Under the pieces are notes generated by a model. It did no database searches, had not been told where the DNA came from, and saw only the letters and a program-made list of their open reading frames with translations. The position numbers and the translations under genes were made by a program. This document shows positions 1 through 42,804 of a DNA stretch of 42,804 bases, in pieces. The first letter of the stretch is position 1; each line of letters opens with the position of its first letter. Source of the DNA: Sulfurovum sp. (GTDB lineage Bacteria; Campylobacterota; Campylobacteria; Campylobacterales; Sulfurovaceae); the NCBI RefSeq assembly GCF_015493435.1, contig NZ_WGDD01000025.1, positions 1 to 42,804 of the forward strand, given 5' to 3'.

Positions 1-49
1 CTTGTGGTTGCCCTTGCCCTCAAAACAACAAACATAATTGTCGTTCAAA

Positions 50-71
50 GGGTAGCCACATAGGGCTACCC
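50..71 (-). terminator. hairpin after serS, possible terminator
   Basis: An 8-base-pair perfect stem (gggtagcc / ggctaccc, 50-57 and 64-71) with a 6-base loop lies just past the serS stop codon. Read on the minus strand it is followed by only a short T run (cccttt), so it is a weak intrinsic terminator at best. Confidence 0.4.
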
Positions 72-79
72 CTACGGGA

Positions 80-1324
80 TTACATATATTTCTTCAATAC
101 CTCTGGAATCTCAATGCTTCCATCTTCATTTTGATAATTCTCCATGATCGCTATCAAAGTACGTCCTACCGCCAGAGCAGAACCGTTCAGTGTATGTACC
201 AGTCTGTTTTTCTTGCCCTCTTTAAACCTGATTTTCGCACGTCTAGCCTGGAAGTCCCTTGTATTGGAAATTGAAGAAATTTCCCTGTATTTATTTTGAC
301 CGGGGAGCCATACTTCAAGGTCAATAGTCCTTGCCGCAGAGAAACCGAGGTCACCCCCGCAAAGTTCTACCACTCTGTGCGGAAGCCCAAGTGCCGCCAA
401 TATATCCGAAGCATTCTGGACCATCATTTCAAACACTTCATCACTTTGGTCGGGGTGGGCAATGGCAACCATTTCCACTTTATCGAACTGATGCTGTCTG
501 ATCATTCCTCTCGTATCACGCCCTGCCGAACCAGCTTCTTTCCTGAAACACGGTGTATAGCCTGTCATCAGTACCGGCAGCTCTTTTTCAGAAAGTATCT
601 CATCATTGTACATATTGGTAAGCGGTACTTCTGCGGTTGGGATAAGATAGAGATCCTCCCCTTCTATTTTAAAGAGGTCGTCTTCAAATTTAGGAAGCTG
701 CCCTGTCCCCTGAAGCATCTGTGCATTGTTCATAAACGGTACACAAAGCTCTTCAAATCCTTTTTCTCTGTTGGTATCAAGGAAAAAGTTTATCAACGCT
801 CTTTCAAGCCTTGCCGCATCGCCGCGAAGTACTGAGAAACGGCTCTTTGCAAGTTTTACACCACGTTCAAAGTCTATCCACCCGTTCTTCTCTGCCAGAG
901 CCCAGTGTTCTTTGGGTTCAAAGGTAAAGCTTTTCGGTTCCAGTACTTTACGAAGTTCGACATTGTCATCCTCATCTGTGCCGGCCGGTACAGAATCTTC
1001 AGGGAAATTCGGAACGGCCAGGGCAACCCTGTAAAGTGCTTCTTCCGCTTCTCTGGCTTGTTCCTGCAAAGGAACCATCGCTTCCTTATTGGCATCCACT
1101 TTGGCCTTGAGTTCAGTAATATCTTTGCCTTCGCGCATATACTGTCCAAACAATTTGGACATACTGTTCTGCTCTGCTTTGGCTGCTTCCAGTTTTGCAT
1201 TGGCTTCTTTAAGGTTCTGAAAAAGTGCCTGAAGCTTTTCAAGTGTACCTGTGTCTACACCTTTTTTTTGCAACTTGCTGCTTGCTTCATTAAAATTGTT
1301 CTGAAGATATTTTAAGTCTATCAT
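80..1324 (-). CDS. serS: seryl-tRNA synthetase
   Basis: Class II aminoacyl-tRNA synthetase that charges tRNA-Ser (and tRNA-Sec where present) with serine in the cytosol. At 414 residues it has the usual bacterial length. Residues about 10-100 form the charged, heptad-like coiled-coil arm that grips the tRNA long variable arm. The catalytic core shows the TAEVPLTN segment (about 230-237), the motif 2 region [14 protein letters not shown] (about 260-273) with its ATP-binding arginines, and motif 3 [12 protein letters not shown] (about 379-390). The ATG at 1324 has AGCAGGT a few bases upstream. It is a single gene read on the minus strand, downstream of a surface lipoprotein gene and separated from it by a hairpin. 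Identification is secure. Confidence 0.97.
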
Positions 1325-1394
1325 AAAATGTACCTGCTTGAGAAATATATATGGAATTATAGTAGAAAGTATTGAAGATTAACGCTCTCTTGCA

Positions 1395-1424
1395 GAAGTT
1401 GGAGAAAAGATGTACTCCAACTTC
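1395..1424. terminator. perfect 10-bp hairpin between lipoprotein gene and serS
   Basis: GAAGTTGGAG (1395-1404) and CTCCAACTTC (1415-1424) form a perfect 10-base-pair stem with a 10-base loop. It sits about 20 bases past the stop of the minus-strand lipoprotein gene. On the minus strand no T run follows; on the plus strand a short cgtttt does. It may be a transcript-end stabiliser rather than a true intrinsic terminator. Confidence 0.5.
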
Positions 1425-1446
1425 ATCGTTTTAATGAAAACTGATC

Positions 1447-2835
1447 TTAATACTCATAAAGTAACGATGAAATATCTCCATCCCACTTTATGGTACAGTT
1501 CTCTGTTGCTGTTGTATTTCCGTCTGTATTGACAGCAATAACTACGGTTCCGTAACCATCAGTATGGAAATCACTCTCACCATGGTCGATCTGGCAATTC
1601 TTTCCGGGTTCTGCATGAAAACTGCCTGGACTTAGAGGTACATCTATAAGAGGCTGGTTCCCTACACAAGTAGGATTGATGGTAATAGGAATACGCGCTT
1701 TTACCAAGCCTCCTGCATTTGGAACTTCGGTATCCGGAGCAGTGAAACTGTCTCCTTCAAGTCTTAAGCCTGTCTTCATAGCTACCCCAATACGGCGTCC
1801 GTCTTCATTTCCATGTGCTTCTACGGTCACGGTATGTCCTGCCAGAATAGGATCAAAAACAATATCAAAATAGACATACCCGTTGTTATCGGTGGTGTAG
1901 TTAGGTTCAACATGGGCTGTAGCCAGTCTGCCTGCCGCTCCGTTCTCTCCGCCAAGCAGCCTTTTTTCATTACCTATCATATATGTCAGTGTATTGTCCT
2001 GAACAAGATTTGTATATTGCTCACCCAATGTTAAAATATCACTTACTGACTTAATATCCCATCCTCCGATATAAGAGGCATCTGTCCGTCCCTGTGAAGG
2101 GAAGATGATCAGATTATCACCTTCTTTGACTCCTGCCTGGGAAAAATCTGCACTTCCATCGGCAAAATCTATAGTACTAGTTACCTCTGACGGATTTTCA
2201 TAGAAAATACTGCCTTTTCCTTTTTGTACCTTTTCATTGTTGATCAGCGTTATACCATTCACCAAAGAAACCCTTACAGGTATATCGACAACAGGCACTC
2301 TGGAAAATCTGTCAACTGCATGAATGGCATAATGTCCTATGATACCCCTCGATGCGTCACATTCTGACGTCAGATAAGTTATAGAAAGTGTTGTTGCACG
2401 TCCATCAGTAGGTATATCTGTATTCAGGTCAAACGTCAGGGTCACTGCCTTCTGAAGGGTAATGTTTCCATCCGTAAATACAACATACAGTTTTTCACGT
2501 TTATCCGGGAAAACTGCAGGCGGCGTGTAAGTAAAGGCACCTTTTCCGTTTGCATCTGTTGTAACAGTATAAGTATTGATCGAACCGATACTTTTATCAG
2601 GTACTTTCATAGAAACGATAGCATCAGGCACGACCAATCCGTTTTTTGTCAATTGAAAGCGGATTGGGTATGTTTTGTATTCATCAATATTCAGTTCAGA
2701 AGTAAAATTCGCGAATACATATCCACCTGGAGGCGGTGGCGGTGGCGGTATCGGATCTTTTTTACTATTACTCCCACACGCTGTCAATAATATACTTACT
2801 GCAACCATTACAGTATATAAAATCTTTCTTTTCAT
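1447..2835 (-). CDS. secreted lipoprotein with Ig-like (invasin-type) repeats
   Basis: A 462-residue exported protein of unknown specific function. The start has a lipoprotein signal peptide ending in lipobox LTAC, with the acylated Cys at about residue 20, so it should be attached to a membrane, probably the outer one. A flexible stretch PIPPPPPPPGG follows at about residues 29-39. The rest is beta-rich, with segments such as TDANGKGAFTYTPP (about 100) and DNNGYVYFDIVF (about 320), which resemble bacterial Ig-like (Big_1/invasin) domains. Several Cys occur in the C-terminal third, possibly in disulphides. It lies 22 bases downstream of a small outer-membrane barrel gene on the same strand, so the two are probably co-transcribed as a cell-surface pair. 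The lipoprotein call is firm, the domain family is inferred by eye. Confidence 0.75.
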   Translation of the reverse strand: MKRKILYTVMVAVSILLTACGSNSKKDPIPPPPPPPGGYVFANFTSELNIDEYKTYPIRFQLTKNGLVVPDAIVSMKVPDKSIGSINTYTVTTDANGKGAFTYTPPAVFPDKREKLYVVFTDGNITLQKAVTLTFDLNTDIPTDGRATTLSITYLTSECDASRGIIGHYAIHAVDRFSRVPVVDIPVRVSLVNGITLINNEKVQKGKGSIFYENPSEVTSTIDFADGSADFSQAGVKEGDNLIIFPSQGRTDASYIGGWDIKSVSDILTLGEQYTNLVQDNTLTYMIGNEKRLLGGENGAAGRLATAHVEPNYTTDNNGYVYFDIVFDPILAGHTVTVEAHGNEDGRRIGVAMKTGLRLEGDSFTAPDTEVPNAGGLVKARIPITINPTCVGNQPLIDVPLSPGSFHAEPGKNCQIDHGESDFHTDGYGTVVIAVNTDGNTTATENCTIKWDGDISSLLYEY

Positions 2836-2857
2836 AAACTTACTTCCTTAAATTTGT

Positions 2858-3403
2858 TTAAAATATATAGTTAACACCAAAAACCACACTGCCTATATGA
2901 TCCAAAGCATCAGCATCCGACAATGAGTATCTGTATCCGAGATCTACATTGATCATATCTGCTACTTCTATTACAACACCTGCCTGTCCGCCATACAGAA
3001 AACCACTGTCATCGACGTAGTCGCTTTCATAATTGGCATACCCCACATTAAATCCGATATACGGCTTAAATGCAGAATCATTTTCAAACAAATAGTAATC
3101 TATTGTAAACAAACCTTTTTCGTAATTCTGGTCGTTATCTGTACTGTCATAGTAGTCAAAGAGGAAAGTAGTTCTCCACTGTCCGTTCTGTGCACCGATA
3201 CGCGCTCCGAATTCAACATCATTGTCACCGGTAAAGTTCGGTTCAATGATTACTTCATCCCCTGCCATGGATCCGACACTGCCCTGAACTTCAGCATATC
3301 CGACTTCCAGACCTATAAATACTTTACTTTCTGATATCTCCGTTGCATAAAGCGAACTTCCCAATCCTATACCCATTAAAAGCATTGCTACTTTCTTCAT
3401 CAT
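2858..3403 (-). CDS. small outer-membrane beta-barrel protein
   Basis: About 181 residues. An upstream extension is open, but I start at the ATG at 3403 because AAGGAG lies 6 bases before it and a signal peptide (MMKKVAMLLMGIGLGSSLYA) follows directly. The mature part alternates polar and hydrophobic residues (FIGLEVGYAEVQG, RTTFLFDYYD, YIGFNVGYANYES, INVDLGYRYS) and ends in VNYIF, the terminal-Phe signature of barrel proteins recognised by the Bam machinery. Size and pattern fit an 8-stranded OmpA/OmpW-like or OMP_b-brl barrel; the exact family cannot be fixed by eye. It leads a two-gene unit with the Ig-like lipoprotein. A TATAAT sequence on the minus strand (3435-3440) is a plausible -10 box. 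Confidence 0.8.
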   Translation of the reverse strand: MMKKVAMLLMGIGLGSSLYATEISESKVFIGLEVGYAEVQGSVGSMAGDEVIIEPNFTGDNDVEFGARIGAQNGQWRTTFLFDYYDSTDNDQNYEKGLFTIDYYLFENDSAFKPYIGFNVGYANYESDYVDDSGFLYGGQAGVVIEVADMINVDLGYRYSLSDADALDHIGSVVFGVNYIF

Positions 3404-3675
3404 CACCAACTCCTTGTCCTTGTTAAAATTATGCATTATAAATGCTAATATCACAAGAATATCATAAATTTATATTTTTTAATCTTAAAACAAGACAATT
3501 TTTATAAAAAATAGACTATATACGTAAAAATTATCCATAGTAGATAGGTACGTTGGGCATTTGGAAGAAAAAAATATTCCCAATATACCCTTATATTTCC
3601 TCCTAAAAAATGATATACTTAAAATATAAAGTAAAATGGATTCTTATTGAAGTGATGAGGGGGAATTATTTTAAC

Positions 3676-4182
3676 ATGAAAAAATATGTGGTTCTACTTA
3701 CAGGGGGTCTTTTGTCAATAGGGCTGCAAGGCTGCGGAGAGCCTTCGCTTAATGAGATCAAAGACAAGATAGTGAAGGTTGAAACACCAAACGGAAAATA
3801 TACTACTGTCAATAAAAATTCCGGTGCCTATGGCAAATATCAAATTATGCCAAAAACGGCAAAACATTACACCCGAAAACTCAAAATCCCCCGTTCAGAA
3901 TGGAAAAGACCCAAAAACCAGGATAAGATATTTACAGCCTTATTGGAAGATAATATAAAAAACTTGAAAAAACATAAATTCAAAGTAGATGCTTTTACGG
4001 TATATGGCTGCCACCAGCAAGGGGCAAATGGTTTTATATGTATCATGAAAAATCAAAATCTTTCGAATAAATCATATAAGAAATTAAGAAGAAACCTACC
4101 AAGAAAATATAAAAATATAGACAAAAATCAATTGAGAAAAATGTGGATAAACTATTGGAAGAATAAAATGAGGGAGGTTTAG
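3676..4182 (+). CDS. lysozyme-like (SLT-fold) lipoprotein
   Basis: Probable peptidoglycan lytic enzyme of about 168 residues, started at the ATG at 3676 because a signal peptide with lipobox LQGC (Cys20) follows; the purine-rich gaggggg about 12 bases upstream is a slightly distant ribosome site. The segment from about residue 33 reads IVKVET, then NSGAYGKYQIMPKTAKHY, which matches the catalytic-Glu and GAxGxYQIMP signatures of soluble lytic transglycosylases and phage-type lysozymes; Glu36 is the likely catalytic residue. The C-terminal third is very Lys/Arg-rich, which would suit binding to cell-wall polyanions. The gene is notably AT-rich compared with its neighbours and stands alone between divergent genes. 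Activity is inferred from motifs only. Confidence 0.7.
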   Translation: MKKYVVLLTGGLLSIGLQGCGEPSLNEIKDKIVKVETPNGKYTTVNKNSGAYGKYQIMPKTAKHYTRKLKIPRSEWKRPKNQDKIFTALLEDNIKNLKKHKFKVDAFTVYGCHQQGANGFICIMKNQNLSNKSYKKLRRNLPRKYKNIDKNQLRKMWINYWKNKMREV

Positions 4183-4296
4183 CATCACCAATTCTAACAA
4201 TAAACGCAATTTTTGGGAAGAGACGTGAAAGAGTGGTTTAATTGATCGTAGGCTAAATTAAAATTATTTGTAGTACGTTATATTTGGGATTTATAG

Positions 4297-4373
4297 TGGT
4301 AGCAAGACGGGAACTCGAATCCCGGACCTCCGCCTTATGAGAGCAGCGCTCTAACCAACTGAGCTATCTTGCC
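4297..4373 (-). tRNA. tRNA with CAU anticodon (tRNA-Met, or tRNA-Ile2)
   Basis: A complete 77-base cloverleaf read on the minus strand: acceptor GGCAAGA paired with TCTTGCT (a G-U closing pair), D arm GCTC/GAGC, anticodon stem CTGCT/GGCGG with loop CTCATAA, T arm CGGGA/TCCCG with loop TTCGAGT, discriminator A and an encoded CCA. The anticodon is CAT. There is no C-A mismatch at 1-72 and no three G-C pairs in the anticodon stem, so it is not the initiator. Elongator Met is most likely; the lysidine-modified Ile2 species cannot be excluded by eye. Confidence 0.9.
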
Positions 4374-4391
4374 ACTAATGAAGAGACCGGA

Positions 4392-4420
4392 ATTTTAGCG
4401 AAAGTTTGCTTGATTGTCAA
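4392..4420 (-). promoter_or_regulatory. sigma70 promoter of the tRNA gene
   Basis: On the minus strand TTGACA (4415-4420) is followed by exactly 17 bases and TAAAAT (4392-4397). The expected start lies about 12 bases before the tRNA 5' end. It begins only about 17 bases past the glutaredoxin stop codon, so the tRNA has its own promoter rather than relying on read-through. Confidence 0.8.
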
Positions 4421-4436
4421 TAGTTTTTTCGAAAAA

Positions 4437-4679
4437 TCATAAATTTAACAATTTTTCAACTTTTTTCTGGTCGAATCCGCAGATCCACTGTGAACCGATC
4501 AGGTAGACGGGAACCCCTCTGCATCCATGCTGTTCACAGTCTTTCGCTGCTTTCTGGTCTTTGGAAATATCAATGAGCTTAAACTTGATACCGTGTGATT
4601 TCAAATGATTTTTTGCTGTACTGCACCATTTGCAGGTCGGGGTCGTAAAGAGTACTACTTTTTTTTGTTTTTCTTCCAT
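4437..4679 (-). CDS. glutaredoxin-like protein
   Basis: An 80-residue thioredoxin-fold reductant. The N-terminal strand KVVLFTTP is followed by the redox-active pair CKWC (about residues 17-20). The cis-proline loop GVPVYLIG (about 56-63) and a C-terminal helix complete the minimal glutaredoxin/NrdH fold. The length is typical of the smallest members of the family. Two further Cys (DCEQHGC, about 48-54) sit close together before the cis-Pro loop and might form a second disulphide. The gene is divergent from groESL, with 180 bases between them. Whether it serves ribonucleotide reductase, as NrdH does, or uses glutathione cannot be told from the sequence. Confidence 0.85.
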   Translation of the reverse strand: MEEKQKKVVLFTTPTCKWCSTAKNHLKSHGIKFKLIDISKDQKAAKDCEQHGCRGVPVYLIGSQWICGFDQKKVEKLLNL

Positions 4680-4770
4680 GATAACATTTCTCCTTATTGT
4701 TTTTTTAAATAATATTATACTTTATTTATAGGTTGATTTCAAGTATATATTAGAGTAAACTGTTAAAAAA

Positions 4771-4791
4771 CTTTAGTGTAGTTGACTAAAG
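4771..4791. promoter_or_regulatory. inverted repeat upstream of groESL promoter
   Basis: CTTTAGT (4771-4777), 7 bases, then ACTAAAG (4785-4791): a perfect 7-7-7 inverted repeat that ends 4 bases before the -35 box. It does not match the CIRCE consensus (TTAGCACTC, 9 bases, GAGTGCTAA) well, although TTAG/CTAA ends are shared. It may be an operator for a heat-shock repressor such as HrcA or HspR; this is inference from position. Confidence 0.45.
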
Positions 4792-4795
4792 ACTA

Positions 4796-4824
4796 TTGAC
4801 AAACTTAACATTTTTTTGTATGAT
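4796..4824 (+). promoter_or_regulatory. groESL sigma70 promoter
   Basis: TTGACA (4796-4801), a 17-base spacer containing a run of seven T, and TATGAT (4819-4824). Both boxes match consensus at 11 of 12 positions with ideal spacing, as expected for a very highly expressed operon. The leader to the groES start is about 30 bases and carries AAAAGGAG. Confidence 0.85.
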
Positions 4825-4859
4825 GCCACTACAAAATATAATTTTCAAAAGGAGATATT

Positions 4860-5120
4860 ATGAATTTTAAGCCATTAGGTGACAGACTTTTGATCCAAAG
4901 AGTTGAAGAAGCCAATACCACAGCTTCAGGAATCATCATACCTGACAATGCAAAAGAGAAGCCGTCAAAAGGCAAAGTGATTGCTGTAGGCAGTGAAGTC
5001 GAAGATGTCAAGGTAGACGATACCGTCGTGTTCGGAAAATATTCCGGCAATGAGATCATCCTGGATGGCACAGAGTACCTCATTATGGAAAACTCTGACA
5101 TTTTCGGGATACTTGTATAA
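4860..5120 (+). CDS. groES: co-chaperonin GroES
   Basis: The 86-residue heptameric lid of the GroEL folding chamber in the cytosol. The N-terminal strand [14 protein letters not shown] is followed by the mobile loop around residues 17-33, including ASGIIIP, the hydrophobic tripeptide that docks on Gro[12 protein letters not shown] and the [10 protein letters not shown] strand follow. It begins at ATG 4860 behind a strong AAAAGGAG. It is the first gene of the groES-groEL operon, with 39 bases to groEL, under a near-consensus promoter and a possible operator. Confidence 0.98.
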
Positions 5121-5156
5121 CATCAAAGAAATTTACAAAGAATTAAAAAAGGATAG

Positions 5157-6788
<1,632 letters not shown>

Positions 6789-6796
6789 GACGCATA

Positions 6797-6824
6797 AAAA
6801 ACGTGAACTGCTTCACGTTTTTTT
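6797..6824 (+). terminator. intrinsic terminator of groESL
   Basis: AAAAACGTGAA, the 4-base loop CTGC, then TTCACGTTTTTTT: a strong hairpin followed by a T run, 9 bases after the groEL stop. The A run on its 5' side means it could also act on the minus strand for the converging EAL gene. Confidence 0.9.
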
Positions 6825-6854
6825 ACGTCGGAACCAATCTTTTACTTTTTGTCT

Positions 6855-8669
6855 TTATTGACGCAGCATTTTTTGAAATTCAAATACCGGCAGGGGTTTG
6901 GCGAAATAGTATCCCTGCATACAGTCACATCCGTAACTCGCTATCAGATCAGCCATATTCTGATTTTCAATACCCTCAACAACAACTTTCATTCCCAAAC
7001 TGTGCCCCAGGTCAATGATCGACTGTACAATATGCTGATCTTCCTCATTGGTAAGAATATAATCAATAAGTGCCTTGTCGATCTTCAGGATCGTCGCAGG
7101 AAATCGCTTGAGATAGGCAAAAGAAGTATATCCCGTTCCAAAATCATCCAGAACAATTCCCACCCCCAGTTTTCTCAACTCTATGAATTGCTGGGCAGAT
7201 GATTTTTCATCCTTCATAGCAAGCCCTTCAGTAATTTCAAACTTTATCAGTTCCGGATTGGCATGATGATATTTGAGCCTATCAATGACATGATCGACAA
7301 AATTACCTGTTTCTATTTCAAGCAGTGAAAGATTTATGGAAACTTCAATCTGTCTGAATTTAAAAAGTTCCCATCGTTTCTGCTGCTTGAGTACTTCATC
7401 AAGTACAAATCTGCCCAACTCGACAATAAAACCGGTTTTTTCCATAATAGAGATGAACACATCCGGCGGTATCATGCCGTATTTTGGATGATGCCAGCGG
7501 ATAAGCGCTTCCGCAGATTTGATCTCTTTGCTCTGAGCATCTACAATAGGCTGGTAGTACACTTCAAACTGATCACGTGCAAGTGCTTCATGCATATCGT
7601 TATAGAGCATCAATTCATCATAGCCGTGTTTCTGTATCTCCGGAATATAGATCTCCATACGCCCATAACCGGTTTTTTCTGCTTTTGCCAATGCTTTGTA
7701 GGCATTGTCAAACAGTTTTATGACAGGACCACTGTCCGGATAAACACTCATACCCATAGAAGCAGACAGATAAAGTCTGCTGCCCCCTATTTTATAGAAA
7801 GTACTCAATTCTTTTTCTATCCTCTCTCCCCATAGTTTGATCTCTTCTATATCGTCAACTTCCGGGATGATCAACAAAAAATTATTGTAAAAGGTATGAT
7901 AGACTTTAAAGTGCTTTTCCTGCCCCAATTGTTCAAGATAACGGGCAAATTTTTGAAGTATGGCATTGGTTTGTTCATATCCGATAATAGAACGCAGCAC
8001 CAGCAGCTTATCGATCTCTATCAGTACCAGTACCAGCTTTTTATCGGAGAGATGCAGTTTTGCATTCAAGGCATTGATATCATGCAATGCCTTTATCTGA
8101 TTGGGTAAATTCGTCAAACGGTGATAATACTCGGCTTCTTCTTTCTTCTTCTCCTCGCTCAGGTCATGGATAGATATAATACTCCAGCCTGAGGTAGTGT
8201 TTTCCCCTTCTTCCACGGTATCTATATAAAGATTGACCGGTATTTCTTTTTTATCAAGGGTCAAAAGTTTTGTCTGCATAAGAGAAAAGCGATATGCTTT
8301 TTTTGACATTTCCTTCTCTTTAATCAATCGGCTGAGTGTACGCCACTCTTTTCCGGCCTCAACCTTGATCATGTTGTTCAAAAATGTTTCATAATAATTT
8401 TCATCCAGTTTGAGCAGTTTTTTCATCGGTTTGTTGGCATAAAGTATTTCCTGCGTATCCGACAGGATCAAAACAGCATCTTTACAAACTTCAAATGCTT
8501 TTTGCATTACACTGATCTTGTCTGAAACCATGGAGCGCAGTTTCTTTTTTTCTACCCGAAGCCGGTATCTGTAAAAGAAGATAAAGAACAGCAGCAGGAT
8601 ACTACCTGCAATGATATTACCCCAGCCTGCCTGCTGAATAATCTTGCCTATTTCCGATACAAAACCCAT
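6855..8669 (-). CDS. membrane EAL phosphodiesterase with degenerate GGDEF and PAS-like domains
   Basis: A 604-residue cyclic-di-GMP enzyme. One membrane segment (about 17-34) anchors it; a PAS-like sensor region follows (about 50-170). A GGDEF-fold domain starts at RLTNLPN (about 184), but the signature loop is replaced by YNNF (about 261-264), so it should not make c-di-GMP. The C-terminal EAL domain (about 350-600) keeps EAL at 387-389, EITE at 478-481, DDFGTGY at 508-514 and EGIEN near 566, the set needed for metal-dependent hydrolysis of c-di-GMP to pGpG. It is the last gene of the long minus-strand block, 93 bases after xseA, and converges on groEL. The degenerate domain probably regulates the EAL domain. 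The signal sensed is unknown. Confidence 0.88.
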   Translation of the reverse strand: MGFVSEIGKIIQQAGWGNIIAGSILLLFFIFFYRYRLRVEKKKLRSMVSDKISVMQKAFEVCKDAVLILSDTQEILYANKPMKKLLKLDENYYETFLNNMIKVEAGKEWRTLSRLIKEKEMSKKAYRFSLMQTKLLTLDKKEIPVNLYIDTVEEGENTTSGWSIISIHDLSEEKKKEEAEYYHRLTNLPNQIKALHDINALNAKLHLSDKKLVLVLIEIDKLLVLRSIIGYEQTNAILQKFARYLEQLGQEKHFKVYHTFYNNFLLIIPEVDDIEEIKLWGERIEKELSTFYKIGGSRLYLSASMGMSVYPDSGPVIKLFDNAYKALAKAEKTGYGRMEIYIPEIQKHGYDELMLYNDMHEALARDQFEVYYQPIVDAQSKEIKSAEALIRWHHPKYGMIPPDVFISIMEKTGFIVELGRFVLDEVLKQQKRWELFKFRQIEVSINLSLLEIETGNFVDHVIDRLKYHHANPELIKFEITEGLAMKDEKSSAQQFIELRKLGVGIVLDDFGTGYTSFAYLKRFPATILKIDKALIDYILTNEEDQHIVQSIIDLGHSLGMKVVVEGIENQNMADLIASYGCDCMQGYYFAKPLPVFEFQKMLRQ

Positions 8670-8702
8670 TACTTGCCTTCGCTGAAACTGACCCGTTGGA
8701 GT

Positions 8703-8729
8703 GTTTCATTTGTTTCATTTGTTTCATTT
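8703..8729. repeat. three tandem 9-base repeats
   Basis: GTTTCATTT occurs three times head to tail, between the xseA stop and the start of the EAL gene. Such short arrays are prone to slippage and, placed about 35-60 bases before a start codon, could alter spacing of regulatory elements. Confidence 0.8.
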
Positions 8730-8762
8730 TACAATGATTATATCATACCGCTGTTAAAACCC

Positions 8763-10028
8763 TTACCTGTCAAACAGTACTTTTTTGTCAAGACATACAG
8801 CTTCTATCTTTGTCAGAGTATCTTCAAGTACAAAAATCTCATCTTTGTTGATATGCTCAAGCGTTACAGGTTTGCCATTTTGTGATATCTGCGCCCATCC
8901 CTCCCGGCATTGCAGGCGCGGATCGCTCAGCTGCAGTTTGTTCGCAAGATAATCAACATACTGTTCTTTTTGCTGAAGCATCAAATGCATGGTTTGCCCC
9001 AATAGTTCTTTCTGGTTTGGCAGTACAGAGGAAAAGTGTTCCATTTTATAGGAAATCGCCCGTCGGAACTCTTCTTCGAGACGGGAGAACTCAGTTTTCG
9101 ATACTTCAAGTCTGCGCAGGGGGGAAGTGCGTCGGAACATTTCTTCCGCATGTCTGAGTTCACGCACCGACTGCCCAAGTTTTGATCCGACAGCCTGACT
9201 GAAATGCTTTTCATTTTCTGAAAGCGTATAAAGGATTTCCTGAAGATCCGGCAGGATCATCTCTATGGCAGCACTCGGAGTAGGTGCACGCAGGTCGGCA
9301 ACAAAATCACTGATCATCACGTCAACTTCATGTCCTACCGCACTGACCACCGGTGTATGCATGGCAAAGATTGCATCTGCTACTTTTTCTTCATTAAAAC
9401 ACCAGAGGTCTTCCGTACTTCCGCCTCCGCGCCCAACCACAACAATATCTGCATTCAGACTGTCTGCATAACGAAGCGCATGGGCGATCTGTGCAGCTGC
9501 CGCGTCACCCTGTACCAGAGTATCTACAATCATTACTTCCAGCAGCGGCCAGCGTTTCTCTATGATCTTAAGCATATCGTAAAGTGCCGCACTCTCTTTG
9601 GCAGTGACAAGTACGATCTTCTGTACCGTTTTGGGAATGGGCTTTTTTTGATGTGTATCAAAATAACCTTTGGTTTTCAAACGTTCTTTCAGCTGTTCGT
9701 AGGCAAGTGCCAAGGCACCCTGGCCGTAAGGTTCTATATGCACTGCATAAAACTGGTATTCCCCGCGTGGGGTATAGACCCCGACGGACCCTTCTATGAC
9801 AATATGCATACCTTTTTCTATGCGAAATTTGAGTTTGGAAACGGAGGAACGCCACATTACACACTTAATGGCACTTTTATCATCTTTGACGGAAAAGTAA
9901 AGATGCCCTGATGAGTGGTAGGTAACAGAAGCCACTTCTCCTTCGACAAGGATGTGCATAAAAGTAGCTTCGAGAAGAGATTTTATCTTGGTGTTGAGAG
10001 ATGAAACAGACATCATGTTTTGTGACAT
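8763..10028 (-). CDS. xseA: exodeoxyribonuclease VII large subunit
   Basis: The 421-residue catalytic subunit of exonuclease VII, which degrades single-stranded DNA from both ends in mismatch and damage repair. The N-terminal OB fold (about 5-100) contains LVEGEVASVTYHSSGHLYFSV. The catalytic core contains the family signatures VVGRGGGSTEDLWCFNEE (about 200-217) and SAVGHEVDVMISDFVADLRAPTPSAA (about 232-257), with the His/Asp pair. The long helical C-terminal region binds the small subunit. ATG 10028 has AGGAT before it. The small subunit gene xseB is not in the window. It follows ubiE by 75 bases in the same transcription direction. Confidence 0.95.
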   Translation of the reverse strand: MSQNMMSVSSLNTKIKSLLEATFMHILVEGEVASVTYHSSGHLYFSVKDDKSAIKCVMWRSSVSKLKFRIEKGMHIVIEGSVGVYTPRGEYQFYAVHIEPYGQGALALAYEQLKERLKTKGYFDTHQKKPIPKTVQKIVLVTAKESAALYDMLKIIEKRWPLLEVMIVDTLVQGDAAAAQIAHALRYADSLNADIVVVGRGGGSTEDLWCFNEEKVADAIFAMHTPVVSAVGHEVDVMISDFVADLRAPTPSAAIEMILPDLQEILYTLSENEKHFSQAVGSKLGQSVRELRHAEEMFRRTSPLRRLEVSKTEFSRLEEEFRRAISYKMEHFSSVLPNQKELLGQTMHLMLQQKEQYVDYLANKLQLSDPRLQCREGWAQISQNGKPVTLEHINKDEIFVLEDTLTKIEAVCLDKKVLFDR

Positions 10029-10103
10029 AATATATCCTGTAGGGTACGCAGTTACGCACCTTTTTATGAAATCTTTTGGTACATTTTAAGATGTGGTAAG
10101 TAT

Positions 10104-10841
10104 CTATTTTTTTTGTGCTACCAAAAGTGTAGAGATCCCCATTGAAAATGATTTGGTATACTTCATCTCGAATCCAGCTTCTTCAAGCTCCCGACTCAGC
10201 ATTTCCGTTGTCAGAAATTCTTCGATGGAATCAGGCAGATATTTGTAGGCTTCATAGTTTTTTGAGATCAGTCCACCGATCCTCGGCAAAACATTTTTCA
10301 TACCGAAATCAACTACCTTGTCCACCATACCGCTTCTGTCCTGCTTTGTAAATTCAAGGATCACAACGATACCTCCCGGTTTCAATGCTCTGTAAAATTC
10401 CTGCAGTGCTTCTACCCTGTCTACTACATTACGAATACCGTAAGAGATGGAAATGACATTCGTACTCTCATCCTCAACGGGAAGTTCCTGCGCTTTCCCT
10501 TCGATAAAATCGGCAAAATCTACCTTTTCTCTTGCAACATCAAGCATACCTACCGAAGGATCAACACCCACGAATCTGTCTATATCTATACCGCGTTCCC
10601 GGGCAATATCTCTCCAGTAGATCAGCAGATCTCCCGTACCGGTCGCAACATCTGTAATTTGTGTCAGTCTGTCAGTATTCAGAATATCATAGGCTTCATT
10701 GCAGCCTTTTTTTCTCCACTGTTTGTCGATACCAAAACTTAATACTCTGTTCGCAAGGTCATAGGTCGATGCAATATCATCGAACATATTTACTATTTTT
10801 TCCTGTTTTTCCTGTTTGTCCGTCAGTTTTTCAATGCCCAA
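10104..10841 (-). CDS. ubiE: menaquinone/ubiquinone C-methyltransferase
   Basis: An SAM-dependent methyltransferase of 245 residues that methylates demethylmenaquinone, the last step of menaquinone synthesis. Motif I is DVATGTGDLL (about 64-73); FVGVDPSVGMLDVAREK (about 90-106) is the acidic ribose-binding strand, and YGIRNVVDR and PGGIVVILEFTK follow as in UbiE/MenG. The start appears to be TTG at 10841, with GGAG 8 bases upstream; no ATG fits as well. It overlaps the end of ribD by 11 bases, so translation is probably coupled. In this lineage the quinone pool is menaquinone or methylmenaquinone; which pathway supplies the substrate is not shown here. Confidence 0.93.
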   Translation of the reverse strand: MGIEKLTDKQEKQEKIVNMFDDIASTYDLANRVLSFGIDKQWRKKGCNEAYDILNTDRLTQITDVATGTGDLLIYWRDIARERGIDIDRFVGVDPSVGMLDVAREKVDFADFIEGKAQELPVEDESTNVISISYGIRNVVDRVEALQEFYRALKPGGIVVILEFTKQDRSGMVDKVVDFGMKNVLPRIGGLISKNYEAYKYLPDSIEEFLTTEMLSRELEEAGFEMKYTKSFSMGISTLLVAQKK

Positions 10842-11841
10842 CTTGTCTACTCCATATTATCAGATCTACATCTTTTTTCGCTTGATGCAGAAATTGTAAA
10901 TTCATGTCGATATTATAGGATAATTGATTGGTAGAGAGCTTAGGCGTCTGATAGATGAGCATCCAGTCGATCTTCTCTTTGAGTGCTTTCAGCATTCCCT
11001 CACCGCCTTCTACCAATACAAAAGAGGGGGTTTCCATAAAGTTCAGTTGATCTGTAACTGTGACCGTTCTGTTTTTTACAGCAAAAAGCGGTATTTTTCT
11101 GTCTGCATCATCTTTTTTGGAATAGATCACAACATCCGGTGCAGTACCATCCGTAAACCGGCAGTCCAGTGTCGGTCGGTCTGTTCGCACCGTATTGCCA
11201 CCGATAAGCAGTGTGTCGCACACTTCTCTCAGCTGATGTACATGTTTGAGTGAATTTTTTGAACTGAGATATCCGCCGCCTATGCGTCCATTGACTGTCT
11301 GTGCCAGCTTAAAAAGTACAAAGGCCCGCTTCTGCCATATCATAAAGGGTTCCAGCAGAGCTTCACATTCTTCTGCCAGTACGCCCACTTTCACCGTCGG
11401 GGGCGGGGTGCCCCGGCCTACGATCCCAATACCGCCGCCATGCCCGCTGATAGGGTCTTTGATGCCTATGAAAACCTTTTTGAGATTCAAGAGGGCCAGC
11501 AGTGTCGCGCACGAAGGTGTTCTGCCTTCATGGGAACAGGGTTCAAGCGTCACATAAATACTACACTCGGAAAAAAAACTTTGGGGAAGTGCACGCAGAA
11601 ATTGATGGGCTTTTTGCGCGTTCATCGGATCGAAATCAATACTGTTTTGGGAAATGACTTCATACGCACTGAGGAGAGCCAGAACTTCAGCATGGGAAGT
11701 TCCTGCTTTCTGGTGTGCTTCTATAGCAAGAATTGTACCATTAAGTGTTACCACAGCCCCCACCGCAGGGTTCGGATAGGTACGGAGCTGATATTCCCAG
11801 GCTTTGTCGAGTGCGAGCTGCATATAAAATTCATCGTTCAT
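10831..11841 (-). CDS. ribD: bifunctional riboflavin deaminase-reductase
   Basis: Carries out two steps of riboflavin synthesis: deamination of the pyrimidine ring and NADPH reduction of the ribosyl side chain. The deaminase domain (about 1-140 of 336) has the zinc motif HAEVLAL with the catalytic Glu, and PCSHEGRTPSC with its two zinc Cys. The reductase domain (from about 150) begins FKLAQTVNGRI and contains LIGGNTVRTDRPTLDCR, typical of the RibD C-terminal domain. I start at ATG 11841 because GGAAGGAG lies 5 bases before it; an upstream extension of 8 residues is open but lacks a better site. The end overlaps ubiE. The reductase part is short, as in other epsilon relatives. Confidence 0.92.
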   Translation of the reverse strand: MNDEFYMQLALDKAWEYQLRTYPNPAVGAVVTLNGTILAIEAHQKAGTSHAEVLALLSAYEVISQNSIDFDPMNAQKAHQFLRALPQSFFSECSIYVTLEPCSHEGRTPSCATLLALLNLKKVFIGIKDPISGHGGGIGIVGRGTPPPTVKVGVLAEECEALLEPFMIWQKRAFVLFKLAQTVNGRIGGGYLSSKNSLKHVHQLREVCDTLLIGGNTVRTDRPTLDCRFTDGTAPDVVIYSKKDDADRKIPLFAVKNRTVTVTDQLNFMETPSFVLVEGGEGMLKALKEKIDWMLIYQTPKLSTNQLSYNIDMNLQFLHQAKKDVDLIIWSRQVGH

Positions 11842-11917
11842 CGCAACTCCTTCCATCATTCGCATTAGGTTGACAGGTTTAGTCTACGGGTCGCTCTGCT
11901 CCACCGCTTCGGTTTCG

Positions 11918-11958
11918 AACCTGCAAATGACAAGCAGTTCTCATTTGCTTAACGGTTC
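11918..11958. repeat. two-part inverted repeat between rimP and ribD
   Basis: GAACC (11918-11922) and GGTTC (11954-11958) enclose GCAAATGA (11923-11930) and TCATTTGC (11941-11948), separated by an internal loop. The inner stem is 8 perfect pairs with a 10-base loop. It lies directly after the rimP stop, with no T run, so it could be an intergenic repeat or an RNA-processing stem. Confidence 0.5.
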
Positions 11959-12387
11959 TCACCACTCAAAATATGTTTTGACTGTACCTAAGTCACCATA
12001 GGCAAAAGTCTCTTCACCCTGCTTTGTCTCAACAGTAATACCCTTCTCATCAGCCTCTTTCAGTACGCCTTTGAGTTTGTCGCCGCCCAAAAGTTTCACT
12101 TTGACTTTCTCACCGATAGCATTTTTAAAATGTACAGGCTTTGTCAGTTTTCTTTCAATCCCGGGAGAGCTCACTTCCAGACGGTAATGCCCGTTCATTG
12201 GGGGATGTACGTCGAGAAAGGGGGAAAGCTCGCTGGAAATTGTTGCACACAGGTCAAGATCTACTCCGCCTGTTTTGGTAATGAGCACACGATAGATCGT
12301 CTCATCAAACTCATTGGCTGTTTCAATATCGTAAAGTGCCGCTCCGTTCGCTTCCACGATCTTTGCGATCTGTGCTTCAAGATTCAT
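11959..12387 (-). CDS. rimP: ribosome maturation factor RimP
   Basis: A 142-residue cytosolic factor needed for 30S subunit maturation. The N-terminal alpha/beta domain includes LEAQIAKIVEANGAALYDIE and the middle has LDVHPPMNGHYRLEVSSPGIERKL (about 56-79), the best-conserved signature of the family. The C-terminal SH3-like domain (about 85-142) reads VKVKLLGGDKLKGVL. It overlaps the end of rbfA by 11 bases. The order infB-rbfA-rimP is a conserved translation operon, which supports the call. Confidence 0.95.
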   Translation of the reverse strand: MNLEAQIAKIVEANGAALYDIETANEFDETIYRVLITKTGGVDLDLCATISSELSPFLDVHPPMNGHYRLEVSSPGIERKLTKPVHFKNAIGEKVKVKLLGGDKLKGVLKEADEKGITVETKQGEETFAYGDLGTVKTYFEW

Positions 12388-12757
12388 CTGCGCTGTCCTT
12401 TGTTTCTTTGTCTCTGCTGATCTGCTTGAAGAGTTCTTCCATACGGCTCACTTTTTCAAGCTGTTCATCAAATTCAAATGTAAACCTTGGTGCTTTAAAC
12501 CAGCCTTCACTCTGTTTACAGTGGTTCTGTATGTACCCTGCAACCGCTCTAAGCTGTTTAAGTGCTTCACTCTGCTCTTTAGGCGAGAGGAAAGATTTGT
12601 CCAGGTACACCTTGGCATCCGAGCGTCCTTTGGAACAGACGACATCAGTGACAAGAAGTGCATTAATGCGGGTATCGTCCAGTGTAGCAAAGGCTTCGGG
12701 AATAATTTCTTTGAGCACAGACTCTACCCTGTGCCGTTTAATTTCTTCCTGTGTCAT
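12377..12757 (-). CDS. rbfA: ribosome-binding factor A
   Basis: A small KH-fold protein (126 residues with the chosen start) that binds the 30S subunit and helps 16S rRNA 5'-end maturation. Features seen are RHRVESVLKEIIPEAFATLDD, the strand INALLVTDVVCSKG and the motif SDAKVYLDKSF. I start at the ATG at 12757, which follows the infB stop codon TAA by a single base, rather than an upstream start that would overlap infB by 26 bases; the family normally begins close to this Met. The C-terminus carries an acidic tail. Translation is probably coupled to infB. Confidence 0.9.
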   Translation of the reverse strand: MTQEEIKRHRVESVLKEIIPEAFATLDDTRINALLVTDVVCSKGRSDAKVYLDKSFLSPKEQSEALKQLRAVAGYIQNHCKQSEGWFKAPRFTFEFDEQLEKVSRMEELFKQISRDKETKDSADES

Positions 12758-12758
12758 T

Positions 12759-15539
12759 TTACAGTGTGACCTGCTCTTCGACATCTTTGAATGTTTCGAT
12801 CACATCACCTTCTTTAATATCATTGAAGTTTTCAAGCATAATACCGCATTCGTATCCGTTCTTGACTTCCCTGGCATCTTCATTGAAACGTTTAAGTGAA
12901 GCGATACTGCTTTCATAAATAACCACACCGTCACGGATCAGTCTTGCTTTGGAATTTCTGGTGATCACACCCTCCGTCACCTTACATCCTGCGATCGTAC
13001 CGACTTTTCCGACCACAAAAGTCTCTCTGACCTCCGCCTGTCCTGTTACTTCTTCTTTTATAACCGGACTCATCATACCGCCAAGCAGTGCTTTCACATC
13101 GTCAAGAAGATCATAAATGATCGTATAGGTTCTGATTTCCACACCCAGCTCTTTGGCCTTTTTCTTGACTGATCCGGTAGGACGTACATTAAATCCAAGG
13201 ATGACAGCATGTTCACTGGCATCTGCCAGGGTGACATCACTCTCTGTTACGCCGCCCACCCCTTCATGGATAATATTGACTTTAACTTCTTCGTTCCGGA
13301 GTTTCTCCAGACTGCCCTTGATCGCTTCAAGCGAGCCCTGGACATCTGTCTTGATAATGACAGGAAGTGATTTGAGCTGTCCTTCGGCAATAAGTGCTGA
13401 AAGGTCATCCAATGAAGCTTTTGTACTCTTGGAAAGCTGTTTGGCACGTTTGTACTCTGCCCGCTTTTCTGCAAGTTCTCTCACCTCTTTGTCGCTTCCC
13501 ATCGCTACAAGTGCTTCACCTGCACCCGGTACGTCATGCAGTCCTACGATCGCTGCAGGTGTACTCGGTCCGATCTCTTTGACGGATGTTCCGTCATCAA
13601 GTTTAATCGCTTTGATACGTCCGTAAGTGGTACCGACAATCACATTGTCGCCTACATGCAGCGTACCGTTCTTGATGATCACATTGGCTACCGGTCCAAA
13701 GCCTTTTTCCAGAGAACTCTCTACCACAACAGCTTTTGCTTCTCTTTCAGGGTCTGCTTTAAGCTCCATGACTTCCGCCTGAAGCAGAATAGTTTCAAGC
13801 AAGTCATCAATACCTAATCCTGTATGAGCGGAAACCGGCACAAATTCATATTCTCCGCCCCAGTCTGTTGCCATAACATCGATTTCTGCAAGCTGTGACT
13901 TGACATTGTCAGGGTTGGCACTTTCTTTATCCATTTTATTTACAGCAATGATCATCGGAACACCTGCCGCTTTGGTATGTGCGATCGCCTCTTTTGTCTG
14001 AGGCATGACGCCGTCATCCGCTGCAACTACTATAATGACAATATCGGTTGCCTGTGCACCGCGCGCTCTCATTTCTGTAAATGCTTCGTGGCCCGGGGTG
14101 TCGACAAAGGTAATTTTTTTACCATTCTTTTCTATCTGGTAGGCACCGACATGCTGTGTAATACCGCCGGCTTCTTTATCTGCCACTTTGGCAGAACGTA
14201 TTCTGTCAAGCAGTGATGTCTTACCATGGTCAACGTGACCCATAATGGTAATAACAGGAGGTCTCTCTTCCTGATGCGTGTCTTCTTCGGCATCATAGAC
14301 CTGTATATAGTCAAGTTCATCAAGAGGGTTCATTGTAGTAACTTCCACTTCAAACTCTTCTGCAAGGATCTCTATCTCGTCTTTTGAAAGGAAATCGTTC
14401 TTTGTCACCATCATACCGAGTGCGAAAAGGACTTTGACCACTTCACCCACAGAACGGTTTACCTTTTCGGCAAACTCATATACTCTTACATTTTCCGGGA
14501 TTTCCACTGATGTTACAACCTCGCTGTGCTCTTCTTTTGTATATTTCTTGCGTTTTCCGCCACGTTTCAAAGAGCGTCTCTGCTGAGGACGGAACGGCTG
14601 TCTGCCTTTTGCAGGACCACCGTTTGCCGCTTCTCTTTTTTTCATCTCTTCTCTTCTTTTTTGCTCCTGACGCATCATATCTTCATAAATATTTTTGTCA
14701 GAAAAGTCAAGCAGTACTACTTCCTCTTCTCCAAAACCGCTGTCAATATCACTGCTCATACTGTCATGGTTGAAGATATCGATCTTTTTACCGCTCTCTT
14801 TTGCCTGTGCCGGCCCTTTTTTCACTTTTTTCTTTGAAGGCAATGCCGCTGCATCTCCCATGGAGATTCTTGTGGCTGCCCTCACCGGTGCCGGTTTTGC
14901 TTTTCTGACGATCTTGATGCCGGTACGGGAAAGGGTTCTGCGTCGGGGCTTGGCTTCGTCTGTTTCGCTTTTTATCTCTGCTTCCGTTTTTTTACTGACG
15001 ACAGAAATACCTTTACGCTTTTTCACTTCTTTTGCCACCGGTACTTCGGCAGGTGCTTCAACTTCTTCAACTTCTTCAACTTCTTCTTCAACGACTTTTT
15101 CTTCAACGACTTCTTCGGCAACGGCAGTTTCCGGCTTATTTTGTACTTCTTTTACTGCTTCTGTTTCCGTTTTTTCTTCCGCAGCGGGCACGTTTTTCGA
15201 TTCATCAATCGACATGCTTTCCGGTTCAGCAACAGGTGCCTCAGTCGTTTCTACAGCTTCTGCAACTTCTGCTTCATCTACGGTTTCCTTCGTTTCTTGT
15301 GTTTCTTCTTCGACAACTTTCTTTTTTACCACTTTAAGCTTTGGCTTCTCGCCTGGTTTGCTAAAGCCTTTTGGCAGCACTCCGCGTATAGCATAGTCTA
15401 CGAGTACACCTGCATCATCCATACTGATAGCACTGTTGGCTGCTTTGACATTGAAACCAAGCTCCTTGGCTTTCTCTATCAATTCGCCGTTCGACAATCC
15501 CGCTTCTTCTGCTATTTCTTGGATTTTAACTTTATCCAT
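12759..15539 (-). CDS. infB: translation initiation factor IF-2
   Basis: A GTPase of 926 residues that brings fMet-tRNA to the 30S subunit. Residues 1-55 form the first N-terminal subdomain. A long low-complexity region (about 70-330) is first very acidic, with a VEEVEEVE run near 155, then strongly basic. A second IF2_N domain follows (about 345-400). The G domain has GHVDHGKT (about 432-439), DTPGHEAF (about 478-485) and NKMDK (about 532). The remaining domains contain the usual fMet-tRNA-binding fold, ending near EQVTL. AAGGAG lies upstream of ATG 15539. It sits between ylxR and rbfA as in many bacteria. The linker is longer than in Escherichia coli by eye and is the part most free to vary. 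Confidence 0.97.
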
Positions 15540-15586
15540 ACTTGATTAACTCCTTTAATATAATGCGATACTACGCATATACCGGC

Positions 15587-15820
15587 TTATGCCAGTGTAC
15601 CCAAAAGTCTTGTCAACTGCTCCAAATCCTGTTTGAAACGTTTGGCAAGACCTTTGCGTTTTTTTTCATCTTTTACACAGCTTCTACAGAGGTAAAAACT
15701 TCTGCCTGTACCATCAAATGCCACTACCTCTTTACTGTTTTGCTTTAATCTGATCAAACTTTTTTGAGGATGTCTACTGCGGCAGATGATGCACATTCGA
15801 ATGGGCTGTGAATTTTTCAT
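15587..15820 (-). CDS. ylxR: YlxR (DUF448) RNA-binding protein
   Basis: A 77-residue protein of the YlxR family, small basic proteins usually encoded just upstream of infB and thought to bind RNA or the RNase P machinery. The signature RMCIICRSRHPQKSLIRL (about 8-25) is followed by GRSFYLCRSC (about 39-48); the four Cys (C-x2-C and C-x2-C) could bind zinc. A basic helix KRKGLAKRFKQDL ends the protein. A TATAAT sequence lies only 4 bases before the ATG, with AGG just before it; this could be chance or an almost leaderless start. Confidence 0.9.
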   Translation of the reverse strand: MKNSQPIRMCIICRSRHPQKSLIRLKQNSKEVVAFDGTGRSFYLCRSCVKDEKKRKGLAKRFKQDLEQLTRLLGTLA

Positions 15821-15855
15821 GCGTATTATACCTAAAAAGAGATTAAGCCTATCGC

Positions 15856-16737
15856 TTAATTTCTGGTGGTCACACCATTATTGTCCAAAGCCAGTATAAA
15901 AACCCTGAACTGTGGAAATCTGGCCCTTAGACTCTGGGCGATCTTTTCTGCATCTTTTTCGTAAACCAGGTTGAAGAAAGTGGAACCCGAACCTGAGAGT
16001 GTACTCATTAATGCGCCGTGTTTAAGCGCTGTTTTCTGTACATCAAAAAGTTCCGGCATCATTTTCATACGTCTTGCCTGATGCAGTTTGTCTTTGGATG
16101 CAATACGGAGCAGATCCCAGGATTCACTCATAAAAAGTGCTGTCATATAGGCAGCCCGGGAAAGAGAATAAACCGTTTCCTCTTTTCGGTACATTTTCGG
16201 CAGTACAGTGCGTGAACGTGCTGTAGATATCGTTCTGTTGGGGACAACAACAACGGCACGAAGGTAGTCCGGCATACGCCGTTTCTTGCTATAGACCCGA
16301 TCTCCTTCGACACAGGCCACATTAAATCCGCCCATGACTGCAGGCGTAATATTGTCCGGGTGATGTTCGTAGCGCAGTGCCTGATTGAGTATCTCTCTTT
16401 TATTGTATTTGATTCCCGCCATGACATAGGCACCGCTGAGTGCCGCAACAATCACAGCCGAAGAACTGCCTAATCCGCGGGATATAGGGATACGGTTTGT
16501 GAATTCAAATCTGAAATTGTCCGTTTTGCCGCTCAGACGCTTATAATTCTCATTGAAAATACTCAAAAAAAGCGAATTCTTTTTGATTTTTGGATTGTCA
16601 GCACCCTCGCCATGGGTCGAAAGACTGAGAAATTTGGAAGGCTTGATGATGATCTCGTTTCTAAGATCGACTGCAAGTCCCAGGGTATCGAACCCCGGTC
16701 CCAAGTTTGCGCTGGTTGCCGGTACACTAATAAGCAT
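15856..16737 (-). CDS. thrB: homoserine kinase
   Basis: A GHMP-family kinase of 293 residues that phosphorylates homoserine in threonine synthesis. The N-terminus [20 protein letters not shown] (about 3-22) is the diagnostic substrate motif, and [16 protein letters not shown] (about 89-104) is the glycine-rich ATP loop. The C-terminal [14 protein letters not shown] (about 243-256) is GHMP motif 3. It lies 14 bases after the TsaB-like gene and 35 before ylxR. As I recall, thrB is next to ylxR-infB in Campylobacter too, so the context supports the call. Confidence 0.95.
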
Positions 16738-16751
16738 CGTAATATCTTTTC

Positions 16752-17219
16752 CTAAACAGCCGGCAGCAGATACTCAGGTGTCGATTCTTCATCCAATTCA
16801 AGATCATGAATACGCTGAGGCAAGCTGAACTGTGCCAGAGGCGGCTGTTCATATTTTTTTGTAATTATAGTCTCTTTTTCCTTGATAAAATAGAGATTGC
16901 CTATTGCTTTGATAGGCTGACCTCCGTTAAAGAGGAAACCGCTGCATCCGTAGCAGGGAATATCGCGTACGATCTCGATCGTTTTCAGCATAATATAGGT
17001 AAGCTTTGTTGCCATATAGGAACCTGGGCTTCTGGTGTAGATAATACTCTCTATCGGGTAGTCTTCCAGTGCTTCCTTAATGATCGGAAGAAGAATATCC
17101 GATGTTTTTTTTTCACTGCTGAAGGTTTTGATCAGTTTTCCGTGCGCATACACACCGACAAGAAGCGGTGAAGCAATGGAAATAACAAGCAGCTGGTATT
17201 TATGCGAAGGATTTTGCAA
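16752..17219 (-). CDS. TsaB-like protein (short form)
   Basis: Probable partner of TsaD in making the t6A modification of ANN-decoding tRNAs, acting as an ASKHA-fold scaffold. At 155 residues it is clearly shorter than the roughly 230 of Escherichia coli TsaB. Visible features are the N-terminal strand pair [21 protein letters not shown], the helix [12 protein letters not shown], and the segment [26 protein letters not shown] (about 58-83), which matches the TsaB GPGSFTGLRxG region with several substitutions. No ATG fits the start; TTG at 17219, inside the last codons of lpxC, is the best candidate. The short form and altered glycine loop suggest a reduced lineage-specific version. A different role cannot be excluded. 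Confidence 0.6.
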
Positions 17220-18084
17220 ATGCTCTGCTTTGTAACTCGTCTACAGCAACGAATTCATAGTTTTTACTGTCAGAGAGAAGCTTTGAAGTCAGTCTGTAGT
17301 TCAGGTTGTGGCTCCCTGCAAATGATTCGTATTTTGCCAGAATATTGTGACCTGAAACCATCATATCTCCCATTGCATCGAGAATTTTATGTCTCACAAA
17401 TTCATTTTCAAAACGCAACCCTTCAGGATTGAGTACTTTATGGTCATCAAGACCGATCGCATTTTGCAGCGTAGCACCAAGAGCCAGATTCTGGCTCTGA
17501 AGGTACTGAATATCTTTGGCAAACCCGAATGTTCTCGCTCTTGCAATCTCTTCTATGAAGTTGTGGGTGCTGAATTCAAAATGTTCACTCTGCTCACCTA
17601 TTACTGGGTGGTTGAACTTGATCCGGAAATCAAACACAGCTTTGTTTGAAGGAAGCAGACGTACAAATTTGTCGCCTTCTTTGATCTCAACAGCTTTTTT
17701 GACACGGATGATCTTTCGTGGCACTTCCAGTTCTTTGATACCCGCTTCATCAAACAGCAGACAAAATGAAATTGCCGAACCATCCATAATGGGCATTTCG
17801 TTACTGTCCACAACCACACGCATATTGTCTATACCATAGGCATAGACAGCTGACAGAAAATGTTCTATCGTCGAAATAAACCCTTTTTCACTGCCTATGA
17901 CCGTGGCCATACGTGTATCAATGACAGCCTTGGGAGAAAGCGGTATGCTTAGTGCAAGATCTTCACGGTAAAAAACGATACCCGCATCCGCCGAGAGCGG
18001 CTCCAGTCTCAGTCTGACAGGCTCGCCTTTGTGCAAACCGATACCGACCACTTCAATCGCTTTTTGAATAGTTCTCTGCTGCAT
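17200..18084 (-). CDS. lpxC: UDP-3-O-acyl-N-acetylglucosamine deacetylase
   Basis: A zinc deacetylase of 294 residues that performs the committed step of lipid A synthesis. Early residues RTIQKAIEVVGIGLHKGEPV form the substrate strand. The zinc ligands are in STIEHFLSAVYAYGIDN (about 71-87) and RHKILDAMGDMM (about 237-248), and a late His (SGHN, SFAGSHNLN, about 250-266) serves in catalysis. It starts at ATG 18084 with AGGAG upstream and has its own promoter. It overlaps the next gene by 20 bases. Its presence confirms a lipopolysaccharide-bearing Gram-negative outer membrane. Confidence 0.97.
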   Translation of the reverse strand: MQQRTIQKAIEVVGIGLHKGEPVRLRLEPLSADAGIVFYREDLALSIPLSPKAVIDTRMATVIGSEKGFISTIEHFLSAVYAYGIDNMRVVVDSNEMPIMDGSAISFCLLFDEAGIKELEVPRKIIRVKKAVEIKEGDKFVRLLPSNKAVFDFRIKFNHPVIGEQSEHFEFSTHNFIEEIARARTFGFAKDIQYLQSQNLALGATLQNAIGLDDHKVLNPEGLRFENEFVRHKILDAMGDMMVSGHNILAKYESFAGSHNLNYRLTSKLLSDSKNYEFVAVDELQSRAFAKSFA

Positions 18085-18111
18085 CTGCTTCTCCTTTCCC
18101 GAAATTTTTTT

Positions 18112-18140
18112 ATTATACTATAAAATATAAATAATTACAA
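18112..18140 (-). promoter_or_regulatory. putative lpxC promoter
   Basis: On the minus strand TTGTAA (18135-18140), a 17-base spacer and TATAAT (18112-18117), about 28 bases before the lpxC start. The -10 is perfect, the -35 matches 4 of 6. It would divide the long minus-strand block into an upstream nadC-DHH-M23 unit and a downstream lpxC-led unit. Confidence 0.6.
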
Positions 18141-18190
18141 CTCTATTATTTTTTCGGAATTTTACCTTAACATCATGAATGTACAGTAAA

Positions 18191-19597
18191 TCAAACCTTT
18201 GATTTTCCTTTTGCCGGCGGCGGAGAAATAATCGCATCCGCCTGTTTAAATACATGATTGATGAATTTGTTGATCCATGACTGGTCAAACCATTCTATCG
18301 GTCTGACTTCAATACCCTGGACCAGGATACCGAAATGAAGGTGATCACCCATTGCAAGGCCTGTCATTCCCGTCTTTGCGATCACTTGGCCGGCATGGAC
18401 TTCGTCCCCTTCATTGACAAACAGTTGAGAACAGTGCCCATACAGTGTATACAGTCCAAGACCATGATCTATCATCGGCATATTTCCATAAATTCCGTTA
18501 TCTTCCGCAAATACCACTTTACCCGGATTGGAAGCTTTTATATCAGCCATACTGTTGCTGGCAAGATCGTACCCTACATGATAGGATTCTGAAACAATGT
18601 TGTTTTTGTTACCATAGTAATAGTATCTGTGGTCACCGAAACTTGCTACTTTTTTGCCGTTTCTGAGCGGGTAGAACTTTTTGATCTTCCAGCTGTCAAG
18701 CATTTCATCCGAGACATGCCTGCTCAATTTGTGGATCAACGCTTCATTTTTCAAACGCATCGTTTCATTGATCGCTTTAAGTTTTTTCAGCTTGTCCATA
18801 ATGGTCGCATATTCCGGATCACTTGATGCCAGATCCGTGATCTTCCCGTCAATAAACTTATCTGTTGCACGAATATAGGATGTTTTATAATGCGGATTCC
18901 CATGGTAGAACGGTATGTGTACTTCCCGTCTGTTGCCTGCCATATCGGTTGCTACAATTTTTGCATCAAACGTGTTATCTACAAACGGCCATGCGACCAG
19001 TGCCGCATAATATCCCTCTTTTTTGTAAGGTTCCGCTTTAAAGGTATTTTTATTGGCTTTAATATAAAGTTTATCCATATTCTTGTCATCTGCCTGGAAA
19101 ACGACCAAGGCACTTCCGCCCTGATTGATCATGCGGGAATTGGAAAGGATATTGACATTGGGCCTTTTATAGTCTACGGTAATATCAATATTTTTTGTCG
19201 CTGTATTGCCTGCCATCATATGCCACATACTTTTATCGCCGACTTTTATGGTCAGTTTGTAGTCATTTGCCTTGGGATCGAGCACTCTGCCTTTGGGATA
19301 TTTTACTTCGATGGTCTCTTTTTTGGGGCCGTTATCGAAAAAGCCCTGATCCAAAATCACTTTCTTCTTGCCGTCAGAGAGTGTCACTTCATAAGAGTTC
19401 AGTCCTACATTGTCGGATACCTTGATTTTTAAAGGCGTTCTACGGTTCCAAAAAATATGTTTCGGGCTTTCAATCTTCGGTGCGACTCTTTCAAACTCGG
19501 GTGCAGTATAGATATACCAGGCACCCACGCCCACACCGACCAAGAGGAGTAGACCGAATATTTTATTTGCGATATTCCCTTTACTTTTTTTTGCCAT
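18191..19597 (-). CDS. membrane-anchored M23 peptidoglycan endopeptidase
   Basis: A 468-residue LytM/M23 zinc metallopeptidase acting on peptide stems of peptidoglycan in the periplasm. A single N-terminal membrane anchor (about 11-28) is followed by a beta-rich region with Ig-like character (about 40-260) and a helical, Lys-rich segment (about 265-310). The catalytic domain (about 320-450) has YHVGYDLAS, matching the HxxxD zinc motif, and GDHLHFGI (about 419-426), the HxH motif, so both metal-binding elements are present. Relatives in Campylobacter and Helicobacter trim crosslinks and shape helical cells, but a role in shape here is inference. It overlaps the upstream DHH gene by 17 bases and is followed by the lpxC promoter. 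Confidence 0.9.
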   Translation of the reverse strand: MAKKSKGNIANKIFGLLLLVGVGVGAWYIYTAPEFERVAPKIESPKHIFWNRRTPLKIKVSDNVGLNSYEVTLSDGKKKVILDQGFFDNGPKKETIEVKYPKGRVLDPKANDYKLTIKVGDKSMWHMMAGNTATKNIDITVDYKRPNVNILSNSRMINQGGSALVVFQADDKNMDKLYIKANKNTFKAEPYKKEGYYAALVAWPFVDNTFDAKIVATDMAGNRREVHIPFYHGNPHYKTSYIRATDKFIDGKITDLASSDPEYATIMDKLKKLKAINETMRLKNEALIHKLSRHVSDEMLDSWKIKKFYPLRNGKKVASFGDHRYYYYGNKNNIVSESYHVGYDLASNSMADIKASNPGKVVFAEDNGIYGNMPMIDHGLGLYTLYGHCSQLFVNEGDEVHAGQVIAKTGMTGLAMGDHLHFGILVQGIEVRPIEWFDQSWINKFINHVFKQADAIISPPPAKGKSKV

Positions 19598-20555
19598 TTA
19601 TGTATCCTGTATCTTGAATTTTTGCTATAATTGTATCTATTATTTGTTGTAAACTTCCTTCCCCGAAAGTGATGCCGGCGGCAACTTTGTGCCCTCCCCC
19701 GCCAAAGCAGGCGGCAATGGCATTGACATCTACACCTTTGCTGCGTAGGGAGACACGAATACTGTCCTCAAGCTCCATGGCAAAAAGTGCCACTTCTACG
19801 GTTGCCAGAGAACGTGCATAATCCACAATGCCGTCCATATCGGGTATCGTTGCTCCCGTTGCGCTGATATCTTCTTTGCTTACAGAAAGCACTGCGATCT
19901 GCGCATCAGCATAAAGGCGCAGGCTTCCAAGCGCTCTTTGCAGTATACGCAGCGAACTCAAAGAACGTCTCTGGGTAAAATTGTATGCTGTTTTTGCAGG
20001 GTCAGCTCCCAAAAGAACCATTTCATGTGCTGCTTCAAAAACCCTGGCATTGACACTGTCGGTAGTAAAATAGCGTGTATCTGAAAGCAGTGCTGCATAA
20101 AAACACTCTGCACTTCGGGCAGAAACAGGGAAAATTTTCCTGAAAAGTTCAAATGCAACCTGCGAAGACGAGGCGTATTCCGGAATCACGACATTCAGAG
20201 AACCATACAGATCATTGCTTTTATGGTGGTCAATATTGAGGATATCTCTGTCCGGAAGCATAAATCCGAGTCGCTCGACACTGCCGCAGTCACAGGCAAT
20301 GATCAAACTCTCTTCATAATCGATTTTTTCTTTGATCTTCCCATACCCTGAAAGAAAATCAAGATACTTGGGAAGCACTCTGGAAGCATTCGCTACCTCA
20401 ACCTTTTTGATACCGGCTTCTTTGAGCAGCGTATAGATACCCAGTGCCGTTCCAATGGCATCAGGATCCGGATTGAGATGGGAAAGGATTGTGATTGAAT
20501 CAGCACTTTCTATCTTTTCTTTGACTTCATTACGGGGAAAATATCTGTCATCCAT
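19581..20555 (-). CDS. DHH-family phosphoesterase (NrnA-like)
   Basis: A 324-residue manganese-dependent phosphoesterase of the DHH/DHHA1 type, which hydrolyses short oligonucleotides (nanoRNA), pAp or related substrates. Motif I is SHLNPDPDAIGTALG (about 25-39), with P instead of the common G between the two Asp. Motif III is NIDHHKSND (about 107-115), and the C-terminal GGGGHKVAAGITF (about 287-299) is the DHHA1 substrate loop. It lies 3 bases after nadC and overlaps the M23 gene. The exact substrate is not readable from the sequence; no other oligoribonuclease gene is visible in the window, so degradation of nanoRNA is a reasonable guess. Confidence 0.88.
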   Translation of the reverse strand: MDDRYFPRNEVKEKIESADSITILSHLNPDPDAIGTALGIYTLLKEAGIKKVEVANASRVLPKYLDFLSGYGKIKEKIDYEESLIIACDCGSVERLGFMLPDRDILNIDHHKSNDLYGSLNVVIPEYASSSQVAFELFRKIFPVSARSAECFYAALLSDTRYFTTDSVNARVFEAAHEMVLLGADPAKTAYNFTQRRSLSSLRILQRALGSLRLYADAQIAVLSVSKEDISATGATIPDMDGIVDYARSLATVEVALFAMELEDSIRVSLRSKGVDVNAIAACFGGGGHKVAAGITFGEGSLQQIIDTIIAKIQDTGYINGKKK

Positions 20556-20558
20556 AAA

Positions 20559-21377
20559 CTATTCGACTTTCATGGAGAGGTCTATCCAGTTTGCCTGGTG
20601 AATGATAGCACCCGAAGAGATCGCATCGACACCTGTTTCGGCAATAGCACCAATAGTTTCAAGCGTCACATTACCGCTTGCTTCAAGCAGAATATGGGGG
20701 TAGTTGGCATTTCTGTAGGCAACGACCTCTTTTGTCTTTTCAGAAGACATATTATCGCACATCACAATATCTGCTCCTGCATGCATTGCTTTTTTTACCA
20801 TTTCCAGTGTTTCACACTCTATCTCCACTTTCGAGGTAAACGGGATTTTCTGACGGACTTCCTGCATGAATCCATCCAAGTCATCTATGGTCTTTAAATG
20901 GGTATCTTTCAGCATGAGACAGTCATCCAGCCCCATACGGTGGTTCAGTCCGCCGCCGCATCGGACAGCGTACTTCTCAAACTCCCGCAGCAGCGGTCTT
21001 GTCTTGCGGGTATCAAGCAGTTTGACCCCCGTACCCTCAATCGCTTTGACATACTTTGCCGTCAACGTAGCAATAGAGCTGGCATGAAGCACCATATCCA
21101 GAATAGAACGCTCCAGTGAAAGTATGATTTTGGAATCGCCGGAGATGAACAAAAGTTTTTCTCCTTTGGAAAAAGATTCCCCGTCAGTGACCTTCCATTC
21201 AAGTTTCAAATCATACATCTTTGCAAAAGCATCCACATACTCCTGCCCTGCAAATATCCCGTTACTTTTGGCGACAATATACGCTCGTATAGGCTTTGAA
21301 GTGCTAATACGTGCAAACAAATCACCACGGCCTACATCTTCAGCAACCAAAGCTTTTAAAAATTCTTCTTTTAACAT
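20559..21377 (-). CDS. nadC: quinolinate phosphoribosyltransferase (nicotinate-nucleotide pyrophosphorylase)
   Basis: A 272-residue enzyme that converts quinolinate and PRPP to nicotinate mononucleotide in de novo NAD synthesis. Signatures are LDTRKTRPLLREFEKYAVRCGGGLNHRMGL around residues 119-148, which binds quinolinate and PRPP, then LKDTHL, VEIECETLE with the conserved Glu pair, and DIVMCDNMSSE. AAGGAAAC lies before ATG 21377. It heads the minus-strand block. nadA, the preceding step, is on the same strand about 12 kb upstream; in Helicobacter the two are neighbours as I recall, so the DNA between may be inserted. Confidence 0.96.
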   Translation of the reverse strand: MLKEEFLKALVAEDVGRGDLFARISTSKPIRAYIVAKSNGIFAGQEYVDAFAKMYDLKLEWKVTDGESFSKGEKLLFISGDSKIILSLERSILDMVLHASSIATLTAKYVKAIEGTGVKLLDTRKTRPLLREFEKYAVRCGGGLNHRMGLDDCLMLKDTHLKTIDDLDGFMQEVRQKIPFTSKVEIECETLEMVKKAMHAGADIVMCDNMSSEKTKEVVAYRNANYPHILLEASGNVTLETIGAIAETGVDAISSGAIIHQANWIDLSMKVE

Positions 21378-21453
21378 CTGTTTCCTTTAGGGTCAGGCGC
21401 TGATTATAGCACTGTTTCTTTTTATCTTGTCTTTCTCTTTTGGAAATAGCTAT

Positions 21454-21759
21454 CTAATGCTTTAAATCCTGCAATGCTTCTGCATCCAAAGGCACACCTG
21501 TCATCTTCTGTATATTCTCACAAAAAAGCGCTTCAACAAGTTTTGATTTGTTTGCACAGGCGACGGGTTTGTTTTTGTTCAGTATGACAGAACCCAGTGT
21601 ACAGGGGTACTCTCCCACTTCATTTACGATGTCTGCTTTTACGGGATTTTGTTCTATGTATGAGTGTGTAGTCATATGCTTCATAAAAAGAGAAAGATTC
21701 TCCAGCCAGGTTTTTACCAGCAAATAAAAATGATTTGTTATCAAACAATAGTCATGCAA
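21454..21759 (-). pseudogene. remnant of a REP-associated tyrosine (Y1, IS200-like) transposase
   Basis: A 101-codon fragment whose start resembles the Y1 transposase core (LHDYCLITNHFYLLVKT, where intact relatives read YCLMPNHxHLL). The metal motif HxH is damaged, with Tyr in place of the second His. After FMKHM the sequence jumps to YIEQNPVKADIV, the region just after the catalytic tyrosine helix in intact proteins, so a central block of roughly 35-40 residues is missing. There is no ATG start, and a stop lies three codons further upstream. It is inactive debris of a RAYT-type element at the edge of the accessory block, next to nadC. Confidence 0.75.
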
Positions 21760-21872
21760 AACAACCCTTCAATGCCTAACTTCTCTATACTACCTCTTTC
21801 TCTTTTCGTAGCCAAACGATACCTATTGTAGAGACAAAATCTAAAATATATCACGGTTCCAATGGTAGACTT

Positions 21873-21918
21873 AGTATTATTTCTACTAATACTTAGGTAA
21901 TACTCTTTTTGATACAAT
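21873..21918 (+). promoter_or_regulatory. TAATACT direct repeat and -10 box upstream of cytochrome gene
   Basis: TAATACT occurs at 21887-21893 and 21898-21904, an 11-base period, and the first copy also forms an inverted repeat with AGTATTA at 21873-21879. A -10-like TACAAT follows at 21913-21918, with no good -35 box at the right distance, so the repeats cover the -35 position. This is the usual layout of promoters activated by OmpR/PhoB-type regulators. The regulator encoded at 24.2 kb is the obvious candidate, by inference. Confidence 0.45.
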
Positions 21919-22009
21919 TAATTCTGTATGGAAATGATTAAATGATAGTAGGTGCTATACATACAGATAGTGTCTACAATCCAACCAAAAAATTATGAAA
22001 AGGATTGCG

Positions 22010-23968
22010 ATGAAAAGTATATTATTAAGTATATCACTTTTATCTTTTATAGGTTTACAAACACTTCATGCAGATGATCATGGAGATAAACATAAGACCT
22101 ATAAATTAAAAGTAAAACACGTACAAACAGGAACAGAGGTGGTGGTCAGGTGTAACAATGGCTACTATGAGAAAAAAACCGCTTCAGAAGAGGAAGACAA
22201 ACTCAAATTTAAAGTTCCAAAAGACGCAACATGTACACTTGAGGTTACAACGGATGAACCTTGTTATAAAAACATGAAGATGATACTAGATGGAGAAAAT
22301 AAAATTGATTTGAAAGATTTCTATACGAAATCATGTGAAGATATACCTTCACCTATGCCTTCACCTACACCCACTCTTCCACCTGATACAAATACTACAC
22401 CTCCAATGAATGGTAATTACATGCTCACCGCATGGAATGACTTAGGAATGCACTGTATGGACGGGAATGATTTTTCTGTATTCTCTGTACTTCCTCCATA
22501 CAATAACCTTCATGCACAACTCAAAGATAAAAATGGAGATTTGATCACTTCAGGTGTCACATTAACGTATCAAGCTACCACAGGAACAGATGGTCAAATC
22601 AATACTTCAAGTAGCGATAAGACTAATTTCTGGGACTTTAGCAATAAGCTCTTTCCAAATTCAAACCTTCAACCCGATGTTGGTCTACTTGGTAACAAAA
22701 CACCAAGTACTACACCACAGGCCTTGACATTTGATACCAAAGAAAAATGGTGGAAAGCAGAAGGTTTACCCCTTACCCCTTACAATGACAATGGGAGTAA
22801 AAATTACTATCCACTTATAAAAGTTACAGCTAAAGATAGTACAGGAAAGGTACTTGCCACAGCTAAAGTTGTACTACCTATCAGTGATGAAATGGATTGT
22901 AAGCGTTGTCACGCAACAAATTCACTTTCACCGAAAGCAAAACCAAATGCAGGATGGGTTGCTGACACAGACCCGGAAAAAGACTTCAAATTGAACGTAC
23001 TGCGTCTGCATGATGAACGTATGCCAAATGCAGTCAAAGATCATATGGCATCACTTAATGCAAAAGGATACACTTATGATGCCAAAGGACTTGAAGCAAC
23101 TGCAAGAACAGGCACACCTATCTTATGTGCAGCATGTCACAGTTCAAATGCACTGCCAGGTACAGGTGTAGATAATATTAAAGCTTTTACCACAGCTATT
23201 CATAGTTACCATGCTAAAGTCATCGATCCATATACTAACTTGACAATGAATGACAGTACCAACAGAGGTGCATGTTATGCTTGTCACCCAGGAGCAACAA
23301 CCAAGTGTCTCAGAGGTGCTATGGGAGATGCCAAAGATACAAACGGACAAAATATTATGCAGTGTCAAAGCTGCCATGGGCATATGAGCAATGTAGGAAA
23401 TGCCAACAGAAAAGGTTGGTTAGATCTACCAAACTGTCAAGCATGTCACCACAACGGTGTACGTGAAACATCGGCGATTGATCCAGCGACAAATACACTC
23501 AGACATGTGATAGACACAAAATTTGCAACCAATCTTAATACACCTGCGAGTGGCATAAGTCTTTACAGATTTAGTACAGGCCATGGTAAGTTACAATGTG
23601 AAGCCTGTCACGGTGCCACACATGCCATCTATCCTGCACACAATGCTGACAATATCTTAAGTGAAGGAATCCAGGGACATACAGGCACCATCGCAGAATG
23701 TGCTTCTTGTCACACCAGTGTACCAAACACAATTACAGGTGGACCTCACGGTATGCACCCCGTTGGACAGTCTTGGGTCAGCAGTCATAAACATGTGGCA
23801 GAAAAAAACCCAACACAATGTAAAGTCTGTCACGGACAAAACTACAGAGGGTCTGGCCTTTCTGAAATGTTCACAACACGTACACTCAGTGTTGAACATG
23901 GAAGTAAAACACTTCAAAAAGACCATCAGGTCTCTTGTTATGACTGTCATAATGGCCCAAATCCTTAA
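22010..23968 (+). CDS. secreted nine-haem c-type cytochrome with LGMHC domain
   Basis: A 652-residue exported multihaem cytochrome. I start at ATG 22010, with AAAAGGAT before it, because a Sec signal peptide (KSILLSISLLSFIGLQTLHA) follows. Residues about 22-105 form a small beta domain with three or four Cys, then a Pro/Thr-rich linker. A distinctive domain from about 128 begins YMLTAWNDLGMHCMDGNDF and runs to about 290. Nine CxxCH haem sites follow (about residues 297-647): CKRCH, CAACH, CYACH, CQSCH, CQACH, CEACH, CASCH, CKVCH, CYDCH. There are no longer-spaced haem motifs of the sulphite or nitrite reductase kind. It is a clear paralogue of the lipoprotein cytochrome encoded 3 kb away on the other strand, but is more AT-rich. 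An electron-transfer role is likely; the substrate is unknown. Confidence 0.88.
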   Translation: MKSILLSISLLSFIGLQTLHADDHGDKHKTYKLKVKHVQTGTEVVVRCNNGYYEKKTASEEEDKLKFKVPKDATCTLEVTTDEPCYKNMKMILDGENKIDLKDFYTKSCEDIPSPMPSPTPTLPPDTNTTPPMNGNYMLTAWNDLGMHCMDGNDFSVFSVLPPYNNLHAQLKDKNGDLITSGVTLTYQATTGTDGQINTSSSDKTNFWDFSNKLFPNSNLQPDVGLLGNKTPSTTPQALTFDTKEKWWKAEGLPLTPYNDNGSKNYYPLIKVTAKDSTGKVLATAKVVLPISDEMDCKRCHATNSLSPKAKPNAGWVADTDPEKDFKLNVLRLHDERMPNAVKDHMASLNAKGYTYDAKGLEATARTGTPILCAACHSSNALPGTGVDNIKAFTTAIHSYHAKVIDPYTNLTMNDSTNRGACYACHPGATTKCLRGAMGDAKDTNGQNIMQCQSCHGHMSNVGNANRKGWLDLPNCQACHHNGVRETSAIDPATNTLRHVIDTKFATNLNTPASGISLYRFSTGHGKLQCEACHGATHAIYPAHNADNILSEGIQGHTGTIAECASCHTSVPNTITGGPHGMHPVGQSWVSSHKHVAEKNPTQCKVCHGQNYRGSGLSEMFTTRTLSVEHGSKTLQKDHQVSCYDCHNGPNP

Positions 23969-23984
23969 GAAGCATAGACTTCTT
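23967..23984 (+). terminator. weak hairpin at end of cytochrome gene
   Basis: AAGAAG (23967-23972), overlapping the stop codon, pairs with CTTCTT (23979-23984) across a 6-base loop and is followed by tt. It is AT-rich and weak, but it is the only terminator-like element before the two-component genes. Confidence 0.35.
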
Positions 23985-24084
23985 TTACTTCAATGAGTAG
24001 GTAAGATTAGTCTCCTGCCTGCCCATTTCATTAAACAGAGTAAAGATACTCTTATTGCCGATTTGTCCAATCCGAACGCTATAA

Positions 24085-24198
24085 CTGGCAAATATTGCTC
24101 ACATTAAAAATATTGCCAAGGAGAATAAGGATATACTCACTATTATTAATCTATTGCGTGGTTGCACTCAAAAGAGCTTTGGTTTATATGCGAATTGA
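24085..24198 (+). other. short open tail, possible decayed gene end
   Basis: Between the cytochrome stop and the response regulator there is a 38-codon open stretch running from just after a TAA to a TGA. It encodes a protein-like segment including NIAHIKNIAKENKDILTIIN and ending KSFGLYAN, without its own start or ribosome site. It looks like the C-terminal tail of a lost gene, perhaps a transposase. I do not recognise the family securely. The rest of this 256-base gap shows only the -10-like TATAAT at 24205-24210. Confidence 0.25.
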
Positions 24199-24224
24199 GT
24201 TACTTATAATTAAGGGATAGACAA

Positions 24225-24851
24225 ATGAAACTCCTTCTGCTGGAAGATGACCAGATATTGAGTGAAACACTGGAAGATTTTTTGCTCAGAGCCGGCTATG
24301 AGGTAGACCTGGCTTTGAGTGAAGAAGAAGCAGAAGAGTTAACCTTTGCCAGGAAGTATGACCTCTATCTTTTCGATATCAATCTCCCTACCGGCAACGG
24401 TCTGGATTTCCTGCGTGCGCTTCGCCATGCGGAAGATGAAACCCCCACCATATTCATTACCGCATTGACCGATATGAACTCTATGGCCCGTGGCTTTGAA
24501 CTTGATGCGATCGACTACATTAAAAAACCTTTTGAACCCGAAGAACTGCTGATACGCCTCAAGGCAAAATTCAAAGATGATCTTCTGTATTATGATGACA
24601 TACAGTACGATCCGAAGAACAATATACTGCGTAAAGCGGGAGAGGTCGTGCATATAGGGAAAGTTCCCTGTCGGGTCTTTGTCACACTGCTGAAGCATAG
24701 GGGCAATGTCGTCACACAGGAGATACTCTTTGAATGTCTTGAACACCCTTCGGGCAATGCGCTCAGGGTAGCCATTAACAAAGTGAAACAGAAGCTGGAT
24801 ATAGAGATCACCAATATCCGGGGAGAAGGATATATGCTTGAAGCGGTATGA
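24225..24851 (+). CDS. OmpR-family response regulator
   Basis: A 208-residue DNA-binding regulator. The receiver domain (about 1-115) has the acidic pocket LLEDD at about 6-9, the phosphoacceptor Asp51 in LFDINLP, a Thr in FITALTD and the conserved Lys in YIKKPFEPEELL, so it should accept phosphate normally. The C-terminal winged helix (about 120-208) ends in NKVKQKLDIEITNIRGEGYML, a typical recognition helix and wing. A TATAAT at 24205-24210 may be the -10 box, with a very short leader. It overlaps the sensor kinase gene by 14 bases. Being flanked by cytochrome genes, it probably controls them and the outer-membrane protein downstream. Confidence 0.93.
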   Translation: MKLLLLEDDQILSETLEDFLLRAGYEVDLALSEEEAEELTFARKYDLYLFDINLPTGNGLDFLRALRHAEDETPTIFITALTDMNSMARGFELDAIDYIKKPFEPEELLIRLKAKFKDDLLYYDDIQYDPKNNILRKAGEVVHIGKVPCRVFVTLLKHRGNVVTQEILFECLEHPSGNALRVAINKVKQKLDIEITNIRGEGYMLEAV

Positions 24852-25893
24852 AAAAGAATCACTCCTTAAAAACTTCTTTGTTTTCTTCTCTTTACTGGAA
24901 ATACTGCTGATCCTGCTTTTTACGGAGTTGTACCGTACAGAGAAGAGAGAATACCACCAAACACTTTTTCAAACGATGCAGGTGTGCAGTTACACATTGG
25001 AGTGTGAACAGTTCACGTTCGACTTTGTATCTAAAGAGAGCGGAAAGCCCAATACCCTATACGGAGAAAATGAACTCTACAGCTATTTTCAGATCCCCAA
25101 GTCGGACAAATTCTATATCAAAATCGCCTACCCTCCCGGTTCGTTACAGGCAGACATGCGAAAAATCATCTCTACGCTACTTGTCAAGTTCGTTCTGGCA
25201 ACACTGCTTTTGCTTCTGCTGGCACTCTTTTTCACTTTTTACAGTCTGAGGCCCATCAGGAAAGCGCTGCATCTGAATGACGAGTTCGTCAAAGACATAC
25301 TGCATGACTTCAACACGCCTGTTACCTCTATGATGCTTAATCTAAGAATGTTCAAAGAAGAGTGCGGGGAAAATATTTTTGTAAAAAGGATCTCCCACAG
25401 TATCGATACACTGCTTTTTTTGCAGAACAACCTCAAGAGCTTTCTGTATCATTCTCCTGTACAGAGCAGTGAAGTGAATATTGCCGGTTTAGCTGAAGAG
25501 CGTATGCAGTTGATGTCGAATGCCTATCCAAAAATATCCTTCTCCTTTATGCGAGGGAATATGCTTTTGAAGGCGACACAGCCTGAACTTCTTGCCCGGA
25601 TCCTTGACAACCTTTTGAGTAACGCTGCCAAATATAACAAAAGTGACGGGAAAGTGACAGTAAGGGTGGCAGGAGAGACGATTACTATCGAAGATACGGG
25701 CAAGGGCATCGAGAATGTAGACAAGGTGATGCAGCGTTACTACAAGGAACAGGAGCGCGGTCTTGGTATCGGGCTGCATATTGTTAAAAAGCTGGTCACG
25801 GAGCTGGGTATTGGAATGCGGATAAACTCCCACAAAAGCAAAGGTACAACAATAGTACTGGATTTCAGGAATCTTCCGGAGAAGCATACATGA
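24838..25893 (+). CDS. membrane sensor histidine kinase
   Basis: A 351-residue partner of the regulator just upstream. Two membrane segments (about 12-30 and 112-135) enclose a periplasmic sensor of about 80 residues that contains a C-x5-C pair (Cys50, Cys56) in VCSYTLECEQF. The phosphoacceptor His156 lies in KDILHDFNTPVTS, a variant H box. The ATPase domain has N box DNLLSNAAKYN (about 255), DTGKGI and GLGIGLHIVKKL, and ends in KGTTIVLDF. The start is apparently TTG at 24838, with GGAGAAGG about 8 bases before it, inside the regulator gene. The Cys pair is a candidate redox or metal sensor, by inference. Confidence 0.9.
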   Translation: MKRYEKESLLKNFFVFFSLLEILLILLFTELYRTEKREYHQTLFQTMQVCSYTLECEQFTFDFVSKESGKPNTLYGENELYSYFQIPKSDKFYIKIAYPPGSLQADMRKIISTLLVKFVLATLLLLLLALFFTFYSLRPIRKALHLNDEFVKDILHDFNTPVTSMMLNLRMFKEECGENIFVKRISHSIDTLLFLQNNLKSFLYHSPVQSSEVNIAGLAEERMQLMSNAYPKISFSFMRGNMLLKATQPELLARILDNLLSNAAKYNKSDGKVTVRVAGETITIEDTGKGIENVDKVMQRYYKEQERGLGIGLHIVKKLVTELGIGMRINSHKSKGTTIVLDFRNLPEKHT

Positions 25894-26240
25894 GAGCTGT
25901 GATCGTTGCGTTGTACATTACGCTGTACAGTGTGCCGCTTTGGGCAAAGAGTATAGATACCCAGATAGAAGCCATACAGAAAGCGCCCGTCAAGGAACGT
26001 TTCAAGCTGATGAATGCTCTCAAAAAGCGTCTGGTTAGGATGAAAGAGAAGGAACGGATCGAAGCACTTTCCCAACTGCGTTCAAGCACGAAAAGCAAAA
26101 GTGCGAAAAAGGCTATTGAAAAAGTGGAGAAAGATACAAAACGTATCTCAAGAGAGCATTTGGAGAATGAGATGGAGAGTCACATAGAAAACGAGGTAGA
26201 GGAGAACAATGCCGACCATAAAGGAGGTGATGATGATTAA
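25890..26240 (+). CDS. small secreted helical protein in two-component operon
   Basis: A 116-residue protein with a Sec signal peptide (about 1-19, ending PLWA) and a mature part that is almost entirely charged helix: IQKAPVKERFKLMNALKKRLVRMKEKERIEAL, then Ser/Lys-rich, then an acidic tail with HLENEMESHIENEVEENN. No Cys, no known domain. Its start overlaps the kinase stop (ATGA), with GGAG upstream, so it is translated with the sensor. By position and shape it could be a periplasmic accessory of the kinase, in the way CpxP, Spy or ZraP act, but the LTxxQ signature of that family is absent. Function unknown. Confidence 0.7.
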   Translation: MRAVIVALYITLYSVPLWAKSIDTQIEAIQKAPVKERFKLMNALKKRLVRMKEKERIEALSQLRSSTKSKSAKKAIEKVEKDTKRISREHLENEMESHIENEVEENNADHKGGDDD

Positions 26241-27042
26241 ACCGTTTTGTATAGCACTTTTGCTGACAGGGAGCCTATGTGCCAAGGAGATCACCGATAT
26301 GGATTTTGACGGTGTTCCGGATACACTTGACGAATGTCCGAATACCCCCTTTCTCCACCAGGTGAATGCCAGGGGATGTACGACGGTGGAATTGAGGCTT
26401 CCGGACGAAACCGACCATGACAGCATGACCATGACCCTTTCGAGCGGATATCAGAACAACGATGACCTGCCGAGCTATCTGAAGCAGTACAGAACCAAAG
26501 TGCAGCTCAACTACTACCACAATGACTGGGCCTACTCTGTCCGTACTTCCTACAATGCAAGAGAAGAGAATGAGGGCTTTGGCGATACGACACTCAAGGT
26601 CAGAAAACGTTTCAGTCCGAGTGATGACCTTCGACTCAATCTTGGCGTAGGGATTAAACTGCCGACCTATGACTATCCGGGTAACAGGACGGACTACAAG
26701 CTTTACAGTTCACTCTATTACTATCCTGCGGAAGGCCTTTCCTTTTTTGGAGGGTTCAATTATACTTTTATACAGGACAAAGAGGTTATGGGTCCACTGC
26801 AGAACAAAAGTAATTTCTTTGTGGGTACAGGGTATTTTTTCACGCATAGTCTCTATGCCAATCTGGGGTATGCCTATGAACAGAGCAAATATGTGGATGA
26901 ACATTCGGAACATTCTCTGTCAGTAACACTTTTTTACCAGATCACAGCTGAATGGTTCACTTCGGTATACTACAAACAGGACATTATGGATGAAGATTTC
27001 CATGATGAATTTTATTTCAACCTGGGATACAAGTTTTGGTAG
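26233..27042 (+). CDS. outer-membrane barrel with thrombospondin type 3 calcium motif
   Basis: About 269 residues. I choose ATG 26233, which has AGGAGG 5 bases upstream; an adjacent in-frame ATG at 26230 is closer. A signal peptide (IKPFCIALLLTGSLCA) is followed at once by DMDFDGVPDTLDECPNTPF, one thrombospondin type 3 / OmpA-linker calcium-binding repeat with its Cys partner in ARGC. The rest alternates as beta strands with many Tyr and Trp (KVQLNYYHNDWAYSVRTSY, LRLNLGVGIKLP, ANLGYAYEQS) and ends in NLGYKFW, a terminal aromatic residue typical of barrels. It overlaps the small helical gene by 8 bases, so it is in the two-component operon. It could be a porin or surface partner for the cytochromes; this is inference. 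Confidence 0.8.
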   Translation: MIKPFCIALLLTGSLCAKEITDMDFDGVPDTLDECPNTPFLHQVNARGCTTVELRLPDETDHDSMTMTLSSGYQNNDDLPSYLKQYRTKVQLNYYHNDWAYSVRTSYNAREENEGFGDTTLKVRKRFSPSDDLRLNLGVGIKLPTYDYPGNRTDYKLYSSLYYYPAEGLSFFGGFNYTFIQDKEVMGPLQNKSNFFVGTGYFFTHSLYANLGYAYEQSKYVDEHSEHSLSVTLFYQITAEWFTSVYYKQDIMDEDFHDEFYFNLGYKFW

Positions 27043-27120
27043 GGTATCTAAAAAATGATAGAGAGGACAGAGTGAAGGGTAAAGAGAACCTTAACCCTTC
27101 CGGAGGGAGGGAACGGAGTG

Positions 27121-28878
27121 CTAATCTCCATTCGGTCCGTTGTGGCAATCGTAGCAGCTAACCTTGTGTCCTTTGGCGAAGTTCTTCTGTCCCCATTCGG
27201 TGGAGAAGGAACGGTTCATCCAGGTAGATGAGAGTGCAGAACCTCTATAGTCCTGGCCATGACACACCTTACATTGTGCCGCATTCTTCTCTGCCACATC
27301 TTCATGGCCCTTGACCCAGCTTTGACCTACAAGGTGCATGTCGTGCGGCCCTCCGGTAACGGTATTTGGCACGGAGGAGTGACAGGAGCTGCATTCTGCA
27401 ACGGTACCCGTATGTCCCTGGATCTGACTGCTTAGAATGTTGTCTGCATTATGTGCAGGGAATACGGCATGTGTTGCACCGTGACAGGCCTCACATTGCA
27501 ATTTTCCGTGTCCTTTGCTGTAACGATACAGGCTGAAACCCGTTGCCGGTGTATTCATGTTGGTCGCGAACTTTGTATCGATGACATGTCTGAGCGTATT
27601 GGTCGCAGGATCGATAGCAGAGAGCTCTCTTTTCCCGTCATGGTGGCATGCCTGACAGTTCGGTTCATGCAGCCATCCTTCACGGTTCTTGTCTCCCACT
27701 GCACTCATATTTCCATGACAGCTCTGGCACTGCATGGCATTGTTGCCGTTGGCATCCTTGGCATCCCCCATGGCACCTCTGAGACATTTGGTCTGTGCCC
27801 CCGGATGGCAGGTGTAACAGGCATTTCTGTTATTGATATCATTAAGCGGCAATCCGTTGAGCGGATCGATCACCTTGGCATGTTTGCCGTGAATGGCTGC
27901 CGTGAAAGCTACAATATTGTTGACCCCGGTATGAGGCAGGGCATTGGTTCTGTGGCAGGAGGCACAGAGAATGGCGGTGCCGCCATTTGCCGTGGCTTCA
28001 AGTCCTTTTGGATCGTAGTTGTATCCTTTCGACTGCAGGGCTGCAGCATTCTTTGTCACGGCATCCGGGTTCTTCTCATCATGCAGACGAAGGATGTTGA
28101 ACTTGTAGTCTTTTTCCGGGTCGGCATTGTTCACCCATCCCGCTTTCGGCTTTGCAGCGTTGCTGGATGCATTGCTCTGATGACAGCGCTTACAGTCCAT
28201 TTCGTCACTCACAGGCAATACGGTAGTGGCTTCGGAAAGAATATTTCCCTGTGCATCTTTTGCCACGACTTTGACAAGAGGATAGTAGTTCTTGCTTCCG
28301 TCATCATTGTACGGAGTAAGAGGAATACCTTCGGCCTCCCACCATTGGTGCGCAGCATTGAATGTCAGCTTCTGAGGTGTGGTGCTCGGTGTCTTGACAC
28401 CAGTAAGTCCGGTATCCTGTGCCAAAATAATACCAAAGAGCTGTTTACTGTGGCTCCAAAAGTTCGTTTTATCTGCACTTGAAGTATTCCATTTTCCGTC
28501 AGTACCCTGTACCGATTCATAGGTAAGAATAATCCCTGAAGTGACCAAATCACCCTTCTTGTCCTTTATCTGTGCATGTAGGTTGTTGTAGGGTGGCAGT
28601 ACAGAAAAGACGGAAAAGTCATTCCCGTCCATACAGTGCATTCCCAAATCATTCCAGGCAGTGAGCATGTATTTAAAGTTTGACTGTGGTGTGGTTGTCG
28701 GATTTGTATTTGGGTTATCTGATTCTTCTGAAGAGTCATTTGTTCCAGTTTCGTCATTGGAAGAAGTATCCGAATACGTACTGTTTTGTGTATCGGTATT
28801 TCCGCCACCGCTACCACCTCCGCATGCCACAAACAAGGGTGCTGCCAATATAAGTATCCATAGGGATTTTTTTTTCAT
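27121..28878 (-). CDS. nine-haem c-type cytochrome lipoprotein with LGMHC domain
   Basis: A 585-residue multihaem cytochrome. An upstream extension of 52 codons is open, but ATG 28878 has AAGGAGAG before it and is followed by a lipoprotein signal ending LFVAC, then a Gly-rich and a Ser/Asp/Thr-rich linker (about 20-65). The domain from about 72 begins YMLTAWNDLGMHCMDGNDF and matches the secreted paralogue almost residue for residue. Nine haem sites follow (about 229-580): CKRCH, CASCH, CYTCH, CQSCH, CQACH, CEACH, CSSCH, CKVCH, CYDCH. It lacks the extra N-terminal domain of the paralogue and is tethered by lipid instead. It is convergent with the two-component operon. It is richer in G+C than the paralogue, suggesting separate histories. 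Confidence 0.88.
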   Translation of the reverse strand: MKKKSLWILILAAPLFVACGGGSGGGNTDTQNSTYSDTSSNDETGTNDSSEESDNPNTNPTTTPQSNFKYMLTAWNDLGMHCMDGNDFSVFSVLPPYNNLHAQIKDKKGDLVTSGIILTYESVQGTDGKWNTSSADKTNFWSHSKQLFGIILAQDTGLTGVKTPSTTPQKLTFNAAHQWWEAEGIPLTPYNDDGSKNYYPLVKVVAKDAQGNILSEATTVLPVSDEMDCKRCHQSNASSNAAKPKAGWVNNADPEKDYKFNILRLHDEKNPDAVTKNAAALQSKGYNYDPKGLEATANGGTAILCASCHRTNALPHTGVNNIVAFTAAIHGKHAKVIDPLNGLPLNDINNRNACYTCHPGAQTKCLRGAMGDAKDANGNNAMQCQSCHGNMSAVGDKNREGWLHEPNCQACHHDGKRELSAIDPATNTLRHVIDTKFATNMNTPATGFSLYRYSKGHGKLQCEACHGATHAVFPAHNADNILSSQIQGHTGTVAECSSCHSSVPNTVTGGPHDMHLVGQSWVKGHEDVAEKNAAQCKVCHGQDYRGSALSSTWMNRSFSTEWGQKNFAKGHKVSCYDCHNGPNGD

Positions 28879-28897
28879 TTTTCTCTCCTTCAAATAA

Positions 28898-28909
28898 TAG
28901 AATATTCTA
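28898..28909. promoter_or_regulatory. 12-base palindrome before cytochrome lipoprotein gene
   Basis: TAGAATATTCTA is a perfect palindrome ending 19 bases before the cytochrome start. It could be an operator or overlap the transcription start. No matching copy was seen before the other cytochrome. Confidence 0.35.
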
Positions 28910-29030
28910 CATTCTAACCAATGAAGTGTTAGCACTTTATGTCCGACAGGAAAGAAAAAAAATACTGAGGCCGCAGCAAAATTGAAAAAAGGAGAGAGGA
29001 GAGTGCTTTCCTCATCTGAAAAGGGGAGGC

Positions 29031-29165
29031 TCATCGTTTGGCGACCACCGCCATCAATGATGACATATCAGCAGGTTTTGTCTTGACATGGCAGATACCG
29101 CACTTGTTGTCAAAGAGCGTTTCTGGATTTTGTGCAGTCGCAGTAGTGAACACACCTTGCGGCAT
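29031..29165 (-). pseudogene. fragment of a monohaem cytochrome c
   Basis: A short reading frame of 44 codons, upstream of the cytochrome lipoprotein on the same strand. It encodes ETLFDNKCGICHVKTKPAD followed by MSSLMAVVAKR and a stop. CGICH is a proper haem site in the usual helix context, but there is no signal peptide (an in-frame stop lies only seven codons upstream of the ATG) and the distal methionine region is missing. It reads as the middle of a broken class I or related cytochrome c. The lost parts are not visible nearby. Confidence 0.6.
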
Positions 29166-29208
29166 ACTTCTTTCATAGTTATTTTACGGATCTGGATTTA
29201 AGGGAACC

Positions 29209-31935
29209 TCATTCTTCCTGGGACATTTTGGAAAGAATAGATTTTACCTGTTGCATCTCTTTGCCGAAACCTGCCCAATTTTCCTTTTGTAAGAATTGCA
29301 GTGCTTGATTATAATGTTTAAGTGCGGCTTTTGCCTCTTTGGACAGCACAGGCTTGTTCGCACTTTGTACTCCCATTGTTTGTACCGCTTCTTCTTGGGA
29401 TGAAGATATGTTAAACACGGCTTGAAGTGCTTCATCCAGGGTTCTTCTCATCGCAATTTTATCTTTGAAAGCTACGATCACTCTTTTGAGTTCCGGGATC
29501 TGACCCTGTTCTGACTGCAAATAGACAGGTTCCACATAAATGAAAGAGTTTTTAATAGGAATGACCAGCTGATTGCCTTTTATGACGCGTGAGCCTTCTT
29601 GCCCCCAAAGTGTGAGTTCGGCAGAGATTTCCGGTTTTTGGTTAATTCGCGCTTCTATTTGCATAGGTCCGTAAATAAGCTTCTCTTTAGGCAGTGTGTA
29701 GACTATCAAATCACCATAATGAGGCATATCACATCTTGCACACATCCATGCTACCATATTGTCCTTTTTTGAAGGATTCAGCGGCAGCATCAAAATATAC
29801 TCTTCACTTTTCATTTTAGGTAAACGCATAATAATATAATACGGAACCATCTTTTGCTGTCCGCCCTGATAGATCACATTTGGTATTTGCCAGTAATCTT
29901 CCTGATTATAAAACACTTTCGGGTCAGTCATGTGGTAGGCATTGTATATCTTCACCTGAATATTGAACAGATCTGTAGGATAACGGATATGTGCCTGTAA
30001 AAAGTCCGGCATTTCCTGAAACGGTTTGAATAGTTTTGGATAGATCTTTTCATAGGTCTGCAGCAATGCATCGTGAGGATTAACAACATAAAAAGAAACA
30101 GCACCGCTGTAGGCGTCAATCACTACTTTGACAGAGTTTTTAATGTAATTTACCCCTCTTCTTATTGGGTTGCGTGAGAGCGGTTCTGAGTAAGGATACA
30201 TATTGCTGGTTGTGTAGGCATCCTGTATCCAGTACACTTTTCCATCTTTGCCAACTACACTGTATGGTTGTCTGTCATAGGCAAGAAAAGGTGCCAGCGT
30301 TGCAGCGCGCTCGGTAATATTTCTATACAACATCAGACGACTTTTATCACTCAAATAAGTTGTAAAAAGAATGTTGATATCAGAAAATTTCCACGCATAG
30401 ACAAGGCGTTTAAAAAGAGAAGCAATTTGTACCCCTCCATTTCCTCTGTAGTGAGTATAAACGTTCTTTGCCCCTTTTGGATAATCAAATTCTTTTGCCT
30501 TTGTATTGACCAGAACAAATTGGTCTGTTGATTGACCGTAATAGATGCCCATTTGCTTTAGTTTTAAAGGTACACTGCTCACAGGCGGAATGTCTTTGAC
30601 GATAAGATTTGGCATACCGTTTGAAGTTATTTCATTGACCGGATTCATGACAATTCCGTACCCATGAGTATATATGAGATGTTGATTGACCCATGTTTGT
30701 GCTCTGTAGGGTATCTCTGAAGCTGGAAGCTCTCTTGCGCCAAGAGCCACTTCAGTGTATTTGTCAAAATGATAACGATCCACTTCTATATTTTTAAAAT
30801 CATAGTAAAGACGGATCTCCTGGAGTTGTCTATAGGTTTGTATCAGAGGTCTTCTGTCCCATAGGCGGATATTTTTGATGGTGTTATGATTTTCTAAAAT
30901 ATCCTGGTAGCTTGCATTGTTGTCTGCTGCAAAAGGTTTGACTTGAATCTTATCGAGCCCATAGGCTTTTGTGGTAAATTTTATGTTGTTTGCAATATAA
31001 GGAGTCTCTTTTTGTAATTCGGTTGGTTTTACAATGTATTTCTCAATCAGAGTGGGATATATCCAGACAAATCCTATAAGAACAAGCAGCCAAAAAAGCA
31101 GTGCCCCAATAACAACCTGCATTTTTTTATAGAGTGGATAAAAGAACAGAAGCAGCGTAACAACGGCTGTCATAACAATAATAGTTTTGTAAGCAGGAAT
31201 TTGTGCATGCACATCCATATACGAAGCCCCGTAGGCAACACCATTGGACGAGTAAAGGAGATTATAAAGTTGTATTATAAAATAGGCACAGACACCCAAG
31301 GCAAAAAAAGCACCTAAAAGCAAAACATGGTTTTTTGCTTTTGTTTCCACTTGAAGTTTACGCTCTTGGTAGTTAAAAATATTGTGCGTATAATAAAAAA
31401 GCAGAACGAAAAAAGTAGTCAAAACGAGCATGGTAAAATACCAGTTTAGGACAATTTGATAGACAGGCAGCTTAAAGAGGTAAAATCCTACATCTTTACC
31501 TAAAACAGGTTCCTGCAGATGAAAAGAAGTGGGATGCAGAAATTTTAAAAAATCGATCCAATACTCGGATGCAGAAGAGCCCATAATAAGCCCAAACAAT
31601 ACAACTATAGTACCCCATGCTAAAATGGAGAATTTTTTATGGCTTAGAAATGAAAGCTTTTGCCGTAAATCATTATCAAGAAAAGCAATAGAGCTCTGAT
31701 GCTCTTCATGTTTATGATACGCATAATAGAGATTAAGCCCAGCGAACAAAAGAAAAAGAAAAAAGAACAGAACAAAAGAGAGAATCTGTGCTAAAAGATT
31801 GGTATCAAAGACTGAGCTGTATCCCAAATGTTTAAACCACAGCCAATCCCCGTAATATCCTACAAATAAGCCAAATAGAGAGATAAATACTATTAATAAG
31901 GCTAATGCAACCATTCCCTTTATCGTTTTGTTCAT
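29209..31935 (-). CDS. UPF0182 family large membrane protein
   Basis: A 908-residue protein of the UPF0182 (COG1615) family, whose function is not known. The N-terminal third has about seven membrane segments (for example residues 8-28, 48-70, 104-123, 160-182, 205-224, 253-270 and 274-292). A large outside domain follows, with the family-type stretches DRRPLIQTYRQLQEIRLYYDF, HLIYTHGYGIVMNPVNEI and DAYSGAVSFYVVNPHDALL. The C-terminal helical tail ends near ILSKMSQEE. AGGAAAAC precedes ATG 31935. It stands apart from its neighbours within the accessory block. Length and order match the family; there are no frameshifts. Confidence 0.9.
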   Translation of the reverse strand: MNKTIKGMVALALLIVFISLFGLFVGYYGDWLWFKHLGYSSVFDTNLLAQILSFVLFFFLFLLFAGLNLYYAYHKHEEHQSSIAFLDNDLRQKLSFLSHKKFSILAWGTIVVLFGLIMGSSASEYWIDFLKFLHPTSFHLQEPVLGKDVGFYLFKLPVYQIVLNWYFTMLVLTTFFVLLFYYTHNIFNYQERKLQVETKAKNHVLLLGAFFALGVCAYFIIQLYNLLYSSNGVAYGASYMDVHAQIPAYKTIIVMTAVVTLLLFFYPLYKKMQVVIGALLFWLLVLIGFVWIYPTLIEKYIVKPTELQKETPYIANNIKFTTKAYGLDKIQVKPFAADNNASYQDILENHNTIKNIRLWDRRPLIQTYRQLQEIRLYYDFKNIEVDRYHFDKYTEVALGARELPASEIPYRAQTWVNQHLIYTHGYGIVMNPVNEITSNGMPNLIVKDIPPVSSVPLKLKQMGIYYGQSTDQFVLVNTKAKEFDYPKGAKNVYTHYRGNGGVQIASLFKRLVYAWKFSDINILFTTYLSDKSRLMLYRNITERAATLAPFLAYDRQPYSVVGKDGKVYWIQDAYTTSNMYPYSEPLSRNPIRRGVNYIKNSVKVVIDAYSGAVSFYVVNPHDALLQTYEKIYPKLFKPFQEMPDFLQAHIRYPTDLFNIQVKIYNAYHMTDPKVFYNQEDYWQIPNVIYQGGQQKMVPYYIIMRLPKMKSEEYILMLPLNPSKKDNMVAWMCARCDMPHYGDLIVYTLPKEKLIYGPMQIEARINQKPEISAELTLWGQEGSRVIKGNQLVIPIKNSFIYVEPVYLQSEQGQIPELKRVIVAFKDKIAMRRTLDEALQAVFNISSSQEEAVQTMGVQSANKPVLSKEAKAALKHYNQALQFLQKENWAGFGKEMQQVKSILSKMSQEE

Positions 31936-32399
31936 AATTCTGTTTTCCTAAAAATTGAATTTTATAACAGTAACCTACTCAGGCTCAACACAAACCAAAC
32001 CACAACGGACTGAAAGTCCATACAATATAGGCCTGCATTTGACTGACGGTATGTCCACTGCTTCTCATGCAACCATTTTAACACATTTGTAGAAGCTAAA
32101 GCTTTGCAATGAAAGTGCATAGTTTCGGACTATCATGTTTACCCTAAAATCGAAATAGGAGAAAAGCCGCCAGAAGCCCTACCTGACCGTTAACACCCGT
32201 TGGGTGAGACTTCTGCCAAGGAGTAGAAGTATGACACAGGGAGTGTTGCCCTGAACGTAGCGATGAAATGCCCTTGGGGTGAAATTTTACTGTAGAAAGT
32301 ACCGATGAGACTTAGGAGGGTCAGGCGTTAAGAATACACTTTTTACCATTCTAATTTCTCAAATTTAAGGAACTAAATCCTAACTTAACATTCAAACAT
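31936..32399. other. 464-base intergenic region without protein-coding gene
   Basis: No convincing coding frame on either strand. It holds a small hairpin GGACT/AGTCC (32007-32019), then from about 32119 to 32334 a series of well-formed stems described as a separate feature. The last 60 bases are AT-rich and repetitive (cattcaaacattcaaacatcc) before the HepT stop. Confidence 0.7.
32119..32334 (+). ncRNA. structured RNA candidate, possible group II intron domain I remnant
   Basis: Stems seen: ATAGT/ACTAT with loop TTCGG (32119-32133); an outer CCTGACC (32182-32188) with GGTCAGG (32319-32325); inside it CACCC/GGGTG with loop GTT (32194-32206), ACTTCT/AGAAGT (32209-32230) and CAGGG/CCCTG (32237-32253). 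The single-stranded text includes gcgatgaaatgccc and gtaccgatgagacttaggag, which resembles, from memory, domain I of bacterial group II introns. No reverse transcriptase or domain V is present. Orientation and identity are tentative; an independent ncRNA is the alternative. Confidence 0.45.
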
Positions 32400-32816
32400 T
32401 CAAACATCCAAATACCCCTCAAAAACCTCTCTCACAAACCCTTCAAAATCCCCAAGATGATTTTCGACAATAGCCACGACTATCTCGATATTCAAATTCT
32501 GATAATCATGCACGGCTATGTTACGGAACCCGACCATCCCTTGCATTTGCTTACAAATTTTCTCACTGATGATACCTGCATTTAAGAGCATACTAAACAG
32601 TTCACGGCTGGAATTAGGCAGACCCAGATTTCTTGTTTTCACAATGTGCGTAGCAATGTCAATACTCGCTTGTGAAGCACGCTCCAAATTAAGTATCACC
32701 GAGTCTTGTTTCGTATAGTTTTCTTCAAAACTCTCTTCATATCCTATGTATTCTTCACGTATACGTTTTAAACATTTTTCAATGGTCTGTATTTTATTGA
32801 GCACTACGTTAGGCAT
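32400..32816 (-). CDS. hepT: HepT-like HEPN ribonuclease toxin
   Basis: A 138-residue HEPN-domain protein (DUF86/HepT) that forms the toxin half of a HepT/MntA pair. It is all-helical; the conserved motif is RNIAVHDY (about 102-109), i.e. R-x4-H-x-Y, the catalytic and AMP-acceptor site of HepT. I start at ATG 32816, four codons inside a longer frame that would begin with TTG. The start overlaps the end of the antitoxin gene by 8 bases, the usual arrangement. When free it should cut RNA; its partner silences it by adding AMP to the motif tyrosine. It is the last gene before the long intergenic region. Confidence 0.88.
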   Translation of the reverse strand: MPNVVLNKIQTIEKCLKRIREEYIGYEESFEENYTKQDSVILNLERASQASIDIATHIVKTRNLGLPNSSRELFSMLLNAGIISEKICKQMQGMVGFRNIAVHDYQNLNIEIVVAIVENHLGDFEGFVREVFEGYLDV

Positions 32817-33228
32817 GTGCACTTCCAAAGACAGATTTGTTTTTCAAGATTTCATCTACAATAGGCTGACGCTCTTCTTTAAAGCGAAGATAAAAACTAT
32901 ACGCCAACGTTTCAAAACTCTCCACCTCATACCCTTCACCGTAAATCCGCTCTGCGGTAGAGAGAATCTGATATTTAAAAACCGTATTGGCAGATGATAG
33001 TTCTATTAAATCCACATCAAGAGAAAGTAATGAAGCCAGTTTTTGAGAAATATTCCAACGTTCCCAGGATGTGAGAGAATTTTGACTCAAATAAGCAATA
33101 TCTACATCACTCTTTTTCGTAGCAGAACCATCATTTTGGCTTCCGAACAGGTAGAGTGCCTGAAGTTTAGGTATCTCTTGTTTTAAAGTATTGACAATCA
33201 GTTGCTTGTCTAATGTTTTCAACACCAC
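32809..33228 (-). CDS. mntA: MntA-like nucleotidyltransferase antitoxin
   Basis: A 139-residue minimal nucleotidyltransferase. The signature G-S-x10-D-x-D is complete: LYLFGSQNDGSATKKSDVDIAYL (about 25-47), where the two Asp bind metal. The C-terminal helix carries DVDLIELSSAN and RIYGEGYEVESFE. In HepT/MntA modules this enzyme transfers AMP units to the toxin. The start is GTG at 33228, with AAGGAG about 6 bases upstream. A minus-strand TATACT at 33252-33257 may be its -10 box. It leads the toxin gene and lies at the far end of the accessory block, next to nadA. Confidence 0.9.
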   Translation of the reverse strand: MVLKTLDKQLIVNTLKQEIPKLQALYLFGSQNDGSATKKSDVDIAYLSQNSLTSWERWNISQKLASLLSLDVDLIELSSANTVFKYQILSTAERIYGEGYEVESFETLAYSFYLRFKEERQPIVDEILKNKSVFGSAHA

Positions 33229-33295
33229 CCAAACTCCTTTTTTTAACTTACAGTATACCTGCTTTTCTTCAGATCAGACGTTGAGAATACAGGTA

Positions 33296-34291
33296 TTATT
33301 TAATCGCCAGCATTCTTTCCAATGCAAGATTGGCATACTTGACCGTATGCGGATCAACAACGATCTCATTGATCGGGTTACCGTCCTCTATGGACTTGAG
33401 CGTATTGTAGAGGTCTTCAAGTGTTGTTTCGTTCATGGTCGGACATTCCGGCTTGGTAGAAGAGAGTACATAGGTATTTTTCGTTCGCATTCTGTTGACC
33501 AGATTGTACTCAGTCCCTACCGCTACCTTCTGTTCCGGATCAAGCTCGGAAACATACTTGATAAGCTGAGAGGTCGAACCGGAAAAATCGGCAGCGGCAA
33601 CGATCTTCGGATCACATTCCGGGTGTACTGCTATCTTGATACCGGGGAACTTGTTACGGTAGAATTCGATATCATCCAGCGTAAAAAGCTGATGCACGGA
33701 ACAAAAACCATTGAAACAGATCACATCGGCCTCTTTGGGGTCACACTCCCCCTCCCCGATCACACAGGACTTCAAGCCCATTTGAATGGCAAAGTTCTGT
33801 CCCAGACACCTGTCCGGTACAAAAAGAATTTTCTTCCCGCTTTCAAGTCCCTTCTCGATGATCTTGAAGGCATTGGAAGAGGTACAGACCATCCCGCCCA
33901 TTTCTCCGACTTTGGCTTTGACTGTCGCATCGGAATTGATATAAGTGATAGGCAGAATATTCTCTTTGGCAATACCATGCTGCCCCATATATGCCACAGA
34001 ATCGTCAAAATAGCTTCCATCAATCATACGTGCCATGGCACAGCAGGCAATTTTCGGCATCAATACACGTTTTTCGGGAGCAATCACCTTGACACTCTGT
34101 CCCATGAAACCCACGCCGCAGAACACAACCCAGGGGTTCTCATCTGCCTTGCATTTACGTGCCAGTTCAAGGGAGTCACCGGTAATATCGGCCATTTCAA
34201 ATACTTCATCTCTTTGATAATAGTGGGCCACCACAGTTACAGGAAGCTCTTTCTTTAATCTCTCTATCTCTGCTTTATAATCTATACTCAT
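33296..34291 (-). CDS. nadA: quinolinate synthase
   Basis: A 331-residue [4Fe-4S] enzyme that condenses iminoaspartate with dihydroxyacetone phosphate to quinolinate. The N-terminus has VTVVAHYYQRDEVFEMADITGDSLELAR (about 19-46), and cluster-ligand Cys are in VVFCGVGFMGQSVK (about 55-68), TSSNAF and the GFCSVHQLF/HPECDP region; the C-terminal domain repeats the fold. AGGAT lies 5 bases before ATG 34291. Divergent from plsY. Its pathway partner nadC is 12 kb downstream on the same strand, with the accessory block between. Confidence 0.96.
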   Translation of the reverse strand: MSIDYKAEIERLKKELPVTVVAHYYQRDEVFEMADITGDSLELARKCKADENPWVVFCGVGFMGQSVKVIAPEKRVLMPKIACCAMARMIDGSYFDDSVAYMGQHGIAKENILPITYINSDATVKAKVGEMGGMVCTSSNAFKIIEKGLESGKKILFVPDRCLGQNFAIQMGLKSCVIGEGECDPKEADVICFNGFCSVHQLFTLDDIEFYRNKFPGIKIAVHPECDPKIVAAADFSGSTSQLIKYVSELDPEQKVAVGTEYNLVNRMRTKNTYVLSSTKPECPTMNETTLEDLYNTLKSIEDGNPINEIVVDPHTVKYANLALERMLAIK

Positions 34292-34373
34292 TTATCATCC
34301 TATAATTGATTGAATAGTCATTTTAACAAAATTCGGCTAAAATTGCAGTATAAAATTTAATTGTGGAACAATC

Positions 34374-34985
34374 ATGAACATTAACCTTATACTTTACCTT
34401 TCGGCCTATCTGATAGCAGGCATACCTTTTGGATACCTTTTAGCCAAAAAATTTGCCGGTGTTGACATTAAAAATGCAGGAAGCGGCAATATCGGAGCCA
34501 CCAATGTCCTCCGGGTAGTGAAAGAAAAAGACCCGAAACTTGCCAAAAAACTTGGCGCTGCCACACTCTTTCTCGATGCCGTCAAAGGGATCGTGATTAT
34601 CCTTATTGCCAAAATGCTCGGTGTGCCGCAAAGTGTCCTCTGGACACTTGCGGTATTATCGGTCGTGGGTCACTGTTTTTCTGTATTCCTCATGTTTGAA
34701 GGCGGCAAAGGCGTTGCCACAGGTTTTGGTGTACTGCTTGTTATGATGCCTGTTCCGGCACTGATCGCAATCGCTGTCTGGCTGGGGGCAAGCAAAGGGT
34801 TGAAAATTTCTTCTCTCTCCTCTCTAATCGGACTTGCCGCATTCATTATTGCTTCATATATACTATACCCTGTAGTACCCGGCATTGGCTCTCATGCTCC
34901 TATCTGGGTCATTGCCATCATTATTTTCTATAAGCATATTCCCAATATTGTACGGCTTTTCAAACGGGAAGAGGCAAAAGTATAA
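34374..34985 (+). CDS. plsY: acyl-phosphate glycerol-3-phosphate acyltransferase
   Basis: A 203-residue inner-membrane enzyme that puts the first acyl chain on glycerol-3-phosphate, using acyl-phosphate. About five hydrophobic segments are visible. The family motifs are present: SGNIGATNVLRV (about 38-49), GHCFSVFLMFEGGKGVATGFGVLL (about 101-124) and a late KHIPNIVRLFKREE (about 184-197). It starts at ATG 34374 with only a weak GGAA before it. Its stop codon is directly followed by the folB start, so the two are one transcript. A -10-like TATAAA lies at 34349-34354. Confidence 0.96.
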   Translation: MNINLILYLSAYLIAGIPFGYLLAKKFAGVDIKNAGSGNIGATNVLRVVKEKDPKLAKKLGAATLFLDAVKGIVIILIAKMLGVPQSVLWTLAVLSVVGHCFSVFLMFEGGKGVATGFGVLLVMMPVPALIAIAVWLGASKGLKISSLSSLIGLAAFIIASYILYPVVPGIGSHAPIWVIAIIIFYKHIPNIVRLFKREEAKV

Positions 34986-35312
34986 ATGACGATCCATATA
35001 GAAGCTCTGACCCTCGATGTCATTATCGGTCTGCTCGACTTTGAACGCGAGCGGACACAGCGTGTGATCATCGATATGAAAGGCTCCTACCGTTACGAGT
35101 CGGAGAACTTCGTTGATTATGCGGATATTGTCCTTCTCATAGAAGAAGAGCTTAAAGAGAAACGCTACGAATTGCTTGAAGAAGCCCTGCTTGGACTTCA
35201 AAATGTTATCTGTACCGCCTACCCTCAGATCAAAACGCTCAGCCTGAAGATCACAAAACCCGATATTTTAGACAAATGTCATGTGGCATTAAGTCAGCAG
35301 TGGACATTTTAA
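34986..35312 (+). CDS. folB: dihydroneopterin aldolase
   Basis: A 108-residue tunnel-fold enzyme of folate synthesis. Substrate and catalytic residues are seen in VIIGLLDFERERTQRVIIDM (with the conserved Glu, about 12-31), FVDYADI (about 41-47) and SLKITKPDIL with the catalytic Lys near 90. It is somewhat shorter than typical family members of about 120. No gap from plsY, so it is translationally coupled. A related tunnel-fold role (epimerase) cannot be ruled out. Confidence 0.88.
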   Translation: MTIHIEALTLDVIIGLLDFERERTQRVIIDMKGSYRYESENFVDYADIVLLIEEELKEKRYELLEEALLGLQNVICTAYPQIKTLSLKITKPDILDKCHVALSQQWTF

Positions 35313-35352
35313 GCCATTTTATCAGGAATACTGCTCTGCTTTTAAAAAAACT

Positions 35353-35411
35353 TTCAGAAACCCCTCTTTTTATGCTATAATTAAGAAACATTTAACTTTA
35401 GAGGGCCTCTA
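35353..35411 (+). promoter_or_regulatory. hsrA promoter with direct and inverted repeats
   Basis: An extended -10 box TGCTATAAT ends at 35381, and a weak -35 (TTCAGA, 35353-35358) lies 17 bases before it. TTAAG (35381-35385), 6 bases, then TTAAC (35392-35396) form an 11-base-period direct repeat over the start site, as OmpR-family proteins use. A 13-base palindrome TAGAGGGCCTCTA follows (35399-35411). This layout suits negative autoregulation by the encoded regulator, by inference. Confidence 0.55.
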
Positions 35412-35461
35412 ACAATCTATAAAAGTCCATGTGACTGCTGACAAAATGAAGAAGGGATAAC

Positions 35462-36139
35462 ATGAGAGTATTGATCATTGAAAAAGATGCAACATTAGGC
35501 AAAACACTTATCCAGATGCTTGGTGACAACAATTATCAGTGCGACCTGGCTGAAAATCTGGGAGATGCAAAATACTATCTCGATATCCGAAACTATGACC
35601 TTGTATTGATCGGATGGGGCAGCGGTAGCGGGGAGCACAATACGTCGCTGATTGCTGATATCAAAAAAGAAGCACATAAAACATCCGTTATCATTCTTTC
35701 CCAGGACAGCGACAAAGAGAGCGAGATCGAAGCCCTGCGTTCGGGAGCGGACGATTTTATCCGTAAACCTGTAGATGAAGAGATCCTTTTGGTGCGCATT
35801 GAAGCCAAACTGCGTTTTGGTATCTCCAATATTATTGAAATCGAAGATTTGATCATCAATCCGGAAGAAGAGAAAATCATTTATCAGGGCAATGAGATAG
35901 AGCTTAAAGGAAAACCGTTCGAAGTGCTTACCCATCTTGCTATGCACAAAGACCAGATTGTTTCCAAAGAACAGCTTCTCGATGCTATTTGGGAAGAACC
36001 TGAGCTTGTTACGCCCAATGTCATTGAAGTGGCCATCAACCAGATCCGCCAAAAAATGGACAAACCGCTCGACATCACCACCATAGAAACAGTCAGAAGA
36101 CGTGGCTACCGCTTCTGTTTTCCAAAGAAACTGGGTTAG
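35462..36139 (+). CDS. hsrA: orphan, phosphorylation-independent response regulator HsrA
   Basis: A 225-residue OmpR-family regulator typical of Campylobacterota (HP1043 type). The DNA-binding domain matches what I recall of HP1043 nearly exactly: GKPFEVLTHLAMHKDQIVSKEQLLDAIWEEPE, TPNVIEVAINQIRQKMDKPL and ETVRRRGYRFCFPK. In the receiver domain the phosphoacceptor site is lost: after NYDLVLI comes GWGSGSG at about residues 51-57, where Asp is normal. No sensor kinase is adjacent. Such regulators are essential homeostatic activators of metabolism, translation and electron transport genes in relatives. Promoter and terminator of its own make it a single-gene unit. Confidence 0.95.
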   Translation: MRVLIIEKDATLGKTLIQMLGDNNYQCDLAENLGDAKYYLDIRNYDLVLIGWGSGSGEHNTSLIADIKKEAHKTSVIILSQDSDKESEIEALRSGADDFIRKPVDEEILLVRIEAKLRFGISNIIEIEDLIINPEEEKIIYQGNEIELKGKPFEVLTHLAMHKDQIVSKEQLLDAIWEEPELVTPNVIEVAINQIRQKMDKPLDITTIETVRRRGYRFCFPKKLG

Positions 36140-36161
36140 CGATATCTCATCTGTCAAAGGG

Positions 36162-36192
36162 ATGAAGAAGTATCAAAATGCTTCTTCATTTT
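36162..36192 (+). terminator. hsrA terminator
   Basis: ATGAAGAAGTAT (36162-36173), loop CAAA, ATGCTTCTTCAT (36178-36189): a 12-pair stem with a single T-G wobble, followed by ttt. It lies 22 bases after the hsrA stop codon. Confidence 0.8.
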
Positions 36193-36276
36193 CAAAAATT
36201 CTCCCAAACCTCTTTTTTCCTTTTTTTTTAAATAAAGCATAAGGTTTGTTGGGTTATAACTCCTATACATAATTAA

Positions 36277-36294
36277 CGGCCTCTTGCAAGGCCG
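36277..36294 (+). promoter_or_regulatory. leader hairpin before ferredoxin gene
   Basis: CGGCCT and AGGCCG form a 6-pair GC-rich stem with loop CTTGCA, ending 7 bases before the AGAGG ribosome site of the ferredoxin gene. TATAAC and TATACA upstream (36255-36269) may be -10 boxes. It might affect translation or stabilise the message. Confidence 0.4.
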
Positions 36295-36310
36295 GCAAAC
36301 AGAGGAAACA

Positions 36311-36562
36311 ATGGCACTATTAATAACAGATGAATGTATAGCGTGTGACGCATGTAGAGAAGAGTGTCCGAATGAAGCGATCGAAGAAAATGATCCCATA
36401 TATATTATAGACCCGGATCGCTGTACGGAATGTGTAGGACATTTCGATGAGCCCCAGTGTATTGCAGTCTGTCCTGTTGACTGTATCATTTCCGATCCGG
36501 ACAATGTGGAGAATATTGAAGAGCTTAAATTCAAGTTCAACAAACTTCAGGAAGAAGAGTAA
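36311..36562 (+). CDS. 2[4Fe-4S] ferredoxin (YfhL type)
   Basis: An 83-residue electron carrier. The first cluster motif is C-x2-C-x2-C-x3-CP in CIACDACREECP (about 9-20), and the second has the insertion typical of the Alvin/YfhL group: CTECVGHFDEPQCIAVCP (about 38-55). The C-terminal tail forms an acidic helix. I start at ATG 36311, with AGAGG upstream. It is followed after 8 bases by the gppA-like gene, an arrangement I recall from Helicobacter. Likely donor for pyruvate or 2-oxoglutarate oxidoreductases or for reductive carboxylation; the partner is not shown by sequence. Confidence 0.93.
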   Translation: MALLITDECIACDACREECPNEAIEENDPIYIIDPDRCTECVGHFDEPQCIAVCPVDCIISDPDNVENIEELKFKFNKLQEEE

Positions 36563-36570
36563 CCACCGTC

Positions 36571-38094
36571 ATGGCCAGGCGGACCGCAATCATCGATATC
36601 GGTTCAAACTCAGCCAGGCTGGTTATTTTTGAAAAAAGCAGCCATTACGGCTTTCACCTTATCTGTGAGCAGAAATCCAAAGTCCGTATCGGACAGGGTG
36701 CCTACGAAAAAGAGGGTTATCTTCAGCCCATCGGTATTGAACGTGCTTTCCTTGCACTTCAGTCTTTTATCAACACCATTCAAAAATACCGCGTACACAA
36801 AACGATCTGTGTAGCTACCTCTGCACTCAGAGATGCACCCAACGGCAGACAGTTCACACAATGGATCAAGAAAGAGCTGAACCTCAGTATCAAGATCATT
36901 GACGGAAAACAGGAAGCACGTTTCGGTGCGATCGCAGTAAACAATCTGCTTCCGCTTGACAGTGCCGTCACCATTGATATCGGCGGCGGTTCTTCCGACA
37001 TGGCACTGATCGAAAAGGGACAGATTGTCGATACGTTCTCACTCAACCTCGGCACGGTCAGACTCAAAGAACTTTTCTTTGACAAAGAGTGCCCGGTCGA
37101 AGAGAGCCATACCAAAGCAAGGGAATTCATCCGGAAGGAACTGTCTCGTCTGCCCAAACATTTCAGACACAGCTTTGCCGTAGGCATCGGAGGTACTGCA
37201 AGGACATTGAGCAAAGGAATTATGAAGCGCAGCGGCCATCCCCTTGACAAGCTGCATGCTTTCACCTATGAAGTCGATAAGTGGTCTGCCTATTTTGCCA
37301 ATATTCCTCTAAGTTCGGCCAAAGGGCTGAAAAAGTTCAACCTCAAAAAGAACCGTTACGATACCATACGTGAAGGGACACTCATCTTTCAGGAAATTCT
37401 TGCCTGTATCGGTGCACAAAAAGTGATCAGCAGTGCTGTCGGTGTACGGGAAGGGGTCTTTCTTGAACAAATGCTCCGAAACGAAGGCCACCGTTTTCCC
37501 AAAGACATCAATCCCAGTGTCATTTCCATTCTTGACCGCTTTCATCCTCTGACAAAAATTGAACGCAGGAACAGAGGCAAACTGAAAATGGCATCACATC
37601 TTTACAGTGTTATGCAGCAGGAGATCGGTGACGCTAAAAAATATGAAACCCAGCTCAACTGGGCATTGAAACTTTCCTACATCGGTAAGATTCTCAATAT
37701 CTACAGTTCGCATCAGACAGCCTTTTTCATTGCCATACAGGAGCTGAACTACGGTTTTACCCATGAAGAGATCGTGCTGATCTCTTCTTTGCTTCGTATG
37801 CACGGCAAAGAACTTCTTTTCCCTCCGCTTATCGAGCAGTACGCTACCCTTTTGCCCCCCATACAAACACTTTCATGGCTGAGTTTTATTTATACACTGA
37901 CTATCTTTCTGCATGAAAATTCACACTCCGCCCAGATCGATTTCACCTATCGTGACCAAACATTGACCATCACTTCCGACCAGCCGCTCTATCTTGCCAA
38001 AGAGAAGATCAAAAAGCTTGAAAAACCCGTACCTTTTGCCATCATTATCAAAGACAGGAACAAAATCCCGCATAACAGGGTTTTGGGGATATAA
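36571..38094 (+). CDS. Ppx/GppA phosphatase
   Basis: A 507-residue exopolyphosphatase / pppGpp phosphohydrolase of the ASKHA fold. The phosphate-1 loop is IDIGSNSARLVIF (about 7-19), and DIGGGSSDMALIEKG (about 137-151) is the phosphate-2 region. VGIGGTARTLSKG (about 207-219) is the adenosine-like motif. A C-terminal helical HD-like region (about 320-505) matches longer family members. The start ATG 36571 has only a GAAGAAG-like site inside the end of the ferredoxin gene. It converges on the next gene with 9 bases between. Polyphosphate against (p)ppGpp preference cannot be judged by eye. Confidence 0.92.
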   Translation: MARRTAIIDIGSNSARLVIFEKSSHYGFHLICEQKSKVRIGQGAYEKEGYLQPIGIERAFLALQSFINTIQKYRVHKTICVATSALRDAPNGRQFTQWIKKELNLSIKIIDGKQEARFGAIAVNNLLPLDSAVTIDIGGGSSDMALIEKGQIVDTFSLNLGTVRLKELFFDKECPVEESHTKAREFIRKELSRLPKHFRHSFAVGIGGTARTLSKGIMKRSGHPLDKLHAFTYEVDKWSAYFANIPLSSAKGLKKFNLKKNRYDTIREGTLIFQEILACIGAQKVISSAVGVREGVFLEQMLRNEGHRFPKDINPSVISILDRFHPLTKIERRNRGKLKMASHLYSVMQQEIGDAKKYETQLNWALKLSYIGKILNIYSSHQTAFFIAIQELNYGFTHEEIVLISSLLRMHGKELLFPPLIEQYATLLPPIQTLSWLSFIYTLTIFLHENSHSAQIDFTYRDQTLTITSDQPLYLAKEKIKKLEKPVPFAIIIKDRNKIPHNRVLGI

Positions 38095-38103
38095 ACAAAG
38101 GGC

Positions 38104-39840
38104 CTAATGGTCTCTGTAAATATGGAGTTTGCTTTTGAAGTACTCTTCCACATCAAAAAATATTTCGCCGTTTCGGTTTCGGAATGTCAAATTCTTTTTG
38201 CCAAGCTTGCTTTTATGGTCAAAGCCCATGACTGCCAGCATCATCTTCATCCCTTTAATAAGATTATTGTGATAATTTGACATTTGGTATGCCTGTTTGA
38301 CAACCATATAGGAAGCCCGTTTTTTAGGATCCTGCGTTGCCATTCCTACAGGACATTTATGGCTTCCGTATCCCGAACACATACGTGCACGGATACATCC
38401 GCCGCTCATCATGAACCCTCTTGCAATACCCACGGCATCTGCACCGAGGGAAAGCATGATGATCACATCGTCCGGGGTCAGAATTTTACCACTGATGATA
38501 ATTTTTATATCATCTTTAAGACCATGCCGCCTCAATGCGGAATCGAGGACATAAAGTGCATTGACCGTGTTGAGTCCTACAGACTCCATCAGTTCCAGAG
38601 GAGCAGTTGCACTTCCCCCTTCCCCGCTGTCCACGGTAATAAAATCAGGAACAGGAAGCCCCTCTTTTTTGCGTTCAGCCACCCTTTCAGCAAGCTTGTC
38701 TATCATATTTTCATCAGAAATGACGATCTTTACTCCCACAGGTTTTTTGGATATTTCCTGCAGTCTTCCGATAAAGTCCAGTAAATGGTCCGGTGTATCG
38801 GCATAGGGAAAACGGTTGGGAGAAAAGAGATCTTTTCCCTCTTCCACCCCTCTGTAGTAGGCGATATCAGCTGTGACCTTCGTTCCTGCCAGTTTACCGC
38901 CGGTCTGCTTCGCTCCCTGTGCAATTTTGATTTCTGTCATACGGCAGAAAGTCATTACTTTGGCATAGCGTTCTTCATCGAAGTTCCCGTGCTCATCACG
39001 TACACCGTATAGGCCTGAACTCATTTGAAAGATCATATCAGGCAGAGATGCAGGAATCTCTTTGGGGAAAGCACTCAGCGGTGCCTTCCAGTTGACCCGG
39101 AAAAGGACATTGGCGTCCTGTCCGTAAATGTAGGTATTGGCGGTACGTTTATTCAGCAGGACTTTTCTGTAAGCCTTGATCGCATAGGTACGGTTGACAA
39201 ACTTCTCGAGCATCTTGAAAACAATATCTGCCAAGGGTGTACTCTTGATGATTTCCAGATACTCTACATTGTCATCCGGAGCAGGATTGAGTGTATAAAG
39301 GTGGTTTGAAGTCAAACCGCCTTCCCCGGTATTGAGCGTATAGCCTGAAAGGGCAGCTCCCAGAGAAAATGCACGTACCGCTTCCGGGCTGAGCGCCCCG
39401 TCTGACATGGCAGAGCGGATAATCGGTGTTTTGCCGACATAAGGATATTCGCGTGTTTTACCATAGGTAACGGTCATATCGTCTGACACTTCATTATCGT
39501 TCAGTACGTTGGTAGCATGTTTGACAATGAAACGGTCTTCTGAAAAAGGCTGATCAACCGAGAAAGATTTATAGTTTGGAACATCTTTCGCTGCTTTATA
39601 TACCCAGTCGACCTTGTCTCTGGACTCATAAAAGTTCTCTTCGGCAAAATACTGTCTGAGCGGCTCGCGCAATGCTTCAAAAAGATATCTGAAACGTCCA
39701 ATGACCGGATAGTTCACCAACAGTGAATGCTTACGCTGAATATAACGGTCATAAATAAAAAGGACAATCAAGCCCAGAAAGAACAGACTCAATACATACG
39801 GAGTGACTATTTCCAGGAATACCCATATCTTAGCTAACAT
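38104..39840 (-). CDS. membrane-anchored glutamate-synthase-like FMN protein
   Basis: A 578-residue protein with one N-terminal membrane segment (about 11-30) and a cytosolic FMN-barrel domain of the GltB type. Motifs: TPIIRSAMSDGALSPEA (about 134-150), SLGAALSGYTLNTGEGG, DFITVDSGEGGSATAPLEL (about 398-416) and IIISGKILTPDDVIIMLSLGADAVGIARG. A Cys cluster CIRARMC then KCPVG near 478-497 resembles the [3Fe-4S] site of glutamate synthase, but with 7 rather than 4 residues between the last two Cys. It has no glutaminase domain, so it is not a complete glutamate synthase. Relatives are common but uncharacterised. It follows an unknown gene by 12 bases in one operon. Confidence 0.85.
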   Translation of the reverse strand: MLAKIWVFLEIVTPYVLSLFFLGLIVLFIYDRYIQRKHSLLVNYPVIGRFRYLFEALREPLRQYFAEENFYESRDKVDWVYKAAKDVPNYKSFSVDQPFSEDRFIVKHATNVLNDNEVSDDMTVTYGKTREYPYVGKTPIIRSAMSDGALSPEAVRAFSLGAALSGYTLNTGEGGLTSNHLYTLNPAPDDNVEYLEIIKSTPLADIVFKMLEKFVNRTYAIKAYRKVLLNKRTANTYIYGQDANVLFRVNWKAPLSAFPKEIPASLPDMIFQMSSGLYGVRDEHGNFDEERYAKVMTFCRMTEIKIAQGAKQTGGKLAGTKVTADIAYYRGVEEGKDLFSPNRFPYADTPDHLLDFIGRLQEISKKPVGVKIVISDENMIDKLAERVAERKKEGLPVPDFITVDSGEGGSATAPLELMESVGLNTVNALYVLDSALRRHGLKDDIKIIISGKILTPDDVIIMLSLGADAVGIARGFMMSGGCIRARMCSGYGSHKCPVGMATQDPKKRASYMVVKQAYQMSNYHNNLIKGMKMMLAVMGFDHKSKLGKKNLTFRNRNGEIFFDVEEYFKSKLHIYRDH

Positions 39841-39852
39841 TTCGATCCTTAT

Positions 39853-40470
39853 TTATATATTTAACGATGCAGGTCTGTGCATATCAAGTTTGCCGATAGA
39901 CGTACCGTTTTCACGTTCCACCTTTATTTCTGCATCGTAAGGCGGCTTATGGTCGGTCAGAACAGGGATAAGGTGGCTGAATACCAGTCCATAGTTATTT
40001 CCCAGTGAAAATATGATCTCATTGATATGGGAATCATGTATTTTATCTGCCAGTGCATTCAGCGCACATTCATAAGCACGTTCATTTGTCACATACTGAA
40101 GATAATAGTCCCGCATAATTTTAATATTGCCCAGCCATGCTTTCCGCTCATCTTCTGTAATATTGACATTATTTTTTACGCGTAGCGTATATTTGTCTAT
40201 CAGTGCATTGGTCATCTCTTCACGTTTGTCAAAGATGGTATCCAGGTTCGGACAGTATTTCTTTAAAAGATCCATCATCTGTCTGCCGCTGTATATGTTT
40301 GTTTTTATTGCCCTAAGATCGACCGTTTTTTCTTTCTGCCCATTTTTTTCAAGGGCTTCAAGCAATTCAAGTGCCGCATTCAGAAAAGTATATCTGTCCG
40401 GTTTCGTTTGATCGAACGATACACCTTTGGCTGAAACACTCGGTTTGGCTCCTACATATTTTAATTGCAT
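39853..40470 (-). CDS. conserved-looking hypothetical protein
   Basis: A 205-residue soluble protein I do not recognise. It begins MQLKYVGAKPSVSAKGVSFD, then is mostly helical: YTFLNAALELLEALEKNG, KTNIYSGRQMMDLLKKYCPNL, REEMTNALIDKYTLRV and ENERAYECALNALADK-like segments. The end is more beta-like (PPYDAEIKVERENGTSIGKLDMHRPA). There is no signal peptide or membrane segment. AAAGGAT precedes ATG 40470. It lies immediately upstream of the FMN protein, so it may be its cytosolic partner or regulator. Codon use looks like its neighbours. Confidence 0.75.
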   Translation of the reverse strand: MQLKYVGAKPSVSAKGVSFDQTKPDRYTFLNAALELLEALEKNGQKEKTVDLRAIKTNIYSGRQMMDLLKKYCPNLDTIFDKREEMTNALIDKYTLRVKNNVNITEDERKAWLGNIKIMRDYYLQYVTNERAYECALNALADKIHDSHINEIIFSLGNNYGLVFSHLIPVLTDHKPPYDAEIKVERENGTSIGKLDMHRPASLNI

Positions 40471-40481
40471 CTGTTATCCTT

Positions 40482-41477
40482 TTATTTTTTAATTTCTACC
40501 ACTTTGTACTCTACGTCATTTCCTTCATAAACCGGTTCGAAAAGTACACCTTTACACTCTTTGTAATATTTGCCGTCTATATACATATCGGTACAATCAT
40601 TATCCGGAATAGTGGAGACGATCGCACCGATCGTAATGGCACTGCCCCAGAACCACGGCCAGTATCCGCCCCATCCATAATGCGGATAGTGGTGATAATG
40701 GTGATGATGTCCGTGGTGTGGATGATGCCCATGGTGCGGAGGCCGATGATGCGGCGGTTTGCCATGTCCCGGACGATGACCGTTACCGGGTCTGTTCCCG
40801 GGAGGACGGACTCCGGGCTTGCCAGGTCTGTTTGGTCTATGTCCATTGCCGGGTCTGTTCGGTCGATTTGGTTTCCCGGCTCCCGGTTTGCCGGGCCGGT
40901 TAGGTCTTTGTCCATTGCCAGGCTTGTTCGGTTTTCCGAAAGAAGGTCTTCCCGGCTTTTGTGCCGGTCTGGTCGATGGACGTGTACCGGGACGTTTTGA
41001 AGGTCTGGCGGCAGGCCGTGTCGATGGTTTCTTTGCAGGCCTGGTCGATGGACGTGTCACAGGTCTTGTTTTGGGCCGGCTGACAGAGGGGCGTTTGCTC
41101 TTGGAAAAATTTCCTCCCTGATAACGGTTACGGCTGGGAGCTCTCATACTGCTTCTGTTGAAACTGCTGTGATTGAAACTTCCTCGGTTGAAACTGCCAC
41201 GGTTAAAACTACTGCGTCCCATTCCTCCGCCTCTGCTGAAACCACCGCTCCGTCTCATTCCGCCGCCGCGCATCCCGCCGCCACGCATTCCACCACCACG
41301 CATTCCACCACCACGCATTCCGCCGCCGCGTCTTGCTTCCACTTCATTGAGAATCGTAAAGTGTACTTCCTGCATACCGGTTGAAGGGTCAACCTGTACA
41401 TTGACACTCGGAGAAAAGAAACCTACGGCAAGAAATACCACAAAGAATTTTACGCTGAATATACTAAAATTTTTCAT
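40482..41477 (-). CDS. secreted repeat-rich RGGGM / Pro-Arg-Gly / His-rich protein
   Basis: A 331-residue exported protein of unknown function with strikingly simple sequence. After a signal peptide (about 1-24) and a short region ending NEVEARR, five perfect RGGGM units follow (about 49-74), then Ser/Phe/Asn repeats (SFNRG, about 92-110). Next is a basic segment rich in TRP, PSTRPA and PNRPGKPG (about 125-225), then a His-rich part (HHRPPHHGHHPHHGHHHHYHH, shown in pieces here, about 240-265). A compact C-terminal part with WGGYWPWFWGS and two Cys (DNDCTDMYIDGKYYKECKG) may be a folded anchor. Overlaps the DUF2092 gene by 4 bases. It could bind metals, nucleic acid or acidic polymers outside the cell. 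Confidence 0.8.
   Translation of the reverse strand: MKNFSIFSVKFFVVFLAVGFFSPSVNVQVDPSTGMQEVHFTILNEVEARRGGGMRGGGMRGGGMRGGGMRGGGMRRSGGFSRGGGMGRSSFNRGSFNRGSFNHSSFNRSSMRAPSRNRYQGGNFSKSKRPSVSRPKTRPVTRPSTRPAKKPSTRPAARPSKRPGTRPSTRPAQKPGRPSFGKPNKPGNGQRPNRPGKPGAGKPNRPNRPGNGHRPNRPGKPGVRPPGNRPGNGHRPGHGKPPHHRPPHHGHHPHHGHHHHYHHYPHYGWGGYWPWFWGSAITIGAIVSTIPDNDCTDMYIDGKYYKECKGVLFEPVYEGNDVEYKVVEIKK
41256..41330 (-). repeat. five tandem 15-base units coding RGGGM
   Basis: Five contiguous 15-base units, each a variant of cattccgccgccgcg read on the plus strand, encode RGGGM on the minus strand. Two adjacent units are identical, so unit number probably varies between strains without breaking the frame. Confidence 0.9.
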
Positions 41478-42241
41478 GATTGCTGCTCCCGGACTGTGTC
41501 AGGTTCTATAGATATCTCTACGGTATTTTTCGGTGGAGTGAATTCAAAAACTTCGTCATTGAAGTGTGGTGAAAGATCCCACCGAAGCACAGTACTGCTT
41601 CGGGGCAGAAGCGCTTCAGTTTTGTCAATTACGATGAATTTTCTTATCAACGGTCTTTTCCCCTTTTCTATCCAGTACTGTATTTCCTGTACTTTGTTTG
41701 AAAAACCGATATGATGGCAAACGATACCATCCACGTCAGAGAGGCCGAAATAGTACCCCTCCTGCTTTGGCGGGATACGTTTGTACAGATCAGAGTAGAG
41801 CACATTTGCCAGTGCCGTCTTGATGTCATACTGTTCAAACAGATCATCCAGCGCCGCATCGATGGAAACAGGCAGTTTCAATTTCCCGTAGTAGCCAAGT
41901 ACTTTGTCATAGATCACAAACCGGCCATTGTTCAGGTAGAAACTTCTCTCTTTCAAATCACCATCAACCGATATATGAAGTTTTCCAGGACGCTGGAGAT
42001 CGATATGTATCCAGTGGGTATAGGTTACAAGCATTTTATTCCGGAACACATCATCATTGCTGGTCACGGCATCAAGAGAAAATTGATGCTGTTTCCCCAG
42101 ATAACGGAACGCATCCATCACGATCGCTGAAGGTTTGGAAGAGAACATTTTTGCCCCATTCATTTGATGCTTGTCTCCGGCAGACAGTATTACGGTACTC
42201 ATCAATGACGCGAGCAACAGGTAAAACATCTTTTTTTTCAT
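41474..42241 (-). CDS. DUF2092-type periplasmic protein (LolA/LolB-like fold)
   Basis: A 255-residue exported protein. I start at ATG 42241, with GGGGGAAAAGG just upstream and a signal peptide (KKMFYLLLASLMSTVILSAG) after it; an upstream frame extends eight codons. Strands such as WIHIDLQRPGKLHISVDGDLKERSF and FYLNNGRFVIYDKVLGYYGKLKLP, followed by IDAALDDLFEQYDI, match what I know of the DUF2092 family, which has a lipoprotein-carrier-like barrel. The C-terminal region includes VDGIVCHHIGFSNKVQEIQYWIEKG and ends in a Pro-rich tail. Its stop overlaps the start of the repeat-rich gene, so the pair is translated together; it may bind or escort a hydrophobic ligand linked to that protein. Confidence 0.75.
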   Translation of the reverse strand: MKKKMFYLLLASLMSTVILSAGDKHQMNGAKMFSSKPSAIVMDAFRYLGKQHQFSLDAVTSNDDVFRNKMLVTYTHWIHIDLQRPGKLHISVDGDLKERSFYLNNGRFVIYDKVLGYYGKLKLPVSIDAALDDLFEQYDIKTALANVLYSDLYKRIPPKQEGYYFGLSDVDGIVCHHIGFSNKVQEIQYWIEKGKRPLIRKFIVIDKTEALLPRSSTVLRWDLSPHFNDEVFEFTPPKNTVEISIEPDTVREQQS

Positions 42242-42304
42242 CCTTTTCCCCCTTTGAATGACCATTTTTTATGGATTGATTCTATCACAGGCTTTCATAA
42301 GTAT

Positions 42305-42412
42305 CGCTTTCCTTCAAGTCCATGTAAACAAAGTACTTGGAAAGTATCAGAAGACTGTGTATATCTTACTCCGTAACAGGCTATCGCTTTGTTAAAAAGG
42401 CTGCCTTTTTTT
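42305..42412 (+). ncRNA. candidate small RNA with terminator
   Basis: In the 298-base gap between divergent genes, a stem CTTTC+CAAGT / ACTTG+GAAAG (42307-42344, 3-base bulge) is followed by a strong terminator-like hairpin AAAAAGG, CTG, CCTTTTTTT (42394-42412). No gene ends here on the plus strand, so the terminator has no obvious client other than a small RNA. No clear promoter was found. Confidence 0.35.
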
Positions 42413-42539
42413 CCTAAAACAGTTTCACTTGATGGTATGCGTTCTCTCTATTATCTCTATAAGACTGTTCTGATACAATAACTACGCATAAAACTTTCAC
42501 TATTGCAGCAAGCAATACATGAATCTGTAAGGAGTATTT

Positions 42540-42804
42540 ATGGCACTGGCTATTGACCCCAGGACACTGGATTTTGTGGCACTTGGTATTTTTGTCACCG
42601 TTGTTATCGTTTTTATCTATCTTGTTATCTATATTCATGACATTCCCTATGAAATCGCAAAAAAGAGAGATCATCCCCATCGGGATGCCATACATATAGC
42701 CGGATGGGTGAGCCTCTTTCTCATGCATGTCATCTGGCCGTTCCTCTGGATCTGGGCTTATCTTTACAAGCCCGGTGAAGGCTGGGGACTTGAAACGGTC
42801 GAGC
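42540..42804 (+). CDS. DUF3302 inner-membrane protein (partial)
   Basis: The first 88 codons of a gene that runs off the window end. ATG 42540 has AAGGAG 7 bases upstream. The sequence DFVALGIFVTVVIVFIYLVIY is a first membrane segment, followed by IHDIPYEIAKKRDHPHRDAI and a second membrane segment HIAGWVSLFLMHVIWPFLWIWAYL, which is the diagnostic core of DUF3302 (YiaW type). In Escherichia coli the family gene precedes an HlyD-like membrane fusion protein gene, so an efflux-type partner may follow outside the window. A possible -10 box TACAAT lies at 42474-42479. Confidence 0.88.
   Translation, partial: MALAIDPRTLDFVALGIFVTVVIVFIYLVIYIHDIPYEIAKKRDHPHRDAIHIAGWVSLFLMHVIWPFLWIWAYLYKPGEGWGLETVE

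Follow-up and report, generated by a model that had tools for sequence, protein, structure and literature searches.

Sulfurovum and Sulfurimonas (Campylobacterota) are common sulfur-oxidising chemolithotrophs. The extracellular electron route of Campylobacterota is poorly defined, and PMC11748539 describes a Sulfurimonas lacking a complete porin-cytochrome set. Close known systems include exported multihaem c-type cytochromes of the MtrC type. In MtrC, a CX8C disulfide in domain III controls flavin binding, and similar results are given for OmcA, MtrF and UndA (PMC4486940, in the sections used). In filaments of OmcS, one of the twelve axial His is supplied by the neighbouring molecule (PMC6584659; also PMC9473688, each in the passages on ligation). 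Deletion of MCA0421, an outer-membrane cytochrome gene of Methylococcus capsulatus, lowers current according to the relevant portion of PMC6281684. Here we describe a nine-haem cytochrome family which may be relevant to the Campylobacterota route, and the domain which stands at its front.

The window, a stretch of 42,804 bases, is an entire contig of a Sulfurovum genome and carries two such genes, cytochrome A and cytochrome B (Table 1). For cytochrome B the likelier start is the ATG at 28878, after GAAGGAGAG. An earlier note on this DNA had placed the domain, named here after its LGMHC motif, at 22391-22897 of cytochrome A, ahead of the first haem. The end and the order hold, since the domain finishes at 22897 and the first CXXCH begins at 22898, whereas the start was set 27 bases early and belongs at Tyr 22418. 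The two copies had also been called nearly identical. This is true of the first 35 residues, LGMHC included, where 34/35 are the same; over the whole domain the identity is 115/159 residues (72%), equal to that of the haem region (257/356, 72%), and the LGMHC domain is thus not specially conserved between A and B. The likeness of the two domains is not due to chance, as the domain of A matched copy B at E = 1.4e-85 in a search within its own genome, where no third copy was found up to E = 10. With 67.5% DNA identity overall and the same codon at 178/372 identical residues, A and B are an old pair maintained by selection. In a tree of 79 proteins they fell in different supported clades of Sulfurovaceae-like sequences. 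The extra N-terminal segment of A (22082-22339) is 52% identical over 93 residues to the N-terminus of the L035 protein, its sole match among 80 loci, and by eye it also resembles the N-terminus of the five-haem paralogue L018.

Table 1. Coordinates of features in the window and, where a locus is named, in the loci of relatives (A2, 79-row alignment)
Feature	Position	Strand	Remarks
Cytochrome A	21995..23968	+	657 aa with nine CXXCH; signal peptide (no lipobox by eye), then an extra N-terminal segment, the LGMHC domain and the haem region
LGMHC domain of A	22418..22897	+	160 residues, starts at Tyr 22418; predicted Ig-like beta-sandwich
LGMHC arm	22445..22495	+	domain residues 10-26; low confidence alone, better in full protein
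LGMHC His	22451..22453	+	residue 12 of the domain, 153 of the protein; putative distal ligand to one of haems 4-7
LGMHC Cys	22454..22456	+	residue 13 of the domain, 154 of the protein; putative partner in a disulfide
Haem motif 1 CKRCH	22898..22912	+	
Invariant His 198 (A2)	23009..23011	+	kept in five-haem paralogues
Haem motif 2 CAACH	23126..23140	+	
Invariant His pair 262 and 265 (A2)	23201..23212	+	kept in five-haem paralogues
Haem motif 3 CYACH	23273..23287	+	
TKCLRGAMG Cys	23306..23308	+	A2 residue 297, protein residue 438; before haem 4
Haem motif 4 CQSCH	23363..23377	+	
Haem motif 5 CQACH	23435..23449	+	
Invariant His 389 (A2)	23582..23584	+	lost with haems 4-7
Haem motif 6 CEACH	23597..23611	+	
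Invariant His 402 (A2)	23621..23623	+	lost with haems 4-7
Haem motif 7 CASCH	23699..23713	+	
Invariant His 444 (A2)	23747..23749	+	lost with haems 4-7
Invariant His 447 (A2)	23756..23758	+	kept in five-haem paralogues
Invariant His 457 (A2)	23786..23788	+	kept in five-haem paralogues
Haem motif 8 CKVCH	23819..23833	+	
Haem motif 9 CYDCH	23936..23950	+	
Response regulator	24225-24851	+	PF00072
Histidine kinase	24838-25893	+	HisKA and HATPase_c
277-aa protein	26209..27042	+	TSP_3 repeat at Pfam cut-off; conserved neighbour
Cytochrome B, ORF	27121..29034	-	nine CXXCH
Cytochrome B, likelier start	27121..28878	-	lipobox LFVACG, probable lipoprotein
LGMHC domain of B	28195..28671	-	second copy
Five-haem paralogue L018	964-2379	-	
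Five-haem paralogue L019	910-2379	-	
Five-haem paralogue L139	994-2109	+	
Giant multihaem proteins, L122	889-3867 and 12111-15887	+	related in haem region and second half of domain
Type 2 protein, L123	713-3136	+	808 aa, seven CXXCH, ELGMHC, CC pair
Type 2 protein, L124	754-3177	-	808 aa, seven CXXCH, ELGMHC, CC pair

The domain was present in 14 of 298 Campylobacterota genomes, the source genome included, and in 2 of 398 Pseudomonadota genomes (phylum inferred), one of the two being the search centre. A pattern search of genome contigs gave at least 592 matches, at least 574 of which encode a relative; the best 80 of these at least 574 relatives were kept and came from Campylobacterota, Betaproteobacteria and Gammaproteobacteria, methanotrophs among them. 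LGMHC was found in all 80 kept relatives, one of the two search patterns containing most of the motif. In nine-haem members with a visible N-terminus the domain stands in front of the haem region, and in the 993-aa protein of L122 only its second half is recognisable. No occurrence of the domain without haem was seen among the first 100 loci: the two LGMHC ORFs without haem (in L053 and, as second ORF, in L007) both stop at a contig or locus edge. The domain-less ORFs of L134, L143, L175 and L190 start 12 bases or fewer from a contig end. Searches of viral contigs and of plasmids found no relative. The LGMHC domain stands at the head of a family of nine-haem cytochromes that occurs in Campylobacterota and in some Beta- and Gammaproteobacteria. 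In the midpoint-rooted tree of 79 proteins, the rows from Pseudomonadota are nested within those from Campylobacterota, some of them beside Sulfuricurvum, a pattern suggestive of lateral transfer. Three nine-haem copies lie within 12 kb in one genome (G191:C1 2371603-2383541; L020, L016 and L009), and in genomes under the same genus label (g48) there are two in G288 and three each in G718 and G773.

No Pfam model matched the 169-residue domain above cut-off (best Big_1, 15.9 bits against 34.9), no NCBIfam model matched it, and a PDB profile search gave nothing convincing for the domain (best E = 0.13) or for the haem region (best E = 0.054), the best match in both cases being a photosynthetic reaction-centre cytochrome. 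The haem region did score 50.4 and 53.5 bits against Pfam PF22113 (MtrC/MtrF domains II/IV; cut-off 30) and also passed PF14522. No paper on the LGMHC domain was among those listed when one paper library was searched by motif strings and by multihaem and nine-haem topic. The LGMHC domain is genuine, and none of the libraries searched has a curated family for it; the match to a characterised domain which the earlier note had named as grounds for giving up its idea did not appear in Pfam, NCBIfam or PDB sequence searches.

Structure prediction gave a mean pLDDT of 82 for the full protein (79 rows) and 86 for the domain alone (85 rows), and in both models the domain is beta-rich with a helix at residues 71-78. 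Foldseek matches of the domain-only model were to Ig-like domains at modest significance (best E = 8.8e-4). VIA-align likewise returned Ig-like domains, with scores too low to stand out (Z up to 6.8 over 98 aligned residues, rmsd 3.1), and as nearly all of the rows shown belonged to antibodies or to Ig-like domains of other kinds, with Z values tied, the name of the fold rests on the common arrangement. Among the top 50 Foldseek matches of the domain alone, MtrC was the sole multihaem cytochrome, with two entries (4lm8 at rank 33, E = 0.063); the 50 VIA-align rows shown were without MtrC, which excludes nothing. The LGMHC domain is predicted to be an Ig-like beta-sandwich. A predicted folded sandwich that heads the nine-haem members with a visible N-terminus bears out the earlier view that this region is too conserved to be a linker. 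Conservation above that of the rest of the protein was considered separately and rejected, mean column conservation being 0.74 in the domain, 0.69 in the haem region and 0.67 in the haem region minus the CXXCH residues.

The conserved residues were examined in an alignment of 79 rows and 516 residues, filtered for LGMHC and nine CXXCH. Outside the CXXCH motifs, nine His are invariant in all 79 rows (positions 12, 198, 262, 265, 389, 402, 444, 447 and 457), the other His reaching conservation of 0.92 at most, and two non-haem Cys are invariant, C13 and C297, which are 284 residues apart. Invariance of His12 and Cys13 in this alignment follows from selection of the rows by LGMHC; that of the other eight His and of Cys297 does not. 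In a domain alignment of 85 rows, most of them found or kept by the motif, Trp6, His12 and Asp18 are present in 85/85 and Cys13 in at least 90%. The Cys and His, for which a lack of conservation in homologues would have spoken against the earlier note, are conserved.

Which of the haems the LGMHC His might serve is indicated by three five-haem paralogues (L018, L019 and L139), all found by the haem region and two of them also weak matches of the domain. These proteins keep haems 1, 2, 3, 8 and 9 together with His 198, 262, 265, 447 and 457, and are without haems 4-7, His 12, 389, 402 and 444, and Cys297. The joint absence of the LGMHC His and haems 4-7 makes it probable that this His serves one of these four as distal ligand. 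The loop itself is not alignable in the three proteins, where the aligner set the lipobox Cys at position 13. They have two other invariant Cys, one just before an F-S/T-L motif and one at the position of Gly116 of the nine-haem proteins, which suggests from the alignment that the loop may be tied to its own domain by a rewired disulfide. In overall appearance they look like the nine-haem protein minus haems 4-7. All three may derive from one deletion, and the joint loss may then be a single event, which weighs against the ligand assignment.

The two Cys show a parallel pattern. In 55 distinct ORFs from the haem-region and five-haem searches, made with no motif filter, LGMHC and CLRG were both present in 46, neither was present in five (L138, L166, L139, L144 and L147), and four had CLRG but were truncated N-terminally by the end of a contig; motifs were scored by regular expression with near variants counted as absent, and the set overlaps the 79-row alignment strongly and is not independent of it. 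No ORF of this set with both regions visible has just one of the two motifs, and a recount with ORFs merged by containment gave the same numbers. L138 is the gene of L015 and L166 the 993-aa gene of L122. Since C13 and C297 are mostly kept or lost together, a disulfide between them is suggested. In the L015 protein, whose domain is 40% identical, the nine haems and all nine His are retained, H12 among them, but the two Cys are replaced, C13 by Ala and C297 by Asp.

The predicted structures bear on the position of the loop. The mean scores of residue blocks 11-20 and 21-30 rose from 53 to 75 and from 59 to 87 when the domain was modelled within the full protein rather than by itself; of the 12 blocks over residues 31-150, all 12 reached 90 in the full model and 10 did so in the domain-only one. 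By DSSP, residues 12-13 and 22-23 are in strands or bridges in the full model only. The rise in loop score indicates that its predicted order comes from the haem region. Residues 291-310 around C297 were modelled at just 60-68.

From these patterns and the model we infer that the LGMHC domain is the N-terminal beta-sandwich of exported nine-haem c-type cytochromes, from which the LGMHC loop would leave as an arm and dock on the haem domain. There, one of haems 4-7 (most likely haem 4) would have the LGMHC His as its distal axial ligand, and the LGMHC Cys would form a disulfide with the TKCLRGAMG Cys just before haem 4, locking the arm. The domain would then be a structural part of the electron wire and not a separate metal or substrate site. 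We give this reading a probability of about 0.55. The guess of an extra haem ligand made from the window is supported by the match of nine haems to nine invariant His and by the joint loss in the five-haem paralogues. The selection of the 79 rows by LGMHC, with the invariance of H12 and C13 which it brings, counts against the proposal, as do two groups of divergent relatives. The first is from Methylobacter (L122), where the 993-aa relative has nine CXXCH but is without His12 and both Cys, with Phe at 198 in the alignment, and its 1259-aa neighbour has eight CXXCH, Gln at 12 and Asn at 389, haem 2 being missing. These proteins may use other ligands or have an open haem, and they fall outside what the ligand model explains. 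In the longer one, which also contains a PKD domain, haem motif 2 is by eye replaced by CAGHH. The second group, the type 2 proteins of L123 and L124, argues against the disulfide, as LGMHC is kept while Trp, not Cys, is aligned at 297. They have a GGCxVGRDVHA segment after haem 3, and our guess is that its Cys is the equivalent of C297. In L123 the type 2 gene lies beside a four-CXXCH ORF which by eye is NapC/NrfH-like.

The alternative which survives best, although we consider it unlikely, is that the arm is only a structural cap, packed against the haem domain and shielding one of the haems, the His serving in packing or hydrogen bonding with no ligation of iron. Low loop confidence alone and higher confidence in the full protein are equally expected from such a cap, and the Methylobacter nine-haem relative manages without the LGMHC His. 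It would nevertheless make the nine-to-nine count a coincidence and leave one haem without a conserved distal His, and L015 keeps His12 while both Cys are gone.

Less probable again is that the Cys-His pair and the conserved Asp residues bind a metal, for example copper or zinc, or a substrate; metal and substrate binding had been among the first guesses from the window. Conserved H, C and D do occur within one loop, and the Helicobacter pylori copper protein CrdA was a weak Foldseek match (rank 8, E = 0.025). The Ig-like matches are, however, generic, L015 has lost the Cys and kept the His, and metal or substrate binding would not account for losses that coincide with those of haems 4-7 and of C297. 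The pocket which the earlier note proposed to look for at the Cys-His pair is not indicated in preformed shape, the loop being of low confidence in the isolated domain.

We regard as improbable, somewhat more so than metal binding, that C13-C297 is a redox switch like the domain III disulfide of MtrC, with the His as ligand or bystander. The precedent of MtrC and its relatives and the common retention or loss of the two Cys in the ORF sets examined are in its favour; against it, the proposed bond spans two domains, with no CX8-15C inside one beta domain, and nothing in the nine-haem family points to flavin. Ligation of a haem in a neighbouring molecule, giving polymers or filaments in Campylobacterota and methanotrophs, has the precedent of OmcS and an arm not confidently ordered within its own domain, and if true would make the LGMHC family a further case of OmcS/OmcE-type intermolecular ligation, but it is the least probable reading, as the single-chain model already lifts the confidence of the arm and a lipobox-like motif in 57/88 members (crude pattern) fits a membrane-anchored monomer.

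By this same pattern, applied to 88 nine-haem ORFs, cytochrome B is positive and cytochrome A negative, and many members of the family look like lipoproteins. The putative location of the family is the cell surface, and extracellular electron transfer is a candidate role. The genes of A and B are separated by those of a response regulator and a histidine kinase, by a small ORF and by the gene of the 277-aa TSP_3 protein, which is probably an outer-membrane beta-barrel (barrel by eye). Relatives of these four were found in 36, 25, 14 and 17 of the 80 loci respectively, many of which are too short to show neighbours, and the response-regulator and kinase counts take in unrelated regulators anywhere in the locus. 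All four occur together in 13/80 loci, all Sulfurovum-like or otherwise Campylobacterota. Cytochrome B is convergent with the barrel-like gene, an arrangement also seen in L027, L042 and L043. Within the locus DNA, none of the 80 loci has another ORF with more than two CXXCH, and so there is no MtrA-like decahaem gene next door. Similarly, no porin-cytochrome module was recognised by Pfam among ten neighbours in Methylomonas LW13 (L085) and Rhodoferax (L054), two of the ten being without a match. An ORF with two CXXCH is present in 7/80 loci. In three loci a small two-CXXCH protein is encoded directly downstream of the nine-haem gene (L022 6635-7156, L034 3809-4294 and L039 6602-7078, all on the + strand), a possible electron partner. 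On the other side of cytochrome B, 29209-31935 encodes a UPF0182 protein (Pfam PF03699, 938 bits).

The LGMHC proteins offer a nine-haem family that can be searched for elsewhere, and a proposed, testable haem cap in which specific residues are available for mutation. If the ligand reading is true, domain swaps between family members must retain the arm, and the five-haem paralogues would show how a wire is shortened, four haems and four ligands being removed together.

With respect to known systems, the giant methanotroph cytochromes of L122, which may be linked to the cytochrome c553O group of M. capsulatus, share a homologous haem region and the second half of the domain with the LGMHC family. 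They differ in their size (993 and 1259 aa), in being without the LGMHC His and both Cys, and in the PKD domain of the longer protein. The likeness to MtrC, MtrF, OmcA and UndA lies in an exported multihaem c-type cytochrome with a beta domain before the haem domain, and in a haem region which, in both A and B, passes the PF22113 cut-off. NCBIfam TIGR03507 (OmcA/MtrC family decahaem) matched neither cytochrome A nor B up to E = 1. MtrC, OmcA and UndA have ten haems (eleven in UndA) and two beta domains as given in the structural part of PMC4486940, whereas members of the LGMHC family carry nine haems with a single predicted beta domain. In the full model one beta-sandwich stands before the haem region; the MtrC/OmcA type has two Greek-key beta domains flanking two haem domains. 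The invariant Cys differ too. Those of the LGMHC family lie in different domains, and no CX8-15C pair is found among the invariant non-haem Cys of the 516 aligned residues, while in the MtrC/OmcA type the CX8-15C pair lies within domain III. OmcS and OmcE of Geobacter were absent from the PDB sequence-search matches. The proposed resemblance to them, as far as the cited passages on OmcS and OmcE describe it, lies in a haem being completed by a His which does not belong to the local haem segment; in OmcS and OmcE this His comes from another molecule, whereas in the LGMHC family it would most likely come from the same chain.
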